Source: a virus. From it: a stretch of DNA of 56,624 bases. Within the stretch, counting starts at the first letter, position 1, and each line of letters starts with the position of its first letter. The position numbers and the translations under genes were made by a program. The notes under the pieces were generated by a model that saw only the letters and a list, made by a program, of their open reading frames with translations, was not told the DNA's origin and did not search any database. The stretch covers positions 1 through 56,624 of the IMG/VR virus record IMGVR_UViG_3300025872_000067; one strand, written 5' to 3'. Below, in pieces: positions 1 to 56,624 of this stretch.

Positions 1-164
1 ATCGCCGCCTCTTTCCAACCATCTTGCTCGCTCTTGCGCAACTTCATCAAATCCTCAGAGCAGCACTGGTGTTCCTCGGTCTTGATGCGCAGTGCAATCT
101 CAAGTCGCCTTATCTCCGCAGCACATTCGCCGTGCGGGTCTCCATCCGGTTCTTCGTCAAACAT
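1..164 (-). CDS. Small acidic hypothetical protein, 3' end outside window
   Basis: An open frame starts at the ATG at 164 and is still open at the window edge (54 codons seen). The product begins MFDEEPDGDPHGE, is highly charged and contains two adjacent cysteines (QCCSED), with a mainly helical look. A Shine-Dalgarno-like AGGACAAAGCA precedes the start. It is the last visible member of a run of tiny genes at the end of the early operon. No family is recognised. Confidence 0.5.
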   Translation of the reverse strand, partial: MFDEEPDGDPHGECAAEIRRLEIALRIKTEEHQCCSEDLMKLRKSEQDGWKEAA

Positions 165-176
165 TGCTTTGTCCTT

Positions 177-251
177 TCAAAACCAGCCCAACTCAACGGT
201 CAACAAGGACGCGCCGACAGTCAGCGCCGGTTTAAGTCTGTTCTTGCTCAT
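177..251 (-). CDS. Possible 24-residue peptide
   Basis: A 24-codon frame beginning MSKNRLKPALTV fills the gap between two other small genes. An AGGAGAA tract lies 7 bases before its ATG. It is basic at the N terminus and hydrophobic afterwards. Its reality rests only on the ribosome-binding site and close packing, so confidence is low. Confidence 0.3.
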   Translation of the reverse strand: MSKNRLKPALTVGASLLTVELGWF

Positions 252-266
252 AATTCATTTCTCCTG

Positions 267-383
267 TTAAGCGCCGTGAGTCGGCGCGCCTGTTACCTGG
301 GCGTTATACAGGGGGCGGTCCTCCGGTGCCGCCTGCGTGGCGAGGGGCAGCATGGCGAGGGCGAAGATCAGCAGCGGTTTCAT
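267..383 (-). CDS. Small secreted or membrane peptide (38 aa)
   Basis: A 38-codon frame begins MKPLLIFALAML and continues into an Ala-rich stretch (LATQAAPEDRP). This is a textbook short Sec signal peptide with a likely cleavage site after TQA, leaving a mature peptide of under 20 residues. The start lies 11 bases after the stop of the preceding gene, with TGAGGAGCC upstream. Function is unknown; small exported peptides of this kind are common in accessory regions. Confidence 0.45.
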   Translation of the reverse strand: MKPLLIFALAMLPLATQAAPEDRPLYNAQVTGAPTHGA

Positions 384-394
384 AGTCGGGCTCC

Positions 395-535
395 TCAGTG
401 CTTCGAGGCCGTCATGGACTGGAGGAGGTCGCCCAAGGAGGGGCTGGCGTCATCCTCCTCGCGCTTGCTCAGGAAGGCGCAGCCGTGGTCGTCCAGATAG
501 CTCGCGTCCAGCTCCCACTCCCCCAGCTCCTCCAT
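395..535 (-). CDS. Small acidic hypothetical protein (46 aa)
   Basis: The frame begins MEELGEWELDASY and ends SMTASKH. It is strongly acidic and cytoplasmic by composition. The start codon is just past the stop of the 539-745 gene, and a TAGGAG tract gives a ribosome-binding site. No family is recognised. Confidence 0.5.
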   Translation of the reverse strand: MEELGEWELDASYLDDHGCAFLSKREEDDASPSLGDLLQSMTASKH

Positions 536-538
536 CTC

Positions 539-745
539 CTACATCGGGAGGTCCGCGGCGTTCATGAGCACCGGCCAGGCTCGGCTCATCTGCTCCTGGG
601 CGTCCCGCCCGAGTTCGTTCAGCCGCTCCTGAAACTCGCGTTCCAGCTCCGCCTTCTGGGCGTGGGCTTGTTGGTGGATGCCGTGGACGGCCCGGGCGGC
701 GGTCAGGGCGTCTCCGGTGAGACGGATGGTGGTCTTGCGGCTCAT
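539..745 (-). CDS. Hypothetical helical protein (68 aa)
   Basis: The product starts MSRKTTIRLTGDAL and then forms one long charged helix rich in Ala, Gln, Glu and Arg (about residues 12-55), likely a coiled coil. The start overlaps the stop of the upstream ATPase-like gene (ATGA), so the two are probably translationally coupled. The N terminus resembles the basic strand of ribbon-helix-helix proteins, but the rest does not clearly fit; function is unassigned. Confidence 0.6.
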   Translation of the reverse strand: MSRKTTIRLTGDALTAARAVHGIHQQAHAQKAELEREFQERLNELGRDAQEQMSRAWPVLMNAADLPM

Positions 746-1920
746 AGCGGTTCTCCGGTGATCTGTTCGCCCAAGGACACGATGGTGTCCATCAGGAAGT
801 TCTGCATGGTGCGGGTTTCATCGTACAGCTGGTGGCGGAGGTGGATGAACTCCTCAATCAGCGTCCCGGCCAGCATCTTGGTTCCCATCATCAAGGTGCG
901 CTTGCTGATGTAGATTTTGCCCTCATGCGCCCGGCCCAGGACTTCCTCGCCCAGGAACTCGCTGACAATGATCGGGTAGTCCTGGACGGCGAAGCCCAGC
1001 CGCTCGCAGAAGCCCGCGGCCTTCTCCAGCCGGGTCCGTTCCAGCTCGCTCAGGCGCATCGGGGTCGCCTCCTCGTGGAGCTGGTCCATGATCCAGACCT
1101 GCGAAGCCTTCAGCGCGGAGCGGGACAGCGAGGAGTCGAAGCTGCGGGCGAGTTCGGAGACGGTCGCCAGGAAGGGCTTGGACGGCTCCACGCCCTCGAA
1201 CTCCAGCGCATGCTCGAAGGTCGCCTTGGGCGCGGTGACGGCTTTCTTGATCAGGGGAGCCTGTTGGGACTCGCAGAGCCCGCGACGGACGGCGGCGCTG
1301 ATGTCCCAGGACCACTTGATGGTCCGATCCTCCGTCAGGTCCACCTTCTTCTGGATGTTGTAGGTGAACTGCGAGGGGTTGTCCAGCCGATAGGCTCGCA
1401 CGCCCCGGTAGTACACGAAGTGCGACGGGCCGGGATGGATGTGGACGGCCTCGTGGCGCTCCAGCGGTTCGGAGGACAGGATGATGTCGGAGCGGGACGC
1501 CCAGACATCCAGGAACTTCTCGCCCCGGACCACAATCACGGTTTCGTCCGCGGCGACCTCCGGGACCTCATCGGCCTCGAACACCTCGCCGCGTTCGTCC
1601 ATCGTGTTGCAATACAGCTCGCGGAAGGCTTGCCACACTTCCCAGGTCTTGCCGACCTCCGTGGTGAAGCCCAGACGGCGTTTGTTCATCGTGACCACGT
1701 TGAAGTCATCGACCCGGACGCGATCCCGCTTGATGCCGAACTCCAGCTTGCGCTTCCCAGCGTGAATGGTGATGTCGCAGCCTTCGCGGAGGAGGATGGC
1801 GATGGCGTACTTGAGGCCGGTCCCGAAGAAGCCGATGGCCCCGGGGTTCTCCTTCGAGCTGACCCCGAAGGTGGCGATGGACTTGGGGTCAATGACGCCA
1901 TTGTTGCGGAAGATGATCAC
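742..1920 (-). CDS. GHKL-type (Hsp90/histidine kinase-like) ATPase domain protein
   Basis: I choose the GTG at 1920 (392 aa) because a perfect AAAAGGAG lies 7 bases upstream; a longer reading from 1971 has no such site. Near the N terminus, NNGVIDPKSIATFGVSS followed by IGFFGTGLKYAIAIL resembles the ATP-lid motifs of the GHKL superfamily (D/N-x-G, then G-x-G-x-K-x-A). The C terminus has an EEFIHLRHQLYDETR segment that recalls a zinc-protease helix with an incomplete HExxH. This family is seen in other phages without a known role. ATP binding is a reasonable inference; substrate and partner are unknown. Confidence 0.7.
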   Translation of the reverse strand: MIIFRNNGVIDPKSIATFGVSSKENPGAIGFFGTGLKYAIAILLREGCDITIHAGKRKLEFGIKRDRVRVDDFNVVTMNKRRLGFTTEVGKTWEVWQAFRELYCNTMDERGEVFEADEVPEVAADETVIVVRGEKFLDVWASRSDIILSSEPLERHEAVHIHPGPSHFVYYRGVRAYRLDNPSQFTYNIQKKVDLTEDRTIKWSWDISAAVRRGLCESQQAPLIKKAVTAPKATFEHALEFEGVEPSKPFLATVSELARSFDSSLSRSALKASQVWIMDQLHEEATPMRLSELERTRLEKAAGFCERLGFAVQDYPIIVSEFLGEEVLGRAHEGKIYISKRTLMMGTKMLAGTLIEEFIHLRHQLYDETRTMQNFLMDTIVSLGEQITGEPL

Positions 1921-1927
1921 GTTGTGA

Positions 1928-1935
1928 CTCCTTTT
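1928..1935 (-). promoter_or_regulatory. Strong ribosome-binding site fixing a GTG start
   Basis: On the minus strand this reads AAAAGGAG and lies 7 bases before the GTG at 1920. It is the reason the ATPase-like gene is started there rather than at the upstream in-frame codon at 1971. Confidence 0.7.
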
Positions 1936-1958
1936 CTCAGGGTTGTTGAAACAGAATC

Positions 1959-2189
1959 TTACTCCACACACACTCGCTCATAGCGGTCCGGGAGGGCTCC
2001 ACACGATCCGGGGGAGCCGTCCGCGTTCACCACGCGCACACACTCCCGGGTCAGGTAGCTGATATGAACCTCCGGGCGGTCCAGATAGTCCGCAAAGGCC
2101 CCCGCCAGGCCCCAGAGCAGCAGGACGGCGAAGGCGATCGGAGCAGCCCAGCGGGCGTGGTCACACAACCTCGTCAGCGTCCCACGCAT
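1959..2189 (-). CDS. Small membrane protein (76 aa)
   Basis: Starting at the ATG at 2189, the product has one strong hydrophobic span (about residues 13-32, APIAFAVLLLWGLAG) and a C-terminal part with two cysteines and the ending DRYERVCVE. The start overlaps the 3' end of the preceding gene in another frame. A longer version from 2324 is open but would run through that whole gene. A single-pass inner-membrane protein is likely; function unknown. Confidence 0.5.
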   Translation of the reverse strand: MRGTLTRLCDHARWAAPIAFAVLLLWGLAGAFADYLDRPEVHISYLTRECVRVVNADGSPGSCGALPDRYERVCVE

Positions 2190-2382
2190 AGCCCCGAAGG
2201 CGATTGACTTCAAACTCGAATCGCAACGGGCTTCGCGCAGCAAGTCCTCGTGCGACTTCTTGCGGTTTTGCGCCGCGCGGGATTGGGTGCCTGTGTATGC
2301 GGCGGAAGGCTTCTTGTAGTTCATGATGGGTCAGCTCCTTTCCAATCTCGAATCGCGGCGTCAGTATCGGGGGTTGGTTCAT
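2161..2382 (-). CDS. Hypothetical protein (73 aa), first gene after an early promoter
   Basis: The product begins MNQPPILTPRFEIG, contains a helix LTHHELQEAFRRIHRH, and ends WDADEVV. It lies about 20 bases downstream of the -10 box of the promoter at 2402-2430, with TTGAGAA before the ATG. An overlapping frame in the same stretch is also open, so assignment rests on promoter proximity. No family is recognised. Confidence 0.5.
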   Translation of the reverse strand: MNQPPILTPRFEIGKELTHHELQEAFRRIHRHPIPRGAKPQEVARGLAARSPLRFEFEVNRLRGYAWDADEVV

Positions 2383-2401
2383 TTCTCAACTCGTGTGAAG
2401 A

Positions 2402-2430
2402 AGTATAGTGGGTCAATCCGAAGAAGTAAA
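2402..2430 (-). promoter_or_regulatory. Phage early promoter, TTTACT-N17-TATACT
   Basis: On the minus strand the -35 hexamer TTTACT (2425-2430) and -10 hexamer TATACT (2402-2407) are exactly 17 bases apart. Both are followed by TCTTC, so an 11-base box recurs 23 bases apart. The same arrangement, including most of the spacer, is found at 19478-19506 and 24324-24352. It would drive the distal group of small genes. Confidence 0.75.
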
Positions 2431-2435
2431 GCGAT

Positions 2436-2651
2436 TCAGGTCAATTCCAGCGCGCGGCGGATTTCCCGCCGGACCTGAAGGCGGGCGTTGAGGGCCGCGC
2501 GGTGGTCGGAGGAAGTCCGCGAGCACGTCACCATCAGGGGCTTCCCCCTCACGGTGAAGCGGACCTTGTAGTGTCTCCGGCCCTGCTCCACCGTGTAGGC
2601 GATCCCCGCCCCCTCCAGCTCCCGCTTCGTTGCTTCCAGCGTCTCGATCAT
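2436..2651 (-). CDS. Small basic hypothetical protein (71 aa)
   Basis: The product starts MIETLEATKRELEGAG, has a beta-rich middle (HYKVRFTVRGKPLMVTCS) and ends in a basic helix with RRTL-like arginines. It resembles small proteins common in phages and prophages with an alpha-beta-beta-alpha layout and a conserved 'SDHRAxLNAR' segment. No function is established. The gene lies between the primase-helicase and the promoter at 2402. Confidence 0.6.
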   Translation of the reverse strand: MIETLEATKRELEGAGIAYTVEQGRRHYKVRFTVRGKPLMVTCSRTSSDHRAALNARLQVRREIRRALELT

Positions 2652-2661
2652 GGGGGCGTCC

Positions 2662-5073
2662 TCAGAATGGGGGCTTGTCCGACTTCGGGCCGTCCTTCAG
2701 AGGCTCCTGGGTCGGCTCTACCTTGGGCCACTCGAACGGGCCGCCAAAGTTCTTGTCCCAGTGCGCCCGGACATGCTCCAGCGGGGGGAGGTGGTACATG
2801 TACACGCGCTTCTTGATCATCACCTCGAAGCCGTGTTCATTGGTCCATGGAATCTCCGCCATTTCCTGCTTCGACTGCGGCCAGCCGTCCGGGAAGGCCC
2901 GGGCAAGCCACTTGCCGAAGCCGGTGCGGCTCATGCGGAAGTTCCGGCCCTGGTCGCGGAGGTCGTTCACGTAGTCGTCATACAAGCTGTCCTTCACCAC
3001 CTTGTTCCGCCAGTCCTGGTCGGTCTTGAGCAACCGGCCCTCCCACAGCTTCTCATACATCCACTGGGTTTCCGGCGACATGCTCATGATCTTCTGGTCC
3101 TGCAGCGCCCGGGTCTGGGGGACCTGGCGAACCTCGAAGGCGCTCAGGTCATAGGTCAGGAGGAAGTGGAGCAGGTGCTCAAGTCCTCCGTTGTCCAGAT
3201 CGTCCTTGATGCGCTTGAAATAGGCGTGGTCCTGCTTGTGGCCCTCGCCCACCTCCATGACGAAGAACCGGCGTTCATCCAGACCCGCGGGCACCACCCA
3301 ATCTTCGTTCGAGGCGAGGACCAGGTGGACATAGTTCGGGGCCGCTTCCGCGTCCACGCCCTTGCCCTCGATCACCAGGTGTTCTTCGGTCACGAGGGTC
3401 TTGAGCACGCTTTCGTGCTTCTTGTCCCCGGCGAAGAAAGCCTCATCACCGAACAGCAGGACGGTATCGCGGAGGTGGGCGTTGAAGGAGCCCACCAGGT
3501 GCTTCGAGTCGCTGACTTGGAGGTAGTGACGCCCGAACATCGCGCCCAGGACCTTGGCGAAGAAGGACTTGCCGGTGCCACGGCGACCGCGGAGGACCAC
3601 GGCCACTTCGCCCGGGCCGTCCGGGTGCTGGACCATCCGCGCCATCCACCCGACCAGGTAGTGGTAGTGCTCCGGGTTCCCTGAGCAGACGTTGTCGCGG
3701 ATGTGGTTCAGGAAGGGCATGTGCTTCTCGCCCGGGAGGGAGTCGCACGCGAACCCGCGCCAGAGGTTGTAGGCTTCTTCGACCTCCTGGCCGGGGGCAA
3801 ACACGATGGTCTCATATTGGCGGCGCTGGGGGTGATCAATCCAGAAGGCTCCCGCGGCCTTCTCAATGGGCTTGCCCTCCTCCGAGTACCCAACCACTAC
3901 CTTGATGTGGCGGTAGCGGTTGCGGAAGTCCTCGAAGGACTGCTTGCTGATTTTGGTCCGCTTCATCGCCGGGTCCCAGACCTCGCTGATGATGCGGCAC
4001 TTCCCGCCGATGTCCGCGATGACGGCGTGCTTCTCGTTGAGCTTGCGCAGCCAAGGGTCCACCGCCTCCTCGTGGGCACGTTCGATCTGCCGCAGGGCGT
4101 AGCCTTCCCAGTTCGGCTTGTCTCTGACGCTCGCGGCGATTTCGTTGGAGCCGGTGATCACCGCGAAGATCATTTCATCAGGGACCTCCGCCCGCACGAG
4201 GTCGCAGCAGACCTTGAACAGGGCTTCCGACCGGGAGGGGTACTTGGTCGGGTCCAGCGGGTCCTGCCCAGTAGCAATCAGCGCCAGTACGTGGTCGCTG
4301 ATTGCCTTCCCGTGCTCATGGGCCCACTCCCGCAGCTCCTCCGTCCCGATGTCCGGGACGTTGCCCGTGATCTTCACCTTCGGACGGCCCCCGGCCAGGC
4401 CCTGCTCCGCCATCTGGACTCGAACCGCGGGGGTGAATTGTTCGATGGGGTAGCTGGCGTCATTCCACTCCACGAGACGGGCGAGGGTCGGCTGGCGACC
4501 CTTCTTGACCTTCTTCGCGGTGGGCATGTTGATCGTGCCCGGGAGGCGCATGATGCGGTCCACGTTGTGGCAGTGGTCCGCCTGAAACACCTTCTCCAGC
4601 TGGATGTTATAGGCTTCCAGCTCCTGAGCCTTCGCCACCGATCCGGCGATGTCCAGCTTGTCGGACGGGTTCAGACGCCAAAAGCCCTGATAGCCCCCGC
4701 CCGAGTCGATGATGACCGTGGGCTTGGGCGTGTAGGACTGGAGCAGCTTCAGCGCCCGCGCCCGCTCCTCCTCGAAGTCCTCCCCGGCTCGCGGGTCGAT
4801 GTCCACGTGGAGCCACGCGAGGCGGGCCATGTCCTCCTTCGAGGCTTTCACGTCCATCGCCCGGCGGACCGGGTTCACGTGGAAGTACAGGTTGCGCTTG
4901 CCCTGGTGCCCTTCAATCCACTCCGCGGCTTTCTGCCAGCGGTCGGGCATGAATGTGACCGTCTCCGTCTTCCCGTCCGGGATGATGGCCGTCAGGACCC
5001 ACGGCCCCTCCGGGCACCACTTCTTCAGGAAGTCGATTGCGTCCTTGGTCTTGTGCTTCGGCAGTTCCGCCAT
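2662..5073 (-). CDS. Primase-helicase (RepB-like primase N-domain plus SF3/D5-type helicase)
   Basis: The 803-residue protein has two parts. The N-terminal 230 residues resemble RepB-family archaeo-eukaryotic-type primases, with WLHVDIDPRAG and DSGGGYQGFW containing acidic and Gly motifs. The C-terminal half is a phage P-loop helicase: Walker A GRRGTGKS, Walker B DTVLLFGDEAF, then a sensor-like LASNEDWVVP and an arginine-finger-like DERRFF. It would unwind the fork and prime DNA synthesis for the PolA encoded 2 kb downstream in coordinates. Domain assignment is firm; primase activity is inferred from motifs. Confidence 0.85.
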   Translation of the reverse strand: MAELPKHKTKDAIDFLKKWCPEGPWVLTAIIPDGKTETVTFMPDRWQKAAEWIEGHQGKRNLYFHVNPVRRAMDVKASKEDMARLAWLHVDIDPRAGEDFEEERARALKLLQSYTPKPTVIIDSGGGYQGFWRLNPSDKLDIAGSVAKAQELEAYNIQLEKVFQADHCHNVDRIMRLPGTINMPTAKKVKKGRQPTLARLVEWNDASYPIEQFTPAVRVQMAEQGLAGGRPKVKITGNVPDIGTEELREWAHEHGKAISDHVLALIATGQDPLDPTKYPSRSEALFKVCCDLVRAEVPDEMIFAVITGSNEIAASVRDKPNWEGYALRQIERAHEEAVDPWLRKLNEKHAVIADIGGKCRIISEVWDPAMKRTKISKQSFEDFRNRYRHIKVVVGYSEEGKPIEKAAGAFWIDHPQRRQYETIVFAPGQEVEEAYNLWRGFACDSLPGEKHMPFLNHIRDNVCSGNPEHYHYLVGWMARMVQHPDGPGEVAVVLRGRRGTGKSFFAKVLGAMFGRHYLQVSDSKHLVGSFNAHLRDTVLLFGDEAFFAGDKKHESVLKTLVTEEHLVIEGKGVDAEAAPNYVHLVLASNEDWVVPAGLDERRFFVMEVGEGHKQDHAYFKRIKDDLDNGGLEHLLHFLLTYDLSAFEVRQVPQTRALQDQKIMSMSPETQWMYEKLWEGRLLKTDQDWRNKVVKDSLYDDYVNDLRDQGRNFRMSRTGFGKWLARAFPDGWPQSKQEMAEIPWTNEHGFEVMIKKRVYMYHLPPLEHVRAHWDKNFGGPFEWPKVEPTQEPLKDGPKSDKPPF

Positions 5074-5085
5074 TTCCGATCCCCC

Positions 5086-5412
5086 TCAAAAGCCCCAGTG
5101 TTCGCGTAGGCGCTCCACGGGGGCGTTCCCCCTTTCCATTTGAATCAGCCAGAGGCGAGTGCAGCCCAGAGCGGCGGCGATTTCGCGCTGGGTCTTACCC
5201 GAGCGGCGGCGGAACAGCAAGCAGACCTCGTGGGGCTTCAGTTGTCCGAGGTGCTGGCGCGGTTGATCGTCCAGGCGGCGGTCCGCTTCCCATTCACGGT
5301 AGCGGTCCGGGCGCACCACGTACTCCTTCGCGGCCTCAATCTGATTGAGACCCTTGCGGCGGCGGTGTAGCAATAGGCTTTCGCCTTTGGTTGGTGTCAC
5401 TGTAGCAGACAT
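5086..5412 (-). CDS. Tandem helix-turn-helix DNA-binding protein
   Basis: The 108-residue product contains two XRE-like helix-turn-helix segments: LNQIEAAKEYVVRPDRYREW in the N half and KTQREIAAALGCTRLWLIQM in the C half. I start at the ATG at 5412, 8 bases after GGAG; a TTG six bases upstream is less likely. It lies just ahead of the primase-helicase gene. A regulator of phage transcription or an origin-binding role is possible; the sequence does not decide. Confidence 0.7.
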   Translation of the reverse strand: MSATVTPTKGESLLLHRRRKGLNQIEAAKEYVVRPDRYREWEADRRLDDQPRQHLGQLKPHEVCLLFRRRSGKTQREIAAALGCTRLWLIQMERGNAPVERLREHWGF

Positions 5413-5795
5413 GTACAAATCTCCTTAGTTCTTGGGAGGCGTGTCCAACGTGCGACACAGACCTCATACAGGCGTTCTCGCGGAACCTGGCCCAGCATAG
5501 CAGCGGCCACCGCTCCATCGAATAGCAACCACTCCGTCTCCCCGACCTTCAGCAGGAGGAAGGCCCGGCCCCCGGCCTTGCGGCGACGGGTCAGCCAGGT
5601 CCTCTGCTGGCGGGTGAAGTGGTCCACTCGAAGCGGTCCGCCCCTGGGCGGCCAGCGTTCCGCGAACTTCAATTCAATCCAGCCTTGGTTGTAGTTCACA
5701 TCCGGGGTCCCGGGCACAATGGGGTTCTCCACGCGCACCGGGTCCAGCGACCGGATGACGGGGCGGAGGGAGTCCCACATTGCGGCTTCAGACAT
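5397..5795 (-). CDS. PD-(D/E)XK (VRR-NUC-like) nuclease
   Basis: This 132-residue protein has the compact restriction-fold signature of phage VRR-NUC/Holliday-junction-type nucleases: an early acidic helix, GTPDVNY supplying the catalytic Asp, and WIELKFAE supplying E-x-K, followed by a basic QQRTWLTRRRKAG helix and a strand FLLLKVGETEW. It probably processes branched DNA or debris during replication and packaging. The ATG at 5795 follows GAGGT and overlaps the stop of the deaminase gene. Confidence 0.75.
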   Translation of the reverse strand: MSEAAMWDSLRPVIRSLDPVRVENPIVPGTPDVNYNQGWIELKFAERWPPRGGPLRVDHFTRQQRTWLTRRRKAGGRAFLLLKVGETEWLLFDGAVAAAMLGQVPRERLYEVCVARWTRLPRTKEICTCLLQ

Positions 5796-6249
5796 CAACC
5801 CACCTCACTTCGATGTTGTAACGGCGGGCGACTTCCAAAGCCTCGTCAATGCGTTGATTCCACTCAGCAACCCACCCCGGATCGCGGCCCGTGTAGTCGA
5901 TGCCCGGGAAGGCGACCCGCTTCACGCCCGCCTTCCCCGCAGCCTCCATACAGTTCGGACAGCAGGGGAAAGAAGTATAGAGCGTGAAGCCAGTCGCAGG
6001 CGAGCCTAAAAAGTTGAGCGCATTGACCTCAGCGTGAACAACACGCTGGTACTTGTACCCGCGGTCAGCGTACAGGGCCGGGTCGTCATCGTGGCCCGGA
6101 TGGAAGCCGTTGAACCCGGTCGAAGCCACGCTGTTGTTGGGCCGAACCAGGACGGCTCCGACCTTCGTGGAAGGGTCCTTGCTCCACCCCGCGACGTGTT
6201 GGGCCAGCGCGACATAGCGGCGGTCCCAGCGGTCTTGACGCTCGCTCAT
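5788..6249 (-). CDS. Deoxycytidylate deaminase
   Basis: A 153-residue zinc-dependent dCMP deaminase that converts dCMP to dUMP. The zinc/catalytic motif HAEVNAL and the PCCPNC pair are intact, and the N terminus has the usual helix and the strand KVGAVLV. The start at 6249 overlaps the upstream stop (ATGA) and has AAGGGG ahead of it. In this genome dUMP is also the substrate for the TS-family enzyme at 11929-12984, so the deaminase probably feeds the modified-thymidine pathway. Confidence 0.9.
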   Translation of the reverse strand: MSERQDRWDRRYVALAQHVAGWSKDPSTKVGAVLVRPNNSVASTGFNGFHPGHDDDPALYADRGYKYQRVVHAEVNALNFLGSPATGFTLYTSFPCCPNCMEAAGKAGVKRVAFPGIDYTGRDPGWVAEWNQRIDEALEVARRYNIEVRWVDV

Positions 6250-6560
6250 ATCAGCCCCTTCTCGTTGGCGATCCATTCGGTGACCGTCAGCGTGACGGTC
6301 CGACCGTTCTTGGCCACGTTCTTGATCTGGGATTTCGGCATCCAGACCTCCGACTCACCGCCGTGGTCGATGAGCAGGGCCTTGTCCGTCTCGCGCTTGA
6401 CGGTACATTCGATGTCCACGGTGTTGTCGTTGCTTTGACGCATGGGGTTCTCCTTCGGTTCGCCCCGGACTTCCTCCGGGGTCAAGCGGGTACACTTTGC
6501 GCAGCGTGCGTCCGCGAACAAGTATGTGACCTGCGCGTCACACTGATAGCAGAATTTCAT
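6246..6560 (-). CDS. Zinc-ribbon small protein (104 aa)
   Basis: The N terminus has two CxxC pairs (CYQC and CAKC) making a likely zinc ribbon; the C-terminal 65 residues form a beta-rich domain with WMPKSQIKN. The first ATG overlaps the upstream stop. An internal in-frame ATG at residue 40 has its own AAGGAG six bases upstream, so a shorter product lacking the zinc ribbon may also be made. No family name is recognised. Confidence 0.65.
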   Translation of the reverse strand: MKFCYQCDAQVTYLFADARCAKCTRLTPEEVRGEPKENPMRQSNDNTVDIECTVKRETDKALLIDHGGESEVWMPKSQIKNVAKNGRTVTLTVTEWIANEKGLI

Positions 6561-7150
6561 AACATAGAACCTTTTGCCAATTTAATGAGTTCATCTTTGA
6601 AGTCTTGTGGCGTTCGGTTTGCCTCTTTTTTGCTGAGAGTTGGTTTGTTCCTATCCTTCCCCCGTGAATCTTGATAACCCACCTGATGCGACCCACTGGG
6701 GCGTTCCCAACGTAGTTCGTGAGGTGGGTTCTTGCCGTGATAGTACAACCAAGTTGCTTTGTTTGCCCTGTGTCCGTAGGCGCTTTGCCATACTTCACAA
6801 ACCCATTCGTGTAGTCCAATACGTTTCCACCCGACCCCTACGGGCTTGGCAATACCGTAAGCCTGCCAGGCTTTTGTCTTTGCTGGGTGTTCAAGCACAC
6901 CTCCCCAACGAATTACGGACCTCAAAGCTGATTCAAAACAACCATGGTCGTTCCCGGGCCTATTATGTTCACCTCCCCAGCGTTTATAGTTCACGCATGC
7001 TAAGGCTCCCCAACGCTGACAAGGGGGGTGTGCTATAACAGGATAGGGTCCAGCATACAAGCGGGCGTCTCGCCCTTCATCCCAAGGGTCCACGTCCGAA
7101 ATTCCAAAATAAACGCCCCCTGTTTGTACAAATAAAGCAGCAACCGTCAT
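6557..7150 (-). CDS. Phage protein with PPCQ motif, unknown role
   Basis: The 197-residue product carries GGVYFGISDVDPWDE and later AHPPCQRWG, both recurring in a phage protein family of unknown function. The PPCQ segment recalls motif IV of cytosine-5 methyltransferases, but I see no convincing SAM-binding loop, so methylation is not claimed. Codon choice is clearly more AT-rich than its neighbours, suggesting recent acquisition. AAGGAG lies 7 bases before the ATG, which overlaps the polymerase stop. Confidence 0.65.
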   Translation of the reverse strand: MTVAALFVQTGGVYFGISDVDPWDEGRDARLYAGPYPVIAHPPCQRWGALACVNYKRWGGEHNRPGNDHGCFESALRSVIRWGGVLEHPAKTKAWQAYGIAKPVGVGWKRIGLHEWVCEVWQSAYGHRANKATWLYYHGKNPPHELRWERPSGSHQVGYQDSRGKDRNKPTLSKKEANRTPQDFKDELIKLAKGSML

Positions 7151-9132
7151 AAATTGTCTCCTTCAAACCCCATGGAGTGACCCCAGCTCTGCCCAATCTC
7201 CACGTCCACCTTTGACGGGAGTTCGAGCGGCGTACAAGTCCGCATGATGTGGGCGGCTTCCGCGGCCTCCTTCATGTCGTGGACGCTGAAGGCGATCTCA
7301 TCATGGACCTGGATGATGATGTCCAGTCCGGCTTCCGCGCAGGCAACCATAGCCATCTTGGTCTGGTCCGCGGAGGAGCCCTGAATCAGCCGGTTCAGGC
7401 CCTTGTGCGTCCAGTCGAAGTTCCCGTCACGGTCCTTCGGGAAGCGGCAGCGACGGCCCGACAGCGTGGTGATGTAGCCCACGGCCTTCGCCCGGGCTTC
7501 GCAAGCCTTCGCCAGCTTCTTGATGAACGGCACCTTGTGGTCGAAGGTGTCCAGGAGGGCCTGACCCTCCGGCCCCGCGGCCTCGAACCTCCGCGCCCCT
7601 TCCGCGACCAGGCGCTGACCCTCCGGGCTGTTCACGTCGAACAACTGGAAGCGGGGGCCGCGCACGGCCATCATAGTCGGGAGCACGAGCTTGCGGCACA
7701 TCTTCGCCCCGCCCATCCCGTAGGACAGGCCCAGGTAGATTTCCTTGGCGTCCTTGCGCTTGATCCCCGCCATGTCCGCCATCATCTGGTGGTTGTCGGT
7801 GTTCGGGTCGTTGCGGTACTTGTCCCGGGCTTCGATTGCGGACAGCCAGGCTTGGTGCCCAATCAGGTCCTTCGCCAAGCAGGCGTAGTGGACCGCCATG
7901 CGCGGCTCCTGCTGGCTGTAGTCGTTGGACGCCCAGTGTTGGCCTTCCTCCGGGAGGTATATGGCCCGCCACATCATGGCGAACTCATCCCGAGCCGGTT
8001 GCTGCTGGAGGTTCGGGTGTTCGCTGGACAGTCGCCCGTAGGCAGCGCCCGCGGTCCCGTCGCTTTCGTCATCCTTCTGGCGGCGGAGCTGGTTGAACGT
8101 CCCGTGGAGGCGACCGTTCACCATGTGGTCCCGGACGGAGCTGGCGAAGGTCGTGCGCAGCTTGTTCACCTTCCGGGCGCGTTCGAGGGCGTCCGCCACG
8201 GGGTGGTCGATTGAGCCCAGCAGCTCCTTGTCAATGTTGGGCTTGCCCTGGGAGGTCTTGTTCAGCTTGATGCCGATGTGTTCGAGGGCGGGGGCGATCA
8301 CCTCCGGCTTCCAGACATCGCCCACGGCGATCCGGTGGCCGGTGATCGACCGGACTTGGGCCAGGGCCTCCGTCTCCTTCTCCAGCGCCCAACGCTCAAT
8401 CATGTCCAGTCGGTCGCAGTCGATTCGGACGCCCCGGCGGCGAAGGCCCGTGAGGATCGGGAGCAGCTTGGACTCCAGATTGTACACGCCCCAGAGGTCC
8501 TGCTCATCAATCTCCCGCTCCTGACGGCGGAGGATGTTCAGAGGCAGGCGCGTGTCCTCCTCCGCGTACTTCCCGACAAACTTGGCCGGGAGCATCCACA
8601 TGTCCTTCTTCGGGTCAATCCCATAATCGACCGCGGCGGCGCGCAGCAGGGCTTCGTCCTTGCCGTGGAAGCCCCACCGCTCCGCGATAGCCTGCATGCT
8701 GTAGCTGTCGTGGAGTTCGCAGATCAGCGGGTCAGCGATCTGGATGTCGCGGAAGTAGCGGACCCGCTCGAACTCGATGCCGTCCCCGGCGAGAAAGTCC
8801 AGGTCATACGGGAGGTTGGCCCCCACGAGGTCGCCGGTGAACACCTTTGCCTGGGCGCGGAGGTAGGCCAGCACGCCCTCCAGCGGGAGGTTGCCCCCGC
8901 CTTCGTGTCTGATGGGCAAGTACCCGCCCGGGCCGTCCTCGATTGCGAAGCTGATGCCGGTGATGTAGCTGTTCGGGCGACGGCCCGCCCCCGGCCCGAG
9001 TTTGCGCAGGTCCGGGTCCCGCGTCTCGCAGTCGATGGCGACCCGCTTGGCCCCCTCCCACGAGGGGAGGGTGTTGAGGTCCGGGGCCACCCAGTCGCTG
9101 GAGACGGTCGTGAACAGGGGTGGCTGCATCAT
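7147..9132 (-). CDS. polA-like: DNA polymerase I-like (family A) with 3'-5' exonuclease
   Basis: A 661-residue replicative family A polymerase. The exonuclease domain has AIDCETRD (D34, E36) and later YAEEDTRL; there is no 5'-3' exonuclease domain. Polymerase motif A is DYSQQE (D404), motif B RKDAKEIYLGLSYG (459-472) and motif C VHDE (D611). The position equivalent to E. coli Phe762 is Leu467, and Tyr471 matches Tyr766. Leu at the former position has been linked in viral surveys to slower, higher-fidelity polymerases. It presumably copies the genome with the helicases encoded nearby. Confidence 0.95.
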   Translation of the reverse strand: MMQPPLFTTVSSDWVAPDLNTLPSWEGAKRVAIDCETRDPDLRKLGPGAGRRPNSYITGISFAIEDGPGGYLPIRHEGGGNLPLEGVLAYLRAQAKVFTGDLVGANLPYDLDFLAGDGIEFERVRYFRDIQIADPLICELHDSYSMQAIAERWGFHGKDEALLRAAAVDYGIDPKKDMWMLPAKFVGKYAEEDTRLPLNILRRQEREIDEQDLWGVYNLESKLLPILTGLRRRGVRIDCDRLDMIERWALEKETEALAQVRSITGHRIAVGDVWKPEVIAPALEHIGIKLNKTSQGKPNIDKELLGSIDHPVADALERARKVNKLRTTFASSVRDHMVNGRLHGTFNQLRRQKDDESDGTAGAAYGRLSSEHPNLQQQPARDEFAMMWRAIYLPEEGQHWASNDYSQQEPRMAVHYACLAKDLIGHQAWLSAIEARDKYRNDPNTDNHQMMADMAGIKRKDAKEIYLGLSYGMGGAKMCRKLVLPTMMAVRGPRFQLFDVNSPEGQRLVAEGARRFEAAGPEGQALLDTFDHKVPFIKKLAKACEARAKAVGYITTLSGRRCRFPKDRDGNFDWTHKGLNRLIQGSSADQTKMAMVACAEAGLDIIIQVHDEIAFSVHDMKEAAEAAHIMRTCTPLELPSKVDVEIGQSWGHSMGFEGDNL

Positions 9133-9938
9133 GAGCCCTCCCCGTCAAATGCCCGTTGAATGCGGTTCCTGGCGATGTCGAAATAATTGGGTTCGCGTTC
9201 GATGCCGATGAACCGGCGGCCCTCGAGGAGCGCCATCTTGCCCGTCGTGCCGCTGCCGAGGAACGGGTCAAACACCGTGTCGCCGGGGTTGGACCAGCTC
9301 AGGATGTGATCGCGTGCGAGTGCTTCGGGGAATTGCGCCGGATGCAACGCGCCCTGACCCTGTTTTGCTTTGTCCCACACATTTTGCATAGGCTTAGTAG
9401 CCTTAACTACCTTACCCTTGCGCGCTTCGGTCCGGCGCGACTGATAAGACCCATCAGCACTTCTTTGCGTATTGACCCCCGAAGGGGCGCCTGTGTTTTT
9501 GGTTGGAATCTCCAAGACATTGAACGACGCTGGTGCACCCTTGGACCAAACAAACATGTACTCAAATGCAGCAGTGTAGCGGCGGCCACTCTTTACTTGA
9601 GGAGGTGGGTTGGTCTTTCTCCATATCATCGTGTCATGCAGATTGAACCCACACTCCATCGCATACAAAGCCTGACGGAAGCTGGTCCCCGTCTCGCTGC
9701 CATTGATCGTGGCATCGCACACGATCCACACGACCACGCCGCCTTGCTTGGTCACGCGGAACAACTCGCGGATGATGGCCTGCCATTTCTCAGGCGTCCA
9801 ATCGTTCAGTGTGTCGTTGTATGTCCGCAGGTTGTCATATGGCGGGCTTGTGACGGTCAGGTCCACCGACCCGTCCGACAGCATATCGCGCATCACCTCA
9901 AGGCAATCACCTTGAAACAATTTGAACTTGTCCTTCAT
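9129..9938 (-). CDS. DNA methyltransferase A (beta class, N4C/N6A type)
   Basis: The 269-residue enzyme has motif IV TSPPYDN near the N terminus and the SAM-binding motif I DPFLGSGTTG near the C terminus, the beta-class order. TSPPY is compatible with N4-cytosine or N6-adenine methylation. It is nearly identical in its first ~105 and last ~75 residues to the next gene, but the central target-recognition region is different. It follows directly on the twin gene, so the pair is coexpressed. It likely methylates phage DNA against host restriction. Confidence 0.9.
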   Translation of the reverse strand: MKDKFKLFQGDCLEVMRDMLSDGSVDLTVTSPPYDNLRTYNDTLNDWTPEKWQAIIRELFRVTKQGGVVVWIVCDATINGSETGTSFRQALYAMECGFNLHDTMIWRKTNPPPQVKSGRRYTAAFEYMFVWSKGAPASFNVLEIPTKNTGAPSGVNTQRSADGSYQSRRTEARKGKVVKATKPMQNVWDKAKQGQGALHPAQFPEALARDHILSWSNPGDTVFDPFLGSGTTGKMALLEGRRFIGIEREPNYFDIARNRIQRAFDGEGS

Positions 9939-10727
9939 TTAGACACCATCCCCGTCAAATTCCCGTTGGATGCGGTTCTGGGCAATTTGGAAATAATTGG
10001 GTTCGCGCTCGATGCCGATGAACCGGCGGCCCTCAAGGATCGCCATCTTGCCCGTCGTGCCTGAGCCGAGAAACGGGTCAAGAACCGTGTCGCCTTCGTT
10101 GGACCAACTTAGGATGTGGTCGCGGGCGAGGGATTCGGGGAATACGGCGGGATGACCTTTGCCATTCGCAGACGTCGATACTAGCCAGAAATTGGGCCGC
10201 CGTTTGGTATCGCGAACAATCCTCACCCCTCCTGTAGCCTTCCATCCGTTGACACCAGATGAACCCTTTCGCCCGCGAGTGGCTCCGGCGTGTTTGCACG
10301 GCTCTCTGAGGATGTTGGCTGCTTTCGGTCTGCCCTTGCTCCAGACAAACATGAATTCGTGTGCTGCCTGATACTGGTCGAACGAGCCGCCAGGCATTGG
10401 GTTGGGCTTGCACCACACCATCGTATCATGCAGATTAAACCCACACTCCATCGCATACAAAGCCTGACGGAAGCTGGTCCCCGTCTCGCTGCCATTGATC
10501 GTGGCATCGCCCACGATCCACACGACCACGCCGCCTTGCTTGGTGACGCGGAACAGTTCGCGGATGATTGCCTGCCATTTCTCCGGCGTCCAATCATTCA
10601 TGGTGCCGTTGTATGTGCGCAAGTTGTCATATGGCGGGCTTGTGACAGTCAGGTCCACCGACCCATCCGACAGCCCTGCCATCACCTCTATGCAATCGCC
10701 GAGGTACAATTTGAACTTGTCCTTCAT
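9939..10727 (-). CDS. DNA methyltransferase B (paralog with different target domain)
   Basis: The 262-residue beta-class methyltransferase has TSPPYDN and DPFLGSGTTG like its neighbour. The middle section (about residues 110-185) differs in sequence and length, with GGSFDQYQAAHEF instead of VKSGRRYTAAFEY, which points to a different recognition site. GAGGAGG precedes the ATG, and the start overlaps the upstream stop (ATGA). The pair probably gives the phage two methylation specificities. Confidence 0.9.
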   Translation of the reverse strand: MKDKFKLYLGDCIEVMAGLSDGSVDLTVTSPPYDNLRTYNGTMNDWTPEKWQAIIRELFRVTKQGGVVVWIVGDATINGSETGTSFRQALYAMECGFNLHDTMVWCKPNPMPGGSFDQYQAAHEFMFVWSKGRPKAANILREPCKHAGATRGRKGSSGVNGWKATGGVRIVRDTKRRPNFWLVSTSANGKGHPAVFPESLARDHILSWSNEGDTVLDPFLGSGTTGKMAILEGRRFIGIEREPNYFQIAQNRIQREFDGDGV

Positions 10728-11110
10728 TTAGACACCTCCTCAATCATCTTGCGCAGGAGGTTCAGGGCCGCAGTCAGCTCCGGGTCGGCCTCCCAGAAGG
10801 TGAGGATGCGGACCACTTCGGCTTCGTCCTCCGTCAGCCCGTTCGCGGCGGCGAAGGCGTCCGGGGTAATGACCACGGGGGCGGAGCGGGGCAGCAGGAC
10901 CCCGTTGCGGTACAGGTCCTGGACCTTCTCCACGTAGTGGATCGCCTTCTCAAGGTCCTGGCGCGGGTCCTCGTGCTTCTTGCGGTTGCGGGTCGCGTAC
11001 TTGGTCGCGCAGCCTTCGGTGTAGCGGAGGCCGTTCAGCTCCACGTAGTCCCAGTGTTGGACGGGCGAGCGGTAGTGCTCACCGCCCACTTGCTTTTCGT
11101 TCACGCTCAT
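10724..11110 (-). CDS. DUF3310-family protein
   Basis: The N-terminal ~65 residues match the widespread phage DUF3310 domain: GGEHYRSPVQHWDYVE, then EGCATKYATRNRKK and DLEKAIHYVEK. These proteins are sometimes labelled nucleotide kinases, but no P-loop is present and the activity is unproven. The C-terminal 50 residues are a helical extension. GAAGGAG lies 7 bases before the start. It sits among nucleotide-metabolism genes. Confidence 0.85.
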   Translation of the reverse strand: MSVNEKQVGGEHYRSPVQHWDYVELNGLRYTEGCATKYATRNRKKHEDPRQDLEKAIHYVEKVQDLYRNGVLLPRSAPVVITPDAFAAANGLTEDEAEVVRILTFWEADPELTAALNLLRKMIEEVSK

Positions 11111-11306
11111 CTTGTAACTCCTTCATCAGTTCCCGGAGCCGGAGTGTCTGCTGGCGGTACAAGTACCCAAAACACCCGTGCTCCCCGTTCATCATATCTG
11201 TATGGACCTTGCGGAGGTGCGCAGCGAGTTCTTCCACCGTGTCGAAGGCGTAGAACTTCAGCTGCGGGTCCTCCGCCCAATCACGTCGCAGCTTCTCCAA
11301 GTCCAT
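11079..11306 (-). CDS. Hypothetical helical protein (75 aa)
   Basis: A charged, mostly helical product beginning MDLEKLRRDWAEDP and ending in a long helix (LRLRELMKELQDERER). It overlaps the next gene by 32 bases, unusually long for this genome but with a good GAGGAGG upstream of its own start. No family is recognised. Confidence 0.55.
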   Translation of the reverse strand: MDLEKLRRDWAEDPQLKFYAFDTVEELAAHLRKVHTDMMNGEHGCFGYLYRQQTLRLRELMKELQDERERKASGR

Positions 11307-11916
11307 CGCGCACCACCTCCTCGAAGAAGTCCGAGAGACGGCGATGCGGCTGGTGCTTCGCTGCCACGTAGAAGGCGCGGACGGGTTCGGGCAGGCTACC
11401 CTCCAGGCCCCGCTTCTCCGTCACCGCCTCGCATGCCCTCCGCATGGCCGTGACCGCTTCGTTGCCCAGGGCTTCTTCCTCCCGGCACCACAGCCACAGT
11501 TCGAGGGTGTCCACGGCCTTCAACCAGTCCTCCTCGTCAGGGAGAAGGCCCGGGAGCAGGCCCATGGTCGCCCGCACGCGGCGTTCCGCCTCCTCATACA
11601 CCTTCCCGAGTTCGGAGTGGGTCCACTTCGCCGGGGCCGGGATGTCGCCCAACCACCGCTCCGCGCAGTCGTGCCACTGGACCGCCTTGATCAGGTTCAG
11701 CGACGGGTTCGGGTGGAGCAGCAGCAGGAGGCTCACGGCCCCGTAGCTGTGCTGGGCGATGTTGTACTGACCGTGGTGCGGAACGATGTGACACCGGCGG
11801 ACCGTCCCGGCCTCCCGGGTCGCGGCGATCCGGGTCAGGAGCGGGCGGGCGGCGCGGCGGTTCAGCTCCTCCGCCTCGCGCTCCTCGTCATGAATCTTGC
11901 TCATCAGGCTTCCCAT
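11281..11916 (-). CDS. HD-domain hydrolase, YfbR-like nucleotidase
   Basis: The 211-residue protein contains the HD-superfamily metal site: an early His in IAQHSYGAV, then QWHDCAERWLGDIPAPAKW with the paired His-Asp, resembling YfbR-type 5'-deoxynucleotidases. AGGAG lies 8 bases before the ATG. Its place beside the TS-family gene suggests it trims particular deoxynucleotides (for example to limit normal dTMP), but that is inference from context. Confidence 0.75.
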   Translation of the reverse strand: MGSLMSKIHDEEREAEELNRRAARPLLTRIAATREAGTVRRCHIVPHHGQYNIAQHSYGAVSLLLLLHPNPSLNLIKAVQWHDCAERWLGDIPAPAKWTHSELGKVYEEAERRVRATMGLLPGLLPDEEDWLKAVDTLELWLWCREEEALGNEAVTAMRRACEAVTEKRGLEGSLPEPVRAFYVAAKHQPHRRLSDFFEEVVRDGLGEAAT

Positions 11917-11928
11917 TGTTCCGTCTCC

Positions 11929-12984
11929 TCACTCATACGCCACGCCATCGTCCATCGCCCGGGCCTTGCGAGCCTCGAAGGCGGCGCGGCGGCGTTCGAT
12001 CCATTCCACCCCGGCCAGCTTCCAGTCGGTGGCGGCGACGTTGTCCAGCTCCGCCAAGGCGGCGTCGAAGCGGGAGGGGTTGGATACCTTCTTGAAAGCC
12101 TGGTGGGCCTTGAGCATCGGGATCGCCACGCGACGGAAGAAGTGGTCACGGAAGCCCACGGCGTCCGGCTCGCTCAGGAACATCATCAGCTCCTGGTTCC
12201 ACTCCTCCGGGTCCGTGGACATCAGCGGGTAGGGCTCCGCGATCCCGGCGGCGTAGGGGTCGGGCGTCTCCTTCCCGGTCATCGGGTTGGCGGCGAGTTC
12301 CGCGAGCGGGGCGACCTTGTCCAGCACCTCCTCATAGGCGTGGAAGTTGGCGCTGACTTGGCGATAGATGCCCTGTTCAACCCCGACACTCCGGGCGACG
12401 TACTCATGGAGGTAGCTGAAGTGGACCGCGTTGGCCCCGTAGGCTCCCCAGATCAGGTCGTTGGAGCGGTTGGTCACGGTCATGTCCAGGCGACCGTCGC
12501 AGGCGATCTGGAAGATGGCCTGAAGGTTGCACGGGAGGTCCTTGCCTTGGCGGCCCAGGTCCGCGTCCGCGTCCCACATCGACAGGACCTGGCGGCGGTC
12601 ATCGCGGTTCGCCTTCAGGGCGGCGATGATCTTGGGCAGCTGGTCCTCGAAGAAGTGCTGGCGCCAGCGGAAGCCGTAGGCCCCGTGGAAGGTCACGCCG
12701 TCATCCGAGTAGCTGCGCACGCGATCCACGAAGCGGGCAACGTACTCCACGTCATTGCGTCCGCCCAGCATCCAGAGGCTTTCCATCAGGTGGAAGAAGG
12801 GGTTGGCGTCCCGTTCCGCCCAGAACAGCACGCGCTCCGCCGGGCGGAGGTACACGGTGGTGACGGGTTCCGGGAACATGAACACGGGGCCGTTGCGCGA
12901 GTCGCGGCGGACGCCCTCGAAGGACAGTTGATACAGGGCCTCCGGGAGGGCCTGTTGTACGTTGCGGGTCTTGATGACTTTCAT
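11929..12984 (-). CDS. Thymidylate synthase-family enzyme, candidate dUMP hydroxymethylase
   Basis: The 351-residue enzyme has the TS nucleophile motif DLPCNLQ (C152) and the nucleotide-binding segment RSNDLIWGAYGANAVHFSYL (R173, D176, N185). Asn rather than Asp in this segment argues for a dUMP rather than dCMP substrate. Members of this family either methylate dUMP to dTMP or hydroxymethylate it to 5-hmdUMP. The hypermodification genes upstream make the latter more likely here, but sequence alone does not separate the two. Confidence 0.85.
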   Translation of the reverse strand: MKVIKTRNVQQALPEALYQLSFEGVRRDSRNGPVFMFPEPVTTVYLRPAERVLFWAERDANPFFHLMESLWMLGGRNDVEYVARFVDRVRSYSDDGVTFHGAYGFRWRQHFFEDQLPKIIAALKANRDDRRQVLSMWDADADLGRQGKDLPCNLQAIFQIACDGRLDMTVTNRSNDLIWGAYGANAVHFSYLHEYVARSVGVEQGIYRQVSANFHAYEEVLDKVAPLAELAANPMTGKETPDPYAAGIAEPYPLMSTDPEEWNQELMMFLSEPDAVGFRDHFFRRVAIPMLKAHQAFKKVSNPSRFDAALAELDNVAATDWKLAGVEWIERRRAAFEARKARAMDDGVAYE

Positions 12985-13493
12985 GCTGATTGTTCCTTTT
13001 CCACAAATATCTTGCGTTGATAGGACCTGCGGCGCATTTCCTCCGAGGAGGTTTGAGCAGCCATTTTGCGTAGTCGGTCGGTTTGTAGCCGTCCCACTTG
13101 ACTCCAGACTTCTTTGCCGGGGTCACTGGTTTCCGTCCAGGTTGCCCGTCCGAGCTTCCCGGCTGCGTGTTGGGCCTTGGCGCGTTCGCTCAGCAACCGC
13201 CGGTGTTCCGGGTCCGAGACGCGGCGGGAGGCTCCCGCACGCATCTTTTGACGGATTTCTTCAGTCACCGCCCGCCCCTTGCCATGTAGCTTCGCGTGCT
13301 CCGCCCGTGTGAGCAATTGCAGGTTTTGATAGTCGTTGTTGGTCTTGTCTTCGTCCCGATGGTGGAGGACGTACCCCCGAGGAACCGGGGAGTTGCCGTG
13401 AGACTCCCAGACATAGTGGTGCTCGCGCTTCCACTTTCCGTCCGGGAGTTTCACCCACCAGTAGCCGTAGAATTTGTCAAAACGACGTTTCAT
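12981..13493 (-). CDS. HNH homing endonuclease
   Basis: A 170-residue free-standing HNH protein. The motif reads YVLHHRDEDKTNNDYQNLQL followed by AEHAKLHG, giving the paired His, Asn and final His of the fold. The C-terminal ~90 residues are basic, with helix-turn-helix-like repeats probably contacting DNA. It is inserted between the TS-family gene and the kinase-associated gene, overlaps the TS start (ATGA), and lacks a strong ribosome-binding site. Base composition is less GC-rich than its neighbours. It most likely promotes its own spread. Confidence 0.8.
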   Translation of the reverse strand: MKRRFDKFYGYWWVKLPDGKWKREHHYVWESHGNSPVPRGYVLHHRDEDKTNNDYQNLQLLTRAEHAKLHGKGRAVTEEIRQKMRAGASRRVSDPEHRRLLSERAKAQHAAGKLGRATWTETSDPGKEVWSQVGRLQTDRLRKMAAQTSSEEMRRRSYQRKIFVEKEQSA

Positions 13494-13499
13494 GTTTAT

Positions 13500-14450
13500 T
13501 CACAAAGGCTGTGCTTTGGTCCAGTCATAACGGGACCTAGTATAACCCCGTTCCCACTTTGCGAACTCGCAAAGTGAGTGCTCGATGTCCCGCATCTCAA
13601 AGCGGGGGTTGACGTCACAGGGCTCCCCGAAGGTCGCGTTGAAGCCCGGCTCATCCAGGGCGTTCAGCTCCTTCATGAGTTTGAACATTTCCGCGTTCGT
13701 CTGCTCCGGGCGGGGCTTCGCGGCGAGGTCGCGCCCATACAGGCGGTTGAGCCCGCGGATCGCCCCGGGACCGGCGTTGGCCCAAGCCCAGATGTCCGGG
13801 GCGTTGCGCAGGTAGCGGGTGTGGCGGAGGTCGGTCACCACCTCATAGGCCATGAACGGACCCCAGCCGATGTAGCGTTGCTGCTGGAACTTCTCCCAGA
13901 CGGTTTCGAGCCGGTTGAAGGACCGGAGGACGCCCGGAGTGGTTTCCAGCATCCGCTGCCATTCCTCGCGGTCCTCCCAGAGACGGCCCAGGACAATCTC
14001 CGCGATGTAGCGGTGCTTGGTCCAGCTGTACCACTCCTTGGAGGGGTCGGACTCCGCGCGGATCATGTAGGCTCCTGTGTACACCTTGTTGCCCGCGGCG
14101 GCGTAGTCCTCCAGGGCCTTCGTCAGCTTCGCGGGCTCGAAGCCCTCCTCATCGGGCCAGGTTCCCGGCTCCGCTTCGTCCATCAGGTAGCGGAGGGTGT
14201 CCGGCCAGTTGATGTAGCGGGCGACGGCGAGCATGAACCAGAGGTGCGGGTGGTCCGCGTAGGGCTGGCGGATGTTCTGGTCAATCCAGATCGTCACGGT
14301 GTCCAGCTCGCGGAAGATGTTACAGAACCGACCATCACGCAGAACCGGGTCCGCGGTCCAGGGGCCGGGCTTCCCGGCTTTGCGGTCCAAGTAGATGTCG
14401 TGCCGGGCCTTCATGAAGGCGGCGATGTCGTTGATGCGGGGCGTGGTCAT
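13500..14450 (-). CDS. 5-hmdU DNA kinase-associated helical protein (HMUDK_hel / aGPT-PPlase-like)
   Basis: I start at the ATG at 14450 (316 aa), 11 bases after the kinase stop with TGAGGA ahead; an open N-terminal extension to 14948 merely shadows the kinase gene. The product has FCNIFRELDTVTIWI and LWFMLAVARYINWPDTL, signatures of the helical, DNA-glycosylase-related family found with 5-hydroxymethyluridine DNA kinases and first predicted as thymine-pyrophosphorylase-like base-modification enzymes. It is directly next to a P-loop kinase gene, as expected for a two-part system. The exact role (DNA binding/base flipping or transferase) is inferred. Confidence 0.75.
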   Translation of the reverse strand: MTTPRINDIAAFMKARHDIYLDRKAGKPGPWTADPVLRDGRFCNIFRELDTVTIWIDQNIRQPYADHPHLWFMLAVARYINWPDTLRYLMDEAEPGTWPDEEGFEPAKLTKALEDYAAAGNKVYTGAYMIRAESDPSKEWYSWTKHRYIAEIVLGRLWEDREEWQRMLETTPGVLRSFNRLETVWEKFQQQRYIGWGPFMAYEVVTDLRHTRYLRNAPDIWAWANAGPGAIRGLNRLYGRDLAAKPRPEQTNAEMFKLMKELNALDEPGFNATFGEPCDVNPRFEMRDIEHSLCEFAKWERGYTRSRYDWTKAQPL

Positions 14451-14461
14451 AGTCGGGGTCC

Positions 14462-15025
14462 TCAGCCCAAGTTCTCGATGACGGCCTTGATGTCCTTCAG
14501 GGCCGTCTCCCAGTGGATGTCGCGGACCGTCTCGCCGTCCGCCAGGGCCTTCTCGCGGACCCGGGCGATGGTGCGGTGCTTGTCGGCCACCTGGTCCTCC
14601 TTGATGGGCTTCCCGCCGTTGCGCTCCTGGATGCGCTTCAGGCAGACTTCGAGCGGCGTGTCCAGGAAGGCCCAGATCATTCCGCCGTTCGCCTTCGACC
14701 ACTCCTGCCACGGACCGTAGATGGTGCTGACCACCACGCCCTCGAACAGGACCGCCTTCACGTCCGGGTCCCGCCCAACCAGCTCCGCGACGGCCTTGGC
14801 CGCGGCTTGGGTCTTGATCCGGTCCAGACCGGCGGTGGTCGCTCCGGCGGCGGTGGGGGTGTAGTCCCCGATGATGGCGATGCCGTCCGGGGCATACGTC
14901 ACCGGGATCGGCTTGTGGTCCGGGACGATGACGTTGATGACGCGGCAAAGCGGATCGCGGGCCAGGCAGCGCAGCAGGGTGGTCTTGCCGGAGCCGTTAC
15001 AGCCCCGCACGTTGATGTACTTCAT
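14462..15025 (-). CDS. P-loop kinase, probable 5-hmdU DNA kinase
   Basis: The 187-residue protein opens with a Walker A motif GCNGSGKTT (K14), carries VLFEGVVVS as the acidic strand, and an Arg-rich lid CLKRIQERNGGKP. This is the layout of small nucleotide kinases. Beside a 5-hmdU-kinase helical-domain gene, its likely substrate is 5-hydroxymethyluracil in DNA, creating the phosphate leaving group needed for amino-acid attachment. GGAGA precedes the ATG. Confidence 0.75.
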   Translation of the reverse strand: MKYINVRGCNGSGKTTLLRCLARDPLCRVINVIVPDHKPIPVTYAPDGIAIIGDYTPTAAGATTAGLDRIKTQAAAKAVAELVGRDPDVKAVLFEGVVVSTIYGPWQEWSKANGGMIWAFLDTPLEVCLKRIQERNGGKPIKEDQVADKHRTIARVREKALADGETVRDIHWETALKDIKAVIENLG

Positions 15026-15045
15026 CTTGGTTCTCCATTTCAGTT

Positions 15046-15071
15046 GAAAACGGCGGAGCCGGAGCCCCGCC
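15046..15071 (-). terminator. Hairpin terminator after the radical SAM gene
   Basis: On the minus strand GGCGGGGC-TCCG-GCTCCGCC folds as an 8-bp stem (one G-U pair) with a TCCG tetraloop, followed by GTTTTC. It lies between the radical SAM stop and the kinase start, so it probably attenuates transcription there. Confidence 0.55.
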
Positions 15072-15079
15072 CGGGTTGC

Positions 15080-16534
15080 TCAGTCAATCTGCGTGATCGG
15101 GATGATCTTGCGCTCGCCGCCGTCCTCCTCCGGCGGGGTCGGTTCCACGATCTTCTTGAAGTCAGGCGAGCGCAGAGCCTTCGCCGCCCCGAACAGCTCC
15201 GAACCGCAGCGGGGCTTGCCCTCGTTGTCGTCCGCGCAGTGGAGACAGCCGGTGGGGGCACACTCCTTGACCTCCTGGAAGGGCTGGCCCAGATCGGTCC
15301 GGGTGAACATCGGGACGCGCTGGCCGTGGCACTGGTCCGCGGTGATCATTTCGCGGCCCATCGAAAGCCAGGCCGGTTCGCCGGTTCCGGGCTTCCCGCG
15401 GCGGTACTCATAGCACGTCGCGTAGGTCATGCCCAGCTCCGTCGCCCACTTCCGGTACAGCTGGTGGGCTTCGACCCGGTACGGCTCCGCGATGGTCTTT
15501 TGGGCTCCGGCCTGGTTCTCCGTGAACAGGTCCGTGAAGGCTTTGGTGCGCTCCGGCCCGAACCGCTTGTGGAGGCGTTCGATCATCGCCGGTGCCCAGC
15601 TGTAGCCCGCCTCGACAAACTTCACGATCACGTGGTTGTTTCCGACCGCGGCCAGGCGCTCGAACAGGTGGCGGATGTCGTCATGGGTCACGATCCCCGG
15701 GACCACCGGATTCACCTGAATGGACGTGTAGATGCACTGACGGCGCAGCTCCGCGATTTCGTCAATATGGTCCTGGAGGGAAATGGCCCCGGGGGACAGC
15801 TTGTGCCAGTCGCGGTCGTTGCCGGTGTTCAGCGACTTCTGGGCGTAGCTGTAGGTGTTCCGCTTCAGGAGGTCGATGGCCCAGGACGGATAGCTGAGAC
15901 GGCTCAGGAAGAAGATGGGCAGGCCCGACTCCACGAAGGCTTCCGCCCCTTGCTGGGTGTTGTGGTACACGTCCTCAATCGGCAGGAAGGGGTCCGTGAA
16001 GCTGGAGAAGTAGCCCGCGGCGCTGGTCCGGGTCTTGGACAGCATGTTGCGGACTTGATCGCCGTAGTTCACCGGGACGCTGATGAGGCCGGTGCCGCGA
16101 TAGCCCCGGAACCCGCTGTTGACGTAGCAGAAGGCGCAGCCCACGGTGCAATAGCCCCCATACGGCTCCGTCAGGATCGCCTCGCTGAAGCAGGGGCGGG
16201 CGCGGGAGCCTCGCTTGTCGTTGTGCTTGTCCTGGTACCAGCCCTGAAGGGGCTTGGCGTTCGGGATGCGGATATGCGGGAGGTATGTGACGTCATTGAA
16301 GCCAAGATACACCTTGACCTCCTTCTTGTCGTCATCCTTCGCGTTGCGGACCATCCCCACCTTCGCCATGCGGAACTTCGCGCGCATGCCGGTCAGCGGG
16401 TCCTCCTCCTCCTCGATTGGGCCCAGGAACTCCCGTTGGTTCGGGTCCGGGCGCATGAAATAGCGGTAGGCTTCCTGGGCCGCTTCCCCAGTATCGCCTT
16501 CCAGCCACTGCTTGTGGTCAAACTCAGATTGCAT
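15080..16534 (-). CDS. Radical SAM enzyme of the hypermodification cluster
   Basis: The 484-residue protein has a radical SAM cluster motif GGYCTVGCAFCYVN (C129, C133, C136; CxxxCxxC). A C-terminal ECAPTGCLHC with a further Cys suggests an auxiliary iron-sulfur cluster. In phages such as M6, radical SAM enzymes rearrange an amino acid attached to thymidine. Its neighbours (kinase, PLP enzyme, transferase-like) make that role the best explanation. I start at the ATG at 16534, 8 bases after GGGAG and overlapping the HNH stop. A spore photoproduct lyase-like repair function is the alternative. Confidence 0.85.
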   Translation of the reverse strand: MQSEFDHKQWLEGDTGEAAQEAYRYFMRPDPNQREFLGPIEEEEDPLTGMRAKFRMAKVGMVRNAKDDDKKEVKVYLGFNDVTYLPHIRIPNAKPLQGWYQDKHNDKRGSRARPCFSEAILTEPYGGYCTVGCAFCYVNSGFRGYRGTGLISVPVNYGDQVRNMLSKTRTSAAGYFSSFTDPFLPIEDVYHNTQQGAEAFVESGLPIFFLSRLSYPSWAIDLLKRNTYSYAQKSLNTGNDRDWHKLSPGAISLQDHIDEIAELRRQCIYTSIQVNPVVPGIVTHDDIRHLFERLAAVGNNHVIVKFVEAGYSWAPAMIERLHKRFGPERTKAFTDLFTENQAGAQKTIAEPYRVEAHQLYRKWATELGMTYATCYEYRRGKPGTGEPAWLSMGREMITADQCHGQRVPMFTRTDLGQPFQEVKECAPTGCLHCADDNEGKPRCGSELFGAAKALRSPDFKKIVEPTPPEEDGGERKIIPITQID

Positions 16535-16913
16535 CAGTAAATCTCCCATCAGGGGTTCTCGAACGATCCCGGGCGAAGTCTCGAACGGAAGGCATTTCAA
16601 GCCCCTTGTTCCAACCCCCGGGGGTGACTAGCCGGTTCCGCCTCTTGGCGTCCTGCATATTATCCGTCTGCGTTCCGACATACAGGTGGTCCGGGTTCAC
16701 GCACCACGGGTTATCGCAGTGGTGGAGTATATAGGCCCCCTCCGGGATCGGTCCGCGGTATAACTCCCAGGCGGCGCGGCTCGCAATCCACTCGCGTCCC
16801 CGCATCCTGAAATGACCCTTCTCGCCGTTCACAGACGCCCCGACCCAAAGCCAACAGCCACTGTTGGGTTCCGGCAGGTATCGTTCTTCAAACTTCTGGA
16901 TGTCTGTCTTCAT
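16524..16913 (-). CDS. HNH homing endonuclease
   Basis: A 129-residue HNH protein with the zinc/catalytic stretch AYILHHCDNPWCVNPDHLYV followed by GTQTDNMQDAKRR, typical of free-standing phage HNH enzymes. It separates the PLP-enzyme gene from the radical SAM gene. Its ATG lies almost at the predicted start site of the promoter at 16921-16949, without a Shine-Dalgarno sequence, so it may be translated nearly leaderless. Its 3' end contains the radical SAM ribosome-binding site. Confidence 0.85.
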   Translation of the reverse strand: MKTDIQKFEERYLPEPNSGCWLWVGASVNGEKGHFRMRGREWIASRAAWELYRGPIPEGAYILHHCDNPWCVNPDHLYVGTQTDNMQDAKRRNRLVTPGGWNKGLEMPSVRDFARDRSRTPDGRFTDAI

Positions 16914-16920
16914 GAGAAAA

Positions 16921-16949
16921 AGTCTAGTGCCTAACGGCTAATAAGTAAA
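16921..16949 (-). promoter_or_regulatory. Promoter TTTACT-N17-TAGACT before HNH gene
   Basis: On the minus strand the -35 is TTTACT (16944-16949) and the -10 is TAGACT (16921-16926), 17 bases apart. It is a variant of the promoters at 2402, 19478 and 24324, with TTA/TTT instead of the exact TTCTTC tracts. It would drive the HNH and radical SAM genes. Confidence 0.6.
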
Positions 16950-16964
16950 GTGATGAATAGTGTA

Positions 16965-17807
16965 TCAGTCGTCACCGATGTTCCAAAACACTACAGGCCC
17001 CCAGGCCCGTACCTCCTCCGGGTCCCGAGCGGACAACCAATGATACGCCTTCAAGTCATAGAACTTGTTGCAAGGAAATGGTGCCGTCGCACTTTTGGGG
17101 GCCGCGTCCGCGTACCCGTAGCCCTCGTCAATGAACTTGATCCGGTCGCCCAAGGTCAGTCCCGCGGCCTTCTCGATGTACTCCCGGGTGGCGTCCTGGC
17201 TCCGCGAGTAACCCATGTGAAGGATGACGTTGTAGTTGCGGAGCAGGCCCGCCTCCTCGAAGCCCTTGAGCACCCCGGCGGCGACCGTCCCCGAGCTGAT
17301 ACTGATGACCAGGGTCCCGGAGTCCGGGAGGTGCGGGGCGGTGCGGACGGCCTCCGCGGCGTTCTCCGTGATCGACTCCGGGAGCTTCAGGGCGTTCGGC
17401 ATCAGGTAGCTGTCGTGGTAGTTCTCCCGCAGGTGCTTCTTGGCCGTATGGTACAGGATCGCGGAGCGGCCCGCCGGGATGTCCACGAGGTCCGCCCCGA
17501 GCTGGCGAGCGTGCTGCTGTTGGACGCGCGGGGCGTCCGCGGCCCCGTCGCGCTTGAAGCGGGGCCAGTAGTCCACGGCCTGTTTCCCGAGCTGCTGGCA
17601 GACGTAGGCGACCGCCCAGCCCGCCTTCGAGTGGTATGTGTCCAGACAGCCGATGGTGGTCTCAGGCCGGTTCTTGATATGGGCTACAACTCCGCGAATC
17701 TTGCTGAAGGACGGACCCGGGAGCGGGGCGCACAGGTCCTCCCGCTTCACGAGGATCGGGACCCCGTTGAGCTCATAGGTTTCGACCGGGGTGTTGTTGA
17801 CGATCAT
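16965..17807 (-). CDS. Fold-type II PLP-dependent enzyme
   Basis: The 280-residue protein resembles the threonine synthase/ACC deaminase fold: LVKREDLCAPLPG followed by SFSKIRG, where K36 is the likely PLP lysine, and SISSGTVAAG as the phosphate-binding loop. It lacks the length of a full biosynthetic enzyme. In the M6-type pathway a PLP enzyme decarboxylates the amino acid built on thymidine; this gene directly follows the transferase-like gene (start 7 bases after AAGGAG). The DNA-level role is inferred; free amino-acid chemistry is the alternative. Confidence 0.75.
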   Translation of the reverse strand: MIVNNTPVETYELNGVPILVKREDLCAPLPGPSFSKIRGVVAHIKNRPETTIGCLDTYHSKAGWAVAYVCQQLGKQAVDYWPRFKRDGAADAPRVQQQHARQLGADLVDIPAGRSAILYHTAKKHLRENYHDSYLMPNALKLPESITENAAEAVRTAPHLPDSGTLVISISSGTVAAGVLKGFEEAGLLRNYNVILHMGYSRSQDATREYIEKAAGLTLGDRIKFIDEGYGYADAAPKSATAPFPCNKFYDLKAYHWLSARDPEEVRAWGPVVFWNIGDD

Positions 17808-17808
17808 C

Positions 17809-19423
<1,615 letters not shown>

Positions 19424-19477
19424 GACAGGCTCCTTTTCTGGGTTGAGCGGTCTTGCGTTTGCTCGACCGTTGAAAGA

Positions 19478-19506
19478 AGTATAGTGGCGCATCCCGAAGA
19501 AGTAAA
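19478..19506 (-). promoter_or_regulatory. Phage early promoter, TTTACT-N17-TATACT
   Basis: The -35 TTTACT is at 19501-19506 and the -10 TATACT at 19478-19483, 17 bases apart, each followed by a TTCTTC-like tract. It begins right after the hairpin at 19509-19559, so transcription of one unit ends and the next begins within 80 bases. Confidence 0.75.
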
Positions 19507-19508
19507 GT

Positions 19509-19559
19509 GGGGCGGGCAACTTTTTTGACTTTCAGGGAAAACCCCTAGTTGCTCGCCCC
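19509..19559 (-). terminator. Nested hairpin terminator of the reductase unit
   Basis: An outer inverted repeat GGGGC-GA-GCAACT / AGTTGC-CC-GCCCC encloses an AGGG/CCCT hairpin and an A-rich loop. It lies 10 bases after the ribonucleotide reductase stop and directly before a promoter. There is no clear U tract on the minus strand. Confidence 0.5.
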
Positions 19560-19568
19560 TTCCCTCAC

Positions 19569-21431
19569 TCACTCACACTCACGGCGACCCGTGGCCGGGT
19601 CGATGCGGCACTGGCTTGCCGGCTCCTCCGCCTGGGCGTCCGCTTCGGGCTCGCCGCCGTCATCCTTCACCACGAGGATGCCCGACCGCTTCCCGCCCAA
19701 GCGGAAGGTGGTGCAGCCCTTCGCCCCGCCTTCCCAGGCGCTCACGTACACGTTCTTGAAGTCCTCCCAGCTGATGTCGGAAGGCACGTTGCAGGTCTTG
19801 CTCACCGCGGAATCGACCCGCTGGGCGGCGACGGTCAGGGCGGCGACGTGTTCCTGGACGGTGACGCGGGAGCAAGCCTTGCCGCGGACCCCGAACACGC
19901 GGGCACCGTAGTCCTCCACCGTCTCCACCCGCGGGCCGCTGAACTCGATCACGGTGCGGTCGAAGCTGTAGGCGAACACCGGCTCAATCCCGGAGCTGAC
20001 GTTGTCGGCGCACAGGCTGATGGTCCCGGTCGGGGCGATGGAAGTGAGGTGGGAGTTGCGGATGCCGTATTTGGCGATGGCGTCCCGCACGTCCTCGCGG
20101 AGGGTCTTGATGAACTGGCCCTGCAGGTACTTGTCCTTGTCGAACTTCGGGAAGGAGCCCTTGACCTTGGCGATGTGGGCGCTGGCCAGGTAGGACTCAT
20201 CACGCAGCGTGTCCAGCACCTCCGCCTCGAAGGCGAGGAAGGCGGGCGAACCGTACTCATGGCCCAGGGCTTCGGCAGCGTTGGCCAGGCCGGTGATCCC
20301 GAGGCCCATGCGGCGCTTGTCCTTGGCTTCCTGCTTCTGTTGCGGCAGCGGGTAGATCGCGCGATCAACCACGTTGTCCATCGCGCGGACCACCTGCGGG
20401 ATGTCCTCGCGGTACTGGTCCCAGTCGAAGGCGTAGCGGCCCACGCCGTCCTTGAAGATGTACTTGACCAGGTTGAAGGAGCCCAACAAGCAGGCACCGT
20501 AGGGCGGGAGCGGTTGCTCACCGCAGGGGTTCGTGGCGGCGATGGTCTCGCAGTACCAGAGGTTGTTCATGCGGTTGATCGCGTCGATGAACAGCACCCC
20601 GGGCTCCGCCCAGTCCCAGGTCCCGCGCATGATCGCGTCCCACAGCGCCCGGGCGTCCACTTCGCGGTAGGTCCGGCCCTCGAAGGTGAGGGGGAACGGC
20701 TCGCCGGAGGCGACGCACTCCATGAACTTGTCGGTGATGGCGACGGAGACGTTGAAGCCGGTCAGCTTCAGGGTCTGCTGAAGGGACATGACCAACTGCT
20801 GCTTCTGGGCTCCCTCCGGGAGTTCGGCCACGAGGTCCCAGAGCGGCTGAACGTCCTTCCCGGGTTGCTTGGCGTGAATGAACTCCTCGATGTCGGGATG
20901 GTCCACGCGCATCACCCCCATCTGGGCTCCGCGGCGATGGCCGGAGGAGGCGACGCACTTGCAGATCGCGTCGAAGATGTGCATGAAGCTGATGGGGCCG
21001 GAGGAGTGGGACTGGAGCTTGCGGATCAGGTCGCCGCGAGGACGGAGGGTGCTGAAGTCATAGCCGATCCCGCCGCCCATCCGCATCGTGGCTGCGGCTT
21101 CCGCGGCCCGGACCATGATGGAGCCTTCGCCGTCCACGAAGCTGTCGTTGATCGTCCCGGAGACGTAGCAGTTGTACGGCGTCACCTGGCGGGTGGAGCC
21201 CATCGCGGACTGTATGCGACCGGCGGGCAGGAAGCGCACGCCCAGGAGGGCGTCCCGGAAGTCCGCGAAGTGCTGGTCATCGTCCTTCAGGGCCGCGGCG
21301 ATCCGGTTCATGGCCTCGCGGAAGGACTCGCCGCTGCCGCGGTACTTCTGGGCGTGTAGTTCTTGTGAGTAGGGTACTTGAGGACCGTGCATTTTGCGAG
21401 TCTCCTTGAAGGGTTGAGGGCTTTCTATCAT
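19569..21431 (-). CDS. nrdJ-like: Class II (adenosylcobalamin-dependent) ribonucleotide reductase
   Basis: The 620-residue enzyme reduces ribonucleotides to deoxyribonucleotides. It has PYNCYVSG (C88), the active site NPCGEQPLPPYG (N301, C303, E305), SIAPTGTISL and SKTCNVPSD. No small radical subunit gene is near, which supports class II, using B12 and independent of oxygen. The C-terminal cysteine pair (QCRIDPATGRRECE) has wider spacing than the usual redox tail. AGGAG lies 7 bases before the ATG; a second start with AAGGAG exists at residue 14. Confidence 0.9.
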   Translation of the reverse strand: MIESPQPFKETRKMHGPQVPYSQELHAQKYRGSGESFREAMNRIAAALKDDDQHFADFRDALLGVRFLPAGRIQSAMGSTRQVTPYNCYVSGTINDSFVDGEGSIMVRAAEAAATMRMGGGIGYDFSTLRPRGDLIRKLQSHSSGPISFMHIFDAICKCVASSGHRRGAQMGVMRVDHPDIEEFIHAKQPGKDVQPLWDLVAELPEGAQKQQLVMSLQQTLKLTGFNVSVAITDKFMECVASGEPFPLTFEGRTYREVDARALWDAIMRGTWDWAEPGVLFIDAINRMNNLWYCETIAATNPCGEQPLPPYGACLLGSFNLVKYIFKDGVGRYAFDWDQYREDIPQVVRAMDNVVDRAIYPLPQQKQEAKDKRRMGLGITGLANAAEALGHEYGSPAFLAFEAEVLDTLRDESYLASAHIAKVKGSFPKFDKDKYLQGQFIKTLREDVRDAIAKYGIRNSHLTSIAPTGTISLCADNVSSGIEPVFAYSFDRTVIEFSGPRVETVEDYGARVFGVRGKACSRVTVQEHVAALTVAAQRVDSAVSKTCNVPSDISWEDFKNVYVSAWEGGAKGCTTFRLGGKRSGILVVKDDGGEPEADAQAEEPASQCRIDPATGRRECE

Positions 21432-21452
21432 ATCGTTGCTCCTGTTCTTGTG

Positions 21453-22646
21453 CTACATCATAACGAGGTCGATGCGTTCCGCGGCCCGGGTAATGGCGGT
21501 GTACAACCATTCCTTCCGGTCCTTCCCGTACCACTCATCAAACAGCAGGACGTTGTTCCACTGGGAGCCCTGCGACTTGTGGACGGTGAGCGCATAACCA
21601 TAGTCGAACTCCTCCGCGTCCTTCCGCTCCCAATACTCCGGCTTGTTGCCGTGGAAGTAGTGGGGGTGGGCGCTGACTTCGACCTTCGCGCCGTCCTCGC
21701 CTTCGATGTCCATGATGACATAGTCGCCGTCGAAGATCGTGTCACGGCGGACCTTCCAGGGCTGGCCGTTGAGCAGGCCCACCTCGTGGTTGTTGCGGAG
21801 GCACACCAGCTTGTCGCCTTCCTGGGGCAGGGCGTTCGTCCGCCCGAGGAGTTCCCGGGCACGTCCGTTGCTCGTGATTCTCGTGGCGTTCCTGCCAACG
21901 AGGAGCTGGTCAGTGGACAGTACCATGTCCCGGAGTTCTTCGCGTGGCAGGCGGCCATAGGGAATCACGCGGCTGGCACCGTAGTCGCCGGGGCGGAGCA
22001 CGCGGCCCTCGCGGACCTCCTTGGACATCCAGATGATCGGGTTGTCCTGGGCCTGGCGGTGAATCTCCGTGAGCAGGATGTCGGGCTTGTTCTTGAAGAA
22101 GGGGGTGCCGCCCACGGGCGGGAGCTGTCCGGGATCGCCCAGGGCGAGGATCGGGCAACCGAAGCTGAGCAAGTCCTCCCCCATCTGCTCGTCAATCATG
22201 GAATACTCATCCACCACGAGCAGCGCGGCCTCGAACAGGGGCGACTCCGTGTTGAGCTGGAACATCGGGCGGGCGAGGTTGATCTGCTCCGCCTTGATCG
22301 CCGCATCGACCTTCTCCACGAGGGTTTCCGGGACGGGCTTGTGAGTGAGGAGCCGCGCCCGCTCCGCTTGGAGTTCCTTCAGGCGCTGCTGCGACTTGTC
22401 CTTGGGCGTGTAGATGAGCTTGTGAATGGTACTCACGTTGGTCGCCCCGGACTTCGTGAGGACGTGAGCGGCCTTGCCGGTGTAGGCGGCGAAGTACACG
22501 GGACCGTTGACGGTCGCGGCGAGGTGTTTGGCCATGGTGGTCTTGCCGGTTCCGGCGTACCCGGCGAGCTGGAACACGGGCTTGTCCCGGGTCTTGAGCC
22601 ACCGCCCAACCCGGTCCAGCGCGGTCTGCTGTTGCGGACTCCACAT
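21453..22646 (-). CDS. Dda/RecD-like SF1B helicase
   Basis: The 397-residue helicase has all core motifs: I GYAGTGKTTM, Ia AYTGKAA, II VVDEYSM, III GDPGQLPPV, V/VI VHKSQGS and TAITRA. Size and order match phage Dda-type helicases that move 5'-3' on single-stranded DNA and help initiation and recombination. It follows the ssDNA-binding-like gene and a double hairpin, and precedes the reductase by 21 bases. Confidence 0.9.
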   Translation of the reverse strand: MWSPQQQTALDRVGRWLKTRDKPVFQLAGYAGTGKTTMAKHLAATVNGPVYFAAYTGKAAHVLTKSGATNVSTIHKLIYTPKDKSQQRLKELQAERARLLTHKPVPETLVEKVDAAIKAEQINLARPMFQLNTESPLFEAALLVVDEYSMIDEQMGEDLLSFGCPILALGDPGQLPPVGGTPFFKNKPDILLTEIHRQAQDNPIIWMSKEVREGRVLRPGDYGASRVIPYGRLPREELRDMVLSTDQLLVGRNATRITSNGRARELLGRTNALPQEGDKLVCLRNNHEVGLLNGQPWKVRRDTIFDGDYVIMDIEGEDGAKVEVSAHPHYFHGNKPEYWERKDAEEFDYGYALTVHKSQGSQWNNVLLFDEWYGKDRKEWLYTAITRAAERIDLVMM

Positions 22647-22670
22647 GATGATCGTTCTCCGTTTCTGATG

Positions 22671-22725
22671 AAAAGAAGGGGGCCACGAAGGCCCCCTGAA
22701 GGTACGGCCCGAGGGGGCGGGCCGT
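22671..22725 (-). terminator. Double hairpin with U-rich tail
   Basis: Two stems lie between the ssDNA-binding-like gene and the helicase. The first read is ACGGCCCG/CGGGCCGT (22704-22725, perfect 8 bp); the second is GGGGGCC-TTCGT-GGCCCCC (22678-22696) followed by TTCTTTTC. The second has the form of a rho-independent terminator. Confidence 0.65.
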
Positions 22726-22747
22726 CCGGGTCGGTCCTCCCGGTAGA

Positions 22748-23587
22748 TCAGAACACCGGCTTGCCGCCGCCTGCGCCCTGGGCTTCTTCGTCCGCGGAGC
22801 CCGGAGCCTGCGACTCATAGGCAGCGCGGGCCTTGCCCTGCTCGATCATCGACTTGGTGTTCACGGCGGACTGGAACAGCGGGTCGTCGGGCAGGAGGCG
22901 AGCCTGCTGGGCGTTCTCGCCGTCGAAGGCGATGGCGTCCCAGTTGAAGAACTGGCCCTTGTTGTTCTTATCGCTCACGGTCTTGAGGCGGTAGCGGTGG
23001 GCGAACAGCGGAGCCGGAATGCGGCGACCGTCCGGCAGCGGAATCTGGATGGTCTTGGCCTTGGTCATCCAGCCCTTGTACTTCTTGATCTTCGTGGAGC
23101 TGAAGGCCAGGACCGCTTCCGAGGCGTTGCCGTCATCATCCAGCGCGATGCCGTACACATAGAAGGTTTCGATCAGCTCGTTGCCGTCCGGGGTGCTGTA
23201 CTTGCCATACTCCGCGGACGCGGCCTTGGCGTGGTTCACCAGATCGCTGTTGACTTCGTGGATGCCCACGAAACCGCCGCCCGCATTGCGGGGCTTCCAC
23301 TCCACGTACACGTGCTGGGTGGTCGCCGGGACGAAGGCGATGCCCTTCTTGCCGTCCCAGACTTCGCCGGTCACGGTGTTCAGGATCATGCCCTGGCGCA
23401 GGCTGTCGTTCTCCTGGAGCTGCGGGCTGAGGGCCTGAAGAATCTGGAGGAACGGGATGCTGTAGTCATCGCTGGTCTGGTTCTCGAAACCCGCGCCCGC
23501 GTAGTCGGCATATGCGCCATACTCCGCCATTGCGGTGTTCTGTTCCTTCACTGCGACATCGGTGGTCTTGCTATCGGTCTTGGCCAT
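22748..23587 (-). CDS. Putative ssDNA-binding replication protein
   Basis: I start at the ATG at 23587 (279 aa), 7 bases after AAGGAG. The protein is beta-rich, with IPFLQILQALSPQL, GEVWDGKKGIAFVP and YVEWKPRNAGGGFVG, recurring in a phage family encoded beside replication genes. The tail (GSADEEAQGAGGGKPVF) is acidic then ends in Phe, as in many single-stranded DNA-binding proteins. ssDNA binding is an inference; a recombination annealing factor is the alternative. Confidence 0.6.
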   Translation of the reverse strand: MAKTDSKTTDVAVKEQNTAMAEYGAYADYAGAGFENQTSDDYSIPFLQILQALSPQLQENDSLRQGMILNTVTGEVWDGKKGIAFVPATTQHVYVEWKPRNAGGGFVGIHEVNSDLVNHAKAASAEYGKYSTPDGNELIETFYVYGIALDDDGNASEAVLAFSSTKIKKYKGWMTKAKTIQIPLPDGRRIPAPLFAHRYRLKTVSDKNNKGQFFNWDAIAFDGENAQQARLLPDDPLFQSAVNTKSMIEQGKARAAYESQAPGSADEEAQGAGGGKPVF

Positions 23588-23694
23588 GGTGTGGCTCCTT
23601 CGGTTCAATGTGAGCGGGTCGATTGGGCCCCCGGTCGAATAGCCCTGCCGTCTCACCGGCTGTACCCGCTGTCACCCGCGGGGCGGTTCGGTCG

Positions 23695-23719
23695 GGAGGA
23701 AGGCCCGGGGCCGTCCTCC
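23695..23719 (-). terminator. GC-rich hairpin upstream of the ssDNA-binding-like gene
   Basis: GGAGGA-C-GGCCC / GGGCC-T-TCCTCC forms an interrupted 11-bp stem with a two-base loop in the 142-base gap between 23587 and 23730. No U tract follows, so it may be an attenuator or RNA-processing site. I see no gene in the rest of this gap. Confidence 0.4.
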
Positions 23720-23729
23720 GGCATTCTGG

Positions 23730-24275
23730 TCACACTTCGATCTTGGACACGCGCTGACGATGGACCCCGAACAGGTCCAGGGGGACTTCCTCGCCTTCAC
23801 GCAGCTTCTCGCGGACGAAAGCGGCAATGGTCGAAGGATGGACGCTGGCGTTGTCGTCCACCTCGAACTCGTCCGCGAGACGCTGGCGCAGTTCGTCAGC
23901 CTTCTCGTCCTCGCCCTTGCCGAATGCGACGGCGACCACGCGCTTGATCATCGCGGCGTGGCCGTTCTGCTTGAGCCAGGCGAATGCGAGCGGGGCCTTG
24001 GCCTTCGGGATGCTGGCGCGGATCGTCTCGTCAATCTTGATCTTCAGGCCGGTGGTGGTCTTGAACTCGCCAATGCCGATCTGGTCCATGAGTTCGGGCA
24101 CCTGGCGCTCCGCGATGCCGCGGAGTTCTTCGCGGGCCTTGTTGAGCTGGGCTTCGAGGTCTGCGACCTTCGACTGGGCAGCGGCCTGTTGTTCGGCCAG
24201 CTGAGTGAGTTGGCTCAGTTCGCCACCGGCGGTCTGAGGTTGGACATAGTCCAGGTATGCGTTTTCACTTGACAT
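23730..24275 (-). CDS. Coiled-coil phage protein encoded beside ssDNA-binding gene
   Basis: The 181-residue product (ATG at 24275, GGAGA five bases upstream) has a coiled coil at about 25-65 (QQAAAQSKVADLEAQLNKA), then PELMDQIGIGEFKT and AFAWLKQNGHAAMIKR. This combination occurs in a phage family next to ssDNA-binding proteins; role unknown. It is the first gene of the unit started by the promoter at 24324-24352. Confidence 0.65.
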   Translation of the reverse strand: MSSENAYLDYVQPQTAGGELSQLTQLAEQQAAAQSKVADLEAQLNKAREELRGIAERQVPELMDQIGIGEFKTTTGLKIKIDETIRASIPKAKAPLAFAWLKQNGHAAMIKRVVAVAFGKGEDEKADELRQRLADEFEVDDNASVHPSTIAAFVREKLREGEEVPLDLFGVHRQRVSKIEV

Positions 24276-24323
24276 GTGATTCTCCGTTTCTTCGGTGAGG
24301 GGGTATCCCAATCACGCTGAAGA

Positions 24324-24352
24324 AGTATAGCCGGTCAATCGGAAGAAGTAAA
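24324..24352 (-). promoter_or_regulatory. Phage early promoter, TTTACT-N17-TATACT
   Basis: The -35 TTTACT is at 24347-24352 and -10 TATACT at 24324-24329 with a 17-base spacer, each followed by TCTTC. The -35 box lies inside the last codons of the upstream gene. Spacer sequence (CGATTGACC) nearly matches the promoter at 2402. Confidence 0.75.
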
Positions 24353-24688
24353 GAGGCCCGAGGCGTCCACCGCGATGTAGCGGTGGTCCTTGCCGCTCCA
24401 CTGGAGCATGGACACGTCCCCGTCATTGGCGTCCGCGGCGATGGCGACGGCGAACCCGATCAGGACCGGATTGCCCACGAGCAGGAGGTGGTCCCCCTGC
24501 CCGAAGTCGGCCAGCTTCTCCTTCAGCTCATCAATGATTGGCTCCGGGCGGAAGGGGGCCGCGGTCGGGCTGAGCAAGTACACCAGCTCACCGAACTCCT
24601 CCGCCGGGGCGAGGTTGAATTTGGGCTCGAACCGCTGCTTGTCGCGGTCCCAGCGGTGTTGGTTCTGTACAACAAATACACGGCTCAT
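24335..24688 (-). CDS. Hypothetical phage protein (117 aa)
   Basis: An alpha/beta product beginning MSRVFVVQNQHRWD, with FGELVYLLSPTAAPF, a helix and a Gly-rich strand HLLLVGNPVLIGFAVA, and ending in DASGLFTSSD. Related proteins occur in many phages near replication genes with no known function. Its final codons double as the -35 element of the next promoter. Confidence 0.65.
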   Translation of the reverse strand: MSRVFVVQNQHRWDRDKQRFEPKFNLAPAEEFGELVYLLSPTAAPFRPEPIIDELKEKLADFGQGDHLLLVGNPVLIGFAVAIAADANDGDVSMLQWSGKDHRYIAVDASGLFTSSD

Positions 24689-24695
24689 AGTAGTC

Positions 24696-26393
24696 TCACA
24701 ACCAGTCTTTGAGGCGGTCGCCGGTGATCTGGCTCGCCACGTTGAATTTGTTCCTCAACGCTTCCACCACATTCTCATCCACGGAGTCCTCAGCCACGAG
24801 GTCGATGTACAGCACGTTGTTGGTCTGTCCGATCCGGTGTGCGCGGTCCTCCGACTGAAGGCGGTCGATCAGCTTGAAGCTGTTGGAATAATAGATGACA
24901 GTCTTGGCTGCCGTCAAGGTCAGACCCGTCGCCCCCGCCGCGGGGTTGCCCACGAACACGCGGGCCTGCTCCTCCGGCGGGACGGCCTCGCGCCCAACCA
25001 CCTGTCCGTTGTGGTACAGGGGGCGCTCGCCCTGGAACCGGGCCTTGGCGTCCGCCCGCTCATCATCGTTCACCAGCCCGTCATAGCGGACCGCGCTGAT
25101 GCCGCGCTCGCGGAGGGCGTCCATGATCAGGGTGATGTCCATCTGGAACCGGGCCCAGACGATCACCTTGTGCTGGGACTCCTCGATCAGCTCACAGAGC
25201 AGGTCCAGGCGACGGTTCGGCCCCGGGATTGTGTACACGGGTTCCGCTTCATCGTCGGTCGGGAGGTAGCCGCAGGTGATCTGCTGGAGGCGGAGGAGCC
25301 GGGTGATGGGGAGGGCGGCGATGACCGGGGTGGTGCCCTCCGCGCCCAGGTCAGGGGCGTCTCCGCAGTCGGGGCAGGGGTAGATGATGAGGCCGTCAAA
25401 CTCCACCTGACGTTTGCCCAAGCAGGTCGGGCAGGCGTCCGGCGACGGCTCCGCGGCGACCGCTTCCGCGTCCCGCTCAATCCCGCCTGTCTCCAGCCAC
25501 ACGATGTACTCGTCACGCAACTGGCGATACAGCTTGCCCTGCTCCGGGGTCATCGGGAAGAACCGCTTGCTATACAGCTTCGGCGGGAGGTCCAGCACGT
25601 CATCCTTCGTCACGCGGGAGGAGACGGGCTGAAGGAGGCTGTTCAGGGCGTCCAGGCGGCGATAGCCCACCAGCACGTCATACTCGTTGCCATCGTTCTT
25701 CTTGGTCTTGGGGTTGAAGGCGGTCGGGTTCCAGCCCTTCTTCCAGATGCCGAAGTGCTGCTTGAACTCCGTGAAGGTCCCCAGCTGGTTCTTGTTCCAG
25801 TAGTCGTCAATCAAGAACTTGATCTGGCTGTAGGCGTCGAAGGGTCCCTGAGCAATCGGAGTCCCGGTCAGGACCCGCCTGAATGGCGCGTACTTCGCGG
25901 AGCGGAGGATGGACTTGGTGCGCTCCGCGGTCGGAGTCTTGATGTAGTGCGCCTCATCCAGGACGTACAGGAGGCGGCGCTTGTCGAAGAAGTCAATCAG
26001 CGCCCGCTTCCCGGAGGCGGTCATGAAGGCTTCATAGCTGATGGTGAGCCAGGCGAAGCCCTTGTGCTCGATGACGGCCTTGACCGCCTGCTTGTGCCAC
26101 TTGGTGTCGGCCTTCGGGCTCTGGTAGTGGAAGGCCCGGACGTGCTTGATCACCTCATCGGGTACGTGGTCCGGGATTTCCTTCTCAACCCAGTTGCGGT
26201 GCACGCCGTTCGGGGCGACCACCAGCACGCCGTCGATGAGCCCGCGGAGCCAGAGCCAGCAGGCGGTGTCGATGGTCAGCTTGGACTTGCCGGTGCCCTG
26301 TTCCCAGAAGATCGCGCGGGCTTCTTCTTCGCGGGAGCGCAACCACTCCTCACGCTGGTGGTTGAAGGGTTCGGTCTTGAAGGGGTATTCCAT
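24696..26393 (-). CDS. Snf2-family (SF2) helicase with zinc-binding insert
   Basis: The 565-residue protein has SF2 motifs: I EQGTGKS, II DEAH, III TGTP, and in the second RecA lobe TGLTLTAAK and QSEDRAHRIGQ, the Snf2 signature. An insert with CPTC and CPDC pairs in the second lobe is a likely zinc knuckle. It is the first gene of the early unit, with GGAG seven bases upstream. It may remodel protein-DNA complexes or open an origin; polarity and substrate cannot be read from sequence. Confidence 0.9.
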   Translation of the reverse strand: MEYPFKTEPFNHQREEWLRSREEEARAIFWEQGTGKSKLTIDTACWLWLRGLIDGVLVVAPNGVHRNWVEKEIPDHVPDEVIKHVRAFHYQSPKADTKWHKQAVKAVIEHKGFAWLTISYEAFMTASGKRALIDFFDKRRLLYVLDEAHYIKTPTAERTKSILRSAKYAPFRRVLTGTPIAQGPFDAYSQIKFLIDDYWNKNQLGTFTEFKQHFGIWKKGWNPTAFNPKTKKNDGNEYDVLVGYRRLDALNSLLQPVSSRVTKDDVLDLPPKLYSKRFFPMTPEQGKLYRQLRDEYIVWLETGGIERDAEAVAAEPSPDACPTCLGKRQVEFDGLIIYPCPDCGDAPDLGAEGTTPVIAALPITRLLRLQQITCGYLPTDDEAEPVYTIPGPNRRLDLLCELIEESQHKVIVWARFQMDITLIMDALRERGISAVRYDGLVNDDERADAKARFQGERPLYHNGQVVGREAVPPEEQARVFVGNPAAGATGLTLTAAKTVIYYSNSFKLIDRLQSEDRAHRIGQTNNVLYIDLVAEDSVDENVVEALRNKFNVASQITGDRLKDWL

Positions 26394-26426
26394 AGGGTGG
26401 CTCCATTTCTCATAGTGATGCCCGGA

Positions 26427-26432
26427 AGTATA
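26427..26432 (-). promoter_or_regulatory. -10 element (TATACT) of the early operon
   Basis: TATACTTCCGG occurs on the minus strand 34 bases before the helicase start. The hexamer at -35 distance (TCGCCT) is weak, so this promoter may need an activator. A second candidate, CATACTTCTTC, lies at 26514-26519. Confidence 0.45.
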
Positions 26433-26820
26433 GCCCAGCTGGGCGACGAAGGCGAGCGGAGAATCATGTGCGCTTGGGACGGGGGCCCAACGCTCGACTT
26501 CGTGTGCTGAAGAAGTATGAAGTGGAGTAGGCAGGGAAGCCCAGCGGGGCTGGGGGTTTATATATTCTTCTTCTTCTTCTTCTTAACTTACTTAACTTAC
26601 TTACCTTAAACCCCCGGACGGCCTCCGAACAGCAGGAACGGTCGCCGGTCGCCTCCCTGGGCAGGGGGTCCCGGCGATTTATCGGGCGAAGTAGAACTGA
26701 ACTGGAGAAAGTGAAGTAACCTAAGCGCAGGAGTGTCGGAGCTGTTACGGCGCTGGGCTTTCGATGGCGCTTGGGGTCTATACTTCTTCAGGTGTGAAGG
26801 TAAGTAGCCCAAGCGCATCC
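26433..26820. other. Control region copy 1: AT-rich tract and iterons, candidate origin
   Basis: No gene is seen in this ~390-base gap. It contains a TTC-repeat tract (26565-26584), a tandem AACTTACTT repeat (26585-26605), GATTTATCGGGCGAA (26676-26690), and copies of a 10-12-base repeat AACCTAAGCGCA or CCCAAGCGCA at 26469 (inverted), 26718, 26767 (inverted, one mismatch) and 26808. A plus-strand TATACTTCTTC is at 26779. The same elements in the same order and spacing occur at 54091-54332. AT-rich DNA beside iterons suggests a replication origin, or a site for a phage regulator. Confidence 0.7.
26540..26570 (+). terminator. Plus-strand hairpin and T-rich tail
   Basis: CCCAGC-GGG-GCTGGG followed by GGTTTATATATTCTTC resembles a rho-independent terminator on the plus strand. 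It could block antisense transcription toward the early genes. Confidence 0.4.
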
Positions 26821-27165
26821 TCATTTTTGGAACCACTCATTGATGCCCATGAGGATCAGGGAGACCAGACCGGAGAAGAAGATGCCCAGCAGGGCAACGG
26901 TCCCCTTCCGCTTCAGGTCCTCCCCGGACTCGCGCCACTGGCGGAGGTGTTGGAAGTCCCTCTGCATGGCGAACGGATCGGACGTGTCCACCCCGAGCTG
27001 CATCAACGTCTGCTTCACGGCTTCGGCCACCACGCTGTTCAGCTCCGCGTGGGACATTGCGACCTTCTCCGCCGCGCGGTCTGCGGCGTTCTCCACGGCC
27101 TGGGTCGCCGCGCGAGTCGCCGCGCTGACGGCGATCTGTTCAACCTGCTCCGGCGTCAAGGGCAT
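26821..27165 (-). CDS. Small tail-anchored membrane protein
   Basis: The 114-residue product (ATG at 27165, AAGGAGG upstream) is an Ala-rich helical protein with MQRDFQHLRQWRESG and one C-terminal membrane span (ALLGIFFSGLVSLILMGI) ending WFQK. This layout matches small phage membrane proteins of the DUF6127-like kind, sometimes proposed as holins. A separate holin candidate sits in the lysis cassette, so its role is uncertain. It ends the structural operon. Confidence 0.65.
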   Translation of the reverse strand: MPLTPEQVEQIAVSAATRAATQAVENAADRAAEKVAMSHAELNSVVAEAVKQTLMQLGVDTSDPFAMQRDFQHLRQWRESGEDLKRKGTVALLGIFFSGLVSLILMGINEWFQK

Positions 27166-27237
27166 GGTCGGTCCTCCTTCTTGTCCAAGGTGTTCGTGGG
27201 TGACTATTTTAGCGGCCAACGAACAACTTGGCAAATT

Positions 27238-27600
27238 TTAGATCGCCACGCCCGCGGACCAGCCCGCCGCCTTGAACGCTGACAGCTTCTCCTCATCTTC
27301 GATGTAGGCGACCCAGCCCAGGCGGGGGTTGGCGAAGGCCCAAAGGCTGGTCGTGGCGTCCCAGACCGCGATCTGGTTGTCATAGCCCTGCCACAGGCCC
27401 GTCGCCGCCGCTCCGACAATGTAGGTGTCGCCCGCCGCCGGGGTCGCCGGGGGCGCGGTCAGGTCCCGGTCCTTCACGGACAGATGGAAGCCGAAGCGGC
27501 CCATGCGCAGCAGGTTCGCGTCCATGCCCGCGTTCCAGCCGTTCTCGCCGTAGTCCCAACCATACACGAGGCCGGAGCGGTTTTCAGTTTTCGATGCCAT
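27238..27600 (-). CDS. DUF2793-type tail fibre-associated protein
   Basis: The 120-residue product has MDANLLRMG, PPATPAAGDTYIVG, ATGLWQGYDNQIAVWD and the GWVAYIEDE stretch of DUF2793. These domains occur at the ends of tail fibres and in capsular-depolymerase-like proteins. Here the domain is a stand-alone protein downstream of the subtilisin gene. A virion surface role is likely. Confidence 0.75.
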   Translation of the reverse strand: MASKTENRSGLVYGWDYGENGWNAGMDANLLRMGRFGFHLSVKDRDLTAPPATPAAGDTYIVGAAATGLWQGYDNQIAVWDATTSLWAFANPRLGWVAYIEDEEKLSAFKAAGWSAGVAI

Positions 27601-27612
27601 GTTGTTCTCCTG

Positions 27613-28842
27613 TTACGGGTTCCGAGGGACCAAGCCCGGGATCACCTCGAACTCGATCATTGGGTCAAGATAAAGGATGCGGTCAGGAAGGTCAAACAGC
27701 GTTCCGTCCTTCTTGCGCAGGGGCTTCAGCGCCCCGGTCGTTGCGTTGTCCAGCAGCCGCTGCTTCACGGCCTGGACCTGGGCGCGGGTCGTCAGCCGCT
27801 TGTAGCCCTGGAGCATACAGGCGACCACCCCCGCCACCATCGGTGTCGCGTAGCTGGTCCCGGAGCCGGTCCGATAGCCTCCGCCCGCGGAGGCCCGGTT
27901 GACGCTCATCGTGACCTGGGCCGGGGCGAGGATGTCCACGTCAGTCGGGCTGAAGTTCGTCCCGAACTCGCCCGTGGTCGTGCGGGGGGTGTAGTACGCG
28001 GTGTCATTCATCTGAATCCCGCCGCACACAATGGTGTCCGGGTCCGACTCCGCCGGGCGGACCACGGAGGCCGTGATGTCGGTCGCCTCGTTGCCCGCGG
28101 GATAGCAGCAGACGATCCCCGCGTTGATCATGTCCGTCACCGCGGCGTCGATTGTGCTAGTGAAGCCGGACCAGCTCATGAACATCACCGCCGGGCGGTC
28201 ATCGTCCGCTTGGGCGTTGTACTGGGACAAGATCGCCGCCATGGCGGCGACCGCGTTGGACACGCCCGCTCCCGAGTTGGCGTTGTAGAACTTCATGGAA
28301 TGGCCGCGGGCTTCGCGGGCGATGCCGACCGTGCGCCCGAGGGCGAGCCCGAGGCAGTGCGAACCGTGACCGGAGCCGTCTAACTCCGCGACCGCGTAAC
28401 TGGTGGATTGGTGCCAGTACTGGTTCACGCGGCCACCGAACTCCGGGTGCGTGTACTCCACCCCGGAGTCGATGATGAAGATGTCCACGCCAGCGCCCGT
28501 CCGCTTCGCGTCGAAGGTCGAAGTGCGGGGGAAGGCCCGGGAGGGTGCCCAAGGATCGCGGCGACGGATACAGCGGGCCGCGGCCCAGCCTCCCGTCCCC
28601 ATCATGTCCGCATTGAGGCTCACGTTCTGGGTCGCCGCCGGGGTCAGTTTCGCCTCCCCGTCATCCCACGTCTCCACCGCGGGATGGTGGGCGAACGGGA
28701 ACCCGACCGGCGAGACGCCCGGAAGGCGGAAGTGGCGGGGGAGGCCCGGGAAGGGCAAGGGGTTCATCCCCGCCGCCCGGGCGTCCACCAGGAACTCCTC
28801 CGCGAGGTCCGGCGACTTCAATACAACAATGACTTCAGCCAT
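27613..28842 (-). CDS. Subtilisin-like serine protease (S8) in the tail operon
   Basis: I start at the ATG at 28842 (409 aa), with GAGGAGG upstream. The catalytic residues are all present: D125 in IIDSGVEYTHPEF, H159 in GSGHGSHCLG, oxyanion N251 in PAGNEAT and S330 in GTSYATPMVAG. There is no signal peptide; the first ~110 residues may be a propeptide or virion-attachment domain. Placement among tail-fibre genes suggests the enzyme is carried on the virion and cuts host surface proteins, or processes tail proteins. Both are inferences. Confidence 0.9.
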   Translation of the reverse strand: MAEVIVVLKSPDLAEEFLVDARAAGMNPLPFPGLPRHFRLPGVSPVGFPFAHHPAVETWDDGEAKLTPAATQNVSLNADMMGTGGWAAARCIRRRDPWAPSRAFPRTSTFDAKRTGAGVDIFIIDSGVEYTHPEFGGRVNQYWHQSTSYAVAELDGSGHGSHCLGLALGRTVGIAREARGHSMKFYNANSGAGVSNAVAAMAAILSQYNAQADDDRPAVMFMSWSGFTSTIDAAVTDMINAGIVCCYPAGNEATDITASVVRPAESDPDTIVCGGIQMNDTAYYTPRTTTGEFGTNFSPTDVDILAPAQVTMSVNRASAGGGYRTGSGTSYATPMVAGVVACMLQGYKRLTTRAQVQAVKQRLLDNATTGALKPLRKKDGTLFDLPDRILYLDPMIEFEVIPGLVPRNP

Positions 28843-28852
28843 GATCGCCTCC

Positions 28853-29461
28853 TCAAGCCGTCGCCTGGACCACTTCAATGGCGAACCAGGAACGAAGGTT
28901 GTTCACTACATCGTTCATAGCCGCCGCCTGCCCACTCAAGTTCAGGCGCAACTCGAAGTAGTCCCCTGCAACAACTGGGATCGGGGCAGAAGCGGGCAGA
29001 GAGTAGATGTTGTTGGTAAATCCCGTGGAACCGTCCCGGCGGGAACAGATCGGCACTCCACGGAAGTTGTCGCCGCCGTTTTTGTACACCGACATATAGC
29101 AGCCGTGGGCCGTCGCGGAGCCCGTCACCTCCACCTGTCCGCTGAGGCGAACCTTCTGGACGCCCGCCGGAACCGTCAGGCGGGTCGTGGCTCCGGCGTT
29201 CCAGAAACCATCTGTGTCGTACTCAGCAACCTGCCAGGGCACGAGCAGAGGCAAGGTGAAGTCGGTCAGCTCCGAGGTCCGACCAACCAGCGCCCCGCGG
29301 AACGGGGCGGCGAGCCCCTGACCCACGTTCAGGCCCACGAAGGCGGCAGCGATTTCGTCCAGGGTCGCCTTGCGACTGTTCCCGGATTGGATCAGGTGAA
29401 TCAGCTCATCGCCGGTGATCGTCCCGGCGGCGACCAAGTCAGCAATAGTCTTGTTTGCCAT
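28853..29461 (-). CDS. Tail fibre/receptor-binding-type protein with jelly-roll look
   Basis: The 202-residue protein begins with a helical attachment-like segment (IADLVAAGTITGDELI, residues 6-45), then forms strand-rich sequence (TTRLTVPAGVQKVRLSGQVE, GDYFELRLNLSG), reminiscent of C1q/TNF-like jelly-roll tips found on phage fibres. It lies between FN3-type proteins and the protease. A trimeric receptor-binding knob is a reasonable guess. Confidence 0.6.
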   Translation of the reverse strand: MANKTIADLVAAGTITGDELIHLIQSGNSRKATLDEIAAAFVGLNVGQGLAAPFRGALVGRTSELTDFTLPLLVPWQVAEYDTDGFWNAGATTRLTVPAGVQKVRLSGQVEVTGSATAHGCYMSVYKNGGDNFRGVPICSRRDGSTGFTNNIYSLPASAPIPVVAGDYFELRLNLSGQAAAMNDVVNNLRSWFAIEVVQATA

Positions 29462-29473
29462 GGTTCTTTCCTC

Positions 29474-29827
29474 TCAAAGTTCAAGCAAGTCGGTTCCGCT
29501 CTGGGCGTCTCCCGACAGAAGCATGTTGTTGTTCAGCCCGACCTCCAGCTCATCCACGCTCAACATGAGCTTCGCGCGGCCCGGGGCGTTCCCGTTGGTC
29601 ACCTGGATTTCGGCCCCTACCTGCTGAAGCCCGGCGAGGAAAGCCGCAACCCTGTAATAATACGTGGTGTTGGGCAGCGCCGTCTCGTCCACGTACTCCG
29701 TGACGCCCGGCCCGACCTCCGCGAGCGGAGCCGGGAGGGCTTCGGGGTCCATGGGCGAGCTGGAGCGGTAGATGCGGTGCCCGTCCTCAATGCTGTTGGT
29801 GTCCGTCCAGCGGATCAAGATGCTCAT
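29474..29827 (-). CDS. FN3-like tail protein
   Basis: The first 65 residues form one fibronectin type III-like domain (RWTDTNSIEDGHRIYRS, then TTYYYRVAAF). The remainder is a short strand-rich tail. The domain is clearly related to that at the start of the next gene (shared 'DP-ALPAPLA-V' core). It is probably an ornament of the tail tip or fibre. Confidence 0.7.
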   Translation of the reverse strand: MSILIRWTDTNSIEDGHRIYRSSSPMDPEALPAPLAEVGPGVTEYVDETALPNTTYYYRVAAFLAGLQQVGAEIQVTNGNAPGRAKLMLSVDELEVGLNNNMLLSGDAQSGTDLLEL

Positions 29828-29839
29828 TCAGTCCTCCTC

Positions 29840-30754
29840 TCACACCCAAAAAGCCAGGTGGATGTCGCTGCGGCTGTCCGTCGCCGTATCGCCGCTGATG
29901 TCCAGGGTCCCGGAGTTGAAAGCCTCGTTGGCAGCCGCCTCCACGAAGAAAGCAAAGGACCGGAATAGTCGCGTGGTCGGTTCGTCAATCGGGACCTCCG
30001 TGGGCCGGAACGCCGGAATCATACGGCTGTTGCTCCATGTGATACTACAAGTGCCGGAAGTTGCTTGGAAAAACCAAGACATGATCGACATGACCAGCGC
30101 GGGCTTGTTCGTGTTCGTGAAGCTGTAGGGCTGGGCGTCCGACTCGCCATCAAACCGGGCCGTGCCCAGGGAGGTCACGTTGATCGGCTTCGAGTCGTGA
30201 CGGATCACGGCGATGGTCGCGCTCATCCGCACGTTGCTGGTCTGCTGGAGCGTCAGGGTGGTCCCTGGCTCCGACCCGTCCGCGATCTTCCACAAGGCAA
30301 AGGTCCACTGCGCGGAGGAGTTCCCCGCGTTCGCCGGGACCGGCCCGACCGTCCAGCCCGCGGGAGTGGATGTGAAGGCGCTCCGGCGAAGCCCGAACAG
30401 CACGAGCAGGTCCCCGGCGCGGCAGTCCGGGACCTTGATGGTCAGGGTCTGTCCGTCGCTGTTGTAGCCCAGGGATATTTGCTGTGTGGCGTACAGGAAG
30501 CGGGGGACCTCCTCCGCCGCCGCCACGCTGTCCGCGGCCCCGGCCCCGACCTCCGACCCGTCGAAGGGGGCGACATGGTAGTGGTACGTGGTCCCCGCGG
30601 TCACGGTCTTGTCTTCATAGACCTCCCGCCCGACCGGCACGGAGGCCAGCGGGGCCGGGAGGGCTCCGGGATCAATCGGGGCCGTCCCCCGGTAGATGTT
30701 GACCCCGTCCTCAACCAGCTTGCGGTCTTTCCAGGTCAAGCGAACCTTGGCCAT
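29840..30754 (-). CDS. FN3-domain tail protein with beta-sandwich C terminus
   Basis: I start at the ATG at 30754 (304 aa), six bases after GGAGGAG. Residues 1-65 form an FN3-like domain (LTWKDRKLVEDGVNIYRG, TTYHYHVAPF). The remaining ~230 residues are strand-rich with no recognised motif (DLLVLFGLRRSAF, FRSFAFFVEAA). Such proteins extend the baseplate hub protein encoded just upstream. Surface adhesion is possible. Confidence 0.65.
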   Translation of the reverse strand: MAKVRLTWKDRKLVEDGVNIYRGTAPIDPGALPAPLASVPVGREVYEDKTVTAGTTYHYHVAPFDGSEVGAGAADSVAAAEEVPRFLYATQQISLGYNSDGQTLTIKVPDCRAGDLLVLFGLRRSAFTSTPAGWTVGPVPANAGNSSAQWTFALWKIADGSEPGTTLTLQQTSNVRMSATIAVIRHDSKPINVTSLGTARFDGESDAQPYSFTNTNKPALVMSIMSWFFQATSGTCSITWSNSRMIPAFRPTEVPIDEPTTRLFRSFAFFVEAAANEAFNSGTLDISGDTATDSRSDIHLAFWV

Positions 30755-30755
30755 G

Positions 30756-33632
30756 TCAAACTCCTCCACCGACCGGGTAGGCTTCGAGGCTTCCCGGCTC
30801 AAACATGTTACCAGCAGCCCCGTTCGTGCCCGTAGGCGGCGTGAGCAGCGGCAGCTTCAGTTCAGCGGGACGCCAGGAGGCAAGCCCGCCGCGCATCGTG
30901 TGTATCTGGGCCACGAGGACCGCGGACCCCGCCGGGATCGTATGGGCCAGGAGGTCGATCACGTAGCTGGTGACCAGCCCGAGGTCCTGCTGGAAGAACT
31001 GTGTTTGGGCTCCTCCAATCGTCTCGCCCAACAAGGTCACGCGGTAGGTCGTGCCGTCCTCCGGCGTCACGCTCGCGTCCGTCCACTGGAGCGGAGCCCC
31101 GCCCGTCTCCTGGAGCCGGTTGCGGTGATTCCACGTCAGGGTCGCCGGGTACACAATCGTGTCGTTGGGCGTCGCGTCGATGTCTCCGTTGACAGCCAGG
31201 TTCGCGGGCCGGTACGGGCGTGCCGCGCGGCCTTCGAGCGTCAGCTGAAGTTCCGGGGCCAGGGCGAGGTCCAACTGGCCCGATCCCGTCACCGTTGCCA
31301 GCTTCGCGCGCACCGTCTCGCTGTTCACGTACTCCGTCGCGGAGCCCGCGCTGTACTGGTCCCAGAAGTACACCACCGCCCCAGCAGCGTGTTCCGCGGG
31401 CGGCGTGTCGTACACGGCCCGGCGGACGGTCATCACGCCGTTGGTCAGGCTTTCGACCCACACCAGCTCCTCCCCGATCTGGGCCCAGGACGGGACCGTG
31501 ACCAAGTCCAGGTCCGCTCCGCCCTGAATGGAGAAGGTGGTGGTGAACCGTCCGATGGCGCTCACCAGCTCCCCGTAGGGGCAGAAGTTCACCAACCCAA
31601 CCTCCTCGAAGGTGGAGACGGCGACCGGAGCCGTGAACAGCCGGGAGTTCAGGCTGGAGACGTTCGGACGGCCCGCGGCCACGCCCAGGTAGCCCAAGTC
31701 AGGTTCGGCGGTCAGGTTCTGGTCCACCGTGGTCTGTCCTTGCTGCTGGACCAGCTCGATGTAGGGGACCTCAAACACGATCTGGTCCTGAATCGGGATC
31801 GGGGCCGCGTTCGGGTCCTCCCAGGCCGGAGGCTCCGGGGTGATGAAGGCGGTCTGCGGGAGGTCGAACACGTCCTCAGTGCAGGTGATCTTGATGCGGT
31901 TGGTCCGCCCGTCGCCGTAGGCGATCCCGGTCACGCGCATCACAACCTCGCTGAGGTTGTAGTCCTCCCACGACAGTTTGAACACGTCGCCAATCGTCAG
32001 GTCCTTCGCCGTCCGGTCCGCGTACACGGTACAGGTCGCCCGCTGCGAGGACAGGCTGTTCAGGTCGCGCTGGGCAACCCGGGAGGCGATCAGCGGATCA
32101 ACAAAGCCCGGGTATTGGATGGTGGTCCCGATAGTGACCTGCTGCATCTGCTGAAGGGCGATGTCTTGGGCCGTGACGCTCGCATCGTTCCCGGTCGCCA
32201 CGTTCCAGTAGTTCACCGTGACGGAGTTCGTCAGTTCCCCGAAGGCGGGGCGCGTGAAGTTCTCAATCTTGTCGATGTTGTCCTCATTGAGGTGGAGCAG
32301 GGCGGCTTTGTTGTATCCTCCGCGGACCAACTTCAGCGTGAATAGGCCGGTCTTGCGGTCCACGTACAGAACCGCGTCGATGTGCTTGATGATCTCCCCG
32401 ATGAAGTCCTCAATGGAGGTCTGGCGGTCCCAGAGGATACTGATGCCCATCCGCTCGCTGTGGAGCTGGTCCGCCGCGGCCATGAAGGACTGGTCATCAA
32501 TCTCCGTGTCCGCGTAGCCCATCCCCCAGTCCGGGTCCGTCAGGCACTCGCGGATGATGTGGGCCGGGTTCATCGCGGAGGAGTCGCCCATGACCGCGAA
32601 GAATACCGCGTTGTACAAGGCGTTCGAGTCCGCGGAGTCCACCACAGGGATGCCGTCCTGCGGGGTGTTCTCGACCAACGCGATGTAGGATGTGTTTGAG
32701 AGGTCGATGCTGATGCCGTACACGTCCACAGGGCTCTGCTCCCAGACGCCCTCCTTGCGGATCATCGGACCCGCGACGGCCAGCGCCTGATCGACCGATG
32801 TGGCGGGTTCCGGGAGGCCGTCCGTGATGAAGAACATCGCCCGGCGGCGACCGTCCGCGGAGCCGGGCTGAAACCAGTTGACCGCGTTGCCGTAGGGCTG
32901 GCTGAAGTCGGTCCCTCCCGAGGCGGACAAGCCGTCCACGAAGTTCTTGAGGTCCTGTACGTCCGCGGAGGAGACGTTGAAGCGGCTCATCTGGGACGTG
33001 GACGTGCTCCAGCCGCAGACTGCGATGTCCACCTGGACCTTGGAGTCAATCCGCAGTTGGTCGATAGCATCCAGCACCGCTTTCATCTGGGTCTTGGCGA
33101 TCTGGAGACGGGTCAAGCCGCCCGACACCACCGTGTCCATCGACCCGGACGTGTCCAGGGCGAAGAAGAACATTTGGCGCTGCTTGAAGTTCGAGGCGAC
33201 CTTGATTTCAGCCTTCGGGTAGTACCACTGCGCCACCCCGTTCTGGCGGAGGTGGATGCGCTGGACTCTGAATGCCCACTTCTTCAGGTACGGGTTCAGA
33301 CCGATATACACCTGACGGAGGACCACGCCGACAACGCCCCGGTAGGCCGGAATCAGGGACCCGAGCTTGCTGAGCAGGTAGCCGTTCTGCCCCTGGGCCG
33401 GTCCGCCGGGCTCGAAGTCCACAGTGCCCTGGATACCGCCCTCACGGCTTTCGCCGCCGAACAGCTCCGGTCTGTTGATGTAGATTGACCCGCTGTTCCG
33501 GTCGCCCAGCCAGGCGTCCTTCCCGTCCACTCGAATGCGCAGGATGCGATCCACCGGGCCGTGGCACAGGATCATGTGCATGCCCAGGTAGTATTTGTAC
33601 CCAACGGTGACTTTCTTACTGCTTCCGCCCAC
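30756..33632 (-). CDS. Tail-tip hub (gpJ-like) with inserted von Willebrand A domain
   Basis: The 958-residue protein has the layout of gpJ/GTA host-specificity proteins: an N-terminal strand domain to ~150 and, from ~355, NPAHIIRECLTDPDWGMG with the downstream hub and FN3-like region (TLTWNHRNRLQETGG). Between them residues ~153-348 form a vWA domain: MIDAS DTSGS (D160, S162, S164), T241 in GGTDF and D271 in FFITDG. The insert is closely related to that in the gene at 34067-35512 (both have VDL/IDL then D-LYNA). A metal-dependent adhesin role at the tail tip is inferred. Confidence 0.85.
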   Translation of the reverse strand: MGGSSKKVTVGYKYYLGMHMILCHGPVDRILRIRVDGKDAWLGDRNSGSIYINRPELFGGESREGGIQGTVDFEPGGPAQGQNGYLLSKLGSLIPAYRGVVGVVLRQVYIGLNPYLKKWAFRVQRIHLRQNGVAQWYYPKAEIKVASNFKQRQMFFFALDTSGSMDTVVSGGLTRLQIAKTQMKAVLDAIDQLRIDSKVQVDIAVCGWSTSTSQMSRFNVSSADVQDLKNFVDGLSASGGTDFSQPYGNAVNWFQPGSADGRRRAMFFITDGLPEPATSVDQALAVAGPMIRKEGVWEQSPVDVYGISIDLSNTSYIALVENTPQDGIPVVDSADSNALYNAVFFAVMGDSSAMNPAHIIRECLTDPDWGMGYADTEIDDQSFMAAADQLHSERMGISILWDRQTSIEDFIGEIIKHIDAVLYVDRKTGLFTLKLVRGGYNKAALLHLNEDNIDKIENFTRPAFGELTNSVTVNYWNVATGNDASVTAQDIALQQMQQVTIGTTIQYPGFVDPLIASRVAQRDLNSLSSQRATCTVYADRTAKDLTIGDVFKLSWEDYNLSEVVMRVTGIAYGDGRTNRIKITCTEDVFDLPQTAFITPEPPAWEDPNAAPIPIQDQIVFEVPYIELVQQQGQTTVDQNLTAEPDLGYLGVAAGRPNVSSLNSRLFTAPVAVSTFEEVGLVNFCPYGELVSAIGRFTTTFSIQGGADLDLVTVPSWAQIGEELVWVESLTNGVMTVRRAVYDTPPAEHAAGAVVYFWDQYSAGSATEYVNSETVRAKLATVTGSGQLDLALAPELQLTLEGRAARPYRPANLAVNGDIDATPNDTIVYPATLTWNHRNRLQETGGAPLQWTDASVTPEDGTTYRVTLLGETIGGAQTQFFQQDLGLVTSYVIDLLAHTIPAGSAVLVAQIHTMRGGLASWRPAELKLPLLTPPTGTNGAAGNMFEPGSLEAYPVGGGV

Positions 33633-33822
33633 GGGTCGCCTCCACTACTTGGAGGGCCATCGGATCGCCGGTGGCCACGAGTTTGTCCGCGGTGATCCCG
33701 TTCGCCAGGAACTCCGACCAGTCGAGCCCGTGTCGCTCGAAGAAGGCCCGCGCCCCGCGGGAACACATCTTAACGGCTCGCACGTCATCCATTCGGATGA
33801 TCAGTTGGCTATCGTCCGTCAT
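33616..33822 (-). CDS. Small tail-assembly protein (68 aa)
   Basis: Product starts MTDDSQLIIRMDDVRAV and contains SRGARAFFERHGLDWSEF. A short gene of this kind precedes the hub protein in related phages and gene-transfer-agent clusters. The start overlaps the upstream stop (ATGA). Exact role unknown. Confidence 0.65.
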   Translation of the reverse strand: MTDDSQLIIRMDDVRAVKMCSRGARAFFERHGLDWSEFLANGITADKLVATGDPMALQVVEATRGRKQ

Positions 33823-34052
33823 TTCTTGCCGCCCTTCTTCTTGATCGCCACGGTGCGCAAGTCACCGAACCACACCACGTTCGGGCCGTCGATGTCTCGC
33901 GTGCCGAACAACACCGGGATTTCGCGCCCCTCCTCCGCGGTGGGCACCTTGAACTCCCCGAGGCCCGCGGGCTTCGCGCTCTGCGGCTGGGGCGTCATGG
34001 AGTAGCCCACCACGAGGGCTACAACGAACACTGCGATGTACCACCAGACCAT
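33819..34052 (-). CDS. Small membrane-anchored tail-assembly protein (77 aa)
   Basis: An N-terminal membrane span (VWWYIAVFVVALVVGYSM) is followed by EIPVLFGTRDIDGPNVVW, a segment like that at the N terminus of hub proteins. I use the ATG at 34052, 8 bases after AAGGAGG; a GTG two codons earlier is too close to that site. It may help mount the hub during assembly. Confidence 0.65.
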   Translation of the reverse strand: MVWWYIAVFVVALVVGYSMTPQPQSAKPAGLGEFKVPTAEEGREIPVLFGTRDIDGPNVVWFGDLRTVAIKKKGGKK

Positions 34053-34066
34053 GGTCACATCCTCCT

Positions 34067-35512
34067 TTACACGATGGAACTACCATCGAACGGGTTGCGC
34101 AGGGGAATCCAGTCAAACCCGCCATAGTTGTTCAAGTTGTTGAAGCGGTTGAGGCACGTGTTCCGCGTCCGGTCGCAGCCCGGGAACAGGCGAACCTTCA
34201 ACCCGCCGTAGTATTTGCCATAGGATAGCCCGTAACCGTCCAGGGACAAAGCCTTCGCCAGCGAGACGAAGGGCCGGATCAGCGTCAGCTGGCTCCCGGA
34301 GTGGGCCACGATGAAGCGCAGGGTGCCGTCCGGGCCTTCGAGCATGCCGGTGGCGAAGTAGCCCGCCGGATAGGCTGCGGCCTCCGGGACGGTGACCACG
34401 GCCCCGTTCACGGCGGTCGGGACCCCGTTCACGGCCCAAGCCTCCTTGCTCACTCCGCAGCCGCGCGAGTAGAGCATGTGGCGGCAGCTCCGCTGGTAAC
34501 GGGCGCGGAGCCCAGGGCGGCGCAGGGAAGTGAACACGGACTCGAAGTTGAGGACGATCTCACTCATGGAAGGCTTCAGGCCCGACAAGCGGCCCTTCCA
34601 GACAATCCCAATCTCCCCGTCCTCATCCTTCTCGAAGATTGTGAGCCCAACCAACGTCTCCACGAGGTCGTGGAGCCAACGCTTGCCCATCGCGTTGTCC
34701 AGGTCCAGCTTCACTTCGATGTTCGCCCGGCTCAGTTCGTTCTTCGTCTCCGTCTCCGACCGCCCCAGGGGGATCGGCTCATAAGTCTCGCCCATGTACG
34801 TCACCGCGGTGTCCCCGCTGGTGTAGGTCCACACCTCCGACTCCGTGGGCACCGCGCTCAGGATGGCGTTGTACAAGGCGTCCGAGTTCGTGGAGGAGAG
34901 GACCGGCACGCCGTCCCGGGGCGTGTTGTCGAGCAGCCCAAGGTATGTCGTGTCATAAAGGTCCACAGACATACAATAAATGTCCACCTCATTCCCGGAG
35001 GCGGGCGAGAAGGCCCCGGTGCGGGTGATCATGTCCACCGCGAGGCTCGCCGCGTTCGCGGCAGAGCTGGCGGACTCCGGCACCCCGTCCGTGATGAAGA
35101 ACAGGGACTGGCGGAAGTCCGCCGGGGTCGGGGTCAGGAAGTAGTTGCGCGCCGCGGCCATGGGCGCGTCATAGGGCGTCCCGCCCTCAGCGACCAGCCC
35201 ATCAATCCACGCCTTCAGGTCCGCGATGGAGGAGCTGGAGACGTTCCGGCGGACAATCGTCACGGTCCCGGTCCCGGAGAAGGCCGCCATGCCGATATGG
35301 ACAGCCACATTCTTCTCAATCCGCTTCCGGTCGATTTCGTCCAGGACCCGCTTCAGCTGATCCTTGGCGACCTGGAACCGGGTCACCCCGGGCGACACCT
35401 GTTCATTCATGGACCCAGACTTGTCCAGGATGAAATAGAAGTTCTGATTGCCGTCGAAGGGGTCCCGCAGGCCCACCTCCGTGAATCTGTATAGCTCAAC
35501 TCGTGTACTCAT
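34067..35512 (-). CDS. BR0599-family tail protein split by a vWA domain
   Basis: The C-terminal ~255 residues match the phage BR0599/DUF2163 tail family: WTYTSGDTAVTYMGETYEPI, cysteines in SCRHMLYSRGCGV, and CLNRFNNLNNYGGFDWIPL. The first strand of that fold (VELYRFTE) is separated from the rest by residues ~20-226, a vWA domain with MIDAS DKSGS (D30, S32, S34), T112 in GTPYD and D142 in TDGVPE. Insertion into the middle of a known fold is clear. The start overlaps the upstream stop (ATGA). It probably forms part of the tail tip with the hub. Confidence 0.85.
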   Translation of the reverse strand: MSTRVELYRFTEVGLRDPFDGNQNFYFILDKSGSMNEQVSPGVTRFQVAKDQLKRVLDEIDRKRIEKNVAVHIGMAAFSGTGTVTIVRRNVSSSSIADLKAWIDGLVAEGGTPYDAPMAAARNYFLTPTPADFRQSLFFITDGVPESASSAANAASLAVDMITRTGAFSPASGNEVDIYCMSVDLYDTTYLGLLDNTPRDGVPVLSSTNSDALYNAILSAVPTESEVWTYTSGDTAVTYMGETYEPIPLGRSETETKNELSRANIEVKLDLDNAMGKRWLHDLVETLVGLTIFEKDEDGEIGIVWKGRLSGLKPSMSEIVLNFESVFTSLRRPGLRARYQRSCRHMLYSRGCGVSKEAWAVNGVPTAVNGAVVTVPEAAAYPAGYFATGMLEGPDGTLRFIVAHSGSQLTLIRPFVSLAKALSLDGYGLSYGKYYGGLKVRLFPGCDRTRNTCLNRFNNLNNYGGFDWIPLRNPFDGSSIV

Positions 35513-36681
35513 GGTTGTATCTCCACCGTGTTCACAGTCGATGCGACCACGCTGTTGCCTCGCCAGTTCAGTTCTACCCGATCCGTGTCCAGACGGCGAA
35601 GCCCCAAAAAGCTGACCGCGTGGATATTTCCCGCGGCGACGTTCATGGCGCTGTCCAGCGTCAGCTCAACCGTGGAGGCGTCCCCGGTTTTCAGGGCCGC
35701 GCTGTTGATCGTCCGACACAGCCAGGTTCCGCCCGAGGTCAGGACCGCGATGTGGTTGCGGAGCGGGAGCCAATCCAGGAGTCCGTCCGCGGCCTGAACC
35801 GGGAGGACGTTGGTCACCGTCCCGGAAGCCTTGTGGCGCAGATCGTTCTCAAATGTCGGCTCCCAGAAGGGACGGAAGCGGCCCGCGCGGCGCATCAGCC
35901 ACTTGCGGTACGCCCGGACCTCCGCCGCTCCTTCGCACAGCACGTTCTTCGGTCGTGTGTCTCGATTGTAGCGCCAAGGCGTCCGCCGCGCAACTTTTCC
36001 GAGGGCGTAGTCAACCCTGTCCACTCGCGTGCTAATTTCGTGGCTCATGGCATCGTTCGTGAACAGGCCTGGGGTAAGGTACAGATCACGCCCCAGGAAT
36101 TGCGCCGGGGCATCCTCCGCCAGCGCCTGGATGTCCTCGATTTCAAAGCGCAGCTGCGTCTCCGCCTCATAGCCGTTCGAGGTCCGTTCAGGCGATCCTT
36201 CGATGTGCCCGAGGCGCAGCGGGATCAGGTACGCATTCTGGAAGGCGTCCGTGTACCCGACCAGCGTCAGCTCGCCGGTCGCCACCGTGTCGATTTCGAC
36301 CACCTGCCACTGCGTCGCGTTCTGGTACAGGAGGGCCAGGGATTGGGCGCGGAGGTCATAGTTGGTCGTGTCGCACAGGATCGTCTGGAGGTTCATCAGA
36401 ACCGTCCCGAGGTGCTGGGCTTCGGCCCAAAGGGGCACGGCCCACTTCAGGCCCAACGCCCCGTACTGGGCGATGAAGGCGGAGGGCTTCACGCTCGCCG
36501 TCTCCGGGAGGTTGTACAAGAAGGTCTGGCGCGGATGGTTGCGCAGGCGCAGCCGGTTCTCCGTCCCGTTGAAGCTGGTCATCAGGTCGGTCCGCCACTC
36601 CAGCGTCTCCCGAAGCGGCACGCGGGCCGGGATCGGGAGCAGGGCCAATTCCCCGAACAGGTTGGTGATGATCTTCGCCAT
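35509..36681 (-). CDS. Distal tail/minor tail protein
   Basis: The 390-residue beta-rich protein lies between the tape measure and the BR0599-type gene, the usual slot of distal tail proteins in YuA- and GTA-like phages. Features include RFRPFWEPTFENDLR and SFLGLRRLDTDRVELNWRG. It presumably closes the tail tube and attaches the hub. Confidence 0.75.
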   Translation of the reverse strand: MAKIITNLFGELALLPIPARVPLRETLEWRTDLMTSFNGTENRLRLRNHPRQTFLYNLPETASVKPSAFIAQYGALGLKWAVPLWAEAQHLGTVLMNLQTILCDTTNYDLRAQSLALLYQNATQWQVVEIDTVATGELTLVGYTDAFQNAYLIPLRLGHIEGSPERTSNGYEAETQLRFEIEDIQALAEDAPAQFLGRDLYLTPGLFTNDAMSHEISTRVDRVDYALGKVARRTPWRYNRDTRPKNVLCEGAAEVRAYRKWLMRRAGRFRPFWEPTFENDLRHKASGTVTNVLPVQAADGLLDWLPLRNHIAVLTSGGTWLCRTINSAALKTGDASTVELTLDSAMNVAAGNIHAVSFLGLRRLDTDRVELNWRGNSVVASTVNTVEIQP

Positions 36682-36682
36682 A

Positions 36683-39517
36683 TCAGCTGCTCACAATAGC
36701 CCGGGCGGTGTCGGAGTTCCGCCGCAGGACGTTCATGATCACCTGCTCCCCGTCCGGGGTCGCCAGGTAGTCGCCCATCATCGCCGGGTCCAGCACGTTG
36801 ATGATCCGGGCGTTCACCTGCGGAGCCGCGGCCCCGCCGCCGCCCTCATAGGGGTCGCCCTTCTTGACCTGTTCGGGCCGCGCCACGCTCACCTTCTCGC
36901 CCGGGGTCGCCCGGAAGGCGACCATTTGCGAGTCTGGACCGCCCTGACCGCCCACCACGAAGCTGCCGCCGGTCTGGAACCCGAGGTTGGTGCTCATGAT
37001 CTGGGCGATGTTCGCCGCCGTCGCCACGCCCACCGCCGCCGCGAGGGCGTAGTTGGCCGGAGGCGGAGCGGAGGCCAGGGCCTTCTGAACGGCCAGCACG
37101 CCGTCGATGGTCGCCTGAGTGACCGCCGCGGCCTTGCCGATAGCGGCCAGGGTCCGGTTCTCCGACCGCGACAACGAAGCCAGGTTGCCGAAGAAGGAGC
37201 TGGCGTTGCCCAGCTGCTTCGCGTACAGGTCCGCGTTCGCCTTCGCCTTCATCTGCGCAGCGGTCTGCTCGCTGATGAGGTCGGCTTGACGGAGGGCGTC
37301 GATTTGGGCGAGGGTCTGCTCATACTGAGTGACCCAAGCCATCTGCTGCTCCATCGTCCCCTCAAACAGCGTGCTCTGCTGCTCGACAAGGTAGGCGGTC
37401 GCCTCCTGCTGCGTGATCGTCCCGTCCTTGATCAGGCTGTTGATCGCCGCGAGCTGGTCAATGAACTCCTTTTGCGGCCCGAGGATCGCGTTGATGATGT
37501 TCCCGCGCTGCTTCTGAATCCCGGCCTCCGTCTGGAGGAGGGTCAGGCGCTCGCGGAGCTGGGCCAGCTCCTGTTCGTTGATGATGATCCCCTGCATCAG
37601 GAGGTCTTGCTGAATCGACCGCAGCTGGTTCTCGACTTCGCGCTGGTCCGCGGTCATCTTCAGCAGCTCGCTTTCCTTGTTCAGCTCGCGGTTGAGTGCG
37701 CCCAAGGGGTCCATCGCGTCCTTCAGCTGCTCCTGCATCAGCGCGATGACCTGGGCCTTGCGCTCCCCGGTGATCAGGCCCGCGGCCTCCGCCTGTTCGA
37801 GCAGCTTCACGCCTTCCGCGTACTTCTGCTGCGCCGCCCACACGCGGTCATAGGACCCGATCAGGCTGTTCAGTTCGTCCTGGAGCTTCTTCAAGGCTTC
37901 CGCGGCCTTCTTCGCTGCTTCGGCGTCCGGGACCATGGAGCGGGGGCCGCGCTGGTTCAGGTCCGCCGCCGGTCCGTTCTGGGCCGCCACGCGGTCCTTC
38001 CCGATCTGCTGGGCGCGGGTCACGGTACGCTCCAGGAAGTCCTGGGCGTAGTTGGTGTTGCGGAAGCCTTCGCTGAAGGCGGCACCGATGTCTTGCCCGA
38101 GCTGACGTGCGGCCCCTTCGTTCTCGTTGGTGAGGCGGAGGTCCACCGCGGCGATCTTGCCCAACCCGGCGAACTCCGTCACCGTGCTCAGGAGTTCGCC
38201 CGCGGCGTTCACGAAGCTGCCGATTTTGCCCAGGACCACGTTCAGCGCCCGGGTCATCAGGTCCCCGAGGGCCGCGGGAAGGCCCTTGAACAGGGCGACC
38301 ACGGCCATGATCGCTCCGCGCCAGGCTCCGATGTATGTGTCCACGCCCTTCGCCACGAGGCGGAGGATGCCGATGATGCTGACATCGACCTCGCCCACCC
38401 AGTCCTGGATCAGCTGGATCAGCGGCCCGAAGGTGTCCTTGGCCCATTGCCAGATCGCCCCGAACACGGCCCCGACCGTCTCCCCGAGAGCACGCATCAT
38501 GTCGCCCAGGGTCGTGACATCGTCCACGCCCAGGTTGATCTGGTCGCGGAACAAGGTCAGCGCGGTGATCGCGGAGGTGAGCACCACGAGAAGGAAGCCG
38601 ATGGGGTTGGCCGCGATAGCGGCATTCAGCGCCAGCACCGCGTTCCGGGCCAGGTTGATCGCGCTCGCGGCCCCGCCCACGAGGGCGAGCCCCGCCGCCG
38701 CGGACAAGGCGACCTTGGCGATGGTGTCCAGGTTCTCGCTCACGAACAGCAGCGCCCGGGAAATGGCCTCACTGGCCCCGGTCGCTTGGTCGAAGCGGCC
38801 CACCATATCAATGACGTTGTTCTTCAGGATCTGGAAGGACTGACCGATGGTCGGGACCGCCTTGCCAAAACGCTCCTCCAGCTCGCCGCGGGCGTTCTGG
38901 AAGGCGTCGAAGATGATGTCAGCGGTGATCTTGCCGTCCCCACCCATCTTGCGGAGCTGGCCGCGGGTGACGTTCAGCTGCTTGGCGATCACGTCTGCGA
39001 CGGTCGGCAGCTGTTCGAGGACGCTGTTCAGCTCATCGCCGCGGAGGACGCCCGAGGCCATACCCTGGGCGAGCTGGATCATGCCCGCCTGGGCCTCCGT
39101 CGCGCTCGCGCCCGACAAGGCAATGGCTTGGTTCAGCGACTTCGTGAAGTCGATCAGCTCCTGCTGGCTCAGGCCCATGTCCTTCGCGCTGTTGGCCAGT
39201 CGCCCATACGTCTCCACCGTCCCCTCGAAGGACTGGCGAGTGCTGTTGGCTACGCCCAGCAGCTGCTGATAGACCGCGGTGAGGTTCTGGGCCTCCAGGC
39301 CGGTCGCCCGGAGTCGGTTCTGAAGGTTGGTGAAGGTGTCCAGAAGTCGGACCAGCTCACCAGCCGTGATCGCGGCCCCGAGGGTCGCCAGGGCCTTCTT
39401 CAGGAACTCCACCCCATCGGCGGACTTTCGAGCACCACCGCCGATGTCCTCCAGGTTGCGCTTAACAACCCGCGAACCTCGCTCAGTGATGACTATGTCA
39501 ATGCGTTCTTCGGCCAT
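36683..39517 (-). CDS. Tape measure protein
   Basis: The 944-residue protein has the TIGR02675-like N-terminal tape measure domain (FTNLQNRLRATGLEAQNL, QLAQGMASGVLRGDELNS), followed by a large helical region with several hydrophobic segments between about residues 240 and 330 and long coiled coils. It sets tail length and may help eject DNA through the cell membrane. It follows the tail chaperones, as usual. Confidence 0.9.
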   Translation of the reverse strand: MAEERIDIVITERGSRVVKRNLEDIGGGARKSADGVEFLKKALATLGAAITAGELVRLLDTFTNLQNRLRATGLEAQNLTAVYQQLLGVANSTRQSFEGTVETYGRLANSAKDMGLSQQELIDFTKSLNQAIALSGASATEAQAGMIQLAQGMASGVLRGDELNSVLEQLPTVADVIAKQLNVTRGQLRKMGGDGKITADIIFDAFQNARGELEERFGKAVPTIGQSFQILKNNVIDMVGRFDQATGASEAISRALLFVSENLDTIAKVALSAAAGLALVGGAASAINLARNAVLALNAAIAANPIGFLLVVLTSAITALTLFRDQINLGVDDVTTLGDMMRALGETVGAVFGAIWQWAKDTFGPLIQLIQDWVGEVDVSIIGILRLVAKGVDTYIGAWRGAIMAVVALFKGLPAALGDLMTRALNVVLGKIGSFVNAAGELLSTVTEFAGLGKIAAVDLRLTNENEGAARQLGQDIGAAFSEGFRNTNYAQDFLERTVTRAQQIGKDRVAAQNGPAADLNQRGPRSMVPDAEAAKKAAEALKKLQDELNSLIGSYDRVWAAQQKYAEGVKLLEQAEAAGLITGERKAQVIALMQEQLKDAMDPLGALNRELNKESELLKMTADQREVENQLRSIQQDLLMQGIIINEQELAQLRERLTLLQTEAGIQKQRGNIINAILGPQKEFIDQLAAINSLIKDGTITQQEATAYLVEQQSTLFEGTMEQQMAWVTQYEQTLAQIDALRQADLISEQTAAQMKAKANADLYAKQLGNASSFFGNLASLSRSENRTLAAIGKAAAVTQATIDGVLAVQKALASAPPPANYALAAAVGVATAANIAQIMSTNLGFQTGGSFVVGGQGGPDSQMVAFRATPGEKVSVARPEQVKKGDPYEGGGGAAAPQVNARIINVLDPAMMGDYLATPDGEQVIMNVLRRNSDTARAIVSS

Positions 39518-39519
39518 TG

Positions 39520-39966
39520 TCAGCTCCCCGGATCGCCGTCAACAATACGGCCAAATTGAACAACCTGGACGGCCTCCATGACCGCCTGCTCCACGAAGTT
39601 CGCCGGAGCCTGGGCGGAGTACCCGTCATTCAGCCGCTGGATGTACGGCAGGTTGTTGGTGATGTGGATTTCCTCGCCCGCCGTGTACCCGCTGATGACG
39701 GCTTCGGCCTGATTCAGCGCGGCCTGAGTGTTCGCCGCTTCGGTGCTCCCGGACTCGCCCGGGGCGTAGGCGTCGATGGTGGCGGAGGCGGGACCGCCAA
39801 TGGCGGCGATCCAGTTGGAGCGGGCGCGGCCCGTGTCCACGGGCGTCCCTGAGACCACGGCTTGGTCTGCGGCGAGGGCGACCTTGCGCGTCAGCGCGTC
39901 AGCACCCTCCGCGACCTTGCGGCCCCGGAGGGTGATGCGTCTGCTGAAATCACTTAGACTTGGCAC
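39520..39966 (-). CDS. Minor tail/neck-type protein
   Basis: I choose a GTG at 39966 (148 aa) because it follows a GGAGTAAGG site; the open frame upstream overlaps the chaperone extension. The protein has TPVDTGRARSNW, a hallmark of HK97 gp10-like neck/tail proteins, and a C terminus with NFVEQAVMEAV. It lies between tail chaperone and tape measure, less usual for this family. Confidence 0.65.
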   Translation of the reverse strand: MPSLSDFSRRITLRGRKVAEGADALTRKVALAADQAVVSGTPVDTGRARSNWIAAIGGPASATIDAYAPGESGSTEAANTQAALNQAEAVISGYTAGEEIHITNNLPYIQRLNDGYSAQAPANFVEQAVMEAVQVVQFGRIVDGDPGS

Positions 39967-40698
39967 GGGCCTTACTCCATTCAAGGTACTTCGAGTCAAG
40001 CCGCTGGATGAACCAAATGAAGTCCTCCCGCTGCTCGCCGTCGATTTCGTTGAGGACACAATACTCCAGAATGGCCAACAACGGAATCGGACCCAGGCCC
40101 ATGCCTACTTGCCTACATGACGTCAGCTCCAAAAAGCCCGTGTAGAATAGCTCTGAGCCAAGGTTTAGCTCCGGGGCGTTCTGTATGCGGTCGGGCAACG
40201 GCATCCCGAACCGCGTACACTGCTCAATGATCTTCCGTTCTACGGGGCCTTGCTCGAACCCGTAGTGGAGGACTTCCCAGAGTTTCCCAGGTCGGCTTCC
40301 CGCACTTCTTCCCGGAACAGCGCCACGTTGTTGGCCTGCTCGCGGAGGTCCGCAAACAGGTCCGGCAGGTCCTCGAACAGCTTCAGGACGTTCTCACGCT
40401 TGAACTCCATCGGCTGGCCGTCCGGCCCTTCCACGTTGATCCAGTCCAGCACCACCGTGTCCGCGAACACCTCCTTGTACAGCTTGTCGGCGGTCTTGTT
40501 GTCCAGCATCCCGGTCTGGATGGCCTTGCGATAGGGGCGGGTGGCTTTCTCCAGGGCCTTCGAGAAGGCGGAGTTGTGACCACCGGCTCGCGCGATCTTG
40601 ATGCGGACCGGCTCGCCCTTTTCGGTCTGACCGTATTCCAGCCAGATGCCATCGGTTTCCAGGTTCTCGTTGGTCTTGAACAGTTTGTACAGGCTCAT
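39950..40698 (-). CDS. Tail assembly chaperone, -1 frameshift fusion (gpGT-like)
   Basis: The 152-residue upstream chaperone frame and the frame ending at 39950 are joined by a -1 slip at G-GGA-AAC (40288 to 40282). Reading 139 codons, then slipping, gives ...LGN-LWEVLHYGFEQ... and runs without a stop into MPLPDRIQNAPEL to the C terminus, about 249 residues in total. This is the classical gpG/gpGT arrangement. The fusion coats and delivers the tape measure to the tail tube. Confidence 0.85.
40240..40698 (-). CDS. Tail assembly chaperone (gpG-like, unshifted)
   Basis: The 152-residue short form begins MSLYKLFKTNENLETDG, is acidic and helical, and ends in a Ser/Gly-rich tail. It is the more abundant product when no frameshift occurs. 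GGAG lies 9 bases before the ATG. Position after the tail tube gene and before the tape measure fits. Confidence 0.85.
   Translation of the reverse strand: MSLYKLFKTNENLETDGIWLEYGQTEKGEPVRIKIARAGGHNSAFSKALEKATRPYRKAIQTGMLDNKTADKLYKEVFADTVVLDWINVEGPDGQPMEFKRENVLKLFEDLPDLFADLREQANNVALFREEVREADLGNSGKSSTTGSSKAP
40282..40288 (-). promoter_or_regulatory. Programmed -1 frameshift slippery site GGGAAAC
   Basis: On the minus strand the heptamer GGGAAAC is in the register X-XXY-YYZ (codons CTG GGA AAC). Slipping back one base opens a frame that continues to 39950. This is the same class of slippery site as in lambda-type tail chaperones. Confidence 0.85.
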
Positions 40699-40727
40699 TC
40701 TCGTTTTCTCCGCGGTTGAGAGGGTTC

Positions 40728-40747
40728 GGGCGGGCCGGAGCCCGCCC
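40728..40747 (-). terminator. Perfect TCCG-loop hairpin after the tail tube gene
   Basis: GGGCGGGC-TCCG-GCCCGCCC is a perfect 8-bp stem with the same TCCG loop as the hairpin at 15046. No U tract follows. It may adjust the high tail-tube to lower chaperone message ratio. Confidence 0.5.
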
Positions 40748-40755
40748 CGGGTTGA

Positions 40756-42282
40756 TTATACGTCAGCAGCGTTCGGAAGGTAAGGGAATTCATTGAACAA
40801 GAGGGTGTGCTTGTTCGAGCCTTCCGCCGCTTCGATGGACAGGGGCAGGGTGATGGGCTGGTCCTGTTCCACGTTCAGGCGACCGTCGCCCAACGCGATC
40901 AGGGGGATGTCCCAGACCATGCCGGCGTTGTTCTTCACCAAGGCGAAGTCCAGCGCCACGTCCGAGTTGTTGCGCACCGCCTGGACCGCGGCGATGTCCG
41001 CGAAGTAGGCAGTGACCGAACCCGACACCGCGAAGGTGCCTGCGCTCACGTCGAAGGCCCCGAGGACAGCGACCGCCTTGTTGGGCGAGACGTTGTTGTT
41101 CACGGTCAGGGTCAGTTCCGTGAGGAAGGCGAACAGCGGGCTGGGGTTCGCGTTCCCGGCGGTGACCAGGTGCATCTTGATCCGGCTGAAGTCCGAGGAG
41201 GTGTTGAATGCGGGAGCCTCCACGAGGTCGGGACGGGTGCCCGACTTCACGCCCACGGAGCCGTCGCGCTGCTCGTTGTCCACCGCGATGAAACCCAGCT
41301 CCGCCGTGACCTTGTCGGCCTGACGGATTTGAAGGCTCATCTCATTCGGGACCGCGCCCACCAGGTACTCCGACATGGTGCCGTTGGCGTCCTGGCCCAG
41401 GGTACGCTCCAGCTGGTAGCTGCGGCGCTTGATCAGGTTCGCTGCGGCCTCGTTCTTGATGACGTTGCCGAAGAACAGGCGGATGGTCTTGCCGGTTCCG
41501 GTTTCGGTCACCATCGTGGCTGCGGTCTTGTCCAGCTCGATGTAGGTGGCAGCGACCGCGCGGACGCGGGCGAAGCCGTTGTTGGCGGCGTTGGTGAACT
41601 TGGTCGCCGCCGCGTCCCCGCCGATGAACACCCACTCGCCCGGGATCAGGCCCAGGGTCGTGAGGTCCTTCGTGCCGGAGGCGCGGACCAGGCGCGGGTA
41701 GCTGCCCGACACGTCCACGTTGATCTCCGCGGAGCCGAACTGGAAACCGACTTTCTGCAGCTTCGCGTCGGCACCCGGGGTTTCGTCCACGAGGCCATCG
41801 CCCACCACCACGGTTCCCGAGGTGGAGCTGGCGACCTGCTTCAGGCCGTTGTTCGCCGCTTGGGCGAAGCCCGAGGCCAGCACCAGATCGCCCGCGAGGA
41901 AGCCCGCGAGGCCCGAGGCCGCAGCATAGGTGTCGTTGGAGGCCGTCACGCCCGTCAGGACCACCGCCGTGCCGTTCATCGGAGCCGTGGTCAGCTTCTC
42001 GCGGATGTCCGCGAAGAAGAAGCCCTGCAGCAACCGGGTCAGGTTGGTCTGGGTGATGTCCTGGGCGAAACCGCCGGAGGCGTCCAGGTCGGTCGTCACG
42101 CCCTTCTTGCGCTGGCGAGACGGGTTGATGGGGTTCCGGGCGATGGTGCTGATTTGGCCACCAAAGTCGTTGTAGCTGTTCGGCTCCAGAGGATGCCAAA
42201 CGGGCGAGCCCGGAAGGGTCTTGATGTCAGTTTCCTCAGCGTACCGGAGGCCGGTCACGTTGGAGTCGATTTTGTTGGCCAT
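40756..42282 (-). CDS. Major tail tube protein
   Basis: The 508-residue protein begins MANKIDSNVTGLRYAEE and is strand-rich with repeated Gly/Ala motifs (GFARVRAVAATYIELDK). This length, position before the chaperones and the AAGGAG six bases upstream support the major tail protein. Its size suggests the basic tube domain plus one or more immunoglobulin-like decoration domains. Confidence 0.85.
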   Translation of the reverse strand: MANKIDSNVTGLRYAEETDIKTLPGSPVWHPLEPNSYNDFGGQISTIARNPINPSRQRKKGVTTDLDASGGFAQDITQTNLTRLLQGFFFADIREKLTTAPMNGTAVVLTGVTASNDTYAAASGLAGFLAGDLVLASGFAQAANNGLKQVASSTSGTVVVGDGLVDETPGADAKLQKVGFQFGSAEINVDVSGSYPRLVRASGTKDLTTLGLIPGEWVFIGGDAAATKFTNAANNGFARVRAVAATYIELDKTAATMVTETGTGKTIRLFFGNVIKNEAAANLIKRRSYQLERTLGQDANGTMSEYLVGAVPNEMSLQIRQADKVTAELGFIAVDNEQRDGSVGVKSGTRPDLVEAPAFNTSSDFSRIKMHLVTAGNANPSPLFAFLTELTLTVNNNVSPNKAVAVLGAFDVSAGTFAVSGSVTAYFADIAAVQAVRNNSDVALDFALVKNNAGMVWDIPLIALGDGRLNVEQDQPITLPLSIEAAEGSNKHTLLFNEFPYLPNAADV

Positions 42283-42314
42283 GTTCAGCTCCTTATATCA
42301 AGTGGGCGAGGGGT

Positions 42315-42767
42315 TCACCGCAGTTCGTCATACACAAATTCCACCAGGACGTTCATCTGATACCACGTCCCGTCCGGTCCAATCTCCTGAATCCGGGCGT
42401 TGCGGAACCAAATGCCACTCGCGGTGCCTCGCCCCTCGAAGGCGTCCCGGGCAATTATCGCGCATTTTTCAGCAAGAGACAAGCCTTGTCCACCCGACAG
42501 GGGCGTGAAAACTTGTACCGTGATCAGTCCGGGACGGGTAAAGCGGCGACCGCCGGTGGGTCCGAAGGTCGCCTGCCGCGAAGTCGTGTGGCGCAACGTG
42601 ATCCGGGCATAGGGCTTGTCCGCGGGCGGAGGGTCGCCCGCGTCCACCCCGGGCCATTCCACGCGGATCGGAGCCCCGCCGTTGAGGGCCGGGGTGTCCG
42701 TGGTCCACTTGGTGTTGAACAGCCCAAGGATTTCGTCGCGGGCGCTGTCAAAGGTCGGGATGGTCAT
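42315..42767 (-). CDS. Tail terminator protein
   Basis: A 150-residue DUF4128-like product starting MTIPTFDSARDEILG, with PYARITLRHTT and a C-terminal strand MNVLVEFVYDELR. These proteins cap the tail tube and join it to the head. It overlaps the preceding neck gene start by ATGA. Confidence 0.75.
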   Translation of the reverse strand: MTIPTFDSARDEILGLFNTKWTTDTPALNGGAPIRVEWPGVDAGDPPPADKPYARITLRHTTSRQATFGPTGGRRFTRPGLITVQVFTPLSGGQGLSLAEKCAIIARDAFEGRGTASGIWFRNARIQEIGPDGTWYQMNVLVEFVYDELR

Positions 42768-43132
42768 TGGCGCACCTGCAATTCATACATGATCGCTTGC
42801 CCGTTCGGGTTCAGCGGTTTCACGGCGATGACCTTCCAGACCTCCAAGCCCCGCAGCACCAAGCCTTCGACCTCCGGCGGAGCCGTCAGGCCCTCCGCGG
42901 GCATGAACACCCGCTGGTCGCCCATGCGGATCGTCTGGCCGTCGATGTAGCGTTGCTCATAGTCCAGGAACACCGCCTCAATGGTCTGGTCCGCCGCGAC
43001 GTTGCCGCCCGGCTTCCAAGGCTTCGCCGGATCGGGAGCGGCCCCGGCGGTGAAGCCCCGGAGGGTCACGGCCTGGCCGTTCTTCTTGATCAGCTTCTTG
43101 GCCAGCGCGATAGCGGAGTCAAACCGTGCCAT
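42764..43132 (-). CDS. Head closure/neck protein
   Basis: The 122-residue product begins MARFDSAIALAKKLIKKNG and has GDQRVFMPAEGL and LEVWKVIAVKPLNP, typical of small head-closure proteins that follow the adaptor. Position and size fit; sequence similarity to a named family is not certain. Confidence 0.7.
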   Translation of the reverse strand: MARFDSAIALAKKLIKKNGQAVTLRGFTAGAAPDPAKPWKPGGNVAADQTIEAVFLDYEQRYIDGQTIRMGDQRVFMPAEGLTAPPEVEGLVLRGLEVWKVIAVKPLNPNGQAIMYELQVRQ

Positions 43133-43135
43133 GGA

Positions 43136-43654
43136 TCACCCCCGCAGCAACGTGCCGCCGGAGCGGACAAGGCCCGCGCGGACCAGCTTCTGGTCCGCCG
43201 CCGGGTATTTGGGCATCTGGAACACGGCCCCGCCCACGAAGGTGACGGACTCGCTGATGGGTCCGACCGCTTCCGACTTCGACAGGACCGCCACGCCCGA
43301 GGCGTTCCGCTCCGGGTCGGGGTTCAGCTCCGCGGCGAGGGCGCGCAAGGCGTACTCACAGCAGGCTTCCTTCACCTCCGGCGGGATGTCGTTGATGTAG
43401 TAGCGGTCACGGTCCCAGGCGTCCGTCCGAGGCCATTCCGTGGTCTGGTCGCGGCCCAGCCGCTTCTTGCCCACGAAGTTGAACCGCTGGTCCAGGTAGT
43501 CGGTCGCGCGGATGACCGCGGCCTCAATCTGAGGGTCCGTGTAGCCCGCGAAGGAGTTGCCGCGGTCAGTGTGGTAGGTCTTGAACTCCTCCACGCTGAT
43601 GTAGGCGTTCGCCCCGGCGACGGCTCCCGTGTTGTCTTGGACGATCAAGGCCAT
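43136..43654 (-). CDS. Head-tail adaptor (DnaT-like domain)
   Basis: The 172-residue protein carries ANAYISVEEFKTYHTDRG and EAAVIRATDYLDQRF, features of the phage family annotated as DnaT-like ssDNA-binding but placed at the connector position. A neck adaptor role is more likely from context. The ATG (TGATG) overlaps the endolysin stop. Confidence 0.75.
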   Translation of the reverse strand: MALIVQDNTGAVAGANAYISVEEFKTYHTDRGNSFAGYTDPQIEAAVIRATDYLDQRFNFVGKKRLGRDQTTEWPRTDAWDRDRYYINDIPPEVKEACCEYALRALAAELNPDPERNASGVAVLSKSEAVGPISESVTFVGGAVFQMPKYPAADQKLVRAGLVRSGGTLLRG

Positions 43655-44379
43655 CACGTCCTCCAGAAGGCTTGATATTTGGCCCGGCGGATCGTCAGGA
43701 CGTTCCGCACGTGGCTCCGGTTGATCTCATACCAGCTCCGGTTCCCGTACCCGGGCTGAGGGACGCGGGACTTGAGGCTGGTGCGTTCCACGTGCCCAAA
43801 CCAACGGGCCGTGTCGCATCCGCGGGTGTTCGAGCACAGGCGGCGATCCTGTAGGACGCCCGCCGCCCCGCCGTTGTAGCTGGACAGGACGAAGGCCCAC
43901 TGGTCCGTGACCGTTGCGCCCGGGTTCGCGGCGATCATCCGCCACAGGCTCCGGTTCATTTCCACGATGGCCGTGAGCTGGAAGCCCGGGTCATAGCGGT
44001 TCTCCCAGGTCCAATCGCGGAGGGAGGCGTGGGCGTTGCGCAGTTCGTTGAACACGTTCATGCGTTCGGAGCCGTCTGGGCGATATGCGACCGTGACCTG
44101 ACCGAAGCCGAAGCCGTATTCACGAGGGGTGCGCAGCTCCGCCCGCGGGTTCCAGCAGCGGGAGTGAGTCAGGCTGATACAGCTTTCCTGCTCCACCAGA
44201 CCGGCGAGGGTCCAGGGCTCCGGGGCTTGCGGCCAGACCTCCCGCTGCTTCTCGACTAGCACTGGCGCGTACACCTTCGCCCCCGAAGGGACGAAGGTGC
44301 GGGCGTCCTGGGCGAGGGCGACGGAGCCGAAGGCCCAGCAGAGGACCGCGAAGGCGAAGTGAATCAGGCTTTTGCCCAT
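43654..44379 (-). CDS. Endolysin, transglycosylase type with signal peptide
   Basis: The 241-residue protein opens with a Sec signal/anchor (MGKSLIHFAFAVLCWAFG, cut near VALAQ). The mature part has EQESCISLTHSRCWN with the probable catalytic Glu, then EYGFGFGQVTV and LSSYNGGAAG, as in lytic transglycosylase/lysozyme folds. It is exported independently of the holin. Four to six cysteines may form periplasmic disulfides. The start overlaps the holin gene. Confidence 0.85.
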   Translation of the reverse strand: MGKSLIHFAFAVLCWAFGSVALAQDARTFVPSGAKVYAPVLVEKQREVWPQAPEPWTLAGLVEQESCISLTHSRCWNPRAELRTPREYGFGFGQVTVAYRPDGSERMNVFNELRNAHASLRDWTWENRYDPGFQLTAIVEMNRSLWRMIAANPGATVTDQWAFVLSSYNGGAAGVLQDRRLCSNTRGCDTARWFGHVERTSLKSRVPQPGYGNRSWYEINRSHVRNVLTIRRAKYQAFWRT

Positions 44380-44699
44380 AGCACCAATCCCAAGAAGGTG
44401 AAGCAGATAGTCAGGGAGACGGCGAGGACCACGAGGCCCCCAGCCACGGAGCCCTCCCGGGCACGCGCGAGCCATTCCGATAGGTTCACCTGGGGTAGTA
44501 CCACACGGGTGATCACAACGGTGATCCCCGCCAGCGCGATGGCAAACGCTGTCCACTGCGCGAGGGTCACGACCATGGCCGGGTCGATCAGCAGCAACGG
44601 GACGATGCTGGCGATGAGCAGGACCCAGGCCGTGAGGTCCAGGAAGGGCGCGAGGCGCTTGCGCAGTCGGGCAAGGAAGCGGGTGACTGCGATGTTCAT
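44364..44699 (-). CDS. Holin (membrane protein)
   Basis: The 111-residue product begins MNIAVTRFLARLRKRLAP and has three hydrophobic spans (about 18-38, 45-65 and 86-108). The N-terminal positive charge and adjacency to endolysin and spanins point to a holin or pinholin. GGAGA lies seven bases upstream. The endolysin has its own signal, so a pinholin-like role is possible. Confidence 0.75.
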   Translation of the reverse strand: MNIAVTRFLARLRKRLAPFLDLTAWVLLIASIVPLLLIDPAMVVTLAQWTAFAIALAGITVVITRVVLPQVNLSEWLARAREGSVAGGLVVLAVSLTICFTFLGLVLWAKA

Positions 44700-45265
44700 T
44701 GTTGGTTCTCCGGTTGCGGTATGGTACAAAGCTGGACGGCGGACCGCGCCCAAGCCTGAAGGGCGGTCAGTTTCCTGATGGCCCGGTCGCCGTCTGCGGC
44801 GATTCCCCAGAGAGCTGCTGAAGTCTCTGGCGCAAGTTCGGCTGTTCCGGCTCCATCAGCTCCGCCGGGGGCGGACTCAGCCGCACCGGATCGGGCCGCA
44901 CCACAAGAGGAGACTTGGAGGCGCAGCCGCTGATTGCCAGACCGCAGATCAGCAATAGTGCGCTCATCCCGCGCCCGGGCGTCCGCTTGCTGTTGGGCGA
45001 ACTCCGCCCGGAGGTCTGCGACACGCTGTTCATGGGCTTTCTCCTGTTCACGGTTCTTGTCGTTGGCCTCAGCCAGGAGGCGTTCCTGCTCCCGTTCCCG
45101 GGCGCGGACCTCCTCCTTGTATTTGTCCATGGCCTCCGCCGCCTCCGCGGTCGCGTCCGCCTTCCCGGAGCCGTAGCCGTAGCCGTAGCCCGCGAAGGCG
45201 ATCAAGGCGACGGCGAGCAGGACGCCCGCCGCGGCCCAGACCTTGGAGGAGGGGAAGCCGAACAC
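44696..45265 (-). CDS. Rz-like inner-membrane spanin
   Basis: Starting with GTG (MFGFPSSKVW), the 189-residue protein has one N-terminal membrane span (WAAAGVLLAVALIAFAG), then a long coiled coil (YKEEVRAREREQERLLAE) and a Cys-containing C-terminal half. This is the i-spanin layout. The o-spanin gene is nested inside it. Confidence 0.8.
   Translation of the reverse strand: MFGFPSSKVWAAAGVLLAVALIAFAGYGYGYGSGKADATAEAAEAMDKYKEEVRAREREQERLLAEANDKNREQEKAHEQRVADLRAEFAQQQADARARDERTIADLRSGNQRLRLQVSSCGAARSGAAESAPGGADGAGTAELAPETSAALWGIAADGDRAIRKLTALQAWARSAVQLCTIPQPENQQ
44767..44967 (-). CDS. Rz1-like outer-membrane lipoprotein spanin
   Basis: A 66-residue product from the ATG at 44967, encoded entirely within the Rz gene in another frame. 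It has a lipoprotein signal with lipobox LAISGC, and the mature part is Pro-rich (RPDPVRLSPPPAELMEPEQ). Nested Rz1 is typical of Gram-negative phages. An upstream in-frame Met could lengthen the signal. Confidence 0.8.
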   Translation of the reverse strand: MSALLLICGLAISGCASKSPLVVRPDPVRLSPPPAELMEPEQPNLRQRLQQLSGESPQTATGPSGN

Positions 45266-45268
45266 GGG

Positions 45269-45439
45269 TCAGACCCCGCCCTTGTCCATGCCCTTGATCG
45301 GGGCGGTGGGACCGGAGGGGGCCGGAGCGGACTTGCCGCCCATGACCACGTTCTTCGAGTTCTGGCCGTGACGCACGCCAGACTTCGAGGCATTGACCAT
45401 CTTCGAGGCGGTTGCCTTGATGGTGCCGGATTTCGCCAT
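45269..45439 (-). CDS. Small basic protein (56 aa) before the spanins
   Basis: The product begins MAKSGTIKATASKMVNASK, is Gly/Lys/Ser-rich and ends GMDKGGV. GGAGA lies before the ATG; the stop is just after the Rz GTG. It may be a minor virion or head-decoration component given its place between head and lysis genes. No family is recognised. Confidence 0.55.
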   Translation of the reverse strand: MAKSGTIKATASKMVNASKSGVRHGQNSKNVVMGGKSAPAPSGPTAPIKGMDKGGV

Positions 45440-45466
45440 GATGTTTCTCCTTCGGAGTTGGTTGGG

Positions 45467-46072
45467 TTACTGAGCAGCCTTCGCCTTGTCGCGGGTATGA
45501 CCCGGGGCGACGGCTTCCACGTCAGCGCGGGTGATGCCGGCAGAGCCATACAGCTTCTCCACGGCGGTCATCGCGGGCTTCCCGTCCTTGGTCCAGTGGG
45601 TGTCGTCCGCCGGGTCCAGGCCCAGGACCGCCTTCTGGAGCTTGGTGTTCAGCTCCACGGTCGGCTCCTTCGCCGGATCGGTCAGGACCGCCGGTTGTCC
45701 GTCCCCATCGGGTACACCCCCGGCTTGCCCGGCTTCGGCTTCGACACCTCCGCCGCTGACAGGTGCCGCGTCACCGGCTTCAGTCCCGCCCCCGTTGGGC
45801 TGAACGTCGCTGTGTACCGGCTGTTGGCCGTCCGGCTGGGAGCCTTCTTGAAGATCACGCTGGCCATCGGGCACCTCCTTCAGTGCGGGGTGTCCTTCCG
45901 GGTAAGCCTGCCAGTTGCGTTCGAGGAAGCGGGCGTGCAGGGCGACCTCCTCCGCCGGAGCGGTGATGGTCAAGCGGCCCTTCTCGAAGGTGTAGGGCTG
46001 ACTGCCCAAGCGAATCGTGCGGCCCGCGAGGGCTCCGGTCAGGACAAAGGTTGTTTGGATGATGGTGGACAT
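45467..46072 (-). CDS. Head-associated protein with Pro/Gly-rich linker
   Basis: A 201-residue protein: N-terminal strand domain (residues 1-60, TFVLTGALAGRTIRLG), low-complexity linker (about 70-135, PNGGGTEAGDAAPVSGG), and C-terminal helical domain (GLDPADDTHWTKDGKPAMT) seen in other phage structural proteins. It lies just after the capsid gene and may decorate or join the capsid. Confidence 0.6.
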   Translation of the reverse strand: MSTIIQTTFVLTGALAGRTIRLGSQPYTFEKGRLTITAPAEEVALHARFLERNWQAYPEGHPALKEVPDGQRDLQEGSQPDGQQPVHSDVQPNGGGTEAGDAAPVSGGGVEAEAGQAGGVPDGDGQPAVLTDPAKEPTVELNTKLQKAVLGLDPADDTHWTKDGKPAMTAVEKLYGSAGITRADVEAVAPGHTRDKAKAAQ

Positions 46073-46099
46073 TTGTACAGTTCTCCGGGTAGATTAAGC

Positions 46100-46135
46100 A
46101 AAAAGGGCGGACCGATCCATGACCGGCCCGCCCTT
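46100..46135 (-). terminator. Strong terminator after the major capsid gene
   Basis: On the minus strand AAGGGCGG-G-CCG ... CGG-T-CCGCCCTT forms an 11-12-bp near-perfect stem followed by TTTT. It sits 44 bases after the capsid stop. It would make the capsid message abundant relative to the genes beyond. Confidence 0.75.
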
Positions 46136-46178
46136 CGGGTACAGCGGGGCAGCGCCCGCCCCGTCGCGGGGCGAGCAC

Positions 46179-47111
46179 TTAGTTGAGGATGCCGTCTGCG
46201 GCGGCAAGCCCCTTCTCGCTGAACATAGCCAGGCCGCAGTACCACTTGACGCGCCAGATGTGCTCATCGGAGTTCTCCGACTCTCCCACGTCCACAACCT
46301 GGATGCCCGCGGCCTGAGTCGCGGTCAGACCGGCGATGCCGTGGGTGCGCGAACCGTCATCCAGCGTACCAGCGAAGATCGTGGTGGTGTTGGTGCCGGT
46401 GCCCTTGGTCTGGTTGGTCGGGATGTAGTCGTTGCGGAAGATCGGCGTGCCGGAGTAGGCCGGGACCTCCGCACCGCCGGGCAGCTCGACAACCTCGTTG
46501 ATGGACGCACCACCCAGGGCGCGGAGCAGCGCCTTGTAGCTGCGCAGGGTACGCGCGTGCATGGTCAGGTAGTCCACCTGGCCGTCCTTGTCCACCACGA
46601 GGTCCATCAGCTCATCCAGGATGGCGAAGCTGATGCTGGAGCCGTTCGCGCCGGTGGTCGCTTTCTGACCGGAGGCGCACAGCTGGATCAGGCCCGCGAA
46701 CTCGTTGCCCGCGCCGGTGCCGTTGATCAGCTGGTCCTGGTACTTGCGGCCAGCGGACTTCGCCTTGGAGGCGATCTGGACAGCGGTCTGGTCGTTGCCG
46801 TCGCCGGAGCGGGTGGCCTGGATCAGGCCGTTCACTTCGGCGTCACCCATGATGGTGGTGAGGTTGGAGTTGACCTTGGTGAAGGTCGCAGCGGCCTTAC
46901 CAGCACCCGCGCCGGAGAAGGTCGTGCCGACACCGGCCATGATGACGTCGCCAAGGACGTTCTCGCGGTTGTACGCGAGGCTGTTGCCTTCGATGGAATC
47001 GAAGGGCAGCACGTCGAACATGCGGTTGACGGTGATGATGTTTTCGATCACGCCAGCAACCAGTTCGTCCTGGGCCAGCTTGGCGCTTTCGGCAAGGGTA
47101 ACAGAAGCCAT
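46179..47111 (-). CDS. Major capsid protein
   Basis: The 310-residue protein begins MASVTLAESAKLAQDELVAG and has the E-loop/P-domain pattern of HK97-fold shells (NRENVLGDVIMAGVG, GTPIFRNDYIP, RVKWYCGLAMFSEKGL). It is flanked by a scaffold gene upstream and a strong terminator downstream, as expected for the most abundant virion protein. Confidence 0.9.
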   Translation of the reverse strand: MASVTLAESAKLAQDELVAGVIENIITVNRMFDVLPFDSIEGNSLAYNRENVLGDVIMAGVGTTFSGAGAGKAAATFTKVNSNLTTIMGDAEVNGLIQATRSGDGNDQTAVQIASKAKSAGRKYQDQLINGTGAGNEFAGLIQLCASGQKATTGANGSSISFAILDELMDLVVDKDGQVDYLTMHARTLRSYKALLRALGGASINEVVELPGGAEVPAYSGTPIFRNDYIPTNQTKGTGTNTTTIFAGTLDDGSRTHGIAGLTATQAAGIQVVDVGESENSDEHIWRVKWYCGLAMFSEKGLAAADGILN

Positions 47112-47234
47112 GATGGTTTCTCCATTGAGAGGTTGTTGATTCAGTAGGTTTCAGCCCAGTCCCGCGTCACGCGGAGTTCGCTGCGGCCCCGGAATCACTC
47201 CTGCTGGCCCTCGCATTTGGCTTTTCACCAAAAG

Positions 47235-47270
47235 TGTCGGAAGTATAACGCCAATTTTCCGACAAGGGAA
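47235..47270 (-). promoter_or_regulatory. Promoter with operator-like inverted repeat before the capsid gene
   Basis: The 190-base gap between scaffold and capsid genes holds TATACT (47242-47247) with TTCCCT (47265-47270) 17 bases upstream. The arms of a perfect 8-bp inverted repeat TGTCGGAA/TTCCGACA (47235-47242, 47257-47264) embrace the -10 element. This looks like a regulated late promoter. No gene is seen elsewhere in the gap. Confidence 0.5.
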
Positions 47271-47301
47271 GCCGGGGCGCGTTCCGGCCTCCCTCGTGGG
47301 A

Positions 47302-48075
47302 TCAGCGGCCCCGGCGGAAGTTGCCCTTGGCCAGGCCTGCGGCGATCTTCTCGTTGGCCGTCAGGACCTTGCCCTGCTGGCGCGGAGGCATGCCGCCGCC
47401 ACGCGGAGGCATGCCGCCGCCCGCCGGGGCTTCCGACTCGAACAGGCGGCCATACTTCTCGTTGGCCTTCATTTCGCTGACCAGCTCGCGGATGGTCATG
47501 GGCTGGCCGGTCACGCCCGAGTAACGCTGGTCACCCTGGGCATCGACCACGAACACCTTGAATTCGCCGTCCTGCTCGACCACCTTGACCTGGTTCTTGA
47601 TGAACGGCAGCAGGAGTTCCGGGACGCCCTTCAGCTCCGCAACGGCGGCAGTGGCGGCGTTCTCGACCAGGAGCCCATACAGCTGGTTCTGGAGGGCTTC
47701 GGCGCGTGCTCCGGCCTTCTTCAGGTCCTTCGCGTGCGCATCGGCCAGCTCCTGGCGAACCTTGTCCAGGTTCAGCTTGGCTTCGCCGCCCTTGGCCAGT
47801 TCGTTCTGGAGTTCGGTCAGCTTCGTGGTGATGTTGGCCTTGATTTCCTCCGGCGTCGCACCGAAGTCAGCCAGCGGGGTCAGGTCCACGGAGGTCTTGG
47901 CCTTCGCTTCGGCGCGAGCGGCCTTGAGGGAACGGTTCAGGCCAGTCACGGCCTCCACGATCCCCTTGTGGGCTTCGTCCGGGACGTACTTGCCGTCATC
48001 GCCATGCTTGTAGATTCCCCGGAACTGTTCCGGGACCTTGTCGATGGAATCGACCGGAGTGAATTCAAAGTCCAT
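47302..48075 (-). CDS. Capsid scaffolding protein
   Basis: The 257-residue acidic, helical protein has a long coiled coil (TTKLTELQNELAKGG, RQELADAHAKDLKKAG) and ends in a basic region (NFRRGR) that could bind the shell. It precedes the capsid gene. A Pro/Gly repeat GGGMPPRGGGMPPRQQ occurs near the C terminus. Confidence 0.85.
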   Translation of the reverse strand: MDFEFTPVDSIDKVPEQFRGIYKHGDDGKYVPDEAHKGIVEAVTGLNRSLKAARAEAKAKTSVDLTPLADFGATPEEIKANITTKLTELQNELAKGGEAKLNLDKVRQELADAHAKDLKKAGARAEALQNQLYGLLVENAATAAVAELKGVPELLLPFIKNQVKVVEQDGEFKVFVVDAQGDQRYSGVTGQPMTIRELVSEMKANEKYGRLFESEAPAGGGMPPRGGGMPPRQQGKVLTANEKIAAGLAKGNFRRGR

Positions 48076-48134
48076 AATTGTATCCTCATTGTCGGCGGAT
48101 CACCCGCCAGTGTTGTGCCTCACGCACGGTTCAT

Positions 48135-48163
48135 ATTGTAGCCTCAGAACTTTTCAGGGTCAA
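48135..48163 (-). promoter_or_regulatory. Sigma70-like promoter TTGACC-N17-TACAAT
   Basis: On the minus strand TTGACC (48158-48163) lies inside the last codons of the MuF gene and TACAAT (48135-48140) follows after 17 bases. It can raise expression of the scaffold and capsid genes just downstream. Confidence 0.7.
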
Positions 48164-50000
48164 GGCCAGCCTTGCGGAAGGCGTCCGGCTTGCGCTCCGC
48201 GAGTTGGGACAGGGTCAGCTCGTTGCCGGCCCGATCCACAAATTGATCCACGTTCAGCCCGCCCTCCCGGAACAGCTTGGCCTTGGTCTTGCCCAGGACC
48301 TCATCCTGGAAGCCCGCGGGCTGACGCTTCAAGAAGTCCTGATATGTGGTCGCCGCCGGAACCCGGCCCACGTTCTCCGCGGCCCAAGCCTTCCTGATGT
48401 CCTGGATCGGCTTGCCCTGCTCCTTCGCCATCCGGCGGAAGTCGATTTCACGCTTGGCGCGGGTCCGGGTGTCCGTCACGGTCGGGCGATTGCCCAGAAG
48501 GCCCACGCCGTCGATGTAGGCGACCATCACCGACCGGCAGTTGAAGTGGGCCGGGGGCTTCGCGTCCTTGGGCTGGAGCAGGGGGATGTCCGCGGGCAGC
48601 TCATTGTCGCCCACGGGGCTCCCGTGGCCGTCCCGGGCGCGGCATACAGCCGTGGTCCGACCGTCCAGCGTGCTCACCCAGACCTTCGCCGTGATGATGT
48701 CGCTGTTGGCGTCCCAGACGTAGCCCCGCGCGGTGTTGGACACGTGGTTCACCGCGGTGCGGACGATCCCCTGGGCGTCCCGCCTGGTCATCGACAAGAT
48801 GCCGTCCGCATAGGCGTTCTTGCGCGTCCCGACCACCCGCCGCACGATGTCGTCAATGGGCTCCCCGTTCGTCATCCCGAGCTGAAGGGCCGTGGTCAGC
48901 CGCTGCTGGTCCACCGCCTCCAGGGTGCTGAACCAGTCCCGGAGGAACCGGCCCTGGAACGGGCGGGAGGTGGCGATGGCCCGGAGCTGGTCCGCGTTCA
49001 CCGCCATGAAGCCCACCTCAATCGTGATGGAGGACTGTAGCAGGTCGATTTCGGCCTGGCCTTCGAGGACGGCGAGCTGCCCGAGTTCGTCCCGCACCAG
49101 GGTCTTGTACTCCGCGAGGGCCGCGGCCCGGGCTCCGCGGATGTCCGTGAGCAGAGCCTTCCAGCGTTCGCCGGTGAAGTCCAGGTCACGGCCCTCGAAG
49201 CGGGCGAGCCGGGTGCGCAGGCGTTCGGTCAGGTCGCGGTCCGCCTCCTCCAGGAGCCGGGCGACCCGCTTGGTCAGGCCCGCGGTGTAGCGGCGCAGGT
49301 CGATTTGGTGACGCAGCGCGGCGTCCCGGTATGCCTCGTTGATGGTCTGGGTGACGGGGGCGGGAGAACGGCCCGCGGGAGGCTTCGCGGCAGCGAGGCG
49401 TTCCCGCATACCATTGTCGCCCAGGTAGTCCTCGCGGAACCTCCCGACCCCCTCCACGAGGAGGGTGCGTTGATCGGTCCCCCCGCCCTGTTCCAAGGCG
49501 AACCTCTCCGCGAACCATTCACTCAGGTTCTTTTTTGAATACTCACTAGGATCGCCCAGCCGCTTGCGCAGGTCCTCTCTTGCGGCTTTCCAAGCGGCAA
49601 AGCCGTCGTCATCCAACGACTGTTTTATGTGAGCCTCGACCGCATGCGCATATTCGTGGTCGATCAGCGAGGACAGCCCGCGGCCACCCACATTGACCGA
49701 GTAGCCGCGATCCGCCATCGCCCGCTCAGCAGCCTCCCAAGTACCCCCCAACCCGTTGGTGGAGAACGTGAGACGTTTGGTGAAGTTGTCGTAATCGGAG
49801 GTGAGCCCGGAGGTATAGGCCACCCCCTTGAACACCCGATCCGGGACGCCATACAGCTTCTGGAGCTCGGCGATACGGGCCAGGATGCCGTCATGAACCT
49901 CCGGGCTTACTCCAATTTCAGCGAGGGTTGCGGCGGTCTCCTCGAAACCATCCGCGACCCGCTTCATATACACCACTACAGTGTCGGGAGTAGAAGCCAT
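48144..50000 (-). CDS. MuF minor head protein with N-terminal zinc-protease-like domain
   Basis: The 618-residue protein is a fusion. The C-terminal half has the MuF motif (STLDGRTTAVCRARDG, PPAHFNCRSVM). The N-terminal 170 residues carry a gluzincin-like site: LIDHEYAHAVE (H115, E116, H119) and downstream NLSEWFAERFA whose Glu may be the third ligand. Base composition near 49.5-49.9 kb is less GC-rich, suggesting domain capture. MuF proteins are packaged and can deliver effector domains; an injected protease is a possibility, not shown. Confidence 0.8.
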   Translation of the reverse strand: MASTPDTVVVYMKRVADGFEETAATLAEIGVSPEVHDGILARIAELQKLYGVPDRVFKGVAYTSGLTSDYDNFTKRLTFSTNGLGGTWEAAERAMADRGYSVNVGGRGLSSLIDHEYAHAVEAHIKQSLDDDGFAAWKAAREDLRKRLGDPSEYSKKNLSEWFAERFALEQGGGTDQRTLLVEGVGRFREDYLGDNGMRERLAAAKPPAGRSPAPVTQTINEAYRDAALRHQIDLRRYTAGLTKRVARLLEEADRDLTERLRTRLARFEGRDLDFTGERWKALLTDIRGARAAALAEYKTLVRDELGQLAVLEGQAEIDLLQSSITIEVGFMAVNADQLRAIATSRPFQGRFLRDWFSTLEAVDQQRLTTALQLGMTNGEPIDDIVRRVVGTRKNAYADGILSMTRRDAQGIVRTAVNHVSNTARGYVWDANSDIITAKVWVSTLDGRTTAVCRARDGHGSPVGDNELPADIPLLQPKDAKPPAHFNCRSVMVAYIDGVGLLGNRPTVTDTRTRAKREIDFRRMAKEQGKPIQDIRKAWAAENVGRVPAATTYQDFLKRQPAGFQDEVLGKTKAKLFREGGLNVDQFVDRAGNELTLSQLAERKPDAFRKAGLDPEKF

Positions 50001-50119
50001 CAGCGTTCCTCCGACTCAGGCTTGGGTCCGTTCATGCCGAAGTGGGTACAACGCCCGATCAACGGGGCGAGGACGATGCTCAGGAGGAGCCAAAGCCCCA
50101 AGAAGTGCCAGACGTTCAT
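50000..50119 (-). CDS. Small membrane protein (39 aa)
   Basis: The product MNVWHFLGLWLLLSIVLAPL has one membrane span and a short charged tail. It is wedged between portal and MuF genes with ATGA and TGATG overlaps and GGAGG upstream, so translation coupling is likely. Function is unknown. Confidence 0.6.
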   Translation of the reverse strand: MNVWHFLGLWLLLSIVLAPLIGRCTHFGMNGPKPESEER

Positions 50120-51648
50120 GACTCGCCTCCAGGATTTCCACCACCTTCTCCGCCTTCGCCGCCCTCGCCTTCGCCTTCGCCCCCACCCTCCCCACCTTCG
50201 GGCGGGTTCTTCTGGGCCGGGTCCAGGTCCAAGCCAGCGCGGCCCATCGCCTCGCTGATTTCCTCCATCAGCTCCTCCCAGTCCTCATCCTCATCGAAGT
50301 CCTCCGGGAGGACCCCGCGCAGGCGGAGGCCGTTCAGGTAGGTCTTGCGGCTGATGTCGCGCTTCTCGCGTGCGACTTGGAGGGCCTGAAGGCCCGGGGC
50401 GTCCATTTCCTCCAGGTCATAGTCCTTCACCAGCTCCACGGTGCCGCCGTTCGGCCCAAGGCGGAGCCAGTCCGCGGTGATGTCCAGGGCCTGGGCCAGG
50501 GCGTCCTCGAACAGCCCAGTCATCGCGCTCAGGTCGCTGGTCGCCTCCGCGCTGTCCAGCGCCCGGGCGGTCGCCGTCTGCCCGCCGGTCTTGCGCTTCA
50601 GGAACTCCGCGCCATAGCCCGCCATCTGCTCCTCAAGGTCCTTGAGGTCCGTGCGGCCCGCGGCGATGGCTTTGCCGGTGTGCTCCACGTAGTAGAACCG
50701 GCCCGCCGGGTCCGGGTTGTACAGCACCTTGTTCGGCCCTACCACCACCGGGTCCGAGTCCTCCCCAGACGCCCCCGAGCAGGCGAGGATCGGGAAGCGG
50801 GAGACGGTGAGGATGTGGCGTTGGTCGGAGGCGGACTGCCAGTGCGCCACGTTGATGTGAGCCAGGTCCAGGAGCGGGGGCTTGCCCATCATGAAGCCTT
50901 GGCGGTCCGCGTAGAAGGTGACCAGCGGGACGTAGTTCAGCCCCGTCGCCCACTCATCCGCCAGCGCCCACTCCTCCTTCTGGGCGTTGGACTTCTTCAC
51001 CGGCTCCCAGAGCTGGACAAGGCCCGGCTCCAGGACGCGGATGCGGCGCTTGCAGACCTCCGCGAAGCCGTCCTGCTCCATGTAGTGTTCGATGATGCGG
51101 ACGTGCTGGAGGACTTCGACCCCGTTGATCACCTCCGACCGGGCGAACAGCAGGCACTCCGGCTTGATCATCACCCAGTACGGGCGCAGGCCCTCCCGGC
51201 GGTCATCCGCCAGGGTCCGGGGTTGGCCGTCCTCCCGCGGGGCCGGGCGCGGCATGTCGATGAGGACGTGGCAGAGGGCCTTGGCCATGCCTTCGCGGAA
51301 CCACTGACGGGCGAACACGTCCAGGTTGTTCCCCTGGAGGTCCACGTCAGTCATGATCGTCTCCTCAATCGCCTTGGGTACGTCCTCGTTGAGCTTGATC
51401 GGCTCGCTGAAGGGCTTGCCGCTCATGGTGTCCAGCGTCTGTTCGACCATGTTGAGGAGGACGGCGGAGGCCATGCGCTCCTGATAGCCCTTGTCCGTCT
51501 CCTCCTGGTGGCGGGGCAGGTACGTCTCGCCCGCCTCGCGCATTGCTTCGGTCCCGCCCAGCAGCGTCTCGATGACGTGCCAGCGCGGGAGCATCTGGTC
51601 ATACGCCCCGCTGGTCGTGGCGGGGCTCTTTGGGTCTTTGTCGGCCAT
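50116..51648 (-). CDS. Portal protein (DUF4055 type)
   Basis: The 510-residue protein begins MADKDPKSPATTSGAYDQM and contains YWVMIKPECLLFARSE, LVTFYADRQGFMMGK and PNKVLYNPDPAGRFYYVEH, consistent with DUF4055 portals that form the dodecameric ring at one vertex. The C terminus is a Gly/Glu low-complexity tail. AGGAG lies 8 bases before the ATG. It follows the terminase. Confidence 0.85.
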   Translation of the reverse strand: MADKDPKSPATTSGAYDQMLPRWHVIETLLGGTEAMREAGETYLPRHQEETDKGYQERMASAVLLNMVEQTLDTMSGKPFSEPIKLNEDVPKAIEETIMTDVDLQGNNLDVFARQWFREGMAKALCHVLIDMPRPAPREDGQPRTLADDRREGLRPYWVMIKPECLLFARSEVINGVEVLQHVRIIEHYMEQDGFAEVCKRRIRVLEPGLVQLWEPVKKSNAQKEEWALADEWATGLNYVPLVTFYADRQGFMMGKPPLLDLAHINVAHWQSASDQRHILTVSRFPILACSGASGEDSDPVVVGPNKVLYNPDPAGRFYYVEHTGKAIAAGRTDLKDLEEQMAGYGAEFLKRKTGGQTATARALDSAEATSDLSAMTGLFEDALAQALDITADWLRLGPNGGTVELVKDYDLEEMDAPGLQALQVAREKRDISRKTYLNGLRLRGVLPEDFDEDEDWEELMEEISEAMGRAGLDLDPAQKNPPEGGEGGGEGEGEGGEGGEGGGNPGGES

Positions 51649-51705
51649 GGTCGGTTCTCCTGGTTCGCGGATTCTCGCCCGAAGGCGAGGACCCGGCAAG
51701 TTGTA

Positions 51706-53253
51706 TTACATGTTGCCCTGCTTGACGCCACGCAGCTTCTTCCTTACCCGATACCTGATGCAGTCGGCTATGTGGTCCTCCGCCTCCGTGTTCACGTCAT
51801 CCAGGTCCTTGTCGTCGCGGGGCAGCACCGGGACCGTCTCAATGGTCTGCTGACACCCGTCGAAGATGAACAGCCCAGGGACCTCGCGCGGTCCCCCGCC
51901 CGCCGGAGGCAGCGCCCCCTTGAGCAGCTTGCGGATTTGCTCCCAGCCCTGCTTGCGCGAGCCTGGGCCCTTGTCCGCGGGCGTCCAGCGCACGCCCTTC
52001 TTCTCCATGTCCACGGCGATGCTGTTGCCGTTCTCCACGTCGAAGATGGAGGAGTCAGCGGGGCCGGGCTTGACCCGACCTTCCAGCGCCCAGTCATCCT
52101 CCCGGTCCTTCACCCCTTGGGCGACCTCCGAGGCGAGCATGCGGACGCCCTCGTTGCGGGTTCCGTTCCAGCCATACCACTCCTGGATCAGGTACAGATC
52201 GCCCCGCACCTTCCCGTACACGCGGCCATTCCACTCGAACGGCTCCCCATTCGACTCCGCCCACCACAGGACGGCGAAGGGCTTGGAGCTGCCCCAGTCG
52301 AAGCTGCGGTCAATCTTCCACCGCTTCGGGATCACCGACAGCGGGACGGAGGGCACCACGTGTACGTCCCCGCGGTAGATGTCGTCAAACATCCCTCCCG
52401 CGATGATGTCCCAGGAGCCGTGGAGCCAGGCGGCGAGTTCGGAGGGGTTCCGGGCCGCGGCTCGAATCTTGCTGATGTACTCCGGGTCAGCGTGGAGCAG
52501 GATTTGGTTCTCATAGATGGACCCGTGGATGGCGACCCGGGGCGGTTCGCGATCGCCGTCTCGCATCGCGTCCAGGATCACCCGACCGCGCATGTGGGGG
52601 AGGCGGAAGCGGGCCTTGACCCAGTTGTGGCCGGGGCCGTAGGGGTTGGTGGTCGCCCGGTAGCAGCGGGGCATCCCCGGCTTCGTGGAGCGGCAGCAGG
52701 ACATCATGACGGTGTAACACTTGTCGTCGGGCCAGTTGCAGAGTTCTTCCCAGCCAATCCACGGGTATGCGTGGCCGTGGTAGTTCCAATAATCCTCCGG
52801 CGACTTCATGTGACGCAGCAGCAGCTCCTCGCCGTCCGGGAAGGTCCACTTGTGCTCCACCTTGTTGTACTTGGCCCCCGGGAAGATGCGCTTGAACCAC
52901 TTGTTGGTCTTGTTGATCACGTCCGACAACTGGGGGTAGGTCTGACGGAACAGGATGCCCCGCCACTCCGACCCGTAGCCCTTCCCCACATGCTGAAGGA
53001 AGTCCATCAGCAGGCAGTCGGTCTTGCCCGGGCCGCGCGTCCCCTCATACAGCACCTCGAAGATCGGGTGTGCCATGAGGAAGGCGAGCTGCGACCCGTA
53101 CTGCGGGCACCAGGTCGCCTCCGACTCCTTGCCCGTCTCCGGGTCCACGTAGTAGCCCCGCAGCTCGCCGGGCTCCGCCTCGCGCCACTCAATCGGGTAG
53201 TCCGGGCGGGCCGCGATGGCGACCGCCTTGCTCACTTCGGTCTGGGCAAACAT
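51706..53253 (-). CDS. Terminase large subunit
   Basis: The 515-residue packaging motor/nuclease has the Walker A YEGTRGPGKTD, a Walker-B-like segment WIGWEELCNW, and nuclease-domain aspartates in FDWGSSKPFAV and ENGNSIAVDMEKKG. It starts at the ATG at 53253 (TGATG overlap with the small subunit stop). It translocates DNA into proheads and cuts concatemers. Confidence 0.92.
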   Translation of the reverse strand: MFAQTEVSKAVAIAARPDYPIEWREAEPGELRGYYVDPETGKESEATWCPQYGSQLAFLMAHPIFEVLYEGTRGPGKTDCLLMDFLQHVGKGYGSEWRGILFRQTYPQLSDVINKTNKWFKRIFPGAKYNKVEHKWTFPDGEELLLRHMKSPEDYWNYHGHAYPWIGWEELCNWPDDKCYTVMMSCCRSTKPGMPRCYRATTNPYGPGHNWVKARFRLPHMRGRVILDAMRDGDREPPRVAIHGSIYENQILLHADPEYISKIRAAARNPSELAAWLHGSWDIIAGGMFDDIYRGDVHVVPSVPLSVIPKRWKIDRSFDWGSSKPFAVLWWAESNGEPFEWNGRVYGKVRGDLYLIQEWYGWNGTRNEGVRMLASEVAQGVKDREDDWALEGRVKPGPADSSIFDVENGNSIAVDMEKKGVRWTPADKGPGSRKQGWEQIRKLLKGALPPAGGGPREVPGLFIFDGCQQTIETVPVLPRDDKDLDDVNTEAEDHIADCIRYRVRKKLRGVKQGNM

Positions 53254-53780
53254 CAGCTGCCCTCCCCGGTCGGACGGCCCACGGTCCCGCGGGCGAGGTC
53301 CCCAAACTGGTTCTGCCACTCGTTGATCGTGGCCGGAGCCCCCGGGACGATCAGCACGCCCCCGCCCGATCCGCTCTGGCTCATGCCCGATCCGTCCTTG
53401 TCCTTGAACTCCGGCTTGTGTGCGCGGAGCATCGCCAGCATCATCGAATCGCTGTACACCTTCTCATAGGTGATGATCTCATCCTTGAACTTCCCGCCGA
53501 TGATCGGGCGCTCCACGCCGTCCCGCGCCCGCTTCAGGGCCGGGGCAAACATGTTCTCGTCAATGAAGGCTTGCAGCGCGTCCTCGAAGGCTTCGGCAAA
53601 CTCCGGGTCACGCTTCAGATGATCATACAAAGTGGTGATGGAGACGCCCACCGCCTCCGCGCAAAGGGCGCGGCACCCATTCAACTCCGGGTGCGACCGG
53701 AACAGGTCCAGGAACTGCTGCTTGCGGTCCGAGGTGAAGGGCACCATCGGCTTCCGCTGAAGTTTTTCAATCGGGCGCAT
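53253..53780 (-). CDS. Terminase small subunit
   Basis: The 175-residue protein has an N-terminal helix-turn-helix (CRALCAEAVGVSITTLYDHL) for recognising the packaging site, a helical oligomerisation region, and an Arg/Ser/Gly C terminus. I use the ATG at 53780, four bases after GGGGAG. It lies first in the structural operon. Confidence 0.85.
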   Translation of the reverse strand: MRPIEKLQRKPMVPFTSDRKQQFLDLFRSHPELNGCRALCAEAVGVSITTLYDHLKRDPEFAEAFEDALQAFIDENMFAPALKRARDGVERPIIGGKFKDEIITYEKVYSDSMMLAMLRAHKPEFKDKDGSGMSQSGSGGGVLIVPGAPATINEWQNQFGDLARGTVGRPTGEGS

Positions 53781-53868
53781 CACGCTCCCCTCTCAGTGTA
53801 CTGTTCGTCAATCGCGCATCACGCGGCGATCCGTCCCCGGCCTCACGCCCAAGGACATCCTTGCCGCG

Positions 53869-53897
53869 AGTATAGCGTGAGGTTGTACATTAGCCAA
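53869..53897 (-). promoter_or_regulatory. Promoter of the structural operon, TTGGCT-N17-TATACT
   Basis: The -35 TTGGCT is at 53892-53897 and the -10 TATACT at 53869-53874, 17 bases apart, about 85 bases ahead of the small terminase start. Its -10 matches the early promoters, but the -35 lacks the TTTACTTCTTC box, which could allow separate late timing. Confidence 0.7.
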
Positions 53898-54448
53898 GGG
53901 CGAGGGTCGCGCCCGCGGGAGTCGATGAGCCCAGGTGTATGCTGGAGCGAATTGCCCAAGCAGGCACGCGGCGTCCTCCGCTTAGGTTCGAGGGGTCGCG
54001 CTTCACTTCCACGTCCGAAGAAGTAAAAAGTCAAGCGGGCAAAAAGGCCATATAAAACAGCCCTTTATAGATAGATAGATAGATAGATACTTAACTTACT
54101 TAACTTACTTACCTTAGCCCCCTGGGAGCCCTTCGGACACCAGAAAGCCTCAACAAGGATTCTCCTGGGCCGGTCCGCCGGGTCGATTTGTCGGGCGAAT
54201 TTATTTCAGGTAAGAATCCCAAGTAACCTAAGCGCAAGGTGCGGGAACCCCAGACGGGCTTGACTTCCCGCCACGCCTTGCTTCATACTTTTTCGGAGCC
54301 GAACCCAAGCGCACTCCCGTAACCCAAGCGCACCCGGTCGAAGTGGAGAAGGAGGAGGGAGCCCCGCCGGTTTTCCCGCAGCCTTCGGCCTCCTGTAGTG
54401 AAGTCGGCACCATTGCCGCCCGGCGGGGCATTGATCGTGAGGAGGTCT
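53898..54448. other. Control region copy 2: AT-rich tandem repeats and iterons, candidate origin
   Basis: No convincing gene lies here. It holds a GATA tetranucleotide repeat (54070-54088), a tandem AACTTACTT repeat (54093-54113), GATTTGTCGGGCGAA (54185-54199), AACCTAAGCGCA (54225-54236), CATACTTTTTC on the plus strand (54284) with TTGACT 18 bases upstream, and AACCCAAGCGCA twice (54302-54313, 54321-54332). A diverged inverted copy is at 53977-53988. A lone TTTACTTCTTCGG box is at about 54015-54028. Order and spacing mirror the region at 26433-26820. Confidence 0.7.
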
Positions 54449-54700
54449 TCAGCGGCCTTCCATGTGGTCGAACACGGCTTGGTCGATGCGTTCGCGCTCC
54501 GCGTCCGTCAGCTTCCGCTCCAGCCAGGGCGCGGGGCGTCCGCGGCGGTCGCGGACTTCCCATTCACCGCACCCGCCTTCCGCCGGGTAGCAGTATTCCG
54601 GCGGGCCGCTCACCTTCGCGGGCACGTAGGGTTCCCAGTAGGTGACCACGATGAGGCATGGGATGCCTGCCACGCGGTCCTCGAACTCAGCCAGCGCCAT
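54449..54700 (-). CDS. Small phage protein (83 aa) of a widespread family
   Basis: The product starts MALAEFEDRVAGIPCLIVVT and has YCYPAEGGCGEWEV and LTDAERERIDQAVFDHME. The last is a recurring C-terminal motif in small phage/prophage proteins. Cys pairs may bind metal. It is the last gene before control region 2. No function is known. Confidence 0.65.
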   Translation of the reverse strand: MALAEFEDRVAGIPCLIVVTYWEPYVPAKVSGPPEYCYPAEGGCGEWEVRDRRGRPAPWLERKLTDAERERIDQAVFDHMEGR

Positions 54701-54704
54701 TGGT

Positions 54705-55067
54705 TCAGTCCATCACCACGGAAAGGTCCAGGCCCTGGAGGAAGAAGCCCAGCTTGTCATTCACGGCCCGTTCGATTTCCTTGCGGATCGTCGCAGCCCG
54801 TTTCCGCTTCTCCGTGTACAAGCTGTACGTGATCCGGTTCCCCCAGACGCTGTCACGCACGCTGATTCCGATGCTGGGGCGGTTCAGACACGTGCTGTAC
54901 TTGTCGGAGGTCTTGCGGATCGTCGTGAAGTGGAGGTCATTCACCACGAGGTTCTGCGAGTTCTCCCCGATCACCTCCAGTTCCTTCGACTCGAACTTGT
55001 TGGCAGCTCCGATGATCCCGGAGCCGTCCGCAATTTCCACGTAGTAGTGCTTGATCAGTCTCTTCAT
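54705..55067 (-). CDS. Hypothetical protein (120 aa)
   Basis: A strand-rich product starting MKRLIKHYYVEIADGSG, with HFTTIRKTSDKYSTC and NRITYSLYTEKRKRA. It is more polar and less GC-rich than its neighbours, which suggests recent acquisition. AAGGA precedes the start. No family is recognised. Confidence 0.6.
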   Translation of the reverse strand: MKRLIKHYYVEIADGSGIIGAANKFESKELEVIGENSQNLVVNDLHFTTIRKTSDKYSTCLNRPSIGISVRDSVWGNRITYSLYTEKRKRAATIRKEIERAVNDKLGFFLQGLDLSVVMD

Positions 55068-55070
55068 GAT

Positions 55071-55262
55071 TCAGTTCCTTGACGGTATGGAAGGGAGCCG
55101 GACCCAGTGATCAGTCCCGGCTTCGTTGTCGCAGAGTCGCCACAGCGTGCCGTCCTCGCATTCGACAACCACCTGGCGGACCAGGTAGCCGTCGCGGGTC
55201 GTGCCCACGGAGGAGGTCATGGACCGCACGCGGCGGTCGGGCGGGGTGTTGGGCGTGTTCAT
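55071..55262 (-). CDS. Hypothetical protein (63 aa)
   Basis: Product begins MNTPNTPPDRRVRSMTSS and contains VRQVVVECEDGTLWRL, a short beta-hairpin-like domain. GAGGA lies before the ATG, which overlaps the stop of the zinc-finger gene. Function unknown. Confidence 0.55.
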   Translation of the reverse strand: MNTPNTPPDRRVRSMTSSVGTTRDGYLVRQVVVECEDGTLWRLCDNEAGTDHWVRLPSIPSRN

Positions 55263-55588
55263 GCGTCATCCTCCGGCGGGTTCCCGCCTTCCGTCCCGTC
55301 GCAGAAGGTACAGCGGTCAGGACCCAGCGTGCTTTGTTGAAAGCCGGTCGCCTCGCAGGTCGGGCAGGTCCGGTTCTCCTCGAAGTCCTCCGCCGGGAAG
55401 GCGTGCCAGCCGTAGCCCAGGGCGTCCGCGGGCGGGCCTTCGGGCTTCTCCGCCGGGATCGGGTCGCCGCTTCGGGTCAGGCTCCAGTCATCGAACTGCG
55501 CCACGACATGGCCGTGGGTCGCCTCGCGCAGCAGCGCGGTCTTGCCGATTAGGTGCGGGATCGGGCCGCGGTAGATTCCCCGCTTCAT
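55259..55588 (-). CDS. Zinc-finger protein (109 aa)
   Basis: I start at the ATG at 55588, with AAGGAGG upstream. The C-terminal part has CPTCEATGFQ and CTFCDGTEGG, a DnaJ-like pair of CxxCxxxG motifs expected to bind zinc. The N terminus (GIYRGPIPHLIGKTALLRE) is strand-rich. Role unknown. Confidence 0.6.
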   Translation of the reverse strand: MKRGIYRGPIPHLIGKTALLREATHGHVVAQFDDWSLTRSGDPIPAEKPEGPPADALGYGWHAFPAEDFEENRTCPTCEATGFQQSTLGPDRCTFCDGTEGGNPPEDDA

Positions 55589-55983
55589 GCTCCGCCCTCC
55601 TTCGCCCACGGGCAGTTCGGGGCCGTGTGGCCTTCCCCTCCGCACAGGGCGCAAGCCTTCAGGGCCGCGCGGACTTCGCCCGGGACCTCGTTGAGCAGCT
55701 GGATCGCGTTGGCGTCCAGGGCGCTCGCGCCCCAGTTGAACTTCGGCAGGGCCTCCTCGAACAGGCGAGCGGCCCGGGCGAGGGTCGCCTGGGCGTCCGC
55801 CGGTCCGGGAATCTCCAGGAAGTGGCGGAAGATGTCCGCGGCGAGGCGGGCCGCTCCTTCACGAGTCACTTGGACGTACCCGTGGTCACTCGTGATTTGG
55901 AGACAGTAGCCCCGGGCGTCTCCGCCATAGAACCCGGTCAGCTGGTAGCCTTCCCGGGGGCGGTTGATCAGTTCGGTGCTCAT
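55585..55983 (-). CDS. Zinc-knuckle protein with duplicated N-terminal start
   Basis: The 132-residue product starts [10 protein letters not shown] and ends in a CCHC-like knuckle (CALCGGEGHTAPNC). The middle is helical. Its first 10 codons are identical to those of the upstream gene because of a 28-base direct repeat. I use the ATG at 55983, six bases after GGAGG and overlapping the preceding stop. Confidence 0.6.
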   Translation of the reverse strand: MSTELINRPREGYQLTGFYGGDARGYCLQITSDHGYVQVTREGAARLAADIFRHFLEIPGPADAQATLARAARLFEEALPKFNWGASALDANAIQLLNEVPGEVRAALKACALCGGEGHTAPNCPWAKEGGA

Positions 55984-56234
55984 CATTCACCTCCCGGGGC
56001 GTTGCTCAGGGCTTCGTCCAGCTCGCGGCGGTCGATGGTCACCCCGACCTCCTCCAGCATGTCCGCGGCGAGTTCGAGGAGGGACGCCCGGGCGCGGGCT
56101 TCCGATCCGCCCAGGGGGTCGTTCACGTGTTCCGCGCAGTCGCGGAGGTCGTTGAGGGTGTTCTCCCAACGACAGTAGCTCATATTGGCCATGGCGGGCT
56201 CCTTCCGGGGGCGGTTGATCAGTTCGGTGCTCAT
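55956..56234 (-). repeat. 28-bp direct repeat at two gene starts
   Basis: Bases 55956-55983 and 56207-56234 are identical (28 of 28). Each copy begins at the ATG of a gene and encodes MSTELINRP plus the first base pairs beyond. The copies are 251 bases apart and mark a duplication of a translation-start region. Confidence 0.8.
55983..56234 (-). CDS. Small conserved phage protein with leader (83 aa)
   Basis: Residues 15-83 ([19 protein letters not shown]...) match a family of small phage proteins with the 'MSYCRxENT' start. An upstream in-frame ATG with strong AAGGAGG adds 14 residues ([14 protein letters not shown]). The internal ATG at 56192 also has AAGGAG, so both forms may be made. Function unknown. 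Confidence 0.65.
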
Positions 56235-56624
56235 TTTTCATCCTCCTTCGATCCCCACAGCTCCGCGTGCAGATCACTCATCACGAGGGCCGCGCGATAC
56301 TCCCGAGCGTGTTTGTTTTCGCCATGCTGGTTAGCCAACCGAAGCTCGAAAATCTCCCGTGTTATTTGGCGTTGACAACCGGCATCGAACCTCAAACCCT
56401 TGTCGGTGATGTAGGCGGCGAAGTACGCGCAGCGCGATCCGATAGGGCCGATTTGGAAGATGGGACGTTCTCCGACCAATGTGCAGTCGTCCTTGATCTT
56501 GGCACCCGCCAGGTAGGCACGCGCCAGGTTGGCCCCCGCCAGGTAGGCACCCGCCAGGTCGGCACCCGTCAGGTTGGCACCCGCCAGGTCGGCACCCGTC
56601 AGGTTGGCACCCGTCAGGTTGGCA
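56231..56624 (-). CDS. Pentapeptide-repeat protein, 5' end outside window
   Basis: The open frame reaches the window edge with repeats of A(N/D/Y)L(T/A)G over at least nine units, forming a right-handed quadrilateral helix. A C-terminal domain follows ([19 protein letters not shown]), as in a phage family with this combined architecture. Some pentapeptide proteins mimic DNA or protect gyrase; that role is possible, not shown. The start codon lies beyond 56624. Confidence 0.75.

Follow-up and report, generated by a model that had tools for sequence, protein, structure and literature searches.

The stretch of DNA analysed here (the window) is a virus record of 56,624 bases in which the tail genes lie on the minus strand. 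The gene for the tape measure protein (36683..39517; PF20155) directly adjoins that for T1, a distal-tail-protein-like product of 390 aa (35509..36681; phrog_1082). Then comes L (34067..35512; 481 aa; PF09931 and PF09356), a BR0599/DUF2163 upper baseplate protein resembling gpL of phage lambda, and, beyond two small tail genes of 77 aa (33819..34052; phrog_1180) and 68 aa (33616..33822; phrog_1196), J (30756..33632; 958 aa, with a GTG start; PF13550 and phrog_1101), a gpJ-like baseplate hub. A von Willebrand A (vWA) domain is inserted in both L and J, at residues 22-219 of L (34856..35449; MIDAS residues D30, S32, S34, T112 and D142) and at residues 152-345 of J (32598..33179; D160, S162, S164, T241 and D271). 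The sequence-only reading had placed the reading frames of J and L at these same positions, in agreement with the ORF list, and had named them as a gpJ-like hub and a BR0599-family tail protein; both identities are borne out.

In J, PF13550 covers residues 402-570, profiles match the hubs of phages JBD30 (8rk3_o, E 9.7e-166) and Chi (8vjh_A, E 4.5e-210), and the predicted model matches the two hubs over the body with Z 38.5 (JBD30, 8rk3_b) and Z 37.4 (Chi), the rmsd of 23 indicating that the domains are arranged differently. Thus, profile and fold matches to solved structures both place J with the hubs of the JBD30/Chi type. L has PF09931 at residues 226-355, PF09356 at residues 437-471 and four conserved cysteines of the Fe-S type (C343, C352, C446 and C453; invariant in alignments A2 and A8), which together identify it as a gpL-like Fe-S upper baseplate protein of the BR0599 family. 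Its profile matches 8vjh_D (E 1.5e-50) and 8rk3_g (E 5.8e-37), and its predicted model retrieves first the upper baseplate proteins of JBD30 and Chi and then vWA proteins. JBD30 (8rk3) has homologues of J, L and T1 in the same gene order (hub gp53, upper baseplate protein gp50 and distal tail protein gp49), the hub, upper baseplate and distal tail proteins of Chi (8vjh) are homologous to the same three, and a split hub with an Fe-S protein is also described for lambda gpJ/gpL in the parts of PMC10721106 and PMC11101478 drawn on here.

Several lines of evidence support the proposal that J and L both contain a vWA domain of about 200 residues with a complete MIDAS. Pfam detects VWA_2 in J (residues 156-272, 37.3 bits against a cut-off of 27) and, over the curated cut-offs, VWA_2 (residues 26-143, 39.8 bits) and VWA (residues 26-155, 38.1 bits) in L (PF13519/PF00092). 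PHROG 15205, a tail family of 467 positions, spans L lengthwise including its vWA domain and also matches that of J, so the domain is already present in public families. J, used as query, matches 758 phage records; in one of these, from Bordetella phage MW2 (KY000218), the matched region bears a feature called von Willebrand factor type A. In AlphaFold models built from the window and its IMG/VR relatives (mean pLDDT 77 for L and 80 for J), block means are 84-97 over most of the L domain and drop to 70-80 at its C terminus. The modelled L domain aligns with the vWA domain of ANTXR2 (7n1o; Z 21.4, rmsd 2.1, 177 residues; VIA-align) and with the vWFA domain of the LapA adhesin (Z 19.8, 24% identity; VIA-align), and the J domain aligns with 9das (Z 21.0, rmsd 2.4 over 179 residues), residues 150-349 of the J model matching vWA chains at about Z 20. 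Both segments are thus predicted to adopt the Rossmann-like vWA fold. The solved sequences nearest to the vWA profile include the LapA-adhesin vWFA domain (9no5, 4.6e-16), a large adhesin of Aeromonas (9das), collagen VI and cell-wall surface proteins. The matches also include non-adhesins (TFIIH, Ku, complement and BatB), and because the TFIIH and complement domains score like adhesin domains in the fold match, the fold says nothing of function. The MIDAS was invariant in a first set of 19 vWA domains. A broader, non-redundant collection of 46 (27 from J, 12 from L and 7 from T1) keeps D, S, S, T and D in 43, that is, in 39/39 domains of L and J and in 4/7 of T1, the departures being the T1 domains of L043, L062 and L085. 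From this intact MIDAS, the L and J domains are expected to bind a divalent metal. Neither of the outcomes that the sequence-only reading had named as refuting it, MIDAS residues that relatives do not conserve or structures without a vWA fold, was obtained for L and J.

Both domains are clean insertions at sites that relatives leave empty. In L, as the sequence-only reading had it, the domain interrupts the body after the first strand, between ELYRF-E and W-YTSAD; 8 of 15 aligned L proteins lack it while their flanks still align, and the profile alignment places the site within the first hairpin of JBD30 gp50, around residues 22-28. The J domain, likewise an insertion, sits between about residue 145 and NPAHIIREC (about 354). 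Only 4 aa remain at this site in PSASB_03 and L099, the JBD30 hub runs from 139 to 148 across it, and Chi, unlike the window J with its vWA domain, is nearly empty there (146 to 158). JBD30 has no insert at either site. An Ig-like domain is inserted in the HDII-insertion region of lambda gpJ according to the available parts of PMC10721106 and PMC11101478; this insert (HDII-ins2, FNIII-A), whose site may correspond to that of the vWA domain in J, is of the Ig/FNIII type and not a vWA domain. In Achromobacter phage AchV4 (L222, 12908-15574), J seems to have about 130 aa inserted elsewhere, between profile positions 42 and 46.

The L and J domains of the window share 47% identity (phmmer E about 1e-51), which rules out chance similarity. 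They had been thought similar near their ends, with one probably copied to the other. The relationship stands, although the likeness runs along the whole length, and so does the common origin, but the copying is old, since L copies group together and not with the J domain of their own genome. The underlying tree is unrooted and started from 75 domain matches, of which 48 were left after dropping named repeat contigs and short or weak domains, and 46 after dropping L019 (two rows); the L domain of L021/L100 is absent because the same contig was dropped under both ids. In the 46-row tree, 11 of 13 L domains form one clade (100/100); the other two, of the Bordetella type, fall elsewhere, but a topology that unites all 13 cannot be rejected (p-AU 0.2). 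Of the seven T1 domains, six group together (96/86), and the remaining one, from L106, groups with Bordetella-type J domains (98/84). Identity between L and J domains averages 0.36 within genomes and 0.34 across genomes, so that neither this comparison nor the tree supports recent copying or gene conversion within the window genome. Base composition does not point to recent import: GC is 63% in each of the two domains and 64% in the window. The pair stems from an old duplication, for which J to L is the simpler direction, as J-vWA occurs more widely and the occurrence of L-vWA is nested within that of J-vWA, although the tree is unrooted. Apart from J and L, a vWA domain is found in T1 of L005 and L017. 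An alignment of all 19 domains of the first set was too variable to serve for scanning the collection; a scan with the J domain returned one locus. The vWA-bearing ORFs at L111:7704-10213 have no L or J body in the 16 kb of this locus.

How widely the arrangement occurs was assessed in a main survey of 213 loci with an L body, of which 208 exceed 180 aa; clustering at 90% L-body identity gave 127 representatives, with J readable in 114 and 96 scorable for the J slot and fibre genes. The loci are not independent, and the sample is non-random, some having been fetched with vWA or fibre-type queries. An earlier survey comprised 98 loci and 76 representatives, 70 with a readable J. Across the loci of the main survey, the J site holds a vWA domain, an unrelated insert of at least 100 aa or next to nothing, with L143 and L187 intermediate (55 and 60 aa). 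The non-vWA inserts formed 13 sequence clusters in the first survey, and among 15 inserts scanned with Pfam, one is a Laminin_G_3/ConA-like lectin over the cut-off and most match nothing, with weak matches to BNR-type repeats in L076 and L082 and to a beta-galactosidase all-beta domain in L024. Judged from these sequences, the J insertion site is a variable slot. In L008, L047, L053 and L058, whose J slot is also filled, T1 is about 515-530 aa long with an extra N-terminal stretch of about 140 aa. The closest relatives in the genome collection, L152, L153 and L155, come from a MAG named Anaerolinea thermophila (isolate SulCav), at two places in one contig of 111 kb; these are probably phage contigs binned into the MAG.

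The contents of the slot show an either/or pattern with the side fibres. PSASB_03, in which the slot is empty, has two genes between the tape measure gene and T1 that match JBD30 chains 8rk3_c (6.4e-30) and 8rk3_S (5e-14), while its T1 matches the distal tail proteins of JBD30 (8rk3_U, 4.7e-64) and Chi. Chains c and S presumably correspond to gp47 and gp48, judging by the parts list of the JBD30 paper and the gene order. According to the portions of PMC11445458 used here, three tail fibres composed of gp47 and gp48 extend sideways in JBD30; the distal tail protein gp49 wraps its N-terminal loop around them, and they bind the type IV pilus. The window phage differs from JBD30 in this respect, as fibre profiles detect no such genes between the tape measure gene and T1. 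Among the 96 loci, none of the 63 with a filled slot has fibre genes upstream of T1 or a vWA domain in T1, while 23 of the 33 with an unfilled slot have one or the other (19 fibre genes, 4 T1-vWA; Fisher p 1.1e-14, with kinship ignored). The remaining 10 of 33 have neither and are mostly distant relatives in bacterial genomes. A strict rule, by which every locus has a filled slot, fibres or a T1-vWA, is not supported, the exceptions being L143, L186, L190, L195, L201, L202, L203, L206, L207 and L208. Ten named phages had an empty slot in 10/10 cases (gaps of -16 to +16 aa, T1 of 516-580 aa), a result that tests one direction only, as all were selected for fibre homologues. In L072, a gene resembling those for the JBD30 fibres lies downstream of J (12606-13493) although the J slot is filled; it was counted as fibre in the earlier survey and is excluded from the upstream count of the main survey. 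Exclusion between J-vWA and T1-vWA alone was not significant in the earlier survey (p 0.31).

Among records labelled Septimatrevirus, three states are found: in TehO and Kakheti25 the slot is empty and fibre genes are present, in SCUT-S3 fibre genes are lacking and the slot holds 168 aa, and in QH3, which also lacks fibre genes, both J and L have a vWA domain. The tree of L bodies (114 loci) requires a minimum of 5 changes of state for the slot, 5 for the fibre genes, 17 for J-vWA and 5 for L-vWA. Independent-pair tests had 3 pairs on supported branches for the slot against fibre genes or T1-vWA and 4 pairs for L-vWA against J-vWA (median p 0.25 in each), numbers with which significance is unreachable.

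Based on these data, we suggest, with a probability of roughly 0.5, that the J-vWA is an adhesin module which occupies the variable slot in the hub and replaces the side fibres, and that the L-vWA is an old, secondary copy. Because the slot elsewhere holds other domains, or is empty in phages with side fibres, the vWA domain is probably a module for gripping the host; the exchange with other modules and with fibres supports adhesion indirectly. In this model, homology with JBD30 and lambda predicts a tip with three copies each of J and L and hence as many as six vWA domains, which would face outward. Each domain would have Mg2+ or Mn2+ at its MIDAS, would bind a ligand at the cell surface and would thereby do the first-attachment job of the gp47/gp48 side fibres of the JBD30 type. 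The L domain would be an added copy, used only when the J domain is present.

This last point bears on an alternative in which the MIDAS joins the L-vWA to the J-vWA (or to loops of the hub), and the two domains stabilise the tip or gate it without touching the host. All 13 loci with an L-vWA have a J-vWA, compared with 17 of 101 other loci (table 13/0/17/84 for 114 loci; Fisher p 2.8e-9, with kinship ignored), the pair is largely co-inherited, and the homologues of L and J touch each other in JBD30 (PMC11445458) and lambda (PMC10721106), as described in the parts of these papers used here. Such a contact would fit that dependence. However, 17 of 30 J-vWA representatives have no L-vWA, which rules out obligate pairing as a general rule; moreover, a fixed partner is unnecessary, since the J slot of relatives takes unrelated domains, and a contact of this kind leaves the either/or pattern with the fibres unexplained. 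We therefore regard it as possible but rather doubtful.

A role as docking platform, in which the vWA domains hold not the host but a further protein of the phage, for example a receptor-binding fibre whose gene lies downstream (window about 28850-30800), is in our view unlikely. The JBD30 hub also bears fibres and receptor-binding proteins (in the material drawn from PMC11445458), and structural-type genes come after J in the window and in relatives, but the product of window 29840-30802 has weak matches only. A long shot is an integrin-like, metal-dependent switch, in which the J-vWA and L-vWA domains would be six I-domain-like modules arranged in a ring, and a ligand bound at the MIDAS would shift their ends. 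These ends connect with the body of the hub and with the first strand in the HDI-like domain of L, and their movement would pull the hub towards opening; if so, receptor binding and tail opening would be coupled by allostery of the I-domain type. That the domain is a mobile passenger, which a surface loop tolerates and which serves no selected function, would suit its at least 17 changes of state in J but is hardly credible given that, of 204 alignment columns, those of the MIDAS rank among the most conserved and are intact in every L and J domain of the non-redundant set.

If the vWA domain of the hub is an adhesin module, as we favor, then a simple rule suggests itself for the tail tips of a large siphophage group, namely that attachment relies either on a separate side fibre or on a plug-in domain of the hub or of the distal tail protein. 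The vWA domain would be one such plug-in, the adsorption strategy would be partly predictable from sequence, and the predicted metal dependence could be tested by plaque or adsorption assays. One ligand-binding fold would also have moved among three adjacent baseplate proteins, J, L and T1. Phages of the Titanvirus type (RcHartney, RcTitan) have the same tail module and a related vWA domain, which in the Rhodobacter phage Titan type lies instead in the distal tail protein T1, with a J slot of 17 aa. Among the matches listed from open-access PMC full text, we found no description of a vWA domain in tail tips of the gpJ/gpL type; N4-type and other mentions of vWA, in the parts of the literature covered, concern other proteins. 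The nearest precedent seen is gp164 of Bacillus phage 0305phi8-36, a protein of the baseplate/fibre region with a vWA domain that is exchanged for another domain in relatives. This is a different, large phage, gp164 is not a gpJ/gpL hub, and no vWA pair is reported in the sections of PMC2147016 drawn on here. Finally, a subtilase-family protease (PF00082; 27613-28878, minus strand) is encoded beside the tail genes of the window, and in Xanthomonas phage Mallos an S8 protease likewise lies just downstream of the tail genes.
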